DNA of 51,825 bases from the NCBI RefSeq assembly GCF_005405105.1, contig NZ_BJDK01000025.1, positions 1 to 51,825 of the forward strand, read 5' to 3'. The notes beneath the pieces were generated by a model. That model saw only the letters and a list, made by a program, of their open reading frames with translations. It was not told where the DNA came from and did no database searches. The translations under genes were made by a program, and so were the position numbers. Shown piece by piece: positions 1 through 51,825 of this stretch (positions within the stretch are counted from its first letter, which is position 1; every line of letters begins with the position of its first letter). The stretch is from Lactiplantibacillus dongliensis. GTDB taxonomy: Bacteria; Bacillota; Bacilli; Lactobacillales; Lactobacillaceae.

Positions 1-12
1 CTTTTCTAATAA

Positions 13-951
13 TATATCAGGTTTAGAAAAGCGAACGAAGCAATATGCATTTTAACTTTTAAAACAAGCCCTAGTCAGTTACCGGGTAATTTCAAAGGGA
101 CATTCGGAGAAGCCGCCCAGACAGTCACGTATGTTTATCGGCCTAAAATTGATCCAATTCCAACGCCATCTAAAGGGGTTCTAGTAAGATATGTTGACGG
201 CCATAATCGTGACCTTCAGGCTGCAAAAACTTTAAGTGGCAAGATTGGTGATGCTTATGATGTTAGTACGGCTGAGTACCAAGTCGAAATCTCAGGTTAT
301 GAACTCGACACTAGTAACTTACCGGTTAATCAAAAAGGCAAGTTTACTGAACAATTACAAACGGTGACATATGTCTATCAACCAAAATCAACATTACCAG
401 TTCAAGCTGGCCTAGTCACCGTTAAGTATGTTGATCCTGATGGCAAGGCAGTACATGCGGATCAGACTATTAGTGAACTGGTTGGTAAGGCCTATGATGC
501 TAGTACCACTGATTATCAATTGGTTATTGAAGGCTACAAGTTAGATCAAGCCAAGTTGCCAACTAATCGGAAAGGTATCCTGAGCAATCAAGCACAGACG
601 GTCACTTATGTTTATCAAAAACAAAGCGTGACAGTGCCGAGTGAACCACAACAACCGGCTACGACTAAACCTAAACCTAAGGATAAAGTGCCAGCTAAAT
701 CAGTTGCCAAAACGACTACTAAGGTTAAGCCAGATCAGGCAGCTGACGATGCCATTACTAGTCAAAATAGTGTCGCTAAAAAATCAGCAACTAAGGCTCT
801 GCCGACTGCAGCGACACAGCAGGTTAATCGAACGAATCGAAAGTTACCACGTACTAGTGAACAGCACCAGGTGACGAAACGGGCCGGGTTCATTGGACTA
901 TTAAGTCTATTACTATTAATGAGTGGTAGTTACTATTGGCGACAACGCTAA
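13..951 (+). pseudogene. 3' remnant of a MucBP-repeat, LPxTxE-anchored surface protein
   Basis: The frame is open from base 13 to the stop at 949-951, but two in-frame stops at 7-12 and the lack of any early start show that the N-terminus (signal peptide and most repeats) is gone. Recognisable homology begins near base 50 with the end of one MucBP repeat. Two full MucBP repeats follow, about 178-390 and 403-630, each ending in TVTYVYQ/R. After that comes a Thr/Lys/Pro-rich linker, the sorting motif LPRTSE (844-861), a hydrophobic segment and the basic tail WRQR. LPRTSE fits the LPQTxE type used by sortase A of L. plantarum, so the parent was a covalently anchored, probably mucin-binding protein. 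An internal GTG at 364 could start a 195-aa piece, but without a signal peptide it would not be exported. The break is seen in the sequence; whether it is a frameshift or a recombination joint cannot be told here. Confidence 0.8.
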
Positions 952-1028
952 ATGGCATGAGCTGAACTCCTTGGAAGGGTTAACTGTAAAACCTCAAGTC
1001 AGCGAAAACAGTTAGTGATTAGCAATAC

Positions 1029-1066
1029 AAAAATGGCAACGACCTATCAAAGGCGTTGCCATTTTT
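1029..1066. terminator. bidirectional intrinsic terminator
   Basis: Perfect 12-bp inverted repeat (AAAAATGGCAAC with GTTGCCATTTTT) around a 14-nt loop. It lies between the convergent surface-protein remnant and the ABC permease gene and can serve both. Confidence 0.9.
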
Positions 1067-1074
1067 AGTGCTGT

Positions 1075-2295
1075 TTATTTCAAGCTTAAGCCGCGTTTCA
1101 AATTACCCCAGAACCCAAGTTCATCGGTCTGCAACATCAAGCCACCGTATATCTTACCGATGTACCACATGCTACCAACGACAGTCGCTAATAAGATAAT
1201 TAGTGAAAGTACAGCGGCTCCCATCGTCGCGGTACCGTTAATCAAGCGTAACGGCATCAAGTAAGACGAGAAGAATGGAATATAGGAGAACACCGTGACA
1301 ATGCCACTAGTTGGGCTACCCTGAAAGGCCATTGCCATCGCAAAGGTTAGCAGGTTCAGGTAAATAACTGGTTGTGACGCTTTGCTGGCATCTTCCACGC
1401 GCGTGACCAAAGCCCCACAAAACGCCGAGACTACGGTATAGAGTAGTACTGCGGCTAAGGCAAAGATCATATTGATTGATAATAAGTTATGCAGCACTTT
1501 CCCGATAATCGGCGCGTACTGTGACCACATGTTAGCGGTCAAGCGGCTGTGTTGGGCCAGTTGAACGATTAATGCCCCGCCGAGTAAGTAGACTAGCAAC
1601 TGGGTCACAATCATTAACAACACCCCGTAGACTTTACCGTTAAAATACTTGCGCGGTGTCGTACTGGAGAAGATGACTTCCATAATCTTGGTGCCTTTTT
1701 CGGCCGCAATTTCTTGCGCGGTAATTGACGAATAGGTCGTCAGAATCAAGTAAACGAAGAAGACTAAGATATAAAATGAGATTGTTTTGGCGGCTTTATC
1801 CGAGGCCGTCTTTTTTTGTAATTGTTGCTTAAAGGATGGCTGAACCGCTAACGCTTGAGTTTGCTTAGTTGTTAACTTCGCTGTCTGGACATTTAATTGT
1901 GTTTGTAAATGACTTAGAAAGCGTTGGATTTTAGCTTGATCGCCACTGGCAATTTCGTTTGGCCCATGGAATACCGTACTAACTTGGCGATTGTTTTTAG
2001 TCTTTAGTACAATATAGCCATTAATATCACTTTTCTTAGTGGCATCTTGTGCGGCATTGACCGTTTGGTACTTACTGGTTGTTTGGACGCCGCTAGTTTT
2101 CAAGAAGCTTTGACGTAAGCTGGCATCCTGGCTGATGACGGCAATGTCACTCTTATCTTTGCTAGGCGTCGCCACGTAGGTAATCCCAAAGGTTAAGCCG
2201 ATGAATAGGAACGGCATTAAAATCAGCATCAAGAAGCTCCATGATTTAGCTTGCCGTAGATAAGTTTCACTGGTGACAATCCATGTTTTATTCAT
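1075..2295 (-). CDS. ABC-2 type (NatB-like) exporter permease
   Basis: Membrane subunit of an ABC exporter. One N-terminal membrane segment (about residues 20-45) is followed by a large extracytoplasmic domain of about 130 residues, then five to six C-terminal membrane helices, the layout of ABC2_membrane_3/NatB proteins. I chose the ATG at 2295 (MNKTW...) because GGAGGTG sits 6 nt upstream; a GTG at 2304 in the same frame lacks a spaced site. The start overlaps the end of the upstream ATPase gene by 8 nt, so the two are translationally coupled and form one transporter. NatAB proteins export Na+ or drugs, but the substrate cannot be read from the sequence. 406 aa. Confidence 0.85.
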   Translation of the reverse strand: MNKTWIVTSETYLRQAKSWSFLMLILMPFLFIGLTFGITYVATPSKDKSDIAVISQDASLRQSFLKTSGVQTTSKYQTVNAAQDATKKSDINGYIVLKTKNNRQVSTVFHGPNEIASGDQAKIQRFLSHLQTQLNVQTAKLTTKQTQALAVQPSFKQQLQKKTASDKAAKTISFYILVFFVYLILTTYSSITAQEIAAEKGTKIMEVIFSSTTPRKYFNGKVYGVLLMIVTQLLVYLLGGALIVQLAQHSRLTANMWSQYAPIIGKVLHNLLSINMIFALAAVLLYTVVSAFCGALVTRVEDASKASQPVIYLNLLTFAMAMAFQGSPTSGIVTVFSYIPFFSSYLMPLRLINGTATMGAAVLSLIILLATVVGSMWYIGKIYGGLMLQTDELGFWGNLKRGLSLK

Positions 2296-3187
2296 GGTCA
2301 ACACCTCCCGCTTCGGTTCGGAAAATTTCGTCTAAAGTTGGCGGTTGTTGACTGAATTCTTGAATATAGTGGCCCTTGGTGACCGCGTCAAAAATAGCCG
2401 GACCAGCGTCAGCGTTCGTGAGCTTGAGCCGGTAATGATTTGGCCCAATGGCAGTCACCGAATCGACGCCCGCTAAAGTCGATAACTGTTCAGCGGACCA
2501 ATCGGTTGTCAGAAACAACCTTGTCCGGCCAAATTGGTCGCGGACACCGTCAACTGTGCCATTCAAGACAACTTCACCGTTGCGCAACATCACGAGGGTG
2601 TCACAGATTTCTTCCACGTTACTCATATCGTGACTGGAGAAGATAATGGCCGCACCCCGTTGTTTGGCCGCAACAATTGCTTGCTTTAACAGGTCCGCAT
2701 TGACGGGATCTAAACCGCTAAACGGTTCATCCAAAATAATCAGTTGCGGTTCATGAATCAACGTACAGATTAGTTGGACTTTTTGTTGGTTCCCTTTGGA
2801 TAATTTATTGATTTTATCTGTCGGCTGGCCTTTAACGGCAAAGCGTTGCATCCAGTCATTGATTTTAGGTTTGATCACGTTAGCCGGTTGATTTTTCAAG
2901 CGAGCTAAGTAGACGATTTGTTGGGTGATGGTCAGCTTGGACATGAGACTGCGTTCTTCCGGCAAGTAGCCAATCTGATTGTAGTCATCGGCACTCAGTG
3001 GTTGGCCGTTCCAAGTGATGGCACCATCAAATTTTAAAAAGTTGAGAATACTGTGAAACGTTGTCGATTTACCAGCGCCGTTTTGGCCGATCAGTCCCAT
3101 GATTTCCCCATCATGAACGTCAAAAGAGACATCATTAAGTGCATGCAGACTGCCAAAATGCTTACTAATATGTGCTACCGATAGCAT
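2288..3187 (-). CDS. ABC exporter ATP-binding subunit (NatA-like)
   Basis: Nucleotide-binding subunit of the exporter encoded with the downstream permease. Walker A is GQNGAGKST (about residues 34-42), the signature is LSKGNQQKV, and Walker B is LIILDEPFSGLDP followed by the switch His in SSHD. The 299-aa length includes the roughly 75-residue C-terminal extension typical of NatA/CcmA-type drug or antibiotic exporters. The start ATG at 3187 has GGGGGC upstream. The last codons overlap the permease start. No regulator gene is adjacent; the next gene upstream is ogt on the same strand, about 65 bp away. Confidence 0.9.
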   Translation of the reverse strand: MLSVAHISKHFGSLHALNDVSFDVHDGEIMGLIGQNGAGKSTTFHSILNFLKFDGAITWNGQPLSADDYNQIGYLPEERSLMSKLTITQQIVYLARLKNQPANVIKPKINDWMQRFAVKGQPTDKINKLSKGNQQKVQLICTLIHEPQLIILDEPFSGLDPVNADLLKQAIVAAKQRGAAIIFSSHDMSNVEEICDTLVMLRNGEVVLNGTVDGVRDQFGRTRLFLTTDWSAEQLSTLAGVDSVTAIGPNHYRLKLTNADAGPAIFDAVTKGHYIQEFSQQPPTLDEIFRTEAGGVDHE

Positions 3188-3252
3188 GGTGTCGCCCCCT
3201 GTAATTAGAATGTCTTAAGCATGCCATAATTCGGTGGGGACTGCAACGCCTT

Positions 3253-3744
3253 TCAGTTGGTTTGTTCAAGGGCTAATAGCCGGCGTTTCATGGGAAGACC
3301 GCCGCGATAACCGCCGAGTTGCCCATCTTTGCGAAGGACGCGATGACAGGGGACAACGACTAGTAATGGATTACGGCCAACTGCTGAGGCGATTGCGCGG
3401 ACGGCTTGGGGGCGGTTGAGTTGAGCCGCTAAATCCGAATAAGTGCAAGTCTGACCATAGGGTAATTGTTGCAATGCCTGCCAGACTTGTTGTTGCAACG
3501 CGGTCCCGGTCGTTTGATCGAGCGGTAAGTCGAAGGTCGTTGATTGCCCAGTCAGATAAGCATCCAAGGCCTGCCCGGCAGCTTGATTAGCTTGTTCGTC
3601 AAAGGTGGTAGTGGCTTGCGGGAAAAAGTGGCACCATTCGTCAGCGGCACCGTTGGGACTGCCGACAAAAGCTAAACCGCGAGGGGTACTGCCTAGCCAA
3701 TAATGCCGTTGTTGAATTGTGATATTGGTTAAAATGAGTTGCAT
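3253..3744 (-). CDS. ogt: methylated-DNA--protein-cysteine S-methyltransferase
   Basis: Suicide repair protein that moves the alkyl group from O6-alkylguanine (or O4-alkylthymine) to its own cysteine. The active-site motif PCHRV is present, with the acceptor near Cys133, preceded by the recognition-helix region (RPQAVRAIASAVGRNP) and the Asn hinge. An N-terminal ribonuclease-like domain covers roughly residues 1-75. The 163-aa length is normal for Ogt/AdaB. GGAGG lies upstream of the ATG at 3744. It is divergent from an AdaA-like gene, a rearranged version of the B. subtilis adaA-adaB pairing, which suggests induction by alkylation damage. Confidence 0.93.
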   Translation of the reverse strand: MQLILTNITIQQRHYWLGSTPRGLAFVGSPNGAADEWCHFFPQATTTFDEQANQAAGQALDAYLTGQSTTFDLPLDQTTGTALQQQVWQALQQLPYGQTCTYSDLAAQLNRPQAVRAIASAVGRNPLLVVVPCHRVLRKDGQLGGYRGGLPMKRRLLALEQTN

Positions 3745-3890
3745 CTTGATTGACCTCCGTTTTCGTTTAGTAGGGTTAGTATAGCAGGATTACGGTGGTG
3801 AAAGTTTTAAAATCTTGCTTTCTAATTGACGAAATTCAGTATTTATCAGCTGTTGGGCGTATACTTTAGAAAAAGTCAGGAGGTGTGGAG

Positions 3891-4427
3891 ATGGCGAACT
3901 TAACTGCGCAACGCTGGCAAGCGATTCAGACCAACGATGCGTGCCAAGATGGTCGCTTTTTCTATGGGGTGACGAGTACTGGCATATTTTGTCGACCGAG
4001 TTGTCATTCGCGATTGCCACGACCGGAGCATTTGAAACTCTTTCTCACCGCCGAAGCCGCACTAACAGCTGGCTTCCGGCCGTGTAAACGTTGTCGGCCA
4101 ACTGGGCAACCGGTGACGGCCACAGAATGGGTGACCGAGATCGACCGCATTATTGCAACCCACTATGCGGAGTCCTTGACGTTAGCTGAATTGGCACAAC
4201 TCGCCCACGGTGCCCCATATTATTTGCACCATGTGTATCAACAACAAACCGGGCAGACGCCGTTAGCGACATTAAAGCAGGTTCGTTTGCAACAGGCGCA
4301 ACAATTATTGCGGACGACGACGCAGCCGATTAGTGAAATCGCTCAGGCGTGTGGCTTTCAAAGTGCGGCGTATTTTAGCACTTGTTTTAAGCAAGTGTTC
4401 GGCCAGACGCCGCGTCGATTTCGTTAA
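3891..4427 (+). CDS. adaA: AdaA-like methylphosphotriester-DNA acceptor / AraC-type activator
   Basis: Sensor and activator of the adaptive response to alkylating agents. The N-terminal Ada zinc domain carries all four expected cysteines (C34, C38, C65, C68; CRPSC and CKRC). In this family Cys38 accepts methyl groups from DNA phosphotriesters and thereby switches on DNA binding. Residues about 85-178 hold the two helix-turn-helix motifs of an AraC domain, ending GQTPRRFR. I use the ATG at 3891 because AGGAGGTG lies 5 nt before it; a GTG at 3885 is inside that site. The 147-bp gap to divergent ogt probably contains the Ada box. No methyltransferase domain is fused, matching AdaA rather than E. 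coli Ada. Confidence 0.9.
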   Translation: MANLTAQRWQAIQTNDACQDGRFFYGVTSTGIFCRPSCHSRLPRPEHLKLFLTAEAALTAGFRPCKRCRPTGQPVTATEWVTEIDRIIATHYAESLTLAELAQLAHGAPYYLHHVYQQQTGQTPLATLKQVRLQQAQQLLRTTTQPISEIAQACGFQSAAYFSTCFKQVFGQTPRRFR

Positions 4428-4541
4428 ACATGGCAATTGAACAAACGTTCCCTAAAATTATCATGAGCGGCATTTTAACTGCGATTGACATGCTATCATT
4501 AGGCAATGTCAGTTGCATTGGTCATGTTTGGGGGATGTCAA

Positions 4542-5849
4542 ATGGACGAAGAGCTGTTGGGGGAACATTTTCAGATTTTTGAAACATTTATTGTCAGTAT
4601 GATGGTTATGCAGGAGACTGATTTATTCGCCTTGAAGAAAGGGCTAGATGAGAGTATTTTTGAGCACCAAGGATTTGATTTGAGACTATTTCAACGTGTT
4701 TTAGATTTGAAAAAGGGTGGTCTGACCGATGTTCAAAGTGAGTCTAAAGAAGTGCAGTTTATTTTTGAACATTTAAGATATGATGCTGATAGTGCGCAGA
4801 TTAGTACGACTAACGACTATGTTCGGAGTCTGATCGGACAGTACAAGTTAGAGCGTAGTAGGGCACAAAGTGAATTGCAAAAGCAGTATAGCCTGCTGGT
4901 TGTCAATGCGTGCAGTGTTTTTGAAATCTTAATCGGAAGTTTATTAGCCTTTGAATTATTACATGTTTATAGTCCTAAAGCGTATGTTGCAAAACAAACG
5001 ATTACCTTTGAAGGGTTACTTGCAGCGGGAAGTATTGAAAATGTACATGCTGAATTGATTGAAGCATTTATTCGACGTAGTCAGTATGCTTCAGTGGCGA
5101 GTTGGTTAAACGATTATCTTAAAATTTGTACAACTACAAAAGTTTTCAAGAATAAATTTGATAAAAATGAAGATGACTTTCAAACGTTGATAACTCGTAT
5201 TTTTGAAATGCGCAATATTTTCGTTCACAATAACGGTATTGCAACTGAACGGTATCAAAAATTAGGTGGGACGACTGATATAGGTAGTCAAATTAGTCTT
5301 AGTGAAAAACAAGTATTAGAGGTTATTGATGCCATCCTTGATACTGGGATTAGACTATTTATGCTTAACTTAGAAAAGAATCACCAGTGTCGGGACAGTA
5401 AGTATCGTATTCGGTTGAATAATTTGCCAATTGATTATCTACGCCATCAACCAAAGTCTTTTAAAGTTCTTTACGATTATTTAATAGGAATGGCAATATT
5501 AGATGGAAGCGACGTTAAAAAAAGCCAAGATGAATGTGTGACATATCTGATGAATGTATGGTTATGTTATCATTTTTTAGCTACGGATTTTAACGTTGAG
5601 CTAACTAATTATCGTGAAGCAATTAATTTTTTGAACGACGGAATGCAATCCTCTAATTTAAAATTTGAGTTATGGTGGTCGCTTGTTCAAAAAAATCAGC
5701 ACAATCAAGTTACGGCAGCAATTAAGTTTTTAGAATCGTTTGATAGTTTACAACAAAAGCTAAATAATAGTATTTTGCCGATTTTTGATATCTTGAAACA
5801 AGATGAGATGTTTGTTGAATATATAAAATATCTCAAGTATAATTCATAG
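4542..5849 (+). CDS. HEPN-motif protein of unknown function
   Basis: I do not recognise a named family. The protein is mostly alpha-helical and soluble and has no signal peptide. Residues 224-229 read R-N-I-F-V-H, an exact RNxxxH match to the R-x4-6-H ribonuclease motif of HEPN domains, preceded by a helix (residues about 95-150) rich in hydrophobic and acidic residues. HEPN proteins are often toxins, abortive-infection RNases or RNA-binding partners. The ATG at 4542 is preferred because GGGGGA lies about 7 nt upstream; an in-frame ATG at 4506 has no site. Base composition is clearly more AT-rich than the flanking repair and cell-wall genes, which suggests acquisition. A 53-aa ORF follows 22 nt downstream and is probably co-transcribed. 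435 aa. Confidence 0.6.
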   Translation: MDEELLGEHFQIFETFIVSMMVMQETDLFALKKGLDESIFEHQGFDLRLFQRVLDLKKGGLTDVQSESKEVQFIFEHLRYDADSAQISTTNDYVRSLIGQYKLERSRAQSELQKQYSLLVVNACSVFEILIGSLLAFELLHVYSPKAYVAKQTITFEGLLAAGSIENVHAELIEAFIRRSQYASVASWLNDYLKICTTTKVFKNKFDKNEDDFQTLITRIFEMRNIFVHNNGIATERYQKLGGTTDIGSQISLSEKQVLEVIDAILDTGIRLFMLNLEKNHQCRDSKYRIRLNNLPIDYLRHQPKSFKVLYDYLIGMAILDGSDVKKSQDECVTYLMNVWLCYHFLATDFNVELTNYREAINFLNDGMQSSNLKFELWWSLVQKNQHNQVTAAIKFLESFDSLQQKLNNSILPIFDILKQDEMFVEYIKYLKYNS

Positions 5850-5871
5850 CAGAGAGGAGTGTGGTCAGTGT

Positions 5872-6033
5872 ATGTTACCTGAGACTGATAAACGTTTAGA
5901 TTTTGATAATACGACGCTGCAACTCGGTACCTTTGAGGGCATTCCAGATAAGAAGGAACAGCAAGAAAGTTCAGAAAAAGACAGTTATGTTTTACCGTGG
6001 GATCACATTAAAATCCAAATGACTAAGTTTTAA
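5872..6033 (+). CDS. small 53-aa acidic protein downstream of the HEPN gene
   Basis: Short ORF starting MLPETDKRLDF and ending HIKIQMTKF, with GAGAGGAG about 12 nt upstream of the ATG, a longer spacing than usual. It is charged and hydrophilic with no membrane segment. Its position 22 nt after the HEPN-motif gene and before a terminator suggests one operon; a role as antitoxin or accessory subunit is only conjecture. No family recognised. Confidence 0.45.
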   Translation: MLPETDKRLDFDNTTLQLGTFEGIPDKKEQQESSEKDSYVLPWDHIKIQMTKF

Positions 6034-6104
6034 GCTTTTGGAGGACTATGGATTGCATGTTGACTAGTTCCGAAATTTGTTATTGATAATAATTTTAGCT
6101 ATTC

Positions 6105-6143
6105 AAAAAAACGCCATACCCAATCAAAAGGGTTTGGCGTTTT
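6105..6143. terminator. bidirectional intrinsic terminator
   Basis: Hairpin with arms AAAACGCCA and TGGCGTTTT, extended by ACCC/GGGT with one bulge, flanked by A and T runs. It serves the HEPN operon on the plus strand and the convergent LysM gene. Confidence 0.85.
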
Positions 6144-6166
6144 AACGTTGTCTTGAATTGTAATGC

Positions 6167-6775
6167 TTAATACCAGCCGTTTGATAACCAGTGCGCTTTC
6201 GCAGCTGACCATGAGCCATAGCGTGAGCTGACATAATTATTAGCGACTTTTTCTTGGTTAGCGGCTGAGTAGTCGCCGTTCAAGTAAGATTTGCTTAATT
6301 GATATTTACCGTAGTAGTTCCCGTTAGCAGCTGAGTATGAACCGCCGGATTCTTTACCAGCAATCCAAGCTTTGGCTGATGAATCTGAGCCAGAAGTGGT
6401 GCTTGTCGTACTCGTGCTTGCGGTATTAGCCGTCTGGGTGGTGCTAGCAGTGCTAGGTTGACTAGTTGATTGAGTGGTTGCGCTAGTATTAGCATTGTTA
6501 GCCGTGGTAGCGGTCGTGGAAACGTTACTGGTAGACGTTGAACTTGTGGTGCTCATCCCATTAACTTCCAATTGATTGCCGACATAAATTAAGTTGACGT
6601 TGCTGAGGTTGTTGGCCGTTTCGATGGCTGAGACCGTCGTGTTATGGGCGGCAGCAATCTTAGCAACAGTATCACCAGATTTAACGGTTACTGTATCAGC
6701 GTTAGCGGCAGTTGACCCGATTGCGAACAAACTAGCTGCAGCAACGGTCGATAATAGTAAACTTTTAATCTTCAT
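6167..6775 (-). CDS. secreted LysM-domain cell-wall protein, transglycosylase-like C-terminus
   Basis: The 202-aa precursor has a signal peptide with cleavage expected after ANA-D (residue about 26). Residues about 28-71 form one LysM peptidoglycan-binding domain (VKSGDTVAKIAAAHNTTVSA... YVGNQLEV). Residues about 74-132 are almost only Ser, Thr, Ala, Asn and Gln. The C-terminal 70 residues (AWIAGKESGGSYSAANGNYYGKYQLS...HWLSNGWY) match the small goose-lysozyme/Rpf-like fold seen in the L. plantarum extracellular transglycosylase family. A catalytic Glu is probably in GKESGG. The Ser/Thr linker is the sort of site that GtfA/GtfB decorates, and those genes lie directly divergent. GGAGTG precedes the ATG. 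Confidence 0.85.
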   Translation of the reverse strand: MKIKSLLLSTVAAASLFAIGSTAANADTVTVKSGDTVAKIAAAHNTTVSAIETANNLSNVNLIYVGNQLEVNGMSTTSSTSTSNVSTTATTANNANTSATTQSTSQPSTASTTQTANTASTSTTSTTSGSDSSAKAWIAGKESGGSYSAANGNYYGKYQLSKSYLNGDYSAANQEKVANNYVSSRYGSWSAAKAHWLSNGWY

Positions 6776-7114
6776 ATAGATAGTTTCACTCCTGTATTTT
6801 GTCTTGGCTAAATTAAAACGATAAATTGATCAACGCCGATTAGTGCGCGTCAACCAAACAACAAAATCTAGTATAACGGGTGAATGTTGCAGTGACGTCA
6901 ATGGCAAGTTACGTTTTTTAGGGTGATTTGTAATAAAGGTTGATTATTGTAACGTCTTGTAATATATGAGGATGTTTATCACTTTATATTATTGACGTTA
7001 TTGAGGCATATAATATAGAAGATACTTGGCGAGTTAACTTGAAGCCAAGATGACGAAAATTACTGGCAAAAGCTTAAAACACGACTGAAAGGCCGCTTTT
7101 TAACGAGAAACTTT

Positions 7115-7122
7115 GCTATAAT
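7115..7122 (+). promoter_or_regulatory. extended -10 promoter of gtfA-gtfB
   Basis: TGCTATAAT-type extended -10 element (TATAAT at 7117-7122) about 52 nt upstream of the gtfA start. The -35 region is weak, as is usual with an extended -10. Confidence 0.6.
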
Positions 7123-7173
7123 TCAGGGTATTAGCACGGATTTAGCTGTTATTTGAAAGGGAGCGATCGGAAC

Positions 7174-8709
7174 ATGTATTACTTTATCAATACCAGTATC
7201 AATCCCAAAAAGTCAGGGATTGAGCATGCGGAAATGAAGCGACTGGCCTTATTCAACCAGCATCACTTGCCAGCCAAAATCGTCACGCGCTTTTTTTCCT
7301 TGTCCTTACACCGGACGTTAAAAACGGCCGGGATTGCCGAACGCAACCAAATCAATTTATTTGATTTTATCCAACAATCGACTGATTTTACCCCCGTTAA
7401 GCTGACTATTGCTGACTTGCAGCTAGCTCCAGAGCTACGGATTCAAGCTGACGGGCATAATTATACCGTTTATCAAAATGAACATTTATTGATGCGAGTG
7501 AATACGTTTGCGCCGGACTATCACCAACTCAATAATGTGCAGCTGTATGATCCGACCGGGCACTTAGTTAAGACGGATTGGTATGATACGCGCGGTTTTA
7601 AAGGGCTAGAACAGTTCTATACGGCCGAGGGGCAAGTTGCCAGTGAACAAGTCTTTAATCCAGCTGGTGAAGTGGTCTATCAGACTTTCCATATGCCCAA
7701 CCGGCAAAATACGATGCAAAATTCACTCTATCGCTTCATTAACTATCATGGTCAAAACTGGTCGTTTGTGGGTGAACAAGCGATGACCAGGTTCTTCTTG
7801 GACGAATTGAATCGCCAACAGCCGCAATCCGTCTTTATCGTTGATCGGACATACGAATTGGCGTATTCCGCGTTACGGATGCGGACCCAAGCGTTTAAAG
7901 TCATGTATCTGCATAGTAATCATGTTAATGACCCCACTCATCCTAAGTCAGCCACGTTAAATTATAATTACGCCTATGCGTTAAATAATTTGTCGGACTG
8001 GCAAGGGGTCGCCGCGGCCACGCCACAACAAGTCCAAGATTTTCAGGATCGCTATGGTAATCAACCGCCAGTTTATACGATTCCAGTGGGGGTGGTGCCC
8101 GCTGCGACTTTGACGGCGCCTCACCAGCCTTGGGATCGGCGAACTCCCGGTAAGATCATCTTTGTGGCGCGATTATCTGAAGAAAAGCAACAGGATCAAG
8201 TCATTAAAGCCTTTCAAAAGGTTCACGCGCAATTGCCTCAAACGAGTTTGGATTTTTGGGGTTATGCGAATGGTGATACGGGTAAAAAACTTCGCCAGTT
8301 GGTAACCGATTTAAAGCTAACGGCGGCAGTGACTTTCAATGATTATACGCAAGACTTAGCGCCCGTTTATGATGATGCCCAACTCGCTATGCTAACGTCG
8401 CGAGCAGAAGGCTTTGCTCTGGCGCTACTAGAAGGTCAGTCACATGGGGTGCCACAGATTGCTTATGATGTGAAGTACGGGCCACGCGCGATTATTCAGG
8501 CAGGTCGCGATGGTGAGTTAGTGCCGGTTAATGATGTGGACGCCTTAGCACAGGCAATGGTGGCCTTGCTTAGCGATGCAGATAAATTACAAACGTATAG
8601 CACGAATGCCTATGCCGATGCGAAACGTTATAGCAGTGACGCGGTCTGGCAAGCCTGGCAACCGTTGATAGCGGCCGCGGATCGTTTTTATGCGGGGGAG
8701 GGACGCTAA
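7174..8709 (+). CDS. gtfA: protein O-glycosyltransferase subunit GtfA (formerly TagE5-like)
   Basis: GT4-type glycosyltransferase of 511 aa. Residues 1 to about 300 form the TagE/GtfA-specific N-terminal region with the add-on beta domain (YDTRGFKGLEQFY). The C-terminal Rossmann half begins near GKIIFVARLSEEKQQD and contains the retaining GT4 motif E-x7-E in EGFALALLE. In L. plantarum the GtfA/GtfB pair is required for GlcNAc O-glycosylation of secreted cell-wall proteins such as the autolysin Acm2; older annotations call them poly(glycerol-phosphate) glucosyltransferases. I take the ATG at 7174 behind AAAGGGAG rather than the TTG at 7153. The stop overlaps the gtfB start by one base (TAATG). 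The divergent LysM gene encodes a plausible acceptor. Confidence 0.85.
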   Translation: MYYFINTSINPKKSGIEHAEMKRLALFNQHHLPAKIVTRFFSLSLHRTLKTAGIAERNQINLFDFIQQSTDFTPVKLTIADLQLAPELRIQADGHNYTVYQNEHLLMRVNTFAPDYHQLNNVQLYDPTGHLVKTDWYDTRGFKGLEQFYTAEGQVASEQVFNPAGEVVYQTFHMPNRQNTMQNSLYRFINYHGQNWSFVGEQAMTRFFLDELNRQQPQSVFIVDRTYELAYSALRMRTQAFKVMYLHSNHVNDPTHPKSATLNYNYAYALNNLSDWQGVAAATPQQVQDFQDRYGNQPPVYTIPVGVVPAATLTAPHQPWDRRTPGKIIFVARLSEEKQQDQVIKAFQKVHAQLPQTSLDFWGYANGDTGKKLRQLVTDLKLTAAVTFNDYTQDLAPVYDDAQLAMLTSRAEGFALALLEGQSHGVPQIAYDVKYGPRAIIQAGRDGELVPVNDVDALAQAMVALLSDADKLQTYSTNAYADAKRYSSDAVWQAWQPLIAAADRFYAGEGR

Positions 8710-10217
8710 TGTATTATTTTGTGAATCAATATCTGATGGCGTTGAATTCCGGCGTCGAACACGCAGAATTCAAGCGGCTTCAGTTATTTGCGGACCAACA
8801 CGTCCCCGCTAAACTGGTGACCCGCCACTTTGATGCCTTGCTACATCAAAACATGCGTCGGTTTAACCTTGCAGACGCCCAGGTCGTCAATCTATTCGAT
8901 TTTTTCCGGGGAACCGAGACGTTTGTCAGCCGAGTGGTCAAGATTGAAGCGTTGAATGTCCCACGAGACTACACGATTAAGCCAAATCCCAATGTGAGTG
9001 AGATCAGTGATGGCGACCGCTTAGTAGCTAAAGTCCACTTTGTCCCGAGCACGGTGGGTCATGTGTACTTTATTGAAAATTTTGATAGGTTCGGTAATCT
9101 GGTTCAGCGAACAGATTATGATGAACGTGGCTTTAAGGCCCGGGATGAATTCTTTGCGCCGACTGGTGACCCCATAACGGATATTTTTTATCGGCCAGAT
9201 GGTAGTCGGCTAGCGGAACAGTATTATGCGCATAATGATCATGGCGGGAATTATGTTTCCTTATGTAAGCTGATTAATTACCAGGGCCAGGACTACTACT
9301 TTAATGGAGAAAACGAGTGGTATCGGTTCTTCCTGGATGAACTCAATCGGCAAAATGGGTTGAATAATACCTTTATTGCAGACCGGCCACTCGCCACCCA
9401 ATGGCCAGTGATCAATATGCAGACGCCAGCGCAAAAATATCTCTGGTTACCAACGCCGCATGCGGTTGATCCGCAAGACCAGGTCTATTCGAATTTAAAT
9501 AATGCCTATGTCTATGGTATTCATGAACATTTAGACCAGCTCGATGGCTTGATTACGAGTACGGACCAGCAACGGCAGGACTTGGCGCAGTGGTTAGGCG
9601 GGCAGTCGCCAACCCCGATTTATACCATCTCGCAAGCAGTGGTCTTAAAAGCGCAGGCCCAACGCCCAGCGATTCGATTAGCCCAGCGCCAAGCGCATCA
9701 AATCATTTATACGGGTCGTGTTGACCATGGCCGGCGGGTAGATCAGCTGATAACGGCTTTCCAACAAGTACGGCAGACGATTGCCGATGCTACTTTGGTG
9801 ATTTATGGGTATGGGGCCGCGTTAGAAGAACTTAAGACCCAAGCCAAACAATTAAAGCTCGGTGATACCGTTCGTTTTGCTGGCTATCAACCGGACTTGG
9901 CAACGGTCTATGATCAAGCTGGGGCTTATGTGTACACTGGCGAGAGCGATGCCCAACCGTTGTCACTGATTGAAGCATTAAGTCACGGGGTCCCGGCCGT
10001 GGCTTATGATATTAATTATGGCCCGCGTGATGTGATTCAATCAGGCGTGAATGGTTATCTGGTGACCGATGGGGCGATTAATCAATTGGCCGCTAGTTTG
10101 ACGAAAACATTAGCGAAACCTAAGCATCATCAGCATTTAATTGACGGCGCTTATCAGAGCAGTCAACAGTATCAAGAGGCGGCGGTTTGGCAACAGTGGC
10201 AAGCCATTGTTAATTAG
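8709..10217 (+). CDS. gtfB: protein O-glycosylation subunit GtfB (formerly TagE6-like)
   Basis: A 502-aa paralogue of GtfA (both begin MYYF(I/V)N and share EHAE(M/F)KRL, NYxGQ and FFLDELNRQ), coupled to it by a TAATG overlap. It has the same N-terminal region and a C-terminal GT4 fold (IIYTGRVDHGRRVDQ). The catalytic E-x7-E of GtfA is here D-x7-E (DAQPLSLIE), so the first Glu is replaced. That agrees with the known two-subunit arrangement in which GtfB assists GtfA rather than acting alone; the loss of catalysis is my inference. The alternative of a wall-teichoic-acid glucosyltransferase cannot be excluded from sequence alone. Confidence 0.83.
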   Translation: MYYFVNQYLMALNSGVEHAEFKRLQLFADQHVPAKLVTRHFDALLHQNMRRFNLADAQVVNLFDFFRGTETFVSRVVKIEALNVPRDYTIKPNPNVSEISDGDRLVAKVHFVPSTVGHVYFIENFDRFGNLVQRTDYDERGFKARDEFFAPTGDPITDIFYRPDGSRLAEQYYAHNDHGGNYVSLCKLINYQGQDYYFNGENEWYRFFLDELNRQNGLNNTFIADRPLATQWPVINMQTPAQKYLWLPTPHAVDPQDQVYSNLNNAYVYGIHEHLDQLDGLITSTDQQRQDLAQWLGGQSPTPIYTISQAVVLKAQAQRPAIRLAQRQAHQIIYTGRVDHGRRVDQLITAFQQVRQTIADATLVIYGYGAALEELKTQAKQLKLGDTVRFAGYQPDLATVYDQAGAYVYTGESDAQPLSLIEALSHGVPAVAYDINYGPRDVIQSGVNGYLVTDGAINQLAASLTKTLAKPKHHQHLIDGAYQSSQQYQEAAVWQQWQAIVN

Positions 10218-10452
10218 TTGGTTGTTCAGTGCTAGCCGATTAATTCCAGTGAGTTACCGCTTTGGTTGACTTGGATTGATACTGGCACGTGGTGGGCATG
10301 TTTGCGAGCCACAAGGCGGTCTCGTCAGCCAGTCCGCCTTGCGCTAATGAATCGTATACTTGCAATTTGCCGAGGGTGTTTTAATAGTAGTTGCTATTAA
10401 TATGTGATTTATGGACAATTGAAAATAGTCTAATTTTTGAACCCTTAGTTGT
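10218..10452. other. intergenic region holding a degraded copy of the dispersed repeat (R10)
   Basis: No coding potential seen. Bases about 10255-10350 match one module of the repeat family found at 37.6, 42.7 and 46.0 kb: CACGTGGTGG, GTTTGCGAGCC and GCGGTCTCG are recognisable. The copy is diverged, and its outer stem no longer pairs well. Confidence 0.6.
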
Positions 10453-10498
10453 AAAAAACGGTCACCACTTGGAAAAATCCGAGTAGTGACCGTTTTTT
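10453..10498. terminator. bidirectional intrinsic terminator
   Basis: Inverted repeat AAAAAACGGTCAC / GTGACCGTTTTTT, between gtfB and the convergent LysR gene. Confidence 0.9.
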
Positions 10499-10501
10499 TT
10501 G

Positions 10502-11326
10502 TTAACGCCAATGTTGAAGTTGTGCCACAATCAAATCTTGAACGGGTTGCAATTGCGGGGTTGGACTAGTCTTAGTCAGTAAATAAAATTGACGATGATA
10601 ATTATCCGGTAACGCTTTAGTGGGAACGGTGGGGGCTAAGACATGCTCTGAAATAATACTTTGTCCGATACCTTGGGCCAAGAGATCAGCGATAATTTGG
10701 TTGCTATGGATAATCATGGTTTCCGCTGGGGTGATGTTGTTGGCTTTTAGATAAGCATCAGTATAATGCCGGACGCCAGAGTTTGGTTCACGAATCAGCC
10801 ATAAGGGACTACGAAAGTCACCGGCAAGGACAAGTTCGTCTTGACCAAAGGCGAGTCGGTCTAGATGATCGGTCACGAGTGGCTTTTCGATTAGGCCGAA
10901 GTCCAGTTTGTGCTGGGTCATTTGGGTTAAGATGACCGCGGAATTAGCCCAAGTAATTTGAAAGTTGAACTGACTGCTGAGTGGTGCTAGGTGACGCAGC
11001 AATGTTGGTAAGACGACGCTAGCGGTAGTGTGTGACGCCCCGATGCGACAAAGCGGCCGGGCTGACTTAGTATCCGCTTGCATCGCGAGTTTGGTGGCGT
11101 CCCATTGTTCGAGCATCTTCTGGGCTTGCCGATACAATAGTGTGCCGTTCGCAGTTGGCAAGATTTCTTGGCGACCATTGCGAGTAAACAAAGTCGTTTG
11201 CAAGTCGGTTTCTAACTGTTTAATTTGGATGGAAACAGTCGGCTGTGAAATAAAGAGTTGTTCAGCGGCGTGTGAGAAATTACGTGTTTCATAGACGGCT
11301 TTAAAAGTCTGTAACTGTTTTAGCAT
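10502..11326 (-). CDS. LysR-family transcriptional regulator
   Basis: 274 aa. Residues 1-60 carry the LysR winged helix (FSHAAEQLFISQPTVSIQIKQLE). From about residue 90 there is a periplasmic-binding-fold effector domain. Divergent from a YeiH-family transporter gene with a 112-bp gap that holds a T-(N11)-A type site (ATTAGATTTCTTAATAG region). In enterobacteria YeiE, also LysR, sits beside YeiH and responds to sulfite, and in lactobacilli the same pairing is common. Control of the transporter is therefore likely, but the ligand is unknown. The Shine-Dalgarno before the ATG is weak. Confidence 0.85.
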   Translation of the reverse strand: MLKQLQTFKAVYETRNFSHAAEQLFISQPTVSIQIKQLETDLQTTLFTRNGRQEILPTANGTLLYRQAQKMLEQWDATKLAMQADTKSARPLCRIGASHTTASVVLPTLLRHLAPLSSQFNFQITWANSAVILTQMTQHKLDFGLIEKPLVTDHLDRLAFGQDELVLAGDFRSPLWLIREPNSGVRHYTDAYLKANNITPAETMIIHSNQIIADLLAQGIGQSIISEHVLAPTVPTKALPDNYHRQFYLLTKTSPTPQLQPVQDLIVAQLQHWR

Positions 11327-11438
11327 GATTGTGTTGGCTTTCTATTAGATTTCTTAATAGTTACTATCATAAAGATTTATTTCTCAAATGTAAATAATCT
11401 CGGTATACTATGGCTAATCGAAGGAAAGAGGCGTAGGC

Positions 11439-12452
11439 ATGCAAAAAGTACGACAGATTTTACCTGGCTTAATCGTCAGTCTAGTGATTGCAATTATTAG
11501 TCAATTCGTTGCCAAGGTCGTCCCAACTTTAGGGGCGGCCACGATTGCCATTTTAATCGGTATCCTGGCCGGTAATACGGTCTTAAAACAACCAAGCTTA
11601 GAGGCGGGAACCAAGTTCTCAGAAAGTAAATTATTGGAGTATTCCGTCATGCTGCTAGGGGCTACCATGACGATTCAAACGATTGGTAAGATTGGGATTT
11701 GGGGTGTGGGCTTTATTCTACTGCAGATGTCGATCACCATCGTGGGGGCTTTATGGTTGGGCCAAAAGTTAGGCTTTGGGGAATCCAAACGGTTATTAAT
11801 GGCTGGTGGCAATGCCGTCTGCGGTTCATCGGCGATTGCGTCGATTGCGCCAGTCATTGAGGCCGATGATGACGATAAAGGCATGATTATTACCCTAGTC
11901 AATCTGATGGGAACGGTCTTAATGCTGACGTTGCCGTGGCTCGGAATCGGGCTATTCGGTGGGAATACTATTCTTAAAGGGGCTTTGATTGGGGGAACCT
12001 TGCAGTCAGTCGGCCAAGTGGTGGCGGCAGCTAGTATGGTTAACCAAGCAACCGTGCAATTCGCCACGATTTTTAAAATTATGCGGATCATGATGCTGGT
12101 CGTGGTCGTCTTGATCTTTGGTCGCTTACACCAACGGCATTTGGAAGCAGAAGTCGCTGAAGAAGCGCAGATTAGCGGTAACGGTAGTGGACATTGGTTG
12201 CCATGGTACGTGGCGGGCTTTCTGATTCTATGTGCAATCAATAGTCTAGTCAGCTTGCCAGCGATTATTGGAACGGCGGCGCATGTGACGAGTAGTTGGT
12301 TTGAAATTATTGCTTTAGCCGCGATTGGCTTGCGCTTGAATCTCGCGAACTTCTTAAAGGCCGGCAAAAAGCTTGCTTTGTACGGTTTAGGCGTGGGGAC
12401 GTTACAAGTGACCAGTGCCTTGATTTTAATAAGTATTTTGTTAAACCGTTAG
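11439..12452 (+). CDS. YeiH/UPF0324 family membrane transporter (putative sulfate/sulfite exporter)
   Basis: Integral membrane protein of 337 aa with about ten helices. It shows family hallmarks GNAVCGSSAIASIAPV (around residues 125-140), the acidic cytoplasmic patch EADDDDKG, and a second inverted half ending with LRLNLANFLKAGKK. Pfam knows the family as conserved hypothetical 698. Export of sulfur oxyanions is suggested for some members but not established here. AAAGAGG lies before the ATG. The adjacent divergent LysR gene is the probable regulator. Confidence 0.85.
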   Translation: MQKVRQILPGLIVSLVIAIISQFVAKVVPTLGAATIAILIGILAGNTVLKQPSLEAGTKFSESKLLEYSVMLLGATMTIQTIGKIGIWGVGFILLQMSITIVGALWLGQKLGFGESKRLLMAGGNAVCGSSAIASIAPVIEADDDDKGMIITLVNLMGTVLMLTLPWLGIGLFGGNTILKGALIGGTLQSVGQVVAAASMVNQATVQFATIFKIMRIMMLVVVVLIFGRLHQRHLEAEVAEEAQISGNGSGHWLPWYVAGFLILCAINSLVSLPAIIGTAAHVTSSWFEIIALAAIGLRLNLANFLKAGKKLALYGLGVGTLQVTSALILISILLNR

Positions 12453-12727
12453 TAATGTGAGCAATCAATCAAATTGGTTGAGCCTGGTGACTGAATGCAC
12501 AAATAGGACAAAGACAAAATTTTTGTGAGTGATCTTTAAAAATTGCCACTCGACGGTCGAACCCCTTAGAAGACTCGGTATAATATGAAAACGGTTCAAA
12601 ATCGGCTTTCAAACTTCACCGGATTATACATGGAAAAGACTGGTTCTATTTCGTTTGGCAGAATGAAATTCAAGTGGGACGGGCGTTTCAATAATTAGGG
12701 AATCTTAAATTTTTTGAGCATTAAAGG
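12453..12727. other. intergenic region upstream of the S-layer-like gene
   Basis: Holds a TATAAT at 12579-12584 with no convincing -35. Short stretches at 12584-12695 read as protein-like in one frame (DWFYFVWQNEIQVGRAFQ then stop) but have no start or ribosome site, so they may be a gene scar. The left arm of a 12-bp inverted repeat lies at 12646-12657. Confidence 0.4.
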
Positions 12728-12756
12728 TTTACACTCTCGGAAATATGCTATATACT
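12728..12756 (+). promoter_or_regulatory. strong sigma-A promoter of the S-layer-like gene
   Basis: TTTACA (12728-12733), 17-bp spacer, TATACT (12751-12756). Transcription would give a leader of about 75 nt ending in GGAGGGG before the ATG at 12838. Confidence 0.8.
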
Positions 12757-12837
12757 GAAAGCACGTTGAGGTTATATCGTCAAACGAAATAGTCTGGCGT
12801 TAGTGTCACACATATATTTTATGGAGGGGTTTAGATT

Positions 12838-14184
12838 ATGCAATCTACTTTAGCTAAATCAGTTTTTGTTGGATTAGCCGCATTATCATTTGCTTCAGTT
12901 GCTCAATTGAACGCAAACGCTGCTAGCTCAGCAAAGACTACATCAAACGTTACGTTAACTACGGATGCAACAACTCGTAACGTGGTTCCAACTGGCTCAA
13001 ACGCCATTTACTCATATCCAAAGACTGTTAAGAAGTCTGCTCGTACAGTTGCCTCAAAAGCAACTGTTGCTAAGTTAGCTGCTTCAAAGAGTTCAAAGGA
13101 TTATTTCCGTGCTTACCGTGTATTAACTACTAGCCGCGGCTCAGTATACTACAAGGTTGTTTCATTTGATGGCGCCGTTCGCGGTTACATCTATGGTGGT
13201 AAGAGCACTTCAGCATTTGCTGGTGGTTTAAAGGCTGCTACGACTACTGAACAAGTAACTTTGAGTGCTACTGATAAAGCATCAGCATACTATTTTGCTA
13301 ATGCCGGTACTAAGAATGTAACGTGGAACAATCCACGTTACACTCAATACAAGGCTAAGAAGATGGTTACAAATACCACACCATTTAAGTATGATATTTT
13401 GACTGTTACTGATGCTAAGAAGAAGTCACGTGAAGGCTCAGTATATTACTATGTCAAGGATGCTACTAATCCTTCAGTTAGTGGTTGGGTTTATGCAAAG
13501 GCTTTGACTAAGACAGCACCAGCTGCGGCTAATTCTGTAACTGTTAATTATAAAGATGCTAGTGGCAAGTTAATCAAGACTGCTAATGTAGCACCTACTG
13601 ATAAGTCTGTTGCTGTTAATGCCGATGTGACTACTGATGTTGCAGCTCAATTAACTAAGAACAGTGCAACTTATCTTGAAGGTACTGGTTACACATTCTC
13701 AGCAACTGATTTAGTTAACAAGACTGCACTTACTGGCATCAAAGCTGGTAGCACTATCAACTTGGTAGTTGCTAAGAATGCTAATGCTACTTCTAAAGTA
13801 TCATTCAAGATTGCTGGTGACGGTGTAAAACCTGCTACGGCTTTACCTGCTAGTTTACTAGAAGCTAAGGCATATCCTAAGTTGACTGATGCACAACAAG
13901 CTGCATTTGCTGGTACTGAAGGTACGGTTGTTTCAATGCCAACACTTGAATCGAGTTTACTTGTTTCAGGCAAGCCATTGTATCAACTAGTTGGTACTTC
14001 AACTACTACTAATGGTGTTAAGACTACTAATGTCTACACTTATAATAAAGCGTTAACTGAAGCACAAAATGCTAAGGTTAACTATGGTAGCACAATCACG
14101 TTGTATTACACTCATACAACTACTACTTCAGCTGCTTCTACTACTCCAGCTCCCGATGCTGGGAACAATAACTACGCTGAATAG
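12838..14184 (+). CDS. secreted S-layer-like, lysine-rich surface protein
   Basis: 448-aa precursor with a signal peptide ending ANA-AS near residue 29. The mature protein is rich in Lys, Ala, Thr and Val, contains no Cys and has a high predicted pI. Residues about 85-125 and 175-220 form two related beta-rich modules ending in (R/S)GYIYGGK and SGWVYAKAL, like the SH3/GW-type wall-binding modules of non-covalently attached lactobacillus S-layer proteins. After them come two immunoglobulin-like beta domains. There is no LPxTG motif, so attachment is probably ionic to wall polymers. Codon use is strongly biased (GCT, ACT, AAG, AAC, TTC), unlike its neighbours, which fits very high expression from the consensus promoter upstream. 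I infer an S-layer or abundant surface role and do not recognise the exact family. Confidence 0.7.
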   Translation: MQSTLAKSVFVGLAALSFASVAQLNANAASSAKTTSNVTLTTDATTRNVVPTGSNAIYSYPKTVKKSARTVASKATVAKLAASKSSKDYFRAYRVLTTSRGSVYYKVVSFDGAVRGYIYGGKSTSAFAGGLKAATTTEQVTLSATDKASAYYFANAGTKNVTWNNPRYTQYKAKKMVTNTTPFKYDILTVTDAKKKSREGSVYYYVKDATNPSVSGWVYAKALTKTAPAAANSVTVNYKDASGKLIKTANVAPTDKSVAVNADVTTDVAAQLTKNSATYLEGTGYTFSATDLVNKTALTGIKAGSTINLVVAKNANATSKVSFKIAGDGVKPATALPASLLEAKAYPKLTDAQQAAFAGTEGTVVSMPTLESSLLVSGKPLYQLVGTSTTTNGVKTTNVYTYNKALTEAQNAKVNYGSTITLYYTHTTTTSAASTTPAPDAGNNNYAE

Positions 14185-14246
14185 TTCAGTTTTAAATGAT
14201 TTTTATTAAAGATAAGTTTTATCAATTGATGATTATTTATCTTTTA

Positions 14247-14277
14247 GCGTCTGGCTCTCGTAGCTGGGCGTTTTTTT
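14247..14277 (+). terminator. terminator of the S-layer-like gene
   Basis: 10-bp stem with several G-U pairs (GCGTCTGGCT / AGCTGGGCGT) followed by seven T. Confidence 0.75.
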
Positions 14278-14337
14278 ATACCTTAGGGTTAGTTAAGTCA
14301 GGTTTGTGAAGCAACATATATGCAGGTATGTTAATAA

Positions 14338-14488
14338 AGGCTCTTTGTCAACGGCTGTTGATGAGGAACTTTATGAGGAAACCAATTTATTTGTAAGCAG
14401 GAAATAACATGACGTATTTTAAGTCCTCCAAAATCTTGATATGATTAATTCATCAAAGTTATGGGGTCTTCATCATGTCTGAACGAGT
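14338..14488 (+). mobile_element. possible remnant of an ISL3-family 5' end
   Basis: GGCTCTTTGTCAACGGCTGT followed by an AT-rich stretch and an ATG at 14475 (MSERV...) resembles, from memory, the left end and leader of lactobacillus ISL3-family elements. The reading frame stops after 28 codons and does not look like a transposase. Low confidence. Confidence 0.3.
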
Positions 14489-15154
14489 TATTCCTGGAAA
14501 GTTTACCACGGTTTTAAAGGTAGATTACAATGTGATGGTTATCAAGCATATGATGCGTTAACCACAATCCAGATACGTTCAGGTTGCTGGGCACACAGCC
14601 GTCGAAAGTTTATTGAAACTGGTCCAACAGTAAATATGGTTAAAGGACAAGCCAAAATTGCGTTAGAAATGATAAATCAGCTATTTAAGATTGAAACTGA
14701 TCTAAAATCTGTATCTTTTCAAGAACGGTTAAGAATTCGGCAGGAAGAAAGTCGTCCAATCGCAGAAAAATTCTTTGACTGGTTAAATAAATGTGATGTT
14801 CTTTCTGGTTCGTCCTTAGGGAAGGCCGTGAATTATGCACGTCGGCAGCAGATACATCTAATGCAATTTCTAAATGATCCTGAAATTGATTTGAGCAACA
14901 ATACCGCGGAGCGGCACATTAAAACAGCGGTCATTGGACGCAAGAATTGGATGTTTAGTACTAGCCAAAGAGGGGCCCATACTAATGCATTATTTTTAAG
15001 CCTTATTGAGACTGCTAAAGCGAATGTCTTGGTACCACGAAAATATATCGAGTATCTATTAGAAAAGATCCCACAACTGTCAGTTCCAAGTGATTTTGGA
15101 CAGTTGAAGGCTTATTTACCATGGACCGAAGAGGTTCAGGCGGAATGCCATTAA
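14489..15154 (+). pseudogene. truncated IS66-family transposase (TnpC C-terminal part)
   Basis: The frame stays open from about 14483 and reads through YHGFKGRLQCDGYQAYDAL, GCWAHSRRKF and NNTAERHIKTAVIGRKNWMF. These are the IS66 TnpC blocks around the second catalytic Asp (CDGY) and the catalytic Glu (AERH). The N-terminal half with the first Asp is missing, and no TnpA/TnpB partners are present, so the element is dead. The C-terminal region (ALFLSLIETAKANVLVPRKYIEYLLE...LKAYLPW) is complete. An ATG at 14636 would yield only 172 residues. Confidence 0.85.
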
Positions 15155-15156
15155 AC

Positions 15157-15216
15157 ATAAAAAATGAAAAACTAACGCCTCCTTTAGTCACAGAATATGT
15201 GATCAAGGGAGGCGTT
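15157..15216 (-). terminator. terminator of the exporter/DUF4811 operon at the IS66 edge
   Basis: Inverted repeat AACGCCTCC (15174-15182) / GGAGGCGTT (15208-15216), extended inward by GTCAC/GTGAT. On the minus strand it is followed by AGTTTTTCATTTTT, so it probably ends the leftward operon. It may derive from the end of the IS66 element. Confidence 0.65.
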
Positions 15217-15290
15217 TCAATACGTTATGTTATTTCCTGCTTACATGGAACAGTGTTTGATGCCGGTTTAAGTTTATCTAAAATGAACGA

Positions 15291-15803
15291 TTACTTAGCT
15301 TTAGCGGGAATTAAGATTGTGTGCCAAGCTCGAGGTGACGTAAACGTATAATGGCGTTTAACCAAAGCGCCGTCAGGTTGACCTAAGCTAAAGAATGTCT
15401 TAGCAAGTTGGTTCTTGTAGCGCCAACGAGTTGATTCAATCTTTACGTTTGCCTGAATACCAGACTTTAGTTGTATCGTGGTCGTCGTTGTTGCGGAAGT
15501 ATGTTGTAACTTGCTTGGTTTAGTCATCGTTCGATAAACGATGATTTGTTCTGAACCGGTACCTAGTTGCTTCACTCCCAGTGCGGCTTTAGGTGATTTT
15601 AACGGTAAGAGTTTAGCTGATTGGGTGGTGGTGACTTGCTGCATGCCCCAATGATAGTTATTATTTAGAACAATCATCATCAAAGCACCAGCAATAATGA
15701 CAAAACTCAAGCTATTCCAACTGGTCCGTGGCACACCATGCGGCAAGAAAATCATGCTCCAAGAGAAGACGAAGACAAAGATAATGAGTAATATTAAGAT
15801 CAT
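15291..15803 (-). CDS. DUF4811 membrane protein, partner of the DHA2 exporter
   Basis: 170 aa. Two N-terminal hydrophobic segments (residues about 1-20 and 28-47) are followed by an extracytoplasmic beta-rich domain of about 120 residues. This matches DUF4811, a family found almost only beside lactobacillus DHA2 drug exporters. The start overlaps the exporter stop by one base (TAATG), with GGAGG inside the exporter's last codons, so production of the two proteins is coupled. It may assist export; no enzymatic motif is visible. Confidence 0.8.
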   Translation of the reverse strand: MILILLIIFVFVFSWSMIFLPHGVPRTSWNSLSFVIIAGALMMIVLNNNYHWGMQQVTTTQSAKLLPLKSPKAALGVKQLGTGSEQIIVYRTMTKPSKLQHTSATTTTTIQLKSGIQANVKIESTRWRYKNQLAKTFFSLGQPDGALVKRHYTFTSPRAWHTILIPAKAK

Positions 15804-17284
15804 TAGTTATCGTCCTCCTTTGGTACGCTGATGGAGTGGTGCGCTTTTAAGAAAAAAGTTAGACCGAAACCAAAGGCACAAAAGATTAGAGAGACAATGA
15901 ACGCCATATGATAACCCGTCAGTGTGGCAGTCACGGCGGCGTCCTTATATTGTAACGGCGCCTTAGCTAGTAGCGCATGACCTGGCATCTGCCACTTAGC
16001 CACACTCGAGTATACACTGATTAAGACGGCCGTACCCATCGAAGCGGCAACTTGACGTAACGTATTATTAGCGGCAGTTCCGTGTGAGATGAGATTAAAT
16101 GATAAGGCGTTGATCCCCGTCGTGGTAACTGGCATCGTGACCATTGTTAACCCAAACATTCGAATCGCATAGACCACCACAATCCAAATAATGGGCGTCG
16201 TCGCACTAATCGATAAGAAGAAGGCCGTTCCTAGCGTTAATAAGAGCATCCCAGTCATGGCTAACCGGCGCGCCCCAATGTGGTCGAAGATCCGGCCGGT
16301 AATGGGGCTCATAATCCCCATCATAATGGCACCGGGCAACAGAATTAGCCCGGAATCCATGGCGGAACGCCCCAAGACCGTTTGAATATAGAGCGGTAAG
16401 AGCATTTCTACCCCCATCATCGACATATAGGCGAGGGCGGTTAAGATACTGGATAACGTGAACGCCGGAATCTTGAAGACCCGAAGTTCCAATAATGGCT
16501 GATCCATATGCAACTGCCGATAAACGAAGAGGCCTATGAAGATTAGGCCGATGACGAGCGTTGTTAAGACGATTGGATCACCCCAGCCGGATTCACCGAC
16601 TGAGGAGAAGCCATAGAGCATACTCCCAAAGCCAATCGTGGAGATTAAGACCGACCACCAATCAATCGGTTGTTTCGATGTTGGCAAGACTTTGCGGAGG
16701 GTGAATAGGGATACGATAATGACTAGTATGTTAAATGGCATAATGAATAGGAAGAGTGCCCGCCAGTTATAATTATCGATAATCCAACCGGACAGTGTCG
16801 GGCCAATCGCCGGGGCTAACCCGATAACGATCCCGGCCGTGCCCATCGCAGAGCCTCGTTTTTCTGGGGGATAGACGGAAGACATGATCGTCTGGAAGAC
16901 CGGGGCTGAGATCCCGACCCCCATGGCCTGAATCATCCGGGCAATCAGTAGCATCGGAAAGCTAACGGAGAGATAGGCTAGCACCGTTCCTAGTCCGAAA
17001 ATCACCATGGCGGCCAGATACAGATACTTAGAATTGATTCGCGTCAGCATCCAAGCACTAATTGGGATCATAATCCCCATAATGAGCATGAACCCAGTGG
17101 TCAACCATTGGACCGCGGTTGCCGAAATGTGGAAGCAAGTCATCAAAGTTGGAAAGGCCGTTGTTAGCAGGGTCTGGGTAATAAAGGTTGAAAAAGTCCC
17201 TACTAGCAAGGTCAGCACTAACCAAGTCCGATGATACGGCTTACCATCGGCATCCAATGGTAAAGTCGAATTGTTAGTCGGCAT
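15803..17284 (-). CDS. DHA2-family MFS multidrug exporter
   Basis: Proton-driven exporter of the EmrB/QacA (14-TMS) type. Motif C-like AIGPTLSGWIID is in TMS5 and the GxLxDRxGRR-like loop appears as ITGRIFDHIGARRL. I take the ATG at 17284 (MPTNNSTLP...) with AAGGAC 11 nt upstream instead of the ATG at 17353, because the extra 23 residues are not family-like. 493 aa. It forms a two-gene operon with the DUF4811 gene. Drug specificity cannot be read. Confidence 0.88.
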   Translation of the reverse strand: MPTNNSTLPLDADGKPYHRTWLVLTLLVGTFSTFITQTLLTTAFPTLMTCFHISATAVQWLTTGFMLIMGIMIPISAWMLTRINSKYLYLAAMVIFGLGTVLAYLSVSFPMLLIARMIQAMGVGISAPVFQTIMSSVYPPEKRGSAMGTAGIVIGLAPAIGPTLSGWIIDNYNWRALFLFIMPFNILVIIVSLFTLRKVLPTSKQPIDWWSVLISTIGFGSMLYGFSSVGESGWGDPIVLTTLVIGLIFIGLFVYRQLHMDQPLLELRVFKIPAFTLSSILTALAYMSMMGVEMLLPLYIQTVLGRSAMDSGLILLPGAIMMGIMSPITGRIFDHIGARRLAMTGMLLLTLGTAFFLSISATTPIIWIVVVYAIRMFGLTMVTMPVTTTGINALSFNLISHGTAANNTLRQVAASMGTAVLISVYSSVAKWQMPGHALLAKAPLQYKDAAVTATLTGYHMAFIVSLIFCAFGFGLTFFLKAHHSISVPKEDDN

Positions 17285-17550
17285 TGATAAAACAGTCCTT
17301 TCAGTATTAAATTTTTTATAAATCACGCAACTAATAAGTATACCACTGAACAAGCGGTTAGGTGGCGGGATAGACTCGGTCGAGCAGGTTAGCTTAGCGG
17401 ATAACTTTGGTGAGCATGCTTAGGGCTTTAACGGTTGCTTATTGTGGGACTTGGATTAGGACGGAACTGCTGTAGCAGCGGTCGGTCGATGAGATTAGTG
17501 CGACTTTAAGTTACCGGCTAATATCGTGGCGTTAACGTGCTCAGTGAATC
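17285..17550. other. intergenic region between the exporter and the AbrB-like gene
   Basis: No protein-coding frame with a start and ribosome site seen. It ends in a plus-strand terminator although no plus-strand gene precedes it (see findings). Confidence 0.5.
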
Positions 17551-17586
17551 AGCCGGTCATTTGTAAGTGGAATGGTCGGCTTTTTT
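17551..17586 (+). terminator. plus-strand intrinsic terminator upstream of the AbrB-like gene
   Basis: 10-bp stem AGCCGGTCAT / ATGGTCGGCT with an 11-nt loop and six T. It precedes, and does not follow, a plus-strand gene. Confidence 0.75.
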
Positions 17587-17608
17587 AGCATGAGCATGCT
17601 ATGCTAAA
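17584..17608. promoter_or_regulatory. palindrome, candidate autoregulatory operator
   Basis: TTTAGCAT (17584-17591) and ATGCTAAA (17601-17608) form perfect 8-bp arms around GAGCATGCT, 23 nt before the AbrB-like start. Swapped-hairpin antitoxins usually repress their own genes through such sites. Confidence 0.5.
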
Positions 17609-17630
17609 ACCACTAATGGGAGGGGTTAAG

Positions 17631-17867
17631 ATGGCGAATACGGTTGAGATTACTACGGTGGATGGTTGCTTGGGGATTAAGTTGCCAACCACACTAGTGA
17701 CGCAATATGGATTGCAAGCGGGGCAGAGTTTACAAGTCGACTTTGATGCGACCAATACGCTGACATTGCAAGATCATGATGTGTCACCGGAGTTCATGCG
17801 AGCGGTTCAAGCGGCAGTTGATCAGTATAGTGATGCGTTGGAACTGTTGCGGCTGAAGGGTGACTAA
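17631..17867 (+). CDS. AbrB/MazE-type swapped-hairpin DNA-binding protein, no toxin partner
   Basis: 78 aa. The first 50 residues (VEITTVDGCLGIKLPTTLVTQYGLQAGQSLQVDFDATNTLTLQ) match the SpoVT/AbrB fold of MazE-like antitoxins. The last 25 residues (EFMRAVQAAVDQYSDALELL) form an amphipathic helix like the toxin-binding tail of PhD/MazE proteins. GGGAGGGG precedes the ATG at 17631; the upstream ATG at 17601 falls in the palindrome. No toxin-sized ORF follows before the terminator, so it is an orphan antitoxin or a regulator. Confidence 0.7.
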   Translation: MANTVEITTVDGCLGIKLPTTLVTQYGLQAGQSLQVDFDATNTLTLQDHDVSPEFMRAVQAAVDQYSDALELLRLKGD

Positions 17868-17938
17868 TTAGCTAATATGGATAGATTAAGTGTAAAAAAA
17901 CTGACATTATGCCAAATGAAAATGGGATAGTGCAAAAA

Positions 17939-17983
17939 AATCACACTTACTTAGGGCTGCTTAGTCCCCAAGTAAGTGTGATT
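17939..17983. terminator. bidirectional intrinsic terminator
   Basis: Inverted repeat AATCACACTTACTT / AAGTAAGTGTGATT with flanking A and T runs, between the AbrB-like gene and the convergent ATPase operon. Confidence 0.88.
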
Positions 17984-17986
17984 CTT

Positions 17987-18529
17987 TTATTTGATAGACC
18001 TTTGAACAAGCTTGATCACGTCTGGACGTAAAAGATTGTAAATTCCAAATTCATTTTTTGTAGCGCTGGTTCGATGGTAGTCAATAACTGCTTTGACAAT
18101 TTTGTCGGCACTCCAATAATGTTCATTGAAGGTCGTCGTTTTAACATTTAAATGTAGCTTATCCTTCATGAAGTTACTTGGCTTTTTACCGTTAATCTGT
18201 TTGAAAGTCGAGAGTAGTCCTTCACTACAAATCAGTAGCATTTCAATCTCAGGTGTAGTGAGAACATTGATTACTTGTACCTTTTGTTCGTAAGCTTTAG
18301 GTAATTTAAAAACTTCTTTTTTTGAGTCCAAGATGCGATAAAGCTGTACTTTCTCTTCAAAGCTATGAGATAAATATTGTTTTGCGAATAATTTGGCGTT
18401 GCGAGTATGCAATATTTTTCGTCCCAACAGTTCGGTATTTGAAATGATTAAATAGTTTGCCTGTAGCAAGCGTTGCATGATAATCCTTTCAGCGGTGCCT
18501 TCAACAATAATGGCACTATACGGCATCAT
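17987..18529 (-). CDS. TOPRIM-like protein paired with an ABC-type ATPase
   Basis: About 180 aa. The N-terminus, SAIIVEGTAERIIMQRLL, is typical of the first TOPRIM block (hydrophobic strand, invariant Glu-Gly, then acidic helix). YRILDSKKE later may supply the acidic strand, and TTPEIEMLLICSE resembles the (S)NPxxExWLL block of RloB/AbiLii-type proteins. No classical DxD is visible, so assignment to a named family is unsure. I chose the ATG at 18529 because GAGG lies 7 nt upstream; the ATG at 18541 overlaps that site. It overlaps the ATPase gene by 14 nt, so the two act together. By analogy with OLD/RloAB/PARIS modules, it may be the nuclease or effector of a phage-defence pair. Confidence 0.55.
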   Translation of the reverse strand: MMPYSAIIVEGTAERIIMQRLLQANYLIISNTELLGRKILHTRNAKLFAKQYLSHSFEEKVQLYRILDSKKEVFKLPKAYEQKVQVINVLTTPEIEMLLICSEGLLSTFKQINGKKPSNFMKDKLHLNVKTTTFNEHYWSADKIVKAVIDYHRTSATKNEFGIYNLLRPDVIKLVQRSIK

Positions 18530-19745
18530 TGTAATCCTCATTTGAAACGTTGATTAACGATAACATGAGTTCAGTCAGGGCATCATAAGCTTCATAAGAT
18601 GGTGCAGTGCCACCCAGAAAGTCACTTTCATAAATGTCACTCTTTTTAAGATCGTTTCTGCTGACTTCATTACTGAAGCGAATGAGTGCCATCAGACCGT
18701 TCTTCCTGATTGAAATAAAGATATTGTCGCTGCGATCGAATAAATTTAACAGTTGAGCATTGTGGGTCGTGAAAATTAATGTTGCTCGTTGCCTATTAAA
18801 CTCTGGATTGGCAAAGAGCGTCATTATTGTTTGCACAATGGCCAGGTGAAAATGCTTTTCAATTTCGTCGACAATAAAAATCCCCCCAGACGCTAGTACG
18901 CCAAAAGCAGATAAGAATAGTTTTAATCCCTTGATTGTTCCTGATGAAAGGGTTAGCGGCAGTTCTTTGTGATTGATAATGGTTGACTCAGTCTTGTTCT
19001 TGAACTTTATTTCAAATAATTCTGAGTGAGTTGGATCGTCAGCGGCATTTAATGCTCGGATATAGTCAATAGTCGGATCCAAATAAGCAATGATTTTATT
19101 TTGCAGTTGATAGCCCCGTTTATCTGACAATATTTCCGATAAAATAAGGCTGTCATCGCGATCCTGTGATGAAAAATTAGTAATTTTAGGTATGGACAGT
19201 TGGTCGTTTTTCTGTTTAGTGATCGTTCTGAAATAAGTGTTGTCATCAGGCAGTAACAGGTTATCTGGACGAGTTGCAATGTTTAGACAGTTATTGCTAG
19301 AAAAAACAAAAATATTTGTTCGATTAGTTTGCTGAGTGATTTTTTTAGATGAGATTTGTTCTTTAGTAAACGACAGGGTTTGTTTAGTATCATGGCCTTT
19401 TTTGATCGTTGAGATCACTTCATAGAGTATCTTTTCAGTTTCTTCATAATAATAGGTTTTAAAAGTAAAGTGGTCACCTATTAAGGTGTATCGACTCTTA
19501 ATATGATTTAAGGGTTCATTTTGTAAAAAAACACGATCTGCGAATTCAAATAAGTTTAAGGCCATTGTTTTACCGGAAGCATTCTTCCCAATGAGCGCGA
19601 TTATGTTATTCAGATAAATCCGGTTGAACAGCTTAGTCGTACTATCTTCATTATTTTCGGTGACTCGCTGGGTCGTAATGAGGTTAAGATCAAAACTTTT
19701 TGAAAACATGTCAAGTCCATCGACAACAACTCTTAATAATTTCAT
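18516..19745 (-). CDS. ABC/OLD-like AAA ATPase of a two-gene defence-type module
   Basis: 409 aa. The P-loop is GKNASGKT (about residues 55-62). The family-typical LSSGTIKGLKLFLSAFG signature, the Walker B GGIFIVDEIEKHFH and the switch TTHNAQLL follow, an order shared by SMC/RecF-like single-chain ATPases of the OLD, RloA, AbiLi and AriA groups. The inserted middle (residues about 90-230) is variable. AAAGGAG precedes the ATG. AT content is higher than in the neighbours, which suggests a transferred unit. The downstream TOPRIM-like gene overlaps it. Function as an anti-phage sensor is inference from the architecture. Confidence 0.72.
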   Translation of the reverse strand: MKLLRVVVDGLDMFSKSFDLNLITTQRVTENNEDSTTKLFNRIYLNNIIALIGKNASGKTMALNLFEFADRVFLQNEPLNHIKSRYTLIGDHFTFKTYYYEETEKILYEVISTIKKGHDTKQTLSFTKEQISSKKITQQTNRTNIFVFSSNNCLNIATRPDNLLLPDDNTYFRTITKQKNDQLSIPKITNFSSQDRDDSLILSEILSDKRGYQLQNKIIAYLDPTIDYIRALNAADDPTHSELFEIKFKNKTESTIINHKELPLTLSSGTIKGLKLFLSAFGVLASGGIFIVDEIEKHFHLAIVQTIMTLFANPEFNRQRATLIFTTHNAQLLNLFDRSDNIFISIRKNGLMALIRFSNEVSRNDLKKSDIYESDFLGGTAPSYEAYDALTELMLSLINVSNEDYNDAV

Positions 19746-19943
19746 GGCTATGCTCCTTTAACTTTTTTAAACGGGTTATATGGTTAAGATTATTTCAAAT
19801 GGGTCGTTTTATCAAGTAATTATCCTCCAAAAAGGCTAAATTTAATCTTTAATTGCCTAATATAAACGACTATGATGGTTATAATTTTTATAATAGTTAA
19901 ATCAAATCGGCAATTACCAACTTACTATGGCAGCAGAGTCACA

Positions 19944-19984
19944 AAAAAAGTTCTTGCAGCATCAGTTGATGGCAAGAACTTTTT
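19944..19984. terminator. bidirectional intrinsic terminator
   Basis: AAAAAAGTTCTTGC / GCAAGAACTTTTT around a 14-nt loop. It sits in the gap between the ATPase promoter region and the end of the AEC transporter gene. Confidence 0.8.
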
Positions 19985-20009
19985 AGAGTTACATCCAGTA
20001 ATTATTGAA

Positions 20010-20954
20010 TTAGTGTAGATTAACCAAGGCAAAGACCAGCGGAATCGTCACAACGCTGAGAATTGTTGAAATACTCATCAACGCGACAGCTGGCGCAGGG
20101 TGACCGTGGACTTTTAAGGTGAAGAGCACGACAATCCCTGCGACCGGACAAGCAGCCATTAGGACCGTGGTATATAACGGAATCCCGGTGATTCCCATGA
20201 ATTCTAAGACGACAATGGCCAGATAAGGAAATAAAAGATTGCGTAATAACAAGACCCACCAGAGCCGCTTGTCGAAAGTCTCACGATTGAAGGTCACGTC
20301 GGCGAGACTGTTTCCAATCACAATCATCGATAACGGTGTATTGATTGAACTGACGTAAGTGACCGCGTTGTTAGCAATCGTCGGTAAGTGTAGCGAAGCC
20401 ATAAATAAAATAAGGCCCACAATAATAGCAATGATGTTGGGATTTAAAGCGATTTGCTTGATATTTTCACGGCGATTGCCCTGACTACCGGTAAAGAGGG
20501 TGATCCCGTGAGTCCAACTGAAAATGTTAAATGCAGCCAGTGAGGCAACGGCAAAGAAGACGCCGGTTGAGCCAAATAAGGCGCTAGTTAGCGGAATACC
20601 CATAAAGCCAGCGTTGGAGTAGACGGAACCATACCGCATAATGCGCTGTAAGTTGGGGTCGTTAACATGTTTAAAGGCCAGCTGGGTAATGACAATCATG
20701 AGGCCATAAATGATGACAATCCCTAAACTCACCCGGCCGAGCATTTGAAGCCGATTAGCCGAAAAGGTCTGTTCGAAGGCCTTGATAATCAGACAGGGTG
20801 AGACGACGTACAATAAAATATTTGTCAGATCCGTTGACGTCTGTCCGTGCATAAAGCCGAGTTTATTAATCATTAAGCCGACTAGCATTAGGATAAACAT
20901 CAAGATAATTTGACTGGTTAGTTGTGCAAGATTCATCAGCATCGATCCCATCAT
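20010..20954 (-). CDS. AEC-family (auxin efflux carrier-like) membrane transporter
   Basis: About 314 aa with ten predicted helices in a 5+5 layout. Family blocks are YVVSPCLIIKAFEQ in the first half, NAGFMGIPLTSALFG in the middle and AACPVAGIVVLFTLKVHG near the end. Bacterial AEC members move malate, malonate or other organic acids; the substrate is not evident. The start is uncertain: ATGs at 20954, 20951, 20942 and 20936 are possible, and none has a strong ribosome site. No regulator is adjacent. Confidence 0.85.
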   Translation of the reverse strand: MMGSMLMNLAQLTSQIILMFILMLVGLMINKLGFMHGQTSTDLTNILLYVVSPCLIIKAFEQTFSANRLQMLGRVSLGIVIIYGLMIVITQLAFKHVNDPNLQRIMRYGSVYSNAGFMGIPLTSALFGSTGVFFAVASLAAFNIFSWTHGITLFTGSQGNRRENIKQIALNPNIIAIIVGLILFMASLHLPTIANNAVTYVSSINTPLSMIVIGNSLADVTFNRETFDKRLWWVLLLRNLLFPYLAIVVLEFMGITGIPLYTTVLMAACPVAGIVVLFTLKVHGHPAPAVALMSISTILSVVTIPLVFALVNLH

Positions 20955-21038
20955 TTAGCGTTATGTTCATTATCAGAGCTGAGTTAGCGGCCTGTCAACG
21001 GTTGTTTTTAATGTAACCGGTTTACTGGCAAAATTAAT

Positions 21039-21725
21039 TTAACTGGCATGGTGGCTGACTTTGGGAACGTCAACGTGATGTTTCAAGCTCGGAAAAACAT
21101 GTGTATCGGACCAGCCCATGATTGCGCCTTGAGCTAGCAGGGCAAACAGGGTGCCAATCCCGATAGCGCGCAGTTGCCCGGTAGCAATAAAGGCCAGGAT
21201 GGTGATGATCACTGGCGGTAGGTAACTGGTCCATTGAGCGATAATGGCTGACCCATGCAGGAACCGAAAACGAAGAATGTACGATAGATCGTCGTTGGGG
21301 TGTTGAATCAGGTTACACCGTTGGTAGATTGAGACGGCTGCCGCCACGGTTAGTAAGCCTAGCAAGTTGATGACTAAGCGCACCGCTAACGGTAAGTGAC
21401 CGATCCCCAGCCAAGTCCAGAAGTAACCGATAAATTCAACGAGGTAACTGAATGGCAGAATATAGAGCAAATTGGAAATGAAGCGCCGGCGGTCGAAGTG
21501 ACCGAGCATCAGCTGATTAAGGATAGTTACCACAATCCCGTACAGTAATAAGGTGGTTCCCAGCGGAATATGAATCCAGTTAGCCAGATTGACACTGGAG
21601 CCGGTCCAGACGGCACTGCCAAGATTAGTCGCAATCGTAAGCGCATTACCGGCTGAGTTGAGTAGAATCGAGAAGACTAAAAACCAAAAACGTTGGCGAA
21701 AATCAACTAAGTGGGTCACAGTCAT
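21039..21725 (-). CDS. YczE/YyaS-family integral membrane protein
   Basis: 228 aa with five to six helices. The N-terminal FSILLNSAGNALTIATNLGSAVW segment and WTGSSVNLAN loop resemble the YczE/YitT-like membrane family (BCR, YitT superfamily). In Bacillus, YczE affects lipopeptide production, but no general biochemical role is known. AAAGGAC lies only 2 nt from the ATG at 21725, so a GTG two codons later may be the true start. Divergent from a DUF1295-like gene about 100 bp away. Confidence 0.65.
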   Translation of the reverse strand: MTVTHLVDFRQRFWFLVFSILLNSAGNALTIATNLGSAVWTGSSVNLANWIHIPLGTTLLLYGIVVTILNQLMLGHFDRRRFISNLLYILPFSYLVEFIGYFWTWLGIGHLPLAVRLVINLLGLLTVAAAVSIYQRCNLIQHPNDDLSYILRFRFLHGSAIIAQWTSYLPPVIITILAFIATGQLRAIGIGTLFALLAQGAIMGWSDTHVFPSLKHHVDVPKVSHHAS

Positions 21726-21828
21726 CGTCCTTTCGTGAATTGAGTGGCATGAATCTATTATAGGCTTTACTAGTGGCCGGTTAAACCGTGCTATACTGAA
21801 ATTATGAAGTGTAGGGGAGGTTATGGCG

Positions 21829-22470
21829 ATGTTTGGGATTCATCGAGCGACGCTGGGCGCCAAGTTATTTATTCTGAGTATGCAGGTCCTTTATCTCGTG
21901 ATTGCGGGATATTGGTTGATGGTGACGCCGCTGAATTCGTGGGCGCGGGGCTTAATGGTGCTCGCTTTACTGGTCGTTTTCGGACGTCTAACGGGCATGA
22001 TGTTTATTTGGTTACCGCGAGGAATTGGTTGGACCGAGGCAATCGGGAATAGCCTGGCTTTTGCGTTGTATTATTTAGGCTTTCCAGCGTTACTAATCTG
22101 GCAGATCACTCCGCGCTGGGGGATGGTAGTGATTGGTAGTGGCTGCTTTATCATCGGGAGTGTGGTGAATACCACTGCGGAACTGTTACGCAAGCCGTTT
22201 AAAGCCAATCCGAAAAATCGTGGTCGGCTCTACACTGGCGGATTGTTCCACTATGCGATCCATATCAATTATTTTGGCGATGTTTTATGGGTCTTAGGTA
22301 TGGCGTTAATGACAAGTAATTGGTGGGCGTTATTGATTCCGCTAGGATTGTTAGCCATGTTTGTGCTGACCTATATTCCGCAAGCCGATGCCTATCTGGC
22401 TAAGCGATATGGCGCTGACTTTCAACACTACCAAGCGACGACTAAGGAACTGATTCCGTGGATCTGGTAG
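21829..22470 (+). CDS. DUF1295/isoprenylcysteine-methyltransferase-like membrane protein
   Basis: About 213 aa and six helices. The C-terminal half carries RLYTGGLFHYAIHINYFGDVLWVLGMAL and ends RYGADFQHYQATTKELIPWIW, like the last two blocks of DUF1295/ICMT-fold proteins (the H-x-NYFGD site and the YxxY membrane-anchor motif). Some members are steroid reductase-like or methyltransferase-like; no substrate can be named. GGGGAGG is 8 nt before the ATG at 21829; the ATG at 21823 is possible but too close. Confidence 0.65.
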   Translation: MFGIHRATLGAKLFILSMQVLYLVIAGYWLMVTPLNSWARGLMVLALLVVFGRLTGMMFIWLPRGIGWTEAIGNSLAFALYYLGFPALLIWQITPRWGMVVIGSGCFIIGSVVNTTAELLRKPFKANPKNRGRLYTGGLFHYAIHINYFGDVLWVLGMALMTSNWWALLIPLGLLAMFVLTYIPQADAYLAKRYGADFQHYQATTKELIPWIW

Positions 22471-22545
22471 TGCGGTGGGATGAACGAGTAAAGCTTGGGC
22501 ACGGCCTAATAGGGGCGGTTGCTGCCGATGATTATGAAAATATGC

Positions 22546-22551
22546 TATACT
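22546..22551 (+). promoter_or_regulatory. extended -10 promoter of the antiporter leader
   Basis: TGCTATACT gives an extended -10 (TATACT). No good -35 is present. Transcription would start about 100 nt before the coding region and cross the hairpin at 22580-22641. Confidence 0.55.
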
Positions 22552-22576
22552 AGTTACACAGATTATGAACATTCGG

Positions 22577-22645
22577 TTGAAGGACACTTCAAGAATTCGG
22601 ACTGCTTTTGGGTTGGGCGGTCGAGTTTTTGCGGTGTCCTTTTTT
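22577..22645 (+). promoter_or_regulatory. terminator-like leader hairpin before the antiporter gene
   Basis: AAGGACAC (22580-22587) pairs with GTGTCCTT (22634-22641), extended by CAAGAATTCG...CGAGTTTTTG and GACTGC/GCGGTC, and runs straight into a T tract and AGGAGG. A small alternative hairpin, TTGAAG/CTTCAA (22577-22592), uses the same 5' arm. That suggests transcription attenuation. Confidence 0.6.
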
Positions 22646-22656
22646 AGGAGGAAATT

Positions 22657-23835
22657 TTGGGTTATATAGGCACGTTGAGTTTGATTTTGATTGTAACGGC
22701 TGTGGCTGGTCATCTAAGCGTTCGGATGGGCTTACCAGCAGTGATTGGTCAGCTCTTGAGCGGAATCGTACTGGGACCGGCATTGCTCGGTTGGGTACAT
22801 GCGACGACTTTTATTGGTGATTTCGCCGAGCTTGGTGTGATTATTTTGATGTTTATGGCCGGGTTAGAAAGTGATTTAAAATTATTGAAAAAGTATTGGC
22901 GACCAAGTTTATTTGTCGCGGTCTTAGGCGTGATCTTACCGGTCGGCGTGATTGACTGGTGTAGTCAGCTTTTTCATCTAAATAACATTGAAAGCTTGTT
23001 TTTAGGCGTGACATTTGCGGCAACTTCGGTTTCGATTTCAGTGGCGGTATTAAAGGAATTGAACGCGTTAGACGGTAAGGAAGGAACCACGATTCTGGGT
23101 GCTGCGGTGGTTGATGATGTGTTGGCCGTGCTGATCCTTAGCTTGATGGTCAGTATCTTCGGCGGTGAAGTGGGTGGCAACAGCCAACCGACTAATCTGG
23201 GGCTCTCGTTGGCGATTCAAGTGGCCTTCTTTGCGGCCCTCTTTCCGGTGGTCAAGTGGATTGTACCCCGGTTGATGAAGATTGGTGATGGGTTATTGAT
23301 TCCAACGTCGGTGACATTAATGTCATTGGTCATTTGTTTTGGCTTGGCTTATCTGGCTGATTTTATCGGTTTGAGTGCGGTAATCGGGGCCTTCTTCGCG
23401 GGGATTGCGGTGGGGCAGACGGATTATCATCAAGTGATCGATGAGCATATTCAGCCGATTGGGAATGCCGTGTTTATTCCGGTCTTTTTCGTTAGTATCG
23501 GCTTGAACATGTCATTTGACGGCTTTCTGAGTGATTTCTGGTTTATTGTAGTTATCACCGTGGCCGCGATTGTGACGAAGCTGTTAGGTGCCGGGATTGG
23601 CGCCAAGTTAGCTGGTTTCAGTTGGACAAGCGGCTATGAGATTGGGGCGGGGATGGTCTCGCGTGGTGAAATGGCGTTGATCATTGCTCAGATTGGGTAT
23701 CAAGGCAAGCTGTTATCCGCTGACCGGTATTCGGCCGTCATTACGGCGATTATCTTAACCACGTTGATTGCGCCGCTATTACTACGGCAATCGATCCAAC
23801 ATCAAAGTAAGTTGGCTGATAGTAACGGCCATTAA
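22657..23835 (+). CDS. CPA2-family cation:proton antiporter (NapA/KefB-like)
   Basis: 392 aa with 12-13 helices. Family features are GLPAVIGQLLSGIVLGPALLG near the N-terminus, the FMAGLE(S)D loop, the unwound-helix segment GAAVVDDVLAVLIL with the two adjacent Asp of electrogenic Na+/H+ antiporters of the NapA type, and MVSRGEMALIIAQIG near the end. The start is TTG at 22657, supported by AGGAGG 6 nt upstream. There is no C-terminal RCK domain. Its job is probably Na+ or K+ extrusion for pH and salt homeostasis. Expression may depend on read-through of the leader hairpin directly upstream. Confidence 0.88.
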   Translation: MGYIGTLSLILIVTAVAGHLSVRMGLPAVIGQLLSGIVLGPALLGWVHATTFIGDFAELGVIILMFMAGLESDLKLLKKYWRPSLFVAVLGVILPVGVIDWCSQLFHLNNIESLFLGVTFAATSVSISVAVLKELNALDGKEGTTILGAAVVDDVLAVLILSLMVSIFGGEVGGNSQPTNLGLSLAIQVAFFAALFPVVKWIVPRLMKIGDGLLIPTSVTLMSLVICFGLAYLADFIGLSAVIGAFFAGIAVGQTDYHQVIDEHIQPIGNAVFIPVFFVSIGLNMSFDGFLSDFWFIVVITVAAIVTKLLGAGIGAKLAGFSWTSGYEIGAGMVSRGEMALIIAQIGYQGKLLSADRYSAVITAIILTTLIAPLLLRQSIQHQSKLADSNGH

Positions 23836-23879
23836 AAATAACCAGTTCGCTAGTGATTAACTAGTGAGCTGGTTATTTT
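23835..23879. terminator. bidirectional intrinsic terminator
   Basis: AAAATAACCAG...CTAGT pairs with ACTAG...CTGGTTATTTT, between the antiporter gene and the convergent reductase-like gene. Confidence 0.88.
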
Positions 23880-23884
23880 GGGGT

Positions 23885-24412
23885 TTAGCGTTGATAATGA
23901 ACTTCGGCTAATTGGCCGTAATGGTTAGTTGCGACCAATTCGAAACGACGACTATAGTCGACCGCTGTGAAGAGAGAAATCCCATCGCCTAATAAGACTG
24001 GGGCAATTTGGATATATAAATCATCGATTAAATCGGCGGTCAATAGAGGCATTAAGACGCCGGCACCGCCGACAATCCAGATGTTTTGACCAGGTTCGCT
24101 TTTTAATTGAGCCACTAAGGTTGAGACTTCGACGTTCGTAAATGTCGTATGTTCGGTCCCGGCTTCGGGCTGTGAGGTCATCACGATATTTTTAGTGAGT
24201 GGATTATACGGATTAATCAGCTGGTCAGTGGTTTGTTCCATCGTATATTCGTACGTGTGCCGCCCCATAATGGCGGTATCGACTTGTTGCATAAACTCAG
24301 CGGTGGGTGCTTGATCGGCACCGCCAGTTTGGAACAACCAATCAAGGCGATTATCTTTGGTGGCCAAATAGCCATCAATCGACATTGCACCATAAAATTG
24401 AACTTTGCGCAT
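23885..24412 (-). CDS. RibD C-terminal/dihydrofolate-reductase-like protein
   Basis: 175 aa. It begins MRKVQFYGAMSIDGYLATKDNRLDWL and has IMGRHTYEYTM, VMTSQPE and a dinucleotide-binding WIVGGAGVLMPLL, the fingerprint of the YyaP/YwjB branch of the RibD_C family (NADPH-dependent reductase fold). This branch is not the folate-essential DfrA, and its physiological substrate is unknown. GTAGGTG precedes the ATG. It is monocistronic, with a terminator downstream. Confidence 0.82.
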   Translation of the reverse strand: MRKVQFYGAMSIDGYLATKDNRLDWLFQTGGADQAPTAEFMQQVDTAIMGRHTYEYTMEQTTDQLINPYNPLTKNIVMTSQPEAGTEHTTFTNVEVSTLVAQLKSEPGQNIWIVGGAGVLMPLLTADLIDDLYIQIAPVLLGDGISLFTAVDYSRRFELVATNHYGQLAEVHYQR

Positions 24413-24563
24413 AAATTGGGCACCTACTTTAAATTTTGTAATCTTATTGTAACATGTTTGCCGTGGCCGACGCTGAGAAAATTCTGAGGAAAATTGACCT
24501 CAACTATTTGTTTGTCGATTCTAAAATGGAACTATACTTCCAAAAGTGATTGGGGCTGAAGAG

Positions 24564-25754
24564 ATGATTTCACGACCAACTTATTTAAATAAATTAATCC
24601 AGTTAAAGGATACAGATCTGATTAAGATTATTACCGGTGTTCGTCGTTCCGGAAAATCGGTCTTGCTTAAGCTGTACAGAGATTATTTGCTCCAGCAAGG
24701 TATTTCGGCGCAACAACTGATCTATTTTAATTTTGAAACTTTTGATTTGTTAGCTGTCCGTAGTGAGCAACAGTTAATCGACTTGTTAAAGCCATTGCTA
24801 CATGCAGATCAGCATCAATACATCATGCTTGATGAGATTCAAATGGTCACAGGGTGGCAACGCGTTGTGAACGGTCTGCATGCTAGTTACGATTGTGACA
24901 TTGTTGTGACTGGTTCAAATGCTAAGATGCTATCTGGTGAGTTGGCAACTTTGCTAAGTGGGCGCTATGTTGAGATTCCTATCTATCCATTTTCGTTCAA
25001 AGAGTTTCTGGCAGCCAAAGATATTGCTGAAGATAGTCGTAATCTGGATGCAGCTTTTGAAGAATATGAACGTTATGGTGGCTTTCCAGCTGTTGTCTTA
25101 GCTGATGAACTTGTTAAAGATGATATGTTGTCTGGTATTTATGATACGATCGTTTTGAATGAGGTGTTCATGCGCGCTAACATTCGTGACAGTGAATCAT
25201 TACAAGCACTGGTCGGCTTTTTGGCTGATGATATTGGTCAGTTAGTACGGCCAGCTAAGTTAGCTAATACTCTAAAAAGTGAAGGTATCAGTACTAGTAA
25301 TCATACAATTGAACGTTATTTAACGTTATTGGCGGATGCATTTTTATTTTATCGTGCCCGCCAATACGATTTACGTGGTCGTGGTTATTTACGAACGGCT
25401 GGAAAGTATTTCATGGTTGATGCTGGTCTAAGACGCAATGCGGTTGGTCGGCGCCCAGGTAATTATGGTGGTCAATTAGAAACTATTGTTTATCTAGAAT
25501 TACGGCGGCGCGGCTATACCGTCGATGTTTGAAAGATGGATGCCGTTGAAGTTGATTTTGTGGCGCGGCGAGTTGATGAGTTGTTGTATGTTCAAGTGAC
25601 CTATGAATTACCTAAGAATTCCCACGAAACCGATAATTTAGTAAATATTAAAGATAACTATGCAAAGTTACTAATTACGCAACGTTATTATCCCAATGTA
25701 AAATCGATTGATGGCATTCCAGTCATGAATATTGTTGATTGGTTATTAGCCTAA
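24564..25754 (+). pseudogene. DUF4143-type AAA ATPase split by an in-frame TGA
   Basis: The N-terminal AAA_14 domain has Walker A GVRRSGKS (residues about 26-33) and Walker B YIMLDEIQ. A helical linker and the DUF4143 domain follow (FAAKDIAED... GGFPAVV... RGYLRTAGKYFMVDAGLRRNAVG). At 25530-25532 a TGA interrupts ...RRGYTVDV*KMDAVEVDFVARR, where relatives have Gly. The same frame then continues to the proper C-terminus (DGIPVMNIVDWLLA) at 25754. A single GGA-to-TGA change would explain it. The truncated 322-residue product lacks the nuclease-like tail block (EVDF...VQV), so it is probably inactive unless the stop is read through. GTG at 24546 is an alternative start. Confidence 0.85.
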
Positions 25755-25755
25755 C

Positions 25756-25791
25756 AAAAAGATGCTGATCATGGCGATCAGCATCTTTTTT
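25756..25791. terminator. bidirectional intrinsic terminator
   Basis: AAAAAGATGCTGATC / GATCAGCATCTTTTTT with a 5-nt loop, between the broken ATPase gene and the convergent P-type ATPase gene. Confidence 0.92.
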
Positions 25792-25796
25792 AACAA

Positions 25797-28568
25797 TCAA
25801 TGATTCAGTTGACGAACGATCGCTTTACGACCTTCTTCAATCAGAACTAACGGAATCGGAATACTCAACAGTAGTAGCCAATCACGCCCCATGATGGCTG
25901 TAGTATTGAATAAGCCTTGCAGGACGGGAATATACATCAAAGCCGCTAATAAGCCAACTTCAAAAATAATTCCCCACCAAACATGATGGTTACTGAAGAG
26001 CCCAACGCTAAAGACTGAGTTGACTTTTGTCCGGCAGTTGATAGCTGCCGCAATTTGGCAGAAGACGATGGCCGCTAGTGTCATGGTGGTGGCCATAATG
26101 TAGGTATCACCACTGCCAGCTAATGCGACGTTTGGCCAACCATGCAGCCAGTTAACGAAGAAGTAGGCGACGGTTGAGAGTATTGACGCAATCAAGCCAT
26201 ACCAACCAAAGGCTTTCCAAATAATCGCTTTGTTCAACAGGTGGGCATTGCGTGCCCGCGGTGGTTGATCCATCACACCAGGTTCACTTTTTTCGGCACC
26301 TAAACCCAGTGCGGGTAACATATCGGTTCCGAGATCAACCGTTAGAATCTGCATCACGGTTAACGGTAGCGGAATCAGGCCGCGTGAGAATAAGAAGAGG
26401 ACGGATGGCACGGCTTCCGGCACGTTACTGTTCAAGATATAGAGCAGGAACTTCTGCAAGTTGCTATAAACGGTTCGGCCTTCTTCAATCGCAGCCACGA
26501 TTGAGGCAAAGTTATCGTCGGTGAGAATCATATCTGCGGCGTCTTTTGCCACGTCAGTCCCAGTGACCCCCATGGCAATCCCAATATCAGCTTGCTTCAA
26601 GGCCGGCGCATCGTTAACGCCATCACCAGTTGAGGCCACGATTTCGCCATTGTGCTGATTGGCTTGTACGATCCGGTACTTCTGTTCAGGCGCCACGCGG
26701 GCAAAAATCACTTCGCCTTTAACTGCGGCTTGTAAGTCGGTAGCGCTCATCGCGGCAAGTTCGTCACCGGTAATGACACGAGCTTGGTCGCTAGTAATGC
26801 CAATCTTAGTCGCGACACTTTTGGCCGTTAACGGACTGTCACCGGTGACCATAATAATGCGAATGTTGGCCCGATGACACTTAGCAACGGCGTCATAAAT
26901 CTCAGGCCGAGGCGGATCAGCCATGACGGTTAAGCCAACAAACGTTAAGTGTTGTTCAGTATTTTCAATCGTACAGTCAGCCGGATCACTTGGTAAGCCC
27001 GCTTGCCCATCAAACGCGCGGGTCGCAATCGCCATTGAACGGAGGCCTTCACCGGCATAGTGCTGGTTAGCAGCGTTGATACGCTGGATATCAGCATCGG
27101 TTAGTGGTCGGCGTTGGCCGTGTTCCAAGATGGTGTCACTAATGGCTAAGATGCCGTCGAGGGCACCTTTGACATAAATGACCGGTTGCCCAGCTGGTTG
27201 CGTGTGAATGGTGGTCATCCGTTTACGATCAGAGTCAAATGGCAATTCTTGAACGCGTGGATAACGGTCAGCCAGTTGTTTCAAATCCAGGCCGGACTTT
27301 TGCGCTAAAATCAGGTGCGCCGCTTCGGTCGGAGTCCCCATAATTTTAGGCTTGGCTTGCGGGGTCTTGCCGGGTTGAATTTCGGTGTCATTATCAAGGG
27401 CGGCAACTCGCAGTAGCAAGGCTAAGTCAGGTGCGGTAGTTAGGTCGACAGGCTGTTGCTGGTAGAGCAGCTGGCCGTTGTTCACATAGCCTTGACCACT
27501 GACTTTATAGATCTGATCAGGCAACCAGACGTGGTTGATCGTCATTTGGTTCTGGGTTAACGTCCCAGTCTTATCAGAACAAATGACGGTCGTTTCGCCT
27601 AGTGTTTCGACACTGCTGAGTTCCTTTACCAAGGCGTGTTTTTTGGACATCCGGGTGACACCTTGCGCTAACGACAACGTTACCGTTGGCAGTAGGCCTT
27701 CTGGAATAAAGGCTACAATCATCCCTAGTGCGAAGACAAAGGATTTAGCGACCGGATAGTGGACGAAGAAGATGGCGGCGATGAAGAAAATAACGCCGAT
27801 TAAGATGGCAATCAGTGAAATCTGTCGCGTCAACCGATCTAGTTCGGCTGTCAGTGGCGAGACGGTGTTTTTTTGATGTTGGGTTAAAGTCGCAATCTGA
27901 CCGAATTCCGTTTGCATCCCAGTCTGTAAGGCAACGGCGGTGGCCGTCCCATTGACTGCCACCGTGCCAGCGTAGACGACATTACTTTCAGCAAATTTGC
28001 CGTCGCCTTTCGCGTAAGCGGCGCGTTTATCGACGGCCAGCGATTCCCCAGTGAGGGCGGATTCGTCGACTTGTAAGGCGGTGGCTTGCATGATCCGGGC
28101 ATCGGCCGAAATACTGTTACCGGCTTGAATCGTGAAGACGTCGCCAGGGACTAGGTCGGTAGCATTGATCTGCGTGGTGGCCCCGTCACGAATAACGTGG
28201 GTATAAGTCGGTAGCATTTCTTTCAACGAATCGGTTGCTTTTTGGGCGGCATGTTCTTGCCAGAAGCTGAAACAGCCATTAATGAGGTTAACCGCCCAAA
28301 TGGCAATCCCCAGTTCGATCATACCAGTGAACATCGCAATGAAGCCGCTGACCCATAGTAGCAGGGCCATCAAGCTCGTGAAATTTTTAAGAAACGCTTT
28401 CAATTGTGAACGTGACTTGGTTTGTTGAATCGTGTTCGGGCCGACTTTTGTCAGTAAGGCGGCCGCTTGTTGACTGCTGAGACCGTGTTGGCTCGTCTGC
28501 AGTTGTTGATAGAATTGATCCGTAGGTAGTTTCGCCAGCGCATCAGTTGTTAGTCTTGATTTATCCAT
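25797..28568 (-). CDS. P2-type cation-transporting ATPase
   Basis: 923 aa, the full length for a P2 pump. In order: N-terminal cation ATPase domain; membrane helices 1-2; actuator loop with TGES; helix 4 with FIPEGLLPTVTLSLAQG; phosphorylation site CSDKTGTLT; nucleotide domain with KGALDG; hinge TGDGVNDAPALKQADIGIAMG; and six C-terminal helices. IPEGLL is closer to the Na,K-ATPase-like/IIC pattern than to VPEGLP of SERCA-like Ca2+ pumps, so transport of Na+, K+ or Ca2+ remains open. AGGGGTG precedes the ATG. It is a single gene. Confidence 0.9.
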   Translation of the reverse strand: MDKSRLTTDALAKLPTDQFYQQLQTSQHGLSSQQAAALLTKVGPNTIQQTKSRSQLKAFLKNFTSLMALLLWVSGFIAMFTGMIELGIAIWAVNLINGCFSFWQEHAAQKATDSLKEMLPTYTHVIRDGATTQINATDLVPGDVFTIQAGNSISADARIMQATALQVDESALTGESLAVDKRAAYAKGDGKFAESNVVYAGTVAVNGTATAVALQTGMQTEFGQIATLTQHQKNTVSPLTAELDRLTRQISLIAILIGVIFFIAAIFFVHYPVAKSFVFALGMIVAFIPEGLLPTVTLSLAQGVTRMSKKHALVKELSSVETLGETTVICSDKTGTLTQNQMTINHVWLPDQIYKVSGQGYVNNGQLLYQQQPVDLTTAPDLALLLRVAALDNDTEIQPGKTPQAKPKIMGTPTEAAHLILAQKSGLDLKQLADRYPRVQELPFDSDRKRMTTIHTQPAGQPVIYVKGALDGILAISDTILEHGQRRPLTDADIQRINAANQHYAGEGLRSMAIATRAFDGQAGLPSDPADCTIENTEQHLTFVGLTVMADPPRPEIYDAVAKCHRANIRIIMVTGDSPLTAKSVATKIGITSDQARVITGDELAAMSATDLQAAVKGEVIFARVAPEQKYRIVQANQHNGEIVASTGDGVNDAPALKQADIGIAMGVTGTDVAKDAADMILTDDNFASIVAAIEEGRTVYSNLQKFLLYILNSNVPEAVPSVLFLFSRGLIPLPLTVMQILTVDLGTDMLPALGLGAEKSEPGVMDQPPRARNAHLLNKAIIWKAFGWYGLIASILSTVAYFFVNWLHGWPNVALAGSGDTYIMATTMTLAAIVFCQIAAAINCRTKVNSVFSVGLFSNHHVWWGIIFEVGLLAALMYIPVLQGLFNTTAIMGRDWLLLLSIPIPLVLIEEGRKAIVRQLNH

Positions 28569-28680
28569 CCTAAATCACCCCTAGATTCAAACTGTGCTAA
28601 GCAGTGAATACTGGCTTTATCAGCGAGTTAGACATTGTTCGGTACAGACATAGAATAGTCTTTTTGGCGTTAAATTACTA

Positions 28681-28870
28681 CGGCTAGTGCGAGTTAAATT
28701 TACGGTGTGCCACGGTTGGCGGCTAAAATGCTGGCACGCCAAGGTCAGTTTTGAAGCGCAATTGGGGTCTTTAAAACTGACCTTAGCCCAAATGCAACCA
28801 GCGTGGCTAATTAAGTCAACTAGCCACTTATTAGTGAACCGGACCGGGCAGGATTATTTAACGGGATGGG
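28681..28870. repeat. degraded copy of the dispersed repeat (R28)
   Basis: GGCTAAAATGCTGGC, AGGTCAGTTTTGAAG and TCTTTAAAACTGACCTTAG match one module of the family seen complete at 42.7 kb, including the TTTTGAAG ... CTTTAAAA hairpin. The 68-codon ORF over it is a by-product of the repeat. Confidence 0.65.
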
Positions 28871-28948
28871 TGGCGCATTTCGTCAGCAAATAAGCCCTGT
28901 TTTACCGGCCATTTTACGGTATACTTAAACTTGCATTTATAACATTAG

Positions 28949-29010
28949 TCAGTCGGATTGGTCCGTTGACTGCCTGGTTCGTAAACTTCCCAGGATAAAA
29001 AACCAAGAAC
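28949..29010 (+). promoter_or_regulatory. candidate preQ1-I riboswitch
   Basis: CCTGG (28973-28977), loop starting TTC, CCAGG (28990-28994) and then an A-rich tail ATAAAAAACCAAG copy the order of the preQ1-I aptamer: stem with GGTTC, a C-rich 3' side of the loop, and AAAAAACYAAG tail. The downstream genes fit queuosine salvage. Pseudoknot pairing between loop and tail is weak here (CTT with AAG), so the call is tentative. An additional hairpin lies just upstream (28949-28972). Confidence 0.5.
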
Positions 29011-29035
29011 TTCATGTTAATCGGAGGTAGGAGAA

Positions 29036-30025
29036 ATGAATGCAAGTCGCAATGTAATTATCGACTGCGATCCCGGCATCGATGATAGTTTGGCGCTACT
29101 ATTAGCGCTGAAGTCCCCAGAGTTAAACGTGATTGGGATTACCACGGTCTGTGGGAATGTTCCCACACATATTGGCGCTGAAAACGCGTTAAAAGTGTTG
29201 GCTTTGGCGGATCGGTTAGATATCCCGGTTTATACTGGTGCTAATCGGCCGCTAGCGGTCCCTTATACCAGTGCCCAGGATACGCACGGCACGGATGGTC
29301 TCGGTAATAGTCACTTACCAGCCGTCACTAACGTGCATGCGATGCAAGATGCGGTGGCGTTTATTGAACGCACGTTAAGTGAAGATCCAACGGTGACGGT
29401 GATTGCTCTTGGTCCGTTGACCAATATCGCGCAAGTCTTACAACGCGATGCGGCGTTGTTTGATCAAGTCGATCAATTTATCTTAATGGGTGGCAATTAT
29501 AAGAGTCATGGCAATTGTTCACCGGTCGCCGAATATAATTTTTGGTGTGATCCGGATGCCGCAAAAGCGGTCTTTGATTTAATGCCGGTACCCATTAAGA
29601 TGGTCGGTTTGGATGTGACGCGCAAGATTGTCTTGACGCCGAGTTTACTTGAATACATTAAAGCGATTAATCCTGCGATGGGTGGCTTTATTGAAAAGAT
29701 CACGCGTTTTTACTTTGATTTTCATTGGGAATACGAGCGGGTTATCGGTTGTGTGATCAATGATCCGTTGGCCGTAGCGGTGGTGATTAATCCGGCGATT
29801 TTAGCTGGATTCGATGCTTATACAACGGTCGTGGCGACTGATGATGTCGCTCGCGGGCAATCGATGGTCGATGACCATGATTTCTGGCACCGGCCGAAGA
29901 ATAGTCAAGTGATGACGCAAGTGGATGTAGTTGCTTTCTGGCGGCTATTTTTAACCCGGGTTGCGGGCGCGACAGAACCAGATTTGACGACCGTCTTAAC
30001 GCAATTATTAACGGTGGGCGCATGA
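29036..30025 (+). CDS. inosine-uridine-family nucleoside hydrolase, possibly queuosine hydrolase (QueK-like)
   Basis: 329 aa. The N-terminal Ca2+-binding signature is VIIDCDPGIDDSLALLLAL (residues about 8-26). GLGN, TVIALGPLTNIA, ILMGGNY and the later CVINDPLAVAVV complete the nucleoside hydrolase pattern. Enzymes of this family cleave the N-glycosidic bond of ribonucleosides. The stop overlaps an ECF S-component start (ATGA), and the leader looks like a preQ1-I riboswitch. That is the setting in which nucleoside hydrolases release queuine from queuosine. The specific substrate is inference; ordinary purine or pyrimidine salvage is the alternative. GGAGG lies 10 nt before the ATG. Confidence 0.8.
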   Translation: MNASRNVIIDCDPGIDDSLALLLALKSPELNVIGITTVCGNVPTHIGAENALKVLALADRLDIPVYTGANRPLAVPYTSAQDTHGTDGLGNSHLPAVTNVHAMQDAVAFIERTLSEDPTVTVIALGPLTNIAQVLQRDAALFDQVDQFILMGGNYKSHGNCSPVAEYNFWCDPDAAKAVFDLMPVPIKMVGLDVTRKIVLTPSLLEYIKAINPAMGGFIEKITRFYFDFHWEYERVIGCVINDPLAVAVVINPAILAGFDAYTTVVATDDVARGQSMVDDHDFWHRPKNSQVMTQVDVVAFWRLFLTRVAGATEPDLTTVLTQLLTVGA

Positions 30026-30570
30026 AAAAAATAAAAACGCGCACGCTGACACTATTAGCGCTATGTATTGCGCTGAATTTTGTCGGCAGTAATATTGCCT
30101 TGATGTTAAAACTACCGATCTATTTAGATTCGATTGGGACGGTGTTAGCGGCGGCTGTTTTTGGGCCATTATGTGGGATGCTCGTCGGGGGTGCCACTAG
30201 TCTGCTAGTGGCGACGACCGATCTCTATTCGCTATTCTTCATGCCAATCCAGCTGGTCATTGGACTAGTGGCCGGCTTGATGTATCGGCGGATCAAACCC
30301 GCGAGTTTTCGGCAGAATTGGTGGCTGGCGTTGGTCATTTCGTTACCAGGCACGCTACTGAGTACGCTGATTACGGTGTTGTTATTCCATGGGATTACGT
30401 CATCTGGGTCCAGTATGCTGGTGCAAGTCTTACTGGGAACCGGGATGAACAAGGCGTTAGCGGTGTTTTTGATTCAAGTTGGCACCGACTATCTGGATCG
30501 GTTCTTAACCGTCTATGTGGTTGCGTTAGTTTATCGGGTCCTGCGCTACAAATTACCGCAAGCAAATTAA
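30022..30570 (+). CDS. ECF transporter S component (CD3073-like), probable queuosine/nucleoside uptake
   Basis: 182 aa with five to six helices. The N-terminal LTLLALCIALNFVGSNIALMLKLPIYLDSIGTVLAA and GPLCGMLVGGATSLL are typical of substrate-binding S components of energy-coupling-factor transporters. The A, A' and T subunits are encoded elsewhere, as usual for group II ECF systems. The 4-base ATGA overlap with the nucleoside hydrolase gene implies that both handle the same nucleoside. With the preQ1-like leader I infer a queuosine or related 7-deazaguanine salvage function. Confidence 0.78.
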   Translation: MKKIKTRTLTLLALCIALNFVGSNIALMLKLPIYLDSIGTVLAAAVFGPLCGMLVGGATSLLVATTDLYSLFFMPIQLVIGLVAGLMYRRIKPASFRQNWWLALVISLPGTLLSTLITVLLFHGITSSGSSMLVQVLLGTGMNKALAVFLIQVGTDYLDRFLTVYVVALVYRVLRYKLPQAN

Positions 30571-30578
30571 TGAATGGG

Positions 30579-30609
30579 GACGTACATGTCAAAATGTACG
30601 TCTTTTTTT
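30579..30609 (+). terminator. terminator of the hydrolase/ECF operon
   Basis: GACGTACAT / ATGTACGTC with a 5-nt loop and seven T. Confidence 0.9.
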
Positions 30610-30618
30610 AAATTTTGC

Positions 30619-30649
30619 TTGACCCTGACGCGACGTCAGCCTTTAGACT
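30619..30649 (+). promoter_or_regulatory. MerR-type promoter and operator, self-regulation
   Basis: TTGACC (30619-30624) and TAGACT (30644-30649) are separated by 19 bp, the over-long spacer that MerR proteins correct. The spacer contains the perfect palindrome CTGACGCGACGTCAG. The next gene is a MerR/TipA-type regulator 27 nt downstream. Confidence 0.85.
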
Positions 30650-30675
30650 AAGGGTGTTGAAAGGAATGAGAGACA

Positions 30676-31437
30676 ATGGCTTATCAAATTAAACAGTTGG
30701 CGCAACTAGCTGGCGTGAGTGCCCGAACGTTGCGTTATTATGATGAAATCGGCTTGCTGCCACCAGCTTATCTTGGCGACAATGGTTACCGGTATTATGA
30801 AACGGTGCAAGTTAATCGGTTGCAGCAGATTTGCTTGTATCGCAGTCTACAAGTACCGCTAGCGGATATTCCAGCATTATTGGATCAACCGGCATCAGCT
30901 GTGGTGACAGCGTTGGAACAGCAATATCAAAAGCTATTGCAACAACGCCAGCAATTGGATACCCTATTGACACTCGTTCAGACTACGATTAAGACCCAAC
31001 GAGGAGGCGTCGAGATGACGGATCAAGACAAGTTTACTGCTTTCAAACAGGCTAAATTAGCTGAAAATGAAGCGAATTATGGTGACGAGTTACGTGATAA
31101 GTATGATGAACAGACGTTAACACAAGCCAACCATCAATTTGCGAAGCTGAGTGCCGCGGATTATGCCGCGATGCAAGCCACGGAACAGCAATTAATTGCG
31201 GATTTAAAGGTGGTTTTGGCGAGTGGTGATGTGACAACAACCACCGCCCAACGAGTATATCGCAATCATAAAAAATGGCTGAGTTACACCTGGCCTAAGT
31301 ATACGGCTGCCATGCATCGCAACTTAGCGTTAATGTACCAAGCCGATGAGCGGTTCCAAGCTTATTATGATGAGCGTGCTGGACAAGGTGCGAGTGCTGC
31401 TTTATGCGCCATTATTGAGCATTTTGCACAAGATTAG
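30676..31437 (+). CDS. MerR-family activator with TipAS ligand-binding domain
   Basis: 253 aa. Residues 1-70 form the MerR winged helix (IKQLAQLAGVSARTLRYYDEIGLL... YRYYE) and a coiled-coil dimerisation helix spans about 75-110. The C-terminal 120 residues (F..FK..KLAENEANYGDELR... WLSYTWPKYTAAMHRNLALMYQADERFQAYYDE) match the TipAS antibiotic-recognition domain. TipA proteins bind thiopeptides or other drugs and activate their own promoter. The 19-bp-spacer promoter with a palindrome directly upstream fits this exactly. Whether it also controls distant efflux genes cannot be seen. Confidence 0.88.
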   Translation: MAYQIKQLAQLAGVSARTLRYYDEIGLLPPAYLGDNGYRYYETVQVNRLQQICLYRSLQVPLADIPALLDQPASAVVTALEQQYQKLLQQRQQLDTLLTLVQTTIKTQRGGVEMTDQDKFTAFKQAKLAENEANYGDELRDKYDEQTLTQANHQFAKLSAADYAAMQATEQQLIADLKVVLASGDVTTTTAQRVYRNHKKWLSYTWPKYTAAMHRNLALMYQADERFQAYYDERAGQGASAALCAIIEHFAQD

Positions 31438-31489
31438 GTTACTGAACTTTTTGGTTTAAAGTGATCAGCGTTGATTCATAAAGTCAAAC

Positions 31490-31531
31490 AAAAAAATGAC
31501 CGTCAGGCAAATTTTGCTTGGCGGTCATTTT
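31490..31531. terminator. bidirectional intrinsic terminator
   Basis: AAAATGACCG ... CGGTCATTTT with an inner stem CAGGCAAA/TTTGCTTG, between the MerR gene and the convergent ABC operon. Confidence 0.85.
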
Positions 31532-31576
31532 GTATTAATCAGAATCCGTTTAATTCAACTGGAACAGCAATTTTAA

Positions 31577-32257
31577 TTAGCCCCTTTGCCGCGTCATCAC
31601 GCCATCTTCAATTTGATAAACCACATCGCAATTGCCGATGAGCCGTTGATCGTGGGTGACCATGACGATGGCTTTTTGGTGTTGGTGGGCTTCGTTAGCT
31701 AAGCGTTCGACGACATCGATGGAGCGTGGCGTATCTAAGCTGGCCGTAGGTTCGTCCGCGAGAATCACGCTAGGGTCATTATAAAGGGCGCGCACAATCG
31801 CGACTCGTTGTCGTTCACCACCAGAAAGTTCGCTTGGATAGGCAGTGGCAACCTCACTTAACGCGAGTTCTTTTAACAACTGCGCGGCCCGATCTTTTTG
31901 AAAGGGGCGTTTGGCCATCTTGTCGACGAGCTTCAATTGTTCAGTCACATTCAGAAAGGGAATGAGGTTCGAGCTCTGCAAGATAAAGCCAATTTCATTA
32001 AAGCGGTACGCTAACCGAGCTTTTTCGGATTGGGCGGCTAGTTCCGTCCCATTCAAGAGGACTTGCCCCTTGGTAGGCGTTTGTAGACCAGCGGCAATGG
32101 TCAAAAAGGTGCTTTTCCCAGAACCGGATGGGCCGATGATGGCGACGAATTGACCGGCGCTGACTTCAAAGTTGGCGTCCGTTAACGCCGTGACCGCGGT
32201 ATGACCGTGGCCAAATTGTTTGTTGATATGTTGTAATGCTAAGACTGCTTGTGTCAT
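31577..32257 (-). CDS. hrtA: HrtA-like ABC transporter ATPase (heme efflux type)
   Basis: 226 aa. Walker A is GPSGSGKST, the Q-loop region IGFILQSSNLIPFLNVTEQLKLV resembles S. aureus HrtA closely, the signature is LSGGERQRV and Walker B is VILADEPTASLD. HrtBA-type exporters relieve heme toxicity at the membrane. GGAGG precedes the ATG at 32257, 14 nt after the permease gene. The substrate is inferred from similarity; MacB/LolD-like peptide or lipoprotein exporters are the alternatives. Confidence 0.75.
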   Translation of the reverse strand: MTQAVLALQHINKQFGHGHTAVTALTDANFEVSAGQFVAIIGPSGSGKSTFLTIAAGLQTPTKGQVLLNGTELAAQSEKARLAYRFNEIGFILQSSNLIPFLNVTEQLKLVDKMAKRPFQKDRAAQLLKELALSEVATAYPSELSGGERQRVAIVRALYNDPSVILADEPTASLDTPRSIDVVERLANEAHQHQKAIVMVTHDQRLIGNCDVVYQIEDGVMTRQRG

Positions 32258-32271
32258 TTTGAAAATCCTCC

Positions 32272-33339
32272 TTATCCAATCGCGACCGCGGGATCGATTT
32301 TAGCGACGGTCCGCCATGAGAGTAATGCGCCGACAACGGAAGCTGCCAGTAATGCTAGACTGTAGAGCCCGAATTGTGGCCAGTTAACGACAAATGGTAA
32401 ACCGGCTGGCATGATTTGGGCGAGCCCAACCGTAATTCCTAAGCCGAGGACAATCCCAATTAATGCCATGGCGATACTTTGCGTCAATAACGCTGCCAGA
32501 ATATGGCCGGTGCCAATACCTTGGACCTTCAAGACGCCGAATAACGGTTGTTTTTGCAAGGTCAAGACGAACATAAAGATCCCGATGATGGCTAGGGCAA
32601 TGGCGAATAGGAAATAGATCATCGTATTTAACGTCAATTGTTCAGCGCTGTAGCCGGGGAGTTTATTAATAAAAGTGGCGATGCTTAACTTTTCTAAATC
32701 ACCGTGTTTAGCGTTTTTGAAGCTGGATTCCTTAGTGACAAAGCCATTAACGGTCTGTTGATCGCCACTAGTAATGGGCGCGCCTTTGAGTCGATTCATG
32801 GTGGCGATGTCGGTATATAGGGTTGGCGCAATCATATAGGTGCTCTTGCCATAAGTGCCGACGATTTTAACCGTTTGTTTAGTCGTGCCAATGCGAACTT
32901 TTTGCCCGAGTTTGTAGCCAGCCGCTTTTAAATCGGCAGAAATCAGAACTTGATTTTTGCCATTAATCTGATGCCCGCTTACCAGCTTGGGCATTAAGAA
33001 ACTAGTCCGGCTCGTGCCAAAAGCACTGGCGGTGGTTTTTAAATGGTTATTAGTCGTCCGCAAGGTTCCTGACAGACTTGCGAGTGGGGCGATCTGCTTA
33101 CCGCTCAGCTTTTTTTGATCGGCGAGCTTGAGTTGTGACGCCGACATGGTTTGATTGGCATTTTTATTTAAGTAAACGATACGCGCTTGCCAAGCATCGA
33201 CAGCTTGACGATTCCCATTACTAAGCCCGTTTGCCAGGCCTGCCAACATGAAGACGACGAGCGCAATCAGCAATAAGACGCCGCTGAGTAATGTGTAGCG
33301 TAGTTTTTCATGGCACATTTCCTTTAATCCTAAATACAT
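32272..33339 (-). CDS. hrtB: HrtB-like ABC transporter permease (FtsX fold)
   Basis: 355 aa. One N-terminal helix (LRYTLLSGVLLLIALVVFMLAGLA) is followed by an extracellular domain of about 200 residues, three helices and the FtsX C-terminal region (LKVQGIGTGHILAAL...LLSWRTVAKIDPA). The start MYLGLKEMCHEKLRY and the NRQAVDAWQA block resemble HrtB of S. aureus. AGGAG lies before the ATG. The minus-strand promoter TTGTCA-17-TATGCT (around 33380-33410) carries repeated TTGTCAA half-sites. No HrtR- or HssRS-type regulator gene is nearby. Confidence 0.75.
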   Translation of the reverse strand: MYLGLKEMCHEKLRYTLLSGVLLLIALVVFMLAGLANGLSNGNRQAVDAWQARIVYLNKNANQTMSASQLKLADQKKLSGKQIAPLASLSGTLRTTNNHLKTTASAFGTSRTSFLMPKLVSGHQINGKNQVLISADLKAAGYKLGQKVRIGTTKQTVKIVGTYGKSTYMIAPTLYTDIATMNRLKGAPITSGDQQTVNGFVTKESSFKNAKHGDLEKLSIATFINKLPGYSAEQLTLNTMIYFLFAIALAIIGIFMFVLTLQKQPLFGVLKVQGIGTGHILAALLTQSIAMALIGIVLGLGITVGLAQIMPAGLPFVVNWPQFGLYSLALLAASVVGALLSWRTVAKIDPAVAIG

Positions 33340-33925
33340 TTTTAAGTCTCCTTTTGTTTATCAGGTGATAAATGAATAGCTAAAGCATACCAGCATTTGT
33401 TATCTTTGACAAGTAGGTTGACAAAAAATGAACTGTAAAGTTCAAATTGGCACTAATTAAGCTTACTGATCAAAGCCTGAGAAATGCCGGTGTACTAAGG
33501 ACTAGCGATGCAGCGATGCGTTTTAGAAACCGGTAGGCCAATTAGTTAAAATAATTGTTAATTCAAAGCTTGTTGGTAATCAACGACACCACTGAGCCAA
33601 TTCAGTGCCGCTCACCGTTAGCTAATGGAGATTAAAAAATTAACACTTGATTATTTTCAGTTCGGTCATTTAGCCGAGAGGTTGGTTCCTAAAATGCTCA
33701 GCCGTGTCGTTGGTCTTAGTGCGAGTGGTCTGCTCGGACTTAGACCAAGGCCAGTTTTGAAGACCGGGTTTTGGCTTCAAAATGGCCCATGGCGTTCCAG
33801 CGTTTTAGGAACCAACCGGCAGGCGGCAACTTCAATTATCACCAAGCGCAAGGATTAAATATTTCGATTGTAAGTAAACGACTGGTATCATAAAGTTAAT
33901 GATGTGAAAGGCAGGTTAACAGGAA
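33340..33925. other. 586-bp non-coding gap with hrtB promoter and repeat R33
   Basis: The left 100 bp hold the hrtB promoter; bases 33581-33829 are a dispersed repeat copy. The rest shows no coding potential. A 77-codon frame at 33625-33858 lies inside the repeat and is not a gene. Confidence 0.6.
33581..33829 (+). repeat. dispersed modular repeat, copy R33
   Basis: One complete module (about 33679-33829) with outer arms GTTGGTTCCTAAAATGCT and GCGTTTTAGGAACCAAC and inner arms TTTTGAAG/CTTCAAAA. It is preceded by only the stub of the second module (GACACCACTGAGCCAAT). Confidence 0.85.
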
Positions 33926-34429
33926 ATGACTAAAAAGCAGTTTAATCAAAAAGCCGCGATGATCGCGGGGATTACTGGTGGGGTGATTTCAGGGTTAGTG
34001 AAGCTTGGCTGGGAGAATATCTTGCCACCACGGACGGCTGACCGGGATCAAACGAATCCACCACAGCAATTATTGCAACAGGTTGGGGTACCAGCTAGCG
34101 TCACCCATGCCACCTATACGTATTCTGGTCAACAATTGCCTGCAGTCAGCTATATGATGCACTTCGGCTTTTCGACGACCTTTGCAGTGGCCTATAGTTT
34201 ATGGGCTCGCAAACATCCCAAGGCCCAAGCTGGTAGTAGTGCGCTCTTTGGTTTAGGTATCTGGACGGCATTTCATCATGGGCTCTTACCAGCGCTCGGA
34301 ACGATTCCAAGTGCCAAAGATCAGCCGACCGAAGAACACGTTTCAGAAGCAATCGGGCACGTCTTATGGATGTGGACGGCCGATTGGGTCAGTGCTGCGA
34401 TTTATGACCGCTTGACGAAAAAACACTAA
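33926..34429 (+). CDS. YagU-family (DUF1440) membrane protein
   Basis: 167 aa. An N-terminal hydrophobic segment (AAMIAGITGGVISGLVKLGWENILPPR) and further helices at about residues 75-95, 107-125 and 143-160 match DUF1440/YagU. E. coli YagU is an inner-membrane protein linked to acid resistance; the mechanism is unknown. The gene stands alone downstream of repeat R33. Confidence 0.8.
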   Translation: MTKKQFNQKAAMIAGITGGVISGLVKLGWENILPPRTADRDQTNPPQQLLQQVGVPASVTHATYTYSGQQLPAVSYMMHFGFSTTFAVAYSLWARKHPKAQAGSSALFGLGIWTAFHHGLLPALGTIPSAKDQPTEEHVSEAIGHVLWMWTADWVSAAIYDRLTKKH

Positions 34430-34561
34430 GTAAAACGGTTACTTTCACATTAGTTTCTCATTTCTTAATAATTTGTGCTAAACTGTTAATATTGTTTGGC
34501 TTTTTTAGCCAAAATACCTAGAAATGGGAACGGAGCGAGCGATGTGAAGCAGGGGACACAA

Positions 34562-35863
34562 ATGAAACGGTATCACCATTTTCGATTGAGCTTAGGTTGG
34601 CAGATTTTGGTCGGGTTAGTCCTTGGGATTGTCCTAGGCGTGGTCTTTTATGGGAATCAGACCGCGATTACGGCAATGCAAAATATTGGGACGATGTTTA
34701 TCAGTCTGATTCAGATGATTGTGTTGCCAATTGTGGTGGCTTGTTTAATTACGGGGATTGCCAATATGGGTGATCTGAAAAAGCTTGGCCGGATTGGCGG
34801 CAAGACGATTATTTATTTTGAACTGATGACGACGGTAGCGATTGCCCTAGGACTACTAGTCGGCAACGTCTTTCACCCCGGGGATTACATCAATATTCAT
34901 CAGCTCCATAGCAGTAATATTAGTCAATATGTCGCTACCGCCAAGACGGTCTCACATAATGGTATTTGGTCGACAATCATGGGCATCATCCCAACCAATG
35001 TGTTTAAATCATTGGCGGATGGCGATATGATTCCGGTGATTTTCTTTGCCGTCTTCTTCGGTTTAGGGACTGCCGCCATTGGTGACCAAGGAAAAGTGAT
35101 CTTAGACTTTATGAACGCCGTAGCAGAAGCGATGTTCAAAGTGACGAATTGGGTCATGCACACCGCCCCAATTGGGGTCTGTGCCCTAATTGGCGTGACG
35201 GTTGCCCAAATGGGTCTGAAAGCCTTGGCGCCGCTAGGTTACTTTATTATCTTAGCTTATGTGACGATGGCGATCTTCATCGTGGTCGTGATGGGCTTAG
35301 TTGCGCGGGCGTTCGGGTTAAATATCTGGCATTTATTACGGGTGATTCGTGATGAAATGGTGCTGGGCTTTTCAACGGCTAGTTCGGAAGCAGCTTTGCC
35401 GAAGATTATTGATAAGATGGGTAAGTATGGTGTCAGTCAAGGCATCGTGTCATTTGTGATTCCAACTGGGTATACGTTTAACTTGGATGGGTCAGCGATT
35501 TATCAATCATTAGCAGCGTTATTCTTAGCACAAGCTTATGGGATTCATTTGTCATTGAGTCAGCAGATTACGTTATTGATTGTTTTGATGATTACGTCCA
35601 AAGGCATTGCCGGCGTGCCGGGCGCTTCATTTGTCGTTTTACTGGCAACCATCTCATCGATTGGCGTCCCGGTTCAAGGGTTGGCCTTTATCGCCGGGAT
35701 TGACCGGTTAGTTGATATGGGGCGGACCGTGGTCAACGTGGCCGGTAATTCACTGGCTGCCGTGATTATTGGTAAGTCAGAGCATGAATTTGATGCCGAT
35801 CAAAGTACGCAATATCTAGCTGAGATTCGTGCGGGCAAAACGACTGCGGCCGGGACCAAGTAA
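34562..35863 (+). CDS. dicarboxylate/amino acid:cation symporter (DAACS, GltP/GltT family)
   Basis: 433 aa with eight helices and two re-entrant loops. Diagnostic segments are the serine-rich hairpin STASSEAALP, the binding motif SFVIPTGYTFNLDGSAIY (N-MDGT-like) and KGIAGVPGASFVVLLATI. Members take up glutamate, aspartate, succinate or serine with Na+ or H+. I use the ATG at 34562 (MKRYHHF...), preceded by AGGGGA, instead of the upstream ATG at 34496, which adds an unrelated hydrophilic stretch. Confidence 0.9.
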   Translation: MKRYHHFRLSLGWQILVGLVLGIVLGVVFYGNQTAITAMQNIGTMFISLIQMIVLPIVVACLITGIANMGDLKKLGRIGGKTIIYFELMTTVAIALGLLVGNVFHPGDYINIHQLHSSNISQYVATAKTVSHNGIWSTIMGIIPTNVFKSLADGDMIPVIFFAVFFGLGTAAIGDQGKVILDFMNAVAEAMFKVTNWVMHTAPIGVCALIGVTVAQMGLKALAPLGYFIILAYVTMAIFIVVVMGLVARAFGLNIWHLLRVIRDEMVLGFSTASSEAALPKIIDKMGKYGVSQGIVSFVIPTGYTFNLDGSAIYQSLAALFLAQAYGIHLSLSQQITLLIVLMITSKGIAGVPGASFVVLLATISSIGVPVQGLAFIAGIDRLVDMGRTVVNVAGNSLAAVIIGKSEHEFDADQSTQYLAEIRAGKTTAAGTK

Positions 35864-35877
35864 AGTTGAAATTAACG

Positions 35878-35902
35878 AAAGGACTGTTAAGCAGCCCTTT
35901 TT
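35878..35902 (+). terminator. intrinsic terminator after the symporter gene
   Basis: AAAGGACTG / CAGCCCTTT with one A-C mismatch and five T. Confidence 0.7.
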
Positions 35903-35925
35903 GTTTGCCATGAGGGAGGAATAAG

Positions 35926-36741
35926 ATGCAAGCGTATTTTACGATTGGGCAGTTGGCGGCGTTGTTTGATGTGAAGATACCAACGTTACGCTATTATGAC
36001 CAGCTGGGGTTGTTAACGCCAGCTAAAGTTGACGCGACCAGTCATTATCGTTATTATTCAACGGCGCAATTTGAGCGCCTGAGTACGATTAAGTACTTTC
36101 GGGCGCTGGGAGTGAGCTTGCCAGCAATCGCTGATTTTTTCGCCGCGCGCGACTTGCCGAAACTCAAACAACTCTTACATCAGCAACAAGCGACGGTCGC
36201 TGAGCAACTAGCAACGTTGCACACCATCGATCAACGGCTCACGGCGCGACTAACGCAGATTGAACAAGCTGAGCAAGCACAGTTAAGCGTCCCTAAATTG
36301 GTGACATTAGCACCGCAACCAGTGTTATATTTGCGGCAAGCTTATACTGCGCAGGACGATATTGAATTGGTGATTGCCAAGTTGCGGGAACGTTATGATC
36401 TGGCACAAGATGTCTTTTTGGGCAAAATCACCTTGTCATTGTCAGTAGACGCCTTGAGGGCTGGTAGATTCGATCAATATAGTGGCATATTGTTGGCGTT
36501 TGAACCAGGGGATCAGCCGAAGTCTGGTCAACAGCTATTGCCGGGCGGCGCGGCACTGCAGCTCACGTTTGCGGGAACGCATCAGCAGGCCGGTCCATAT
36601 TATGAACAATTGTTAACCATGTGCCGTGAGCATCATTGGCAACTCCGGGCGGCCGCCTTAGAGACGGCGCTAATTGATTATGGGATTACCGATGATGTCA
36701 GTCAATCGGTGACGCGAATTCAGTTGCCAATTACGACTTGA
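35926..36741 (+). CDS. MerR-family regulator with GyrI-like effector domain
   Basis: 271 aa. The N-terminal winged helix is FTIGQLAALFDVKIPTLRYYDQLGLL... YRYYS, followed by a long coiled coil (residues about 75-120). The C-terminal half has the BltR/BmrR-type effector-binding organisation with alternating beta strands. GGGAGG precedes the ATG. Immediately after the stop lies a promoter with a 19-bp spacer and a CTCTAGT palindrome that drives the DUF554 gene, so that gene is the likely target. No efflux pump is adjacent, which is unusual for this class. Confidence 0.85.
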   Translation: MQAYFTIGQLAALFDVKIPTLRYYDQLGLLTPAKVDATSHYRYYSTAQFERLSTIKYFRALGVSLPAIADFFAARDLPKLKQLLHQQQATVAEQLATLHTIDQRLTARLTQIEQAEQAQLSVPKLVTLAPQPVLYLRQAYTAQDDIELVIAKLRERYDLAQDVFLGKITLSLSVDALRAGRFDQYSGILLAFEPGDQPKSGQQLLPGGAALQLTFAGTHQQAGPYYEQLLTMCREHHWQLRAAALETALIDYGITDDVSQSVTRIQLPITT

Positions 36742-36768
36742 CCCTCTAGTAACTAGAGACTTTATGCT
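36738..36768 (+). promoter_or_regulatory. MerR-type promoter of the DUF554 gene
   Basis: TTGACC (36738-36743), 19-bp spacer, TATGCT (36763-36768). The spacer starts with the perfect palindrome CTCTAGT-A-ACTAGAG. The -35 overlaps the last codons of the upstream MerR gene. Confidence 0.85.
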
Positions 36769-36798
36769 AGAGAAACTAACAAATAGGGGTGAACCAGC

Positions 36799-37476
36799 AT
36801 GATTGGCACGATTTTTAACGTCAGTATGATTTTAATTGGCTGTACATTAGGGAGTATTTTTAAGCACGGGATTAAGCCGGCTTATCATGATATTTTAATG
36901 CAAGCACTAGGTTTAGCGGCAACAGTTATTGGGATTAATGCGGTCGTTCAGCGGATGCCGCAAAGTAAGTATCCGGTCTTGTTCATTGTCAGCCTGGCAC
37001 TGGGCGGTATTATTGGACAGGCGTTAGATCTGCAAGGGCACTTTGATAAGCTAGTCGGCCGGTTTTCTGGCGGTAACTTAGCGGAGGGGCTGGCGACAGC
37101 AATTTTATTGTATTGCATCGGCTCGTTATCGATTCTGGGCCCGATTGAAGCGGCATTGAAACATGACTATACGTTCTTATTTACTAACGGGATGTTAGAT
37201 GGAATTACCTCGATTGTGCTAGCGTCAACGTTTGGGTTCGGTATCGCCATTGCAGCGGGCGTGTTATTTCTCTGGCAAGGGTCGATTTACGTCTTGGCGG
37301 TAGTCTTGCGCTCGGCACTAAGCACCACGTTGATTAATGAAATTACGATTGTTGGTGGTATCTTAATCTTAGCTTCTGGTTTAGGGTTGTTAAATATTAA
37401 AAAGATCAATACATTGAATTTACTGCCGGCGTTATTAGTGCCGCCAATTGCGATTGCAATTTTAAACTTATTTTAA
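36799..37476 (+). CDS. DUF554 (YdfK-like) membrane protein
   Basis: 225 aa with six to seven helices. It begins MIGTIFNVSMILIGCTLGSIFK and shows GLAATVIGINA, LALGGIIGQALDL, AILLYCIGSLSILGPIEAAL and NGMLDGITSIVLASTFGFGI, which are the DUF554 blocks. The biochemical function is unknown. It is the only gene behind the MerR-type promoter, with AGGGGTGA before its ATG, so it probably belongs to the same stress response as the MerR protein encoded just upstream. Confidence 0.87.
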   Translation: MIGTIFNVSMILIGCTLGSIFKHGIKPAYHDILMQALGLAATVIGINAVVQRMPQSKYPVLFIVSLALGGIIGQALDLQGHFDKLVGRFSGGNLAEGLATAILLYCIGSLSILGPIEAALKHDYTFLFTNGMLDGITSIVLASTFGFGIAIAAGVLFLWQGSIYVLAVVLRSALSTTLINEITIVGGILILASGLGLLNIKKINTLNLLPALLVPPIAIAILNLF

Positions 37477-37477
37477 T

Positions 37478-37514
37478 AGAAAAGCCGTCCTGATTCGTTT
37501 CAGGGCGGCTTTTC
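37478..37514 (+). terminator. terminator of the DUF554 gene
   Basis: AGAAAAGCCG / CGGCTTTTCT with an inner CCTG/CAGG stem. Confidence 0.88.
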
Positions 37515-37574
37515 TGGTGCATTGTTTTTACGTGTTGTTTAAACCTTGATGACGCTTGGGGCTTGGGATTGAAC

Positions 37575-37924
37575 TTGCCACTCTGGTTGGCCCAGAATCG
37601 GCTGGAACGTGGTGGCCACGTTTGTGAGCCGAAGAGCGGTCTCACAAGCCGGGCTTTGACTAACCCGGAAAAATCACCGGCTAAGTCAAACGACACCACT
37701 GAGCCAATGCTGGGCCGCCTGACGTTAACTAGCAGGTGTTAAAAAATGTTTTCAGTTCTGTTATTTAGCCGAGAGGTTGGTTCCTAAAATGCTCAGCCGT
37801 GTCGTTGGCCTTAGTGCGAGTGGTTTACTCGGACTTAGGCCAAGGCCAGTTTTGAAGACCGAACTTTGGCTTCAAAATGGCCCACGGCGTTCCAGCGTTT
37901 TAGGAACCAACCGGCAGGCGGCAA
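37575..37924. repeat. dispersed modular repeat, full-length copy R37
   Basis: About 350 bp bounded by inverted ends TTGCC...GGTTGG and CCAACC...GGCAA. The left module (37589-37716) is in the minus orientation: outer stem GGCCCAGAATCGGCT with AGCCAATGCTGGGCC, inner hairpins 37622-37647 and 37655-37690. The right module (about 37775-37924) is in the plus orientation with outer arms GTTGGTTCCTAAAATGCT / GCGTTTTAGGAACCAAC. A 50-bp AT-rich spacer separates them. No coding capacity. Confidence 0.88.
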
Positions 37925-38032
37925 TTACAACTAGCACTAAGTGTAACTAGTTACTTTAGCACCAACTGGTAGGCGGTAGTCCTAACTAACATCGTGAGTC
38001 ATGGATGCTTAACCCAGTGGCAAGTTGAATGC

Positions 38033-38536
38033 TCACTCCAAATGATGGCGTTGTCGAAATACGGACCGATTCTTATCCAGATGCTGGTGAATCCGGTCAA
38101 TCAATAATTGCCGGCGCACCGGGGAAGTGGGGGTCAACGGCGTTAGTGGAAACCGGTCATCGATATTGATCGTTGGTGGATGAATCGCCATGGGAGCAGC
38201 TAAGGCAATGGCTAAGCTATCGGGCTGATGCTGATACATCAAGTCGTTACGAATGGCGAAGCGAATTTGATTCTTAGTTGCTAAACAAATATAACGGTCG
38301 AGAATATCTTGGTCTAGCAGCCCATGCAGTAACAATTGGTAGTTGGGATGAGCTAACATTTCGGTTCGTAATTCAGGCGAGTAGTCGCGCAGGAGCGCTT
38401 GGGTAAAGGTAATCCCCAAGTCTAAGCGTTCGTGAAAAGTCCCTAAGTTACGATGCTGTTCGTCGGGATGTAAGACCGGCGCACCAAAGATGGCATTTTG
38501 TAGATGTTTATCCATCTGGTCTTCGGATTGTGACAT
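38033..38536 (-). CDS. YueI-family (DUF1694) cytoplasmic protein
   Basis: 167 aa. IFGAPVLHPDEQHRNLGTFHERLDLGIT and ERLD...TEMLAHPNYQLLLHG match DUF1694, named after B. subtilis YueI. The structure is known to resemble ribosomal-protein-like folds, but the function is not defined. I chose the ATG at 38536 because AAAGGA lies 9 nt upstream; an upstream ATG at 38590 adds residues not seen in the family. Confidence 0.78.
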   Translation of the reverse strand: MSQSEDQMDKHLQNAIFGAPVLHPDEQHRNLGTFHERLDLGITFTQALLRDYSPELRTEMLAHPNYQLLLHGLLDQDILDRYICLATKNQIRFAIRNDLMYQHQPDSLAIALAAPMAIHPPTINIDDRFPLTPLTPTSPVRRQLLIDRIHQHLDKNRSVFRQRHHLE

Positions 38537-38646
38537 GATTTCAAGTCCTTTCCAAAGAGTGGCCTGATCGGTAAATGTAACCGTTTCCACTCAGAGTCGT
38601 TACCTTAATTGTAAATAAGTTCACGAATTTAGCAAATTAAGATTTT

Positions 38647-40002
38647 CTAAAGCTGAGTATCGGTGACTGGATTTTCAATTGTTAACGTGGCCGTAAAGGT
38701 TTGTTCGGCAATCTGATAAGCCACGTTAACTTCCTTAGTCGCCAGTTGCTCAATACTACTAAGGCCGTACCCTAAGTGGCCTGGTTTAGTGGTAAAACGA
38801 CTCTTTTTGATGCGACTTAAATTAATCGTATCGTTAGCCGAGATTTTGTTTTGAATCACGAATTGAACGGTGTGAGCTTGTTGGTCCAAAGTAATTAATA
38901 AATTAACTAAATGATCGACTTGACTGGCAGCGTCAATGGCGTTATCCAATAGGTTGCCTAAGATCCGGACGATTTTAATATGCGCATTGGGTTGCAGTTT
39001 GATCGGTTGTAAAATGGCTAGTTGTAACTTGACTTGGCGACTGGCGGCTGCCTCGTATTTAGAGTAAATCAAGCCGCTGATTTCTGGTGCTTGTAAGTCG
39101 CGGAGTTGTTCAGGTCCCGCGCTGGATTTTAAATTATTACCAGCCGGGAGGACTTCATTTTCGAAATAGTGCTGCAATCCTTGGACATCTTGATTTTGAA
39201 TATATTGTGACATACTTAATAAGATGTTTTGGTAGTCATGCTTGAATAAGTGGAGCTCCTGATTCCGATGGCTGAGCAGCTCATTATAACTGGACATTTG
39301 CCGGAGCAATTGGGCATCGGTGAGACGGCTGTTTTTGCTGTTGACTAAGTAAAAGCCGATAATGCCGAAAATAATGCAAGCAGCAATTGCCACGTACATT
39401 TGTAAAACAACGTTTAGTTCTAGGACGTAAGCGTATCCCAGGATATATAGGCCATAGAATAATAGGACCAGCCAATAGTCGCTATGGTCGATCTTGGCGT
39501 GTTGGAAAAAGTCGGCAGCTGAAACGTTAACCACCCATCGATGGGCGAGCAGCCCGATGATGATAATGATTGGTAAACAGATGACGACGGCGCCAAATAA
39601 GTTCAGATTGGCTGCCCAATCATGCATGTGAATCGATTGCCGTAAGCGCATGGGGGCATCGGAAGACATTAACCATTTTAAAAATACCCCGGCCAAGCCG
39701 CCGATTAATCGTTTGACGGCGTTTAAAAAGATTGATAACGGCAACATCAAGATCCATTTGGTATACAGTAGCCGGGCACTCATAATGGTGTTGACGACGG
39801 TGATGGGGACGACCCAGAAAAAGACAAGTGGCACTTGTGGAAACCAGACCGTGGCTAATTGGCCAAATATCCCGAAGAAGATGACTAGGCTGACCCAAAC
39901 CGCACTTAATTTCCAAGTCAGATACTCTCGGAAGGCTAGCATAAAAATCATCATTTCATAGCCGCCCGAGGTTAGCGAGAGAGCGTACAGGAGCGCTTCC
40001 AT
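38647..40002 (-). CDS. GHKL-type sensor histidine kinase, quorum-sensing (AgrC/PlnB-like), orphan
   Basis: 451 aa. Six hydrophobic helices fill residues 1 to about 215, the HPK10 peptide-receptor layout. The phospho-acceptor is in FKHDYQNILLSMSQYI, the N box is ILGNLLDNAIDAA and the G box GHLGYGLSS. Such kinases sense secreted peptides and signal to LytTR response regulators. None is present within the window, and no peptide ORF is seen in the 200 bp upstream. GAGGTG precedes the ATG. Confidence 0.87.
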   Translation of the reverse strand: MEALLYALSLTSGGYEMMIFMLAFREYLTWKLSAVWVSLVIFFGIFGQLATVWFPQVPLVFFWVVPITVVNTIMSARLLYTKWILMLPLSIFLNAVKRLIGGLAGVFLKWLMSSDAPMRLRQSIHMHDWAANLNLFGAVVICLPIIIIIGLLAHRWVVNVSAADFFQHAKIDHSDYWLVLLFYGLYILGYAYVLELNVVLQMYVAIAACIIFGIIGFYLVNSKNSRLTDAQLLRQMSSYNELLSHRNQELHLFKHDYQNILLSMSQYIQNQDVQGLQHYFENEVLPAGNNLKSSAGPEQLRDLQAPEISGLIYSKYEAAASRQVKLQLAILQPIKLQPNAHIKIVRILGNLLDNAIDAASQVDHLVNLLITLDQQAHTVQFVIQNKISANDTINLSRIKKSRFTTKPGHLGYGLSSIEQLATKEVNVAYQIAEQTFTATLTIENPVTDTQL

Positions 40003-40130
40003 AGATATAACACCTCATTTGTTAAAAAATTTAGTCTAGAAACAGTTTGTAAGTTGACATTATTAATCATAAATCAATTTGTAATCGTTGCCACGTAAAA
40101 TTTGCAAAAAAAGGTAACTTTTTGCTTGCC

Positions 40131-40161
40131 TTCGACTAACTAGAAGCTAGTACCCTATAAC
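40131..40161 (+). promoter_or_regulatory. possible MerR-type promoter with 19-bp spacer
   Basis: TTCGAC (40131-40136), 19 bp, TATAAC (40156-40161), with the palindrome ACTAGAAGCTAGT inside the spacer. It resembles the DUF554 promoter (shared AACTAGA core). Confidence 0.5.
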
Positions 40162-40198
40162 TTATCAAAATAAGCAGTATTGAAAGGGGCTAATTAGG

Positions 40199-40771
40199 AT
40201 GCAAAATATCTTAATCGCGGGGATTATCCCGCAACAACGCATTCAACAACTTTTACAAACAATTGATCAGATGCTGGCAGTTACTTTAACCGTCTACGCC
40301 CCCGCGGTCCATCGTTCGGACTGGCCCGCCGACGTTACCGTGTTAACTGGCGACCTGAGTGATCGTGGTGGGTTAACTGCGGCGGCAATTGATCAAGATA
40401 TTATCTTAGCTCAATTAGATTCTAAGGCGCTGGTTGCGCAAACACAATCCTTAATCGCTGTTTTAAATGCCCAGCCAACCACGCGATTGATGCTGGCTAG
40501 TCCGGATAGTATTTTATCGATAACGCAAAGTCAGGTGAAATGGTATCAGCAACGACGACAACGGCAACAATTGGCGGCCATTCGGATGATGGAACGGCAG
40601 TTGCGTCATAGTCAGCTTGATTTTACGTTAATTGAAGGGACGACGGCTGCAACCACGGCAATCTACACGCGTGCGATGCAACATGATTGGTTAACCGCAA
40701 TGCCGACGCGTCGGGCGTTGAGCTTACTCGATTACTTAACGGTCGATGTCAGTTGGCCGCTAGTTGCTTAA
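40199..40771 (+). CDS. degenerate NAD(P)-binding (NmrA/SDR-like) protein
   Basis: 190 aa. It starts with a beta strand and loop (NILIAGIIPQQRIQQLLQT) at the place of the Rossmann GxxGxxG, but the glycines are missing. VTVLTGDLSDRGGL and the later LMLASPDSI, RQLRHSQLDFTLIEGT and YTRAM have the rhythm of SDR/NmrA proteins. The canonical YxxxK is not clear. The cofactor site may be lost, so function is unknown. AAAGGGG precedes the ATG, and the promoter may be MerR-controlled. Confidence 0.55.
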   Translation: MQNILIAGIIPQQRIQQLLQTIDQMLAVTLTVYAPAVHRSDWPADVTVLTGDLSDRGGLTAAAIDQDIILAQLDSKALVAQTQSLIAVLNAQPTTRLMLASPDSILSITQSQVKWYQQRRQRQQLAAIRMMERQLRHSQLDFTLIEGTTAATTAIYTRAMQHDWLTAMPTRRALSLLDYLTVDVSWPLVA

Positions 40772-40882
40772 GCGGAAGCTGGAGTTATTTTGTAATATAT
40801 TTAATGTTATCATCATCAGGGATAGTATGAATTATATTATTAATTAACTTAATTAACGATGATAGAAATTAGGTGTGAAAGC

Positions 40883-41629
40883 ATGCCAAAACATATGCAG
40901 CGGCGCCGGTGGCCGGTAGTGCTGATTATCGGCGTTGTTTTAGCCGTGGCCGGTGTCACCGTGGCCCAAGTCTCGGATTGGATCGATGCCGCCTTGACTG
41001 CGAAACCAACTACTACGGCTAAGTCCAAGGTAACCAAGCAGGTCAAGTTAGATGTGCCATTGATTAATCAAATGACGGCGCCACGACTTTATAATGGGTG
41101 TGAAGTCACGTCACTAGCGATGATGTTAGCCTATCATCATCTGGATGTCTCAAAGAATGCGTTAGCAGCTAAATTGCCGAGCGTGCCTTTAACTTATGAC
41201 AATGGCGAACGTGGTAACCCGAATACGGGTTTTGTTGGTGATATTACTGGTGATCAACCGGGATTAGGGGTTAACCATGGCCCTATTTATCGGTTAGCTA
41301 AGACGCAAACGAGTCAGGTCAAAGATTTGACCGGTTCGGACTTCTCAGCGGTAATTAAGCAGTTGGAAAAGGGCCGGCCCGTCTGGACCATAACGACATT
41401 GACGTTTGCCCCGGTTAGCAGCTTACAGACGTGGCAGACGCCGACTGGTCCGGTTAAAGTGACCTATGACATGCATAGTGTGGTGATTGTTGGTTTTAAC
41501 CGCGCTAAAAAGGTGATTTACATTAATAATCCGTATGGTCACAAGCAACAAGCGGTCAACTGGACCGATTTTGCTGCGGCTTATCAGCAGATGGGGCGCC
41601 AAGCCATCGTGTTAACTTTAGAGCATTAA
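40883..41629 (+). CDS. membrane-anchored C39-like papain-fold protein
   Basis: About 248 aa. Residues about 8-28 are an uncleaved hydrophobic anchor, then a Thr/Lys-rich linker. The C39_2 domain reads LDVPLINQMTAPRLYNGCEVTSLAMMLAYHHLDVSK, with the nucleophile Cys in NGCEVTS. The His is in YDMHSVVIVGFN and the Asn/Asp in YINNPYG. This family acts outside the cell as peptidases or uncharacterised hydrolases in Firmicutes. The ATG at 40883 is preferred over 40859 because AGGTG and GAAAG precede it. Confidence 0.82.
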   Translation: MPKHMQRRRWPVVLIIGVVLAVAGVTVAQVSDWIDAALTAKPTTTAKSKVTKQVKLDVPLINQMTAPRLYNGCEVTSLAMMLAYHHLDVSKNALAAKLPSVPLTYDNGERGNPNTGFVGDITGDQPGLGVNHGPIYRLAKTQTSQVKDLTGSDFSAVIKQLEKGRPVWTITTLTFAPVSSLQTWQTPTGPVKVTYDMHSVVIVGFNRAKKVIYINNPYGHKQQAVNWTDFAAAYQQMGRQAIVLTLEH

Positions 41630-41670
41630 AAAAATCCCACTCAGTCAATTTGACTAAGCGGGATTTTTTT
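41628..41670. terminator. bidirectional intrinsic terminator
   Basis: AAAAAATCCCACTCAGTCAA with TTGACTAAGCGGGATTTTTT, between the C39 gene and the convergent HTH gene. Confidence 0.88.
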
Positions 41671-41672
41671 AG

Positions 41673-41912
41673 CTATCGAGTCTGATAACGCTCACCAGTC
41701 CGCGCAAATTCTTGCACGAGCGGATCTAAATTAATGTTAAAGAAAGCGGCTAAGGCAAAGAGATGATTAATCGAGATTGAGTAGCCATTTTCGTAACGTG
41801 ATAACATGGAAGGTGAGATCCGGACATGGTATTGAGCTGTAATTTGTTGCGAAACCGCGGCTAAGGTTAACTTTTCTGATCGCCGGGTACGCTTTAGTTC
41901 ATCTGCTAACAT
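41673..41912 (-). CDS. small XRE-family HTH protein
   Basis: 79 aa. The helix-turn-helix is LTLAAVSQQITAQYHVRISPSMLSRYENGYSISINHLFALAAFF, a Cro/CI-type domain filling the whole protein. The ATG at 41912 is preceded by GAGGTGG; upstream ATGs lack spacing. Divergent from another small HTH gene 121 bp away, so the two may control each other. Confidence 0.8.
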   Translation of the reverse strand: MLADELKRTRRSEKLTLAAVSQQITAQYHVRISPSMLSRYENGYSISINHLFALAAFFNINLDPLVQEFARTGERYQTR

Positions 41913-42033
41913 CCACTGCCACCTCATCCCTATTTTACCCATAATTTTGGTAAAAGCTATAATTAAATGTTGATGATAACGCTTAATTGGTGTAAGATTC
42001 CCTTATGGGGAACAAAAGAAAGAGGGTGGTCAA

Positions 42034-42234
42034 ATGGAACCTAATAATGATGTGTTGTTATTGGCTTATTTTAAGCAGAATCGGATTACCCAGCAGGACT
42101 TGGCAGATTCAATCGGTCGCAGTGTGAACACGGTATGGAACAAACTCCACGGTCGGTCGCATTGGAATACGGCAGAAGTCCAGCAGTTGCATGATGATTT
42201 TGGCGTGCCAACACAGTATTTTTTTCGTAATTAA
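42034..42234 (+). CDS. small HTH DNA-binding protein
   Basis: 66 aa. NRITQQDLADSIGRSVNTVWNKLHGRSHWNTAEVQQLHDDFGVPTQYFF is a phage-repressor-like XRE domain. GAGGGTGG precedes the ATG. It is followed by a terminator at 42323-42349. It may be a remnant of a mobile element's control switch; targets unknown. Confidence 0.75.
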   Translation: MEPNNDVLLLAYFKQNRITQQDLADSIGRSVNTVWNKLHGRSHWNTAEVQQLHDDFGVPTQYFFRN

Positions 42235-42322
42235 CTGGATAAAAATCTTTGGAGGAGCATCGGCAGACTACCGGTGAGGTTCAGTTATTGTCAGTAAAAT
42301 GAATAAGTGTTTGTAAAAGGAG

Positions 42323-42349
42323 AGTTCGCGAATTTCGTGAGCTTTTTTT
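42323..42349 (+). terminator. intrinsic terminator after the small HTH gene
   Basis: AGTTCGCGA / TCGTGAGCT, 3-nt loop, seven T. Confidence 0.8.
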
Positions 42350-42354
42350 ATTTA

Positions 42355-42523
42355 GAGTGTGAGTGAAGGTGGTTTGAGGGTGAGCATTGCCTAGCCAAAT
42401 GAGTATCCGGCGGGCTTTCCGGATGGTCATTTAGCGTAGCAAGCGGAATCCTCAGCCTGAACGAGCACGTTTCAAATAAGAGTGTGAGTGCGACCGGGTT
42501 GCCCATGAGCATTGCCTAGCCAA
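42355..42523 (+). repeat. spaced direct repeat of about 44 bp
   Basis: GAGTGTGAGTG and TGAGCATTGCCTAGCCAA occur at 42355/42381 and again at 42480/42506, with the same internal spacing and a 125-bp period. The region between is unrelated and non-coding. Confidence 0.7.
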
Positions 42524-42653
42524 GTGGAGTGGACAGGTCAAGTGAGCACATTTCGGCAACTTAAAAGCCAACCTAATAAACCATATCGTCTTACCCCCAA
42601 CTATATCTCACGTCATCCCCCACCAAAATTACGCTTGGTGCTAGTTGAACTTG

Positions 42654-43006
42654 TTGCCTGCCGGTTGGTTCCTAAAATGCTGGAATGCCATGAGCCATTT
42701 TGAAGCCCGGTCTTCAAAACTGACCTTGGTCTAAGTCCGAGCAGACCACTCGCATTAAGGCCAACGACACGGCTGAGCATTTTAGAAACCAACGGCTCGG
42801 CTAAATTGACTGAACTGAAAGTAATCAATCGTTAATTTTTTAACCACCGTTAGTTAACGGCGGGCGGGCCAGAATTGGCTCAGTGGTGTCGTTTATCTTG
42901 GTCGGTGATTTTCCGACTTAGATAAAGCCCGGCTTGGAAGACCGTTCTTTGGCTTCCAAACGCGGCCACCACGTTCCAGCCGATTCTGGTCCAACCAAAG
43001 TGACAA
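42654..43006. repeat. dispersed modular repeat, full-length copy R42
   Basis: Inverted relative to R37. The left module (42654-42812) has arms GTTGGTTCCTAAAATGCT and AGCATTTTAGAAACCAAC; an AT-rich spacer follows, then the right module: outer stem GGGCCAGAATTGGCT (42866-42880) with AGCCGATTCTGGTCC (42978-42992), hairpin 42893-42925 (TTATCTTGGTCGG/CCGACTTAGATAA) and hairpin 42934-42959 (TTGGAAG/CTTCCAA). The apparent ORFs at 42512-42703 and on the opposite strand are by-products. Confidence 0.88.
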
Positions 43007-43359
43007 CTTAAACCAACTAGCATCAAGCATTCAAATTCTATAGTATCAGGCTACAAGTCACTGAAATCCAACGCAACTGAAATAAAATACAGTGTGAATT
43101 TTTTCAATTATTACATTTTCTTCAAACTTTTGTAAGGTTGTGTAACTTAATTGCAACGTTAATGTTGTCGAATCTAAAGAAAACTAGCTTATTATTAAAG
43201 TAATTGGAAAATATTGAATTTTTTGTACATAAAAATTAAGGGATGACAAAAGGTTTAACGAATTAGGTGTTTTCCAACATAACTTTAAGGGGGGCTACGG
43301 GTTAATCAGGGTTTGAGTTAGTGAGTAAACGTTGTTAAACAACAGAGAGAGGTCAAACA
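43007..43359. other. long AT-rich upstream region of the muramidase gene
   Basis: No ORF with a ribosome site. Contains TGTAAG (43131) and TGTAAC (43141) as a direct pair with a 10-bp period. The actual promoter is not clear. Confidence 0.4.
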
Positions 43360-44760
43360 TTGAATAGACAACAATTAAAAACTGCGGCTAAGGGGTTAGC
43401 TATCGCGGCGTTGGCAGTCGTTAGTCTGGGTGTTACCCAAACGGTCACGGCTAATGCGGCGACAACGGCCGCAATTCCCGATATTTCTGAATGGCAGGGG
43501 AAGTTAACGGCTACGCAGGTTCAGAATATGAAGCCAAATGTGTCGTTTGTTATTAACCGGCGTCAATATGGTTCAGACTATATTGATAAATACGCGGCTA
43601 ATAATACGAATTTGTATGTGAAGTACGGGGTGCCATTTGGCGAATATGCTTACTCGCAGTTTGTGAGTGCAAGCGATGCTAAGCAAGAAGCTAAAGATTT
43701 CTACAATCGATCCAATAAAAATGCGGCGTTTTACGTCTTGGACTTTGAAGTCAATACGGTTAAGTCTGGGACAACCAATGCGGCGGTTAAAGCTTGGTAT
43801 GATGAGATGCGATCATTGACGAATAAAAAGTTAATTTTCTATTCTTATCAATCCTTTGCAACGACGTATGCCAATACGGCGCGGCAGACCTTTGATGCGC
43901 AGTGGATTGCCAACTATTCTTATACACCAACGATTCCATTTGCGCTGTGGCAATATACGGACGCTTATTACATGTCAGCGTTGAACAAGTACATTGATAA
44001 CAGTCGCGCCACGGTTAGTGTGCATCCGATTAGTTGGTGGACGGCAGCTGGCGGGGTGACGAATAATGTCACCACTGATACGAGCAACAATTCGAGCAAC
44101 AAGCCAGCGCCGGTGACTCCCGCCAAACCGACGGCATACAGTAAATATAAGTTGGGTCAGCATGCCTATGTGCATAAGGCTGCGTCAACTTATTATGGAA
44201 CGAATACTGCCATTCCAAGTAGTGCTAAACAGAAATTCTATAAGATTACAGCCGTAAAAGCGGTTAATAGTGGTAATTCAGCCCAAGCACTGTACCTGAG
44301 CGGCTTGAATCAATGGGTCTTATCACAAGATGTTGATGCCTACTGGTATGGACAACATGGCGCCTATAATTTAACCAGTAATTTAAACTTGTATTCGGAT
44401 GCTGCTTTGAAACATAAAGTCGGCGCTAAGTATAAGAAGGGGACTCAACTAAAAGCCAAGATGATCAAAAACGGTAAAGTTCGCCGGTTAAAGACGAGTC
44501 AAGGCTATGTCAGTGCTAACGTGAAATATTCTACCCCTGCCTACCTCGAGTCGGTGCCAAGCAGTAAGACGATTACGACGACTAGGAAGATTTATGCCTA
44601 TTCGAAGTCATCATTGAAGAAGGCTTATCGGCAAAATGGGGTGGCCGCCGGAACGAAGCTAACCATTCAAAAAGTTGGTCGCCGTTCGACTGGCTCACGT
44701 TACTTTGTGACGACTAATGGACAATATATCACAGCTAATAAGAACTACGTGACGAATTAG
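43360..44760 (+). CDS. secreted GH25 muramidase with C-terminal SH3-like wall-binding repeats
   Basis: 466-aa precursor starting at TTG 43360 (AGAGAGAGG 6 nt upstream). Signal peptide ends ANA-AT (residue about 34). Residues about 38-225 are the GH25 lysozyme barrel: IPDISEWQGK, YVLDFEV (the catalytic Asp/Glu pair, DFE) and FALWQYTDAYY. A Thr/Asn/Pro linker follows, then two or more SH3-like modules (YKLGQHAYVHKAAS..., SSKTITTTRKIYAYSKSS...) of the type that bind the wall in lactobacillus autolysins. It cuts the N-acetylmuramic acid-N-acetylglucosamine bond. It leads a run of three secreted-protein genes. Confidence 0.87.
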   Translation: MNRQQLKTAAKGLAIAALAVVSLGVTQTVTANAATTAAIPDISEWQGKLTATQVQNMKPNVSFVINRRQYGSDYIDKYAANNTNLYVKYGVPFGEYAYSQFVSASDAKQEAKDFYNRSNKNAAFYVLDFEVNTVKSGTTNAAVKAWYDEMRSLTNKKLIFYSYQSFATTYANTARQTFDAQWIANYSYTPTIPFALWQYTDAYYMSALNKYIDNSRATVSVHPISWWTAAGGVTNNVTTDTSNNSSNKPAPVTPAKPTAYSKYKLGQHAYVHKAASTYYGTNTAIPSSAKQKFYKITAVKAVNSGNSAQALYLSGLNQWVLSQDVDAYWYGQHGAYNLTSNLNLYSDAALKHKVGAKYKKGTQLKAKMIKNGKVRRLKTSQGYVSANVKYSTPAYLESVPSSKTITTTRKIYAYSKSSLKKAYRQNGVAAGTKLTIQKVGRRSTGSRYFVTTNGQYITANKNYVTN

Positions 44761-44773
44761 GAGGTTATTTTTG

Positions 44774-45442
44774 ATGCAATTTAAACGAAAGCTTCAATTA
44801 GGAATCGCGACGGCCACTGGGGCGTTAGCGATTGGACTAATCGCTGTACCCTCGGTTAATCATGTGCTGCATGCCGCTTCTAACAATGTAACGACTGTTA
44901 GTCAAACAGCAGCCCCAACGACGGTTAAAGCCACGGATCAAACGGTCAAAGCAACGACGGCTAGCGGGACGAAGTCGAATTATCGGGTCAGCTATGTGAA
45001 GTCAGGCACGCGCGCTAAAACCGCGACTTACCAGAAGACAGCTTATAATACTAAGCATACTGCCACTGATAAGGTTGATTACATTAACAATGTCAAAGGT
45101 GATACCGTGACGTTAAGCAATGGGACTACCGCTAAGCTGCAAGGGACGATGGGTCGCGTTTATGTCCATTGGAACACGAATAATTGGTCAGTAACGGCGA
45201 TTGCCAATACGGCCGACGTGCAAAAGAATCCCGCTAAGTTTGCCCAACAAGTGAATAATCAGCTTGAAAAGCACAACTTAACAACGACTAATGTCACCCA
45301 TGGTTCTGTGACGGTCTATGATCAAGCACAATCTGGTCAAGCGAATACCGTTAAATGGCAAAAAGCTGATCAGGTCTACCAAGTTAAGGGGCAACAAGCC
45401 AATACCGCGTTAAAGATTGCGGCGGATGCGCAACGTCATTAA
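44774..45442 (+). CDS. secreted protein of unknown function
   Basis: 222 aa. The signal peptide ends HAA-S (residue about 35). The rest is Thr-, Asn- and Gln-rich with a predicted alpha+beta C-terminal domain (VYVHWNTNNWSVTAIANT...). GGAGG lies 9 nt before the ATG, which is 13 nt after the muramidase stop, so the two are co-transcribed. No family recognised; a partner or regulator of the muramidase is possible. Confidence 0.65.
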   Translation: MQFKRKLQLGIATATGALAIGLIAVPSVNHVLHAASNNVTTVSQTAAPTTVKATDQTVKATTASGTKSNYRVSYVKSGTRAKTATYQKTAYNTKHTATDKVDYINNVKGDTVTLSNGTTAKLQGTMGRVYVHWNTNNWSVTAIANTADVQKNPAKFAQQVNNQLEKHNLTTTNVTHGSVTVYDQAQSGQANTVKWQKADQVYQVKGQQANTALKIAADAQRH

Positions 45443-45457
45443 AGCACCACAATTTAG

Positions 45458-45482
45458 GGTGCTGGCTAGTCCAGCGCCTTTT
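45458..45482 (+). terminator. intrinsic terminator, possibly leaky
   Basis: GGTGCTGG / CCAGCGCC with a 5-nt loop and only four T, located between the second and third secreted-protein genes. Confidence 0.65.
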
Positions 45483-45505
45483 GTGTCGCAAAAGGAAGTG
45501 GCAGG

Positions 45506-45889
45506 ATGCAAAAATTTCTTTGGGGTTGTTTAATGATTGGCCTATTAGGGGTCACAACGGTCAGTGCCAGTCAGCTGACAACACCGGTTGTGCCAACTAG
45601 GGTGACTAAATCAGCGTTAACGGTCCAAAAGCTGGATCCGGGGACGGCGCAAGCGGTACAACCAACGGCCGTGATTGGAACTTGGCGGCTAGCCGATCAA
45701 CGATTAAAGTTACGAGCTGACGGCAGCTATCAGTTAACAATTGGGGAACATCAGCTCGATGGTTATTGGCAATTATCTGGTCAACGAACGTTAACATTGA
45801 CCGATGCGGTGGGACAACAAAAGCACGGATTAGTGACGATGCCTCACTTACACTTTGCCGATCAGGCGGATCATTGGACTAAGTGTTAA
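45506..45889 (+). CDS. small secreted protein, lipocalin/DUF-like beta barrel
   Basis: 127 aa with signal peptide (cleavage near VSA-S, residue 22). GTWRLADQRLKLRADGSYQLTIGEHQLDGYWQLSGQRTLTLTDAVGQ is a run of beta strands like the N-terminal half of small lipocalin-like domains; the protein ends in Cys. Same direction as the muramidase operon, after a weak terminator. Function not known. Confidence 0.6.
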   Translation: MQKFLWGCLMIGLLGVTTVSASQLTTPVVPTRVTKSALTVQKLDPGTAQAVQPTAVIGTWRLADQRLKLRADGSYQLTIGEHQLDGYWQLSGQRTLTLTDAVGQQKHGLVTMPHLHFADQADHWTKC

Positions 45890-45921
45890 GTGGTTGAAAC
45901 ATTATTAACCAAGCAGAATTT

Positions 45922-45971
45922 AAGCTAGGGGTTCAGAAATCAGCAAATGACTTCTGAATCCCTAGTTTTTT
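45922..45971 (+). terminator. intrinsic terminator ending the secreted-protein run
   Basis: AAGCTAGGGG..TTCAGAA pairs with TTCTGAA..CCCTAGTTTT. Confidence 0.85.
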
Positions 45972-46012
45972 GTGTTCAGTTGCGGACTGATCCAATTTAA
46001 TTGAGTAATCAT

Positions 46013-46280
46013 TCTGCCGGCTGGATGCTAAAATGCTGGAGTGATACGGCTGAGTAGTTTAGCATTCAATATCTCGGCTAAATAGCTGAACTTAAAATAT
46101 CAATTGTTAATTTTTTTAATTCCCGTTATTTAACGACGGGCGGCCCAGCATTGGCTCAGTGGTGTCGGTTATCTTAGCCGTGGTTTTCGGCTTAGATAAC
46201 CCCCGGCTTGCGAGACCGTACTTTGGCTCGCAAACGCGGCCACCACGTTCCAGCCGATGCTGGGCCAACCAGAGTGGCAA
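46013..46280 (+). repeat. dispersed modular repeat, copy R46 (internally deleted left module)
   Basis: The left module is shortened (46013-46085). The right module is complete: outer stem 46142-46156 with 46252-46266, hairpin TTATCTTAGCCG (46169-46180) / CGGCTTAGATAA (46188-46199), hairpin TTGCGAG (46208-46214) / CTCGCAA (46227-46233). It fills most of the 530-bp gap between the secreted-protein run and the PhzF gene. Confidence 0.88.
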
Positions 46281-46429
46281 TGTAATCCAACTAGCACCAA
46301 GCATATCTAGCTATATGGCGTACTCGCGAGTTAGTTGGATTTATGATAAAACGATTGCAAAATAATTTGAATTAGATTAAAATTAGCACATGTCGATTTT
46401 GACAAGTCTAGTTAGAGGAAGTGGCGAAG

Positions 46430-47209
46430 ATGAAGTTTTATTTAGTCGATGCATTCAATGATGCCGTTTTTAAAGGTAATCCAGCGGCGGTCTATGTTTT
46501 AGATCAATGGCCGGCCGATGCGGTGATGCAACAATTAGCGTTGGAACATCATTTATCAGAGACGGCCTTTACGGTTAAAAATGGCGATCACTACGATTTA
46601 CGTTGGTTTACCCCAGAACAAGAAATTGACCTATGCGGACACGCGTCATTAGCCACCGCTTACGTGCTATTTACATATTATGAGCCAGCAGCTGACAAGT
46701 TGAGCTTCCAAACGCAAAAGGGACCGTTGTTTGCGACCCGTTCCGGTGAGACTTACTATTTGGACTTTCCAAGCTTGATGCCCAAGCCAATTGAAAATAA
46801 GCCAGCATTTGCGGCGGCAATGGGTAGTGCGCCCACTAAAGCTTATTTGGCGCGGGACTTGTTTCTAGTCTATGACACGGCGGCCACCGTGCGACAATTA
46901 CAGCCAGATTTGGCGAAAGTTAAAGCGTTGACACAGGGGTTAGGCGTCATTGTGACGGCACCAGATACGACATTTGATTTCGTCTCACGGGCATTTTACC
47001 CGAAATTGCAAGTGGATGAAGATCCGGTGACGGGATCAGCACACTCGAACTTGATTCCATACTGGGCCCAACGCTTAGGCAAGCATCATTTACGTGCACA
47101 ACAGGCTTCGGCGCGGGTCGGTTTATTAGATTGCGAATGGCGAGGTGATCGTGTCTTAATGGGTGGTCACGCGGTGCTATTTGCGACTGGCGAAAATACT
47201 TTAGCTTAA
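46430..47209 (+). CDS. PhzF-family isomerase-like protein
   Basis: 259 aa. Two PhzF domains: the first with FKGNPAAVYVL, ALEHHLSETAF and LRWFTPEQEIDLCGHASLATA; the second with VDEDPVTGSAHSNLIPYW and LMGGHAVLFATGE. Glu in HLSETAF corresponds to the catalytic Glu45 of PhzF. In phenazine producers PhzF isomerises DHHA, but most homologues, including those in lactobacilli, have unknown substrates. GAGG precedes the ATG at 46430; a GTG at 46421 is too close to it. Confidence 0.85.
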   Translation: MKFYLVDAFNDAVFKGNPAAVYVLDQWPADAVMQQLALEHHLSETAFTVKNGDHYDLRWFTPEQEIDLCGHASLATAYVLFTYYEPAADKLSFQTQKGPLFATRSGETYYLDFPSLMPKPIENKPAFAAAMGSAPTKAYLARDLFLVYDTAATVRQLQPDLAKVKALTQGLGVIVTAPDTTFDFVSRAFYPKLQVDEDPVTGSAHSNLIPYWAQRLGKHHLRAQQASARVGLLDCEWRGDRVLMGGHAVLFATGENTLA

Positions 47210-47211
47210 TC

Positions 47212-47245
47212 AAAAAACGACTAACCAATTGGCTAGTCGTTTTTT
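47212..47245. terminator. bidirectional intrinsic terminator
   Basis: AAAAAACGACTA / TAGTCGTTTTTT, 10-nt loop, between the PhzF gene and the convergent MarR gene. Confidence 0.9.
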
Positions 47246-47682
47246 GATTGATCGGTTGCTTTCGCAGTAAAGTCAGTACTGATCTGGGTTAGGTGCGTGT
47301 AGGTTGAGTCGAAGGCTGGACCGAGTAGAGCTTGGATACGCTGTTCGCTAGCTTCGAAGAAAGCTTCAATCTTTGTGGCTAATTGGCGGGCGCTAGGTGT
47401 CAGCAGTAGCCGCTTGTAACGAGCATCGTTGGCAGCGGGCACGCGAATTAAGAGGTCCTTGGCTACCATGGTCGTCACTAAGCTAGAGGCCGTTGCTTTA
47501 CGGATATTGAATTCATGTTCTAAATCACGTTGAAAGATGTCTTGCGTGGCTTCATGGTCGGCAATGAAGTTGATCGTACTGATTTGCATGCCAGACAAGC
47601 CCAATTGCTTCGCAAAATGATCCGAGTCACGAGATAAAGCATTATTGGCCTTTTTGATTGCGATACCGATAGAATGTTGCAT
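47233..47682 (-). CDS. MarR-family regulator of the adjacent exporter
   Basis: 149 aa. The winged helix spans about residues 35-100 (QDIFQRDLEHEFNIRKATASSLVTTMVAKDLLIRVPAANDARYKRLLLT). I use the ATG at 47682, 9 nt after AAGGAG; the ATG at 47691 sits on that site. Divergent from a DHA2 exporter gene, and the 160-bp gap has two related TTAGTTC-containing inverted sites. Repression relieved by a drug or phenolic compound is the usual mode. Confidence 0.87.
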   Translation of the reverse strand: MQHSIGIAIKKANNALSRDSDHFAKQLGLSGMQISTINFIADHEATQDIFQRDLEHEFNIRKATASSLVTTMVAKDLLIRVPAANDARYKRLLLTPSARQLATKIEAFFEASEQRIQALLGPAFDSTYTHLTQISTDFTAKATDQSKND

Positions 47683-47695
47683 AAGCCGCATCTCC

Positions 47696-47719
47696 TTAAT
47701 AGTTCGTTATTTAACTAAT
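47696..47719. promoter_or_regulatory. candidate MarR operator 1
   Basis: TTAATAGTTCGTTATTTAAC region; shares TAGTTCGT with site 2 and lies just before the marR-type start. Confidence 0.5.
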
Positions 47720-47766
47720 GAGCATTATAGGCAAGCTGGTCTGGTAAGTCAACGTAGAGTCACCCC

Positions 47767-47826
47767 TTTAAAATTTGAAAGCGTGTGTTATACTAGTTAA
47801 TTAGTTCGTATTAGAACTATTAATTG
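47767..47826 (+). promoter_or_regulatory. exporter promoter and candidate MarR operator 2
   Basis: TTTAAA (47767), 16 bp, TATACT (47789-47794), then TAGTTC (47802-47807) and GAACTA (47814-47819) as an inverted repeat downstream of the -10, a position suited for repression. Confidence 0.6.
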
Positions 47827-47841
47827 TTAGGAGTTGAACTG

Positions 47842-49227
47842 ATGACTAAAAAAGTCGACTTAAAATTAATTTTAGCGGTCGTGGCAACTGGACTACTCTC
47901 ATTTTGTGGGGTGATTGTCGAAACGGCGATGAATATCACCTTTCCGGTCTTAATGCGGCAATTTAACATTAATACGGCCACGGTACAGTGGCTGACCACC
48001 GCCTATTTACTGGTGGTCTCAATGATCGTCCCGATTTCGTCCTTTTTAAAACGGCGCTTTCGGACGCGTTCGTTATTTGTGACGGCTAATTTATTGTTTA
48101 TGGCCGGGTTAGTGATTGATGCCAGTGCCGCTAGTTTTCCAATGTTAGTGGTCGGGCGACTTGTTCAAGGATTGGGGACGGGGATTGCCCTGCCATTGAT
48201 GTTCAATATCATTTTAGATTGGACCCCTGATCAGCAGCGGGGCACCTTGATGGGAATTGGGACGTTAATTACGGCGATTGCCCCCGCTTTAGGACCGACG
48301 TTTGGAGGGCTCATTGTCAGTAATTTAGGCTGGCATTGGATTTTCATCTTGCTAGTGCCGTTACTAATCGTTTCGTTAGTGCTGGGGCTGTTTGCCATTC
48401 GTCAGGCGTCCCCCACAACGAAAGCTGGGTTTGATGTTGCCGGGTGGCTAGCAATCGTGGTTGTCTTTGTTGGCTTTACAATGGCCTTTAGCAACTTGCA
48501 ACGATTAGGGACGCAACCGTGGCTAGTGCTGGGTTGGTTAGGCTTAGGGCTAGTGGGGTTAGCGGCCTTTATCGGGTTGACGCGGCGAGCTAAGCAGCCA
48601 TTGATCAACCTGTCCATTTTTAAAACCGCGTCATTTGATTGGCATTTACTCGGCTTCTTCTTAGTTCAAATCAATGCGCTGGGCTTAGCCTTTATTTTGC
48701 CGAATTATATTCAGCTGGTAAATGGCAAGTCGGCGTTATTAGCTGGGTTGTTTGTGTTACCTGGGGCAGCGATTGGGGCGATTTTTGCGCCTTTAGGAGG
48801 GCGAATTTTGGATCGCTTTGGTGCGGCGAAACCGATTCTCACTGGAAGTATGATTCTAGCGATTGCGGTAGCGTTGTTTACAGTGTTGGGGCGGCACTTA
48901 ACGGGTGAATTGATCTTAAGCCTGTACATCTTATTGATGATTGGGATGGGCTTGACGATGGGGAACACGATGACCAGTGGCTTGGGTCAATTAAGCGTTG
49001 CCCAGCAAGCCGATGGTAATGCGGTCTTTAATACGTTGCAACAATTTGCGGGGGCAACCGGGACCTCGATTGTGTCTGCCGTTATTACGGCTGTCCAAAC
49101 TCAAGCGAGTGGGACCAATGCTGAACGTACAGCTTGGGGCTCAACGGTCGCGTTAGGTGTTTTGTTAGTCTTGATTGTCCTGAATTTGGTTGCGTTGATT
49201 AACGCGATGCGAACCCGTAAAGCGTGA
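47842..49227 (+). CDS. DHA2-family MFS multidrug exporter
   Basis: 461 aa. The 14-helix EmrB/QacA fold has motif A-like LKRRFRTRSLF, motif C AIAPALGPTFGGLIV and the late GAIFAPLGGRILDRFGAAKP. It exports structurally diverse toxic compounds using the proton gradient. I use the ATG at 47842 with TTAGGAG upstream. The divergent MarR gene and intervening operators indicate drug-inducible expression. Confidence 0.88.
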   Translation: MTKKVDLKLILAVVATGLLSFCGVIVETAMNITFPVLMRQFNINTATVQWLTTAYLLVVSMIVPISSFLKRRFRTRSLFVTANLLFMAGLVIDASAASFPMLVVGRLVQGLGTGIALPLMFNIILDWTPDQQRGTLMGIGTLITAIAPALGPTFGGLIVSNLGWHWIFILLVPLLIVSLVLGLFAIRQASPTTKAGFDVAGWLAIVVVFVGFTMAFSNLQRLGTQPWLVLGWLGLGLVGLAAFIGLTRRAKQPLINLSIFKTASFDWHLLGFFLVQINALGLAFILPNYIQLVNGKSALLAGLFVLPGAAIGAIFAPLGGRILDRFGAAKPILTGSMILAIAVALFTVLGRHLTGELILSLYILLMIGMGLTMGNTMTSGLGQLSVAQQADGNAVFNTLQQFAGATGTSIVSAVITAVQTQASGTNAERTAWGSTVALGVLLVLIVLNLVALINAMRTRKA

Positions 49228-49261
49228 TTGACTTTTCAGGCTGGATTGCTTATGATATGAG

Positions 49262-49490
49262 ATAACAATTAAAAGTAGTGACCTTTAATGAGTAGTGGCT
49301 AGTCCAACAGTTAAGCGACTCGGTGGATGGTGCGAACCGAGCTGTGACTAGCGATGAATTACATAAAGTGAACTGCCATTTCGGCCGGCTGATTGCGTTA
49401 TTAATCATGAGAGATCACGATTTTTAGTGATAACTTGGGTGGTAACGCGGTAAACTCGTCCCTGTTTTTAAACAGGGGCGAGTTTTTTGT
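49262..49490 (+). promoter_or_regulatory. tyrosine T-box riboswitch with terminator
   Basis: The T-box sequence TGGGTGGTAACGCGG lies at 49436-49450, followed by the terminator AACTCGTCCCTG / CAGGGGCGAGTT and T run (49453-49488). Stem I contains TAC at 49360-49362 (GAATTACATAA) as the probable Tyr specifier codon. Uncharged tRNA-Tyr binding would favour the antiterminator and tyrS expression. Confidence 0.92.
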
Positions 49491-49523
49491 TTTAGCCGGT
49501 AACTAATTTTAGGAGGAACCAAC

Positions 49524-50780
49524 ATGAACATTATCGATGATTTAAAGTGGCGCGGCGCCATCAATCAACAGACTGATGAAGCTGGTTTGAAAGCATTAAC
49601 TGAACAACAGTCTGTTTCCCTATACTGTGGGATTGATCCTACCGGTGACAGTATGCATATCGGGCATTTGATTCCCTTTATGATTTTGAAACGATTCCAA
49701 TTAGCTGGTCACCATCCTTACGTCGTCGTTGGTGGTGGGACTGGGGCAATCGGGGATCCTTCTGGGAAAAACTCTGAACGGGTCTTACAAACGATGGACC
49801 AGGTCAAGCATAACGAAGATGGCCTGAATGCACAGATGCATAAGTTGTTTGGCTCTGATGAGAACTTTTCAATCGTCAATAACTATGACTGGTTGTCGAA
49901 GCTATCCTTACTTGACTTTTTACGGGATTACGGGAAATTATTCAGTGTCAACACGATGCTCAATAAGGAAGTGGTTGCTAGTCGACTTGAAGTCGGGATT
50001 TCTTACACCGAGTTTACGTACCAAATCTTACAATCAATCGACTTCTTACATCTATACCGGGCTGAACACGTCCAATTACAAATTGGTGGTGCCGATCAAT
50101 GGGGCAATATCACGGCCGGAACTGATTTAATTCACCGTTTGGAAGGCAATGACACTAAAGCATACGGCTTAACGATCCCATTATTGTTGAAAGCTGATGG
50201 CACGAAGTTTGGTAAAACGGCGGGTGGGGCTGTCTGGTTGAACCCAGAAAAGACGTCACCTTACGAATTCTACCAATTCTGGATTAACCAAGATGATCGT
50301 GATGTTGTGAAATACTTGAAGTACTTCACGTTCTTGAGCCATGAAGAAATTGACCGATTAGCAGAAACCGTTAAGACGGCGCCTGAAAAGCGGGAAGCGC
50401 AACGTCGCTTAGCTGAAGAAGTGACGGAATTTGTCCATGGTAAAGCAGCTGTTGTTGAAGCTGAAAATATTACCAAGGCGTTATTTACTGGTGATGTGCA
50501 AAACTTGAATGCTGATGAAATCGAACAAGGTTTCAAAGGGGTACCTTCAGCTGAAGTCTCAACTGAAAAGCAAAATATTGTGTTGTGGTTAGTTGATGCA
50601 ACCAAGTTTGAACCATCACGTCGTCAAGCACGTGAAGATATTAAAAACGGTGCGATCCGGATTAACGGTGAAAAAATCACGGATGTTGATGCTGAGATCG
50701 ATCCAACCGTAGCCTTTAATGGTAAGTTTGTGATTGTTCGTCGTGGTAAGAAGAAGTATTTCTTAGCGCGGGTTAACTAG
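49524..50780 (+). CDS. tyrS: tyrosyl-tRNA synthetase
   Basis: 418 aa, class I synthetase. The HIGH motif is in GDSMHIGHLIPF, the tyrosine pocket appears in YTEFTYQILQSIDF and QIGGADQWGNI, the KMSKS equivalent is KFGKT, and a C-terminal S4 RNA-binding domain covers about residues 350-418. AGGAGG precedes the ATG. Controlled by the T-box leader directly upstream. Confidence 0.97.
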   Translation: MNIIDDLKWRGAINQQTDEAGLKALTEQQSVSLYCGIDPTGDSMHIGHLIPFMILKRFQLAGHHPYVVVGGGTGAIGDPSGKNSERVLQTMDQVKHNEDGLNAQMHKLFGSDENFSIVNNYDWLSKLSLLDFLRDYGKLFSVNTMLNKEVVASRLEVGISYTEFTYQILQSIDFLHLYRAEHVQLQIGGADQWGNITAGTDLIHRLEGNDTKAYGLTIPLLLKADGTKFGKTAGGAVWLNPEKTSPYEFYQFWINQDDRDVVKYLKYFTFLSHEEIDRLAETVKTAPEKREAQRRLAEEVTEFVHGKAAVVEAENITKALFTGDVQNLNADEIEQGFKGVPSAEVSTEKQNIVLWLVDATKFEPSRRQAREDIKNGAIRINGEKITDVDAEIDPTVAFNGKFVIVRRGKKKYFLARVN

Positions 50781-50794
50781 TTTAAGCGAATCAG

Positions 50795-50831
50795 AAAAAC
50801 GTCTTTGAGATAAGTCTCGAAGACGTTTTTT
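50795..50831 (+). terminator. terminator of tyrS
   Basis: AAAAACGTCTT / AAGACGTTTTT with an inner GAGA/TCTC stem. Confidence 0.9.
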
Positions 50832-50943
50832 GTTAGTGCAAGTCTGTTATTTTCGAATAAATGTAGTAAAATTAAAATCGAATTAAAAATTGCTCATAAT
50901 TTAAGTGGAAACTTTCGCTAACAGATAGAAAGGAAGATGGCCT

Positions 50944-51453
50944 ATGCAGCCTCAATCAACGAAGCTTTCGACCCGTACGATTGCGTTATTAGGATTATTA
51001 ATTGCGGTGACTGTGGTGATTTCGCGGTTATTGATTATTCCAGTACCGATGACTCATGGTAATGTGAATTTATGTGATGCTGGGATTATGATTGCGGCTT
51101 TATTGTTTGGTCGGCGTGGTGGGGTAATCGTCGGCGGTGCAAGTGGTTTTATTTTGGATCTGATTTCTGGATATTCACAGTATATGTTATTTTCTTTGGT
51201 TGTGCATGGTGTTGAAGGCTGGCTAGTTGGCCAATTAGGTGCTGGTAAGTCTAAGCGTCGTCAATTAGTAGCGATGTCAGTTGGCGGTCTGGTGATGGTT
51301 GTCGGATATTTTGTGTCAGATTCAATTCTATATGCTGTTCCAACTGGCTTGATTGGGATTCCGACCAATGCCGTGCAAGCCGTTTTAGGTGGTGTCATTG
51401 CTTTTCCAGTCGTTTTACGGCTGAGTCATTACGTCAAAGCACAATTTAATTAA
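50944..51453 (+). CDS. ECF transporter S component (HmpT/PdxU-like)
   Basis: 169 aa with six helices. The start RTIALLGLLIAVTVVISRLL, then IPVPMTHGNVNLCDAGIMIAALLFGRRGGVIVGGASGFILDLISGY and VHGVEGWLVGQL, follow the pattern of S components for vitamin precursors such as hydroxymethylpyrimidine or pyridoxine-like compounds. AAAGGAAG precedes the ATG. The vitamin cannot be named; no riboswitch is evident in the 110-bp leader. Confidence 0.82.
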   Translation: MQPQSTKLSTRTIALLGLLIAVTVVISRLLIIPVPMTHGNVNLCDAGIMIAALLFGRRGGVIVGGASGFILDLISGYSQYMLFSLVVHGVEGWLVGQLGAGKSKRRQLVAMSVGGLVMVVGYFVSDSILYAVPTGLIGIPTNAVQAVLGGVIAFPVVLRLSHYVKAQFN

Positions 51454-51472
51454 AAAGGCTCTTATATAGTAG

Positions 51473-51505
51473 GAACTTGTTAGTTATGACTAATAAGTTC
51501 TTTTA
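51473..51505 (+). terminator. terminator of the ECF S-component gene
   Basis: GAACTTGTTAG / CTAATAAGTTC with a 6-nt loop and T-rich tail. Confidence 0.85.
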
Positions 51506-51529
51506 TTTTAAAATAATATCAAAAATCTC

Positions 51530-51558
51530 TTGACCGAGTATTTTTATACTGGTATAGT
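51530..51558 (+). promoter_or_regulatory. rRNA operon promoter P1
   Basis: TTGACC (51530-51535), 17 bp, TATAGT (51553-51558). Confidence 0.75.
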
Positions 51559-51616
51559 ATTACTCGTTGCTGTTACCGGCCAACAAATAAGTTCATTAAC
51601 AAAATAAAAAAAGTTG

Positions 51617-51645
51617 TTGACAGCTTAAAAATGTTTTGTTATTCT
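51617..51645 (+). promoter_or_regulatory. rRNA operon promoter P2
   Basis: TTGACA (51617-51622), 17 bp, TATTCT (51640-51645), preceded by an A-rich UP-like stretch and followed by GTTGCGTTTGAGGCAACCAA. Confidence 0.85.
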
Positions 51646-51708
51646 TATTAACGTTGCGTTTGAGGCAACCAACCAAATGATTCAAATTAAATTGATTTAA
51701 AAAAGTTC

Positions 51709-51737
51709 TTGACAGTTTTAAATCATGATGATAAGAT
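51709..51737 (+). promoter_or_regulatory. rRNA operon promoter P3 and leader
   Basis: TTGACA (51709-51714), 17 bp, TAAGAT (51732-51737), followed by GTTGCGTTGAGGTAATCAAC and then ATCTTTGAAAACTGAACAAA, the leader sequence typical just before lactobacillus 16S rRNA genes. The 16S gene itself lies beyond the window. Confidence 0.85.
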
Positions 51738-51825
51738 GATTAAGTTGCGTTGAGGTAATCAACCAAATAGATTTAGATCTTTGAAAACTGAACAAAGTTT
51801 CGACGAATCAAATGTGTAGGGTCTA

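Follow-up and report, generated by a model that had tools for sequence, protein, structure and literature searches.

What keeps a folded structure constant in a dispersed non-coding repeat, and in which molecule does it fold? The question is raised by a 51,825-nucleotide stretch of Lactiplantibacillus dongliensis DNA (contig NZ_BJDK01000025.1), here termed the window, in which an earlier note made from the sequence described three repeat copies, R37, R42 and R46, whose hairpin arms and outer stem change together.

Copies of the Repeat in the Window

The three copies are present as described. Hairpin 2 is read directly from the sequence as TTGCGAG (46208-46214) and CTCGCAA (46227-46233) in R46, TTGGAAG (42934-42940) and CTTCCAA (42953-42959) in R42, and TTGTGAG (37622-37628) and CTCACAA (37641-37647) in R37. 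The arms of hairpin 1 in all three copies (46169-46199, 42893-42925 and 37655-37690) and the replacement of AGCAT/ATGCT in the outer stem of R46 by AGAAT/ATTCT in R42 also are as claimed. A second, inverted module had been overlooked in R42 (42652-42804, minus strand), and R37 likewise is double. The features are listed below with scores from covariance model R1.

42631-43030, plus strand: R42, a full IS982-type MITE of 400 bp with two inverted modules
42631-42647, plus strand: left terminal inverted repeat (TIR) of R42, ACGCTTGGTGCTAGTTG, identical to the end of a 958-bp insertion sequence (IS)
42652-42804, minus strand: module M1 of R42, sense on the minus strand, reading leftward and outward (112.4 bits, E 3.9e-29)
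42805-42853, no strand: linker between the R42 modules
42854-43007, plus strand: module M2 of R42, reading rightward and outward (169.3 bits; member of the training alignment of the model)
42868-42880, plus strand: 5' arm of the M2 outer stem, partner of 42978-42990
42892-42926, plus strand: hairpin 1 of M2, predicted fold
42927-42966, plus strand: hairpin 2 of M2 with TTGGAAG/CTTCCAA, predicted fold
42978-42990, plus strand: 3' arm of the M2 outer stem, predicted fold
43014-43030, minus strand: right TIR of R42, imperfect
37552-37944, minus strand: R37, double, in the opposite orientation to R42 and R46
37574-37728, minus strand: module M2 of R37 (166.2 bits, training member)
37765-37923, plus strand: module M1 of R37 (146.7 bits, training member)
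46014-46304, plus strand: R46, left end lost and most of M1 deleted
46130-46281, plus strand: module M2 of R46 (161.5 bits, training member)
46288-46304, minus strand: right TIR of R46
33579-33848, minus strand: fourth copy, truncated
33670-33828, plus strand: module M1 of the truncated fourth copy (140.5 bits)

Weak fragments of the repeat also occur at 28713-28790 and about 10253-10373. The element comprises two three-way-junction modules of ~155 nt on opposite strands, both reading outward, so arranged that the whole is an imperfect inverted repeat with near-palindromic arms. The inverted doublet (M1 minus, M2 plus) recurs at loci of other genera, and outward-reading pairs were seen in genera g5, g12 and g16. 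A scan of R42, the sole copy scanned, revealed no promoter-like site within the element.

The Repeats are IS982-Type MITEs

The repeat family described in the earlier note is real, but its mobility had been missed: the window repeats are non-autonomous IS982-type elements (MITEs) that carry the inverted module pair as cargo. The elements of ~400 bp are bounded by TIRs, one agreeing with the end of a 958-bp IS of L. nangangensis in 18 of 18 bases and the other in 20 of 21. The transposase of this IS (289 aa) belongs to the IS982 family (NF033520 score 222.3 bits, the cut-off being 130). Target duplications of 8-10 bp flank 39 of 63 copies, a set that includes some insertions common to both species, compared to a control mean of 0.77 and maximum of 3 in 300 permutations; in the genome of the window (G000) alone the value was 27 of 44 (control mean 0.35). 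No target duplication is visible at R42 itself. The insertion sites of R46, L103 and L002 are empty in the sister species, that of R46 being empty in L. songbeiensis. Occupancy in genome G017 was 20 of 25 sites, its loci having been fetched mostly because they bear modules; among the five sites called empty, L080 has a short remnant and L110 a different module. Some copies in the pentosus-like genome G012 possess IS982-like ends, as detected in a terminal-repeat search of solo modules and pairs in other species.

A full IS of the 958-bp type was not assembled in G000, where 74-77 bp of the IS (97-100% identity) are located at five contig ends; these aside, IS982 relatives elsewhere in G000 have 54% identity at most. 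Mobilization by IS256 was rejected, as none was found in G000, G017 or G009, and so was mobilization by a RAYT/Y1 transposase, with no PF01797 match in the G000 draft assembly. A phage or plasmid origin was rejected for want of a match. Four stretches in viral contigs contain a 17-base pattern.

The Module Fold is Maintained by Compensatory Change

In aligned sequences the predicted module fold covaries very strongly. The unit spans ~155 nt and 42 pairs, and was assessed in 50 diverse modules (alignment A1: 48 representatives with <83% identity plus two window modules). Double changes occur at 33 of the 42 pairs. The covariation score was 0.511 compared to 0.171 after shuffling (sd 0.008), with none of 500 shuffles as high, the structure having been taken from the same alignment and the shuffles made without preserving relatedness. 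Sliding the partners by 1-3 columns reduced the score to 0.04-0.11. A larger set of 378 modules was retained from 444 distinct matches (near full length, score >60), with columns of ≥70% gaps removed and the structure derived from 120 of the 378 rows; L192_371 and L200_603 were excluded from the profile. A tree-based count may overstate double changes if copies recombine. Conservation of the three-way fold by compensatory change, as first proposed from three copies, is thus borne out by the 50 diverse modules and 378 copies in several species. With the old four-species locus described below, the same sets uphold the view that neither coding nor simple copying explains the fold. Of 179 modules, only one falls within an ORF, as counted in the window and 80 loci picked for bearing modules, with ORFs overlapped >40% by modules removed first.

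Wobble Pairs Point to One Folded Strand

M2 of R42 is predicted to fold at -62.3 kcal/mol (z -6.7). For the three window M2 modules, z-scores range from -6.3 to -8.0 whichever strand is folded, and the sense strand is better folded than the antisense strand in only two of three window modules, which was counted against an RNA. Read in the sense of each module, the 378 modules at 39 pairs comprise 13525 Watson-Crick, 750 G-U, 153 A-C and 263 other cells. Common pair types (≥8 occurrences) are G-U rather than A-C by 7 to 1 in M1 and again by 7 to 1 in M2, that is 14 to 2, and 44 modules outside the window have 82 G-U and 21 A-C in an alignment fitted to the model. Middle types (3-7 occurrences) number 7 G-U and 9 A-C in M1 and 17 and 8 in M2, and rare types (≤2 occurrences) 17 and 20 in M1 and 20 and 22 in M2; recent copies therefore decay almost symmetrically.

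These values bear on an effect at the level of double-stranded DNA, in which the palindromes form cruciforms or the arms are kept perfect by template-switch correction. The near-palindromic arms and the imperfect inverted repeat formed by the whole element fit such an effect, as do the near symmetry of rare and middle types in M1 and a G017 site (L274) where only the ends of the two modules are left, abutting each other, the expected product of palindrome deletion. However, cruciform extrusion and template switching treat the strands alike and therefore predict equal G-U and A-C among retained types, contrary to the common types, the cell totals and the modules outside the window. The G-U excess thus favors folding of one strand, as RNA or as single-stranded DNA, over a symmetric cruciform, and we regard the double-stranded explanation as highly improbable. 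Where the earlier note offered a folded RNA or a DNA cruciform, the conserved fold stands and the cruciform is disfavored.

Constraint at Shared Loci

At an old locus common to four species, pairing is retained in 309 of 312 cells (295 Watson-Crick and 14 G-U), with one A-C and two other. In 16 module comparisons (≥70% identity) at four loci outside G000/G017, 12 of which derive from one locus, changes affected 77 of 1248 paired and 141 of 1209 unpaired columns, accompanied by 16 double compensatory changes and by single changes to G-U (22) and A-C (5). The L199/L279 comparison was left out because its junctions differ; its inclusion (17 comparisons) gives 98 of 1326 paired and 158 of 1284 unpaired columns, 24 double changes, 23 G-U and 5 A-C. 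Among 18 of the 28 same-place module pairs of G000 and G017 (identity ≥80%), some of which are separate insertions at one spot, paired columns changed only slightly more slowly (69 of 1404 compared to 87 of 1343 unpaired) and single changes were 22 G-U and 13 A-C.

The weak constraint in the G000/G017 pairs, the approximate equality of G-U and A-C among rare variants, and the intergenic position of modules without clear orientation are what would be expected of a selfish MITE with no present function, in which only a handful of active source copies need the fold and every inserted copy decays neutrally. Nevertheless, the fold is retained with compensatory changes at the four-species locus and at three further shared loci, and modules persist in 14 genera, which makes a purely selfish element a rather improbable account. 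Apparent compensation at shared loci could arise from gene conversion among copies.

Distribution, Gene Context, and the Folded Molecule

Covariance-model matches were found in 19 of the 21 genomes from this genus, with >100 in eight, and in 72 of 251 genomes and 14 of 40 genera of the Lactobacillaceae. Copy numbers are lower bounds because the genome searches score only part of the candidates (143 of 1383 in G000). In the window and the 80 loci, modules displayed no clear orientation preference to the upstream gene (78 same and 62 opposite), nor was replichore strand bias significant in G012 (p 0.35, best 76 of 144 matches). Among 171 tandem, 71 convergent and 77 divergent gaps, elements occupied 49, 29 and 18, respectively (p 0.057), a test that is rough because gaps were not made unique, repeated elements being counted once.

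A single folded strand might be required as DNA during mobility or replication, in the form of a hairpin that transposase or host factors could recognize. In each module the sense strand points 5' to 3' towards the element end on its own side, where the folded strand thus has its 3' end, making it the strand that DDE transposition transfers; copy number is high, and DNA, like RNA, accommodates G-T wobbles. By contrast, the autonomous IS with the same ends matches the element only there and therefore moves without the modules, in some species the majority of modules are without this TIR (83 module compared to 6 TIR matches in G002, and 115 compared to 21 in G009), and the old four-species copy retains the fold. 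We know of no recognition of single-stranded hairpins in the IS982 family. Two short forms of the element, L114 and L086 (73 and 155 bp), are flanked by target duplications, but are not decisive in this respect because they may be post-insertion deletions. Overall, a requirement for the fold as single-stranded DNA is considered unlikely.

A Proposed Orientation-Independent RNA Element

We infer that the folded strand is RNA, and an IS982-type MITE whose inverted pair of folding modules acts as an orientation-independent RNA element is the favored interpretation, considered slightly more probable than not. IS982-type elements would spread the pair of ~155-nt three-way-junction modules as cargo. 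Given two outward-reading modules on opposite strands, a transcript crossing the element in one direction or the other would always contain one sense module, preceded by an antisense module, and the pair would work in either orientation. The sense-module RNA might, for example, bind a protein or RNase as a processing, stabilizing or insulating element for read-through transcripts, with selection keeping some old copies while many younger ones decay. More tentatively, and with somewhat less than even confidence, the modules may represent a class of structured RNA not described before, namely a three-way junction of 155 nt with >100 copies in many genomes and present in at least 14 Lactobacillaceae genera, whose outward inverted pairs give one functional copy by read-through from either side, and which was spread and re-spread by IS982-type transposition.

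Should the folded strand be RNA, a structured RNA element with very many copies in lactobacilli has been overlooked in a genus of well-studied food bacteria, and the cargo of a mobile element would be a conserved RNA fold. Whether bacteria retain dispersed repeats for two-directional action on transcripts then becomes a testable question. Moreover, the comparison of G-U with A-C can be applied to other repeat families to tell folds of one strand from palindromes in DNA.

Comparison with Known Systems

The view that the element is undescribed agrees with database and literature searches: Rfam 15 contains no family matching the R42 region at a threshold as permissive as E 10, no match fell on a module at 16 further loci at E up to 1, and no description was found in the open-access literature, subscription literature being outside the search. 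A T-box, riboswitch or other Rfam family was rejected accordingly. The modules resemble Rfam structured RNA families in their compensatory changes and conserved loops and junction, and differ in that the R42 region matches none of them.

ERIC, BOX and RUP are small and mobile, and their transcripts, like those of the window repeat, would fold into stable stem-loops. Strand-specific covariation spanning many genera is not known to have been reported for these sequences or for QMITE2. QMITE2 shares with the window repeat its small size, mobility and transcripts that would form stable stem-loops (PMC10969869).

REP, BIME and REPIN sequences likewise are dispersed and intergenic, often form inverted doublets and exceed 100 copies in some genomes. 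Their palindromic unit is short, about 20-40 nt, whereas the present unit is a three-way junction of ~155 nt; furthermore, a RAYT-type Y1 transposase was not found in the genome of the window, and PF01797 is present in G018 and G019, yet no module match occurs there. With IS982-family MITEs the window repeats have in common the TIRs of an autonomous element, target duplications, lack of coding capacity, high copy number and intergenic location; they differ in carrying an inverted pair of a long, strongly covarying three-way module that occurs also in many genomes without this TIR.

Repeat copies in the window

The three copies singled out in the earlier note, whose quoted arm pairs were read directly in the window sequence and lie where that note had placed them, are members of one repeat of ~400 bp. 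Its two halves are related as inverted, diverged copies, so that a full element comprises two modules, M1 and M2, which read outward.

Copies and modules in the window
42631-43030, full repeat copy (R42)
42652-42804, minus strand, module M1 of R42
42854-43007, plus strand, module M2 of R42
37552-37944, inverted copy (R37)
46014-46304, copy without most of the left half (R46)
33579-33848, fourth copy, truncated

A second dispersed repeat, with two degenerate copies, lies at 42345-42526, and congeneric species (G003, G007, G008, G010, G014) contain stretches of ~120-180 bp that match it. The window also has a T-box leader (49269-49466), a PreQ1 riboswitch (28968-29012) and, between R42 and R46 (43360-45889), a gene for a glycosyl hydrolase 25 and then two proteins that match nothing in Pfam.

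Fold and covariation

The interpretation offered initially, that of a conserved three-way fold with compensatory changes, is borne out by an alignment of 50 diverse modules (A1), in which 33 of 42 pairs show double changes and 93.9% of cells pair compared to 75.2% after shuffling. The covariation score was 0.511 versus 0.171 in shuffled alignments (sd 0.008; 0 of 500 as high), and was 0.04-0.11 when partners were slid. The stems are variable; high conservation in A1 is seen in parts of the junction, at the hairpin end GAGACCG..CTTTGGCTC and on the side with CACCACGTTCCAGC. A larger alignment of 378 near-complete modules from several species, drawn from 444 distinct profile hits, contained 13525 Watson-Crick, 750 G-U, 153 A-C and 263 other cells across 39 pairs. 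The three M2 modules of the window gave fold z values of -6.3 to -8.0, and two of the three folded better as the sense strand than as the antisense.

Strand asymmetry

The two strands are equivalent in a cruciform or under palindrome repair, whereas in a folded single strand G-U (G-T) is tolerated and A-C is not. When each module is read in its sense direction, the pair types observed eight or more times comprise 7 G-U versus 1 A-C in M1 and the same in M2. The values were 7 versus 9 (M1) and 17 versus 8 (M2) for types seen 3-7 times, and 17 versus 20 and 20 versus 22 for rare types. G-U also exceeded A-C cells in A1 (96 versus 45) and among 44 modules from beyond the window, drawn from further species of the genus and from other genera, in an alignment fitted to the model (82 versus 21). 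On a tree, branches leading to at least four copies gained 19 G-U and 5 A-C by single steps, and leaf branches 179 and 112. As the two are near equal in rare types and skewed to G-U in common types and deep branches, mutation seems to produce both at similar rates and long-term retention to favor G-U. The pattern suggests a three-way fold that evolves in single-stranded form; we favor RNA as the putative folded strand.

In 18 same-place module pairs from the window's genome (G000) and its sister L. songbeiensis 398-2 (G017), changes fell in 69 of 1404 paired versus 87 of 1343 unpaired columns; single changes comprised 22 G-U and 13 A-C, and both sides had changed in 11 pairs. Some of these module pairs (L080, L003, L128) arose by separate insertion at the same position. 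Constraint on these copies is weak. One locus with the same flanks is common to four other species (L198/L036, L165, L180, L190): 309 of 312 cells pair there (295 Watson-Crick, 14 G-U) and five pairs differ on both sides between species. Across four shared loci and 16 comparisons, 12 of which are from this one locus and to which gene conversion may contribute, changes occurred in 77 of 1248 paired versus 141 of 1209 unpaired columns, with 16 double changes and single changes of 22 G-U and 5 A-C. Our interpretation is that selection preserves some old copies and that many young ones decay.

Mobility and the IS982 partner

The element is an IS982-type MITE. Copies terminate in ACGCTTGGTGCTAGTTG and the inverse of ACGCTTGGTGCTAGTTG. 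Direct repeats (a minimum of 7 bases if exact, or of 8 if one is mismatched) flank 39 of 63 copies complete between terminal inverted repeats (TIRs) in G000 and G017, while 300 permutations of the flanks gave 0.77 on average and never more than 3; G000 alone gave 27 of 44 (control mean 0.35). The same test found no direct repeat flanking R42, in whose region the insertions of both sister species lie ~60 bp apart in opposite orientation. Sites without the element are present in G017 for R46, L103 and L002, the target occurring once in G017 for the latter two. Short forms of 73 and 155 bp (L114, L086), which have target duplications but lack internal sequence, were also found, although the deletions may post-date insertion.

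At L135/L156 and L014/L148 the sister species apparently share a target site with elements in opposite orientation, which might reflect either inversion in place or two insertions into one site. At L281 (~1159-1515), G017 has a module that resembles the M1 type found in G001, which is more diverged, where G000 has a MITE. At L274 (~5616-5652) all that remains is two abutting module ends in back-to-back arrangement, which deletion of the palindrome interior would be expected to leave.

In L. nangangensis 381-7, matches to the TIR recur at 958-bp spacings. These mark three copies of one insertion sequence whose 289-aa gene, intact in two and with stops in the third, encodes an IS982-family transposase (NF033520, 222.3 bits; cut-off 130). 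The ends of this IS are identical to the repeat consensus at 18/18 and 20/21 bases, and BLAST gave no match outside the ends; the modules therefore look like cargo of a mobile element. No complete copy of the IS was found in the G000 assembly, in which five contig ends carry 74-77 bp of it at 97-100% identity, consistent with a multi-copy IS where assembly broke.

Distribution and genomic context

Collection of genomic copies with a covariance model (R1), a step proposed by the earlier note, gave matches in 19 of the genus's 21 genomes at a threshold of E 0.001, with >100 in eight, and none at that threshold in G018 and G019. Counted as scored candidates, 143 of 143 matched in G000, and likewise in G017. 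A DNA search with the MITE found only 10 of the 21 genomes; the module therefore has a wider distribution than this MITE and is presumably older. Within the family, R1 matched 72 of 251 genomes, representing 14 of 40 genera, and in an order-wide draw of 395 genomes the 24 matching at 1e-6 were all labelled as the same family. In G012, 144 of 150 scored candidates matched, many arranged as outward-facing pairs of ~750 bp; such pairs also occur in genera g16 (L344, L346, L352, L354), g5 and g12 (G063, G098, G171). Loci L359-L388 of G012, a pentosus-like genome, include versions of ~0.9-1 kb in which an outward pair encloses a middle of 400-500 bp.

Only one of 179 modules sampled from the window and 80 further loci lies inside an ORF. 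These modules were slightly over-represented in gaps between convergent genes (p 0.057) and showed no clear orientation to neighbors (upstream gene on the same strand 78, opposite 62). Together with the lack of replichore bias in G012 and of a promoter-like site within R42, this fits an element needing to work both ways; an inverted outward pair would permit function in either orientation.

Comparison with described elements

Rfam 15 contains no family that matched R42 even with E allowed to reach 10, and none matched a module in 16 loci from this and other genera with E up to 1. Among the listings obtained from an open-access library, none describes such an element in lactobacilli, in agreement with the earlier note. 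The terms IS982 and 'lactobac' do not occur in the text of a MITE review (PMC10969869), and another paper lists Lactobacillus johnsonii in a table, with 'plantarum' absent from its main text (PMC2267715). What looks like the cargo of this IS982-type MITE is a widespread three-way fold.
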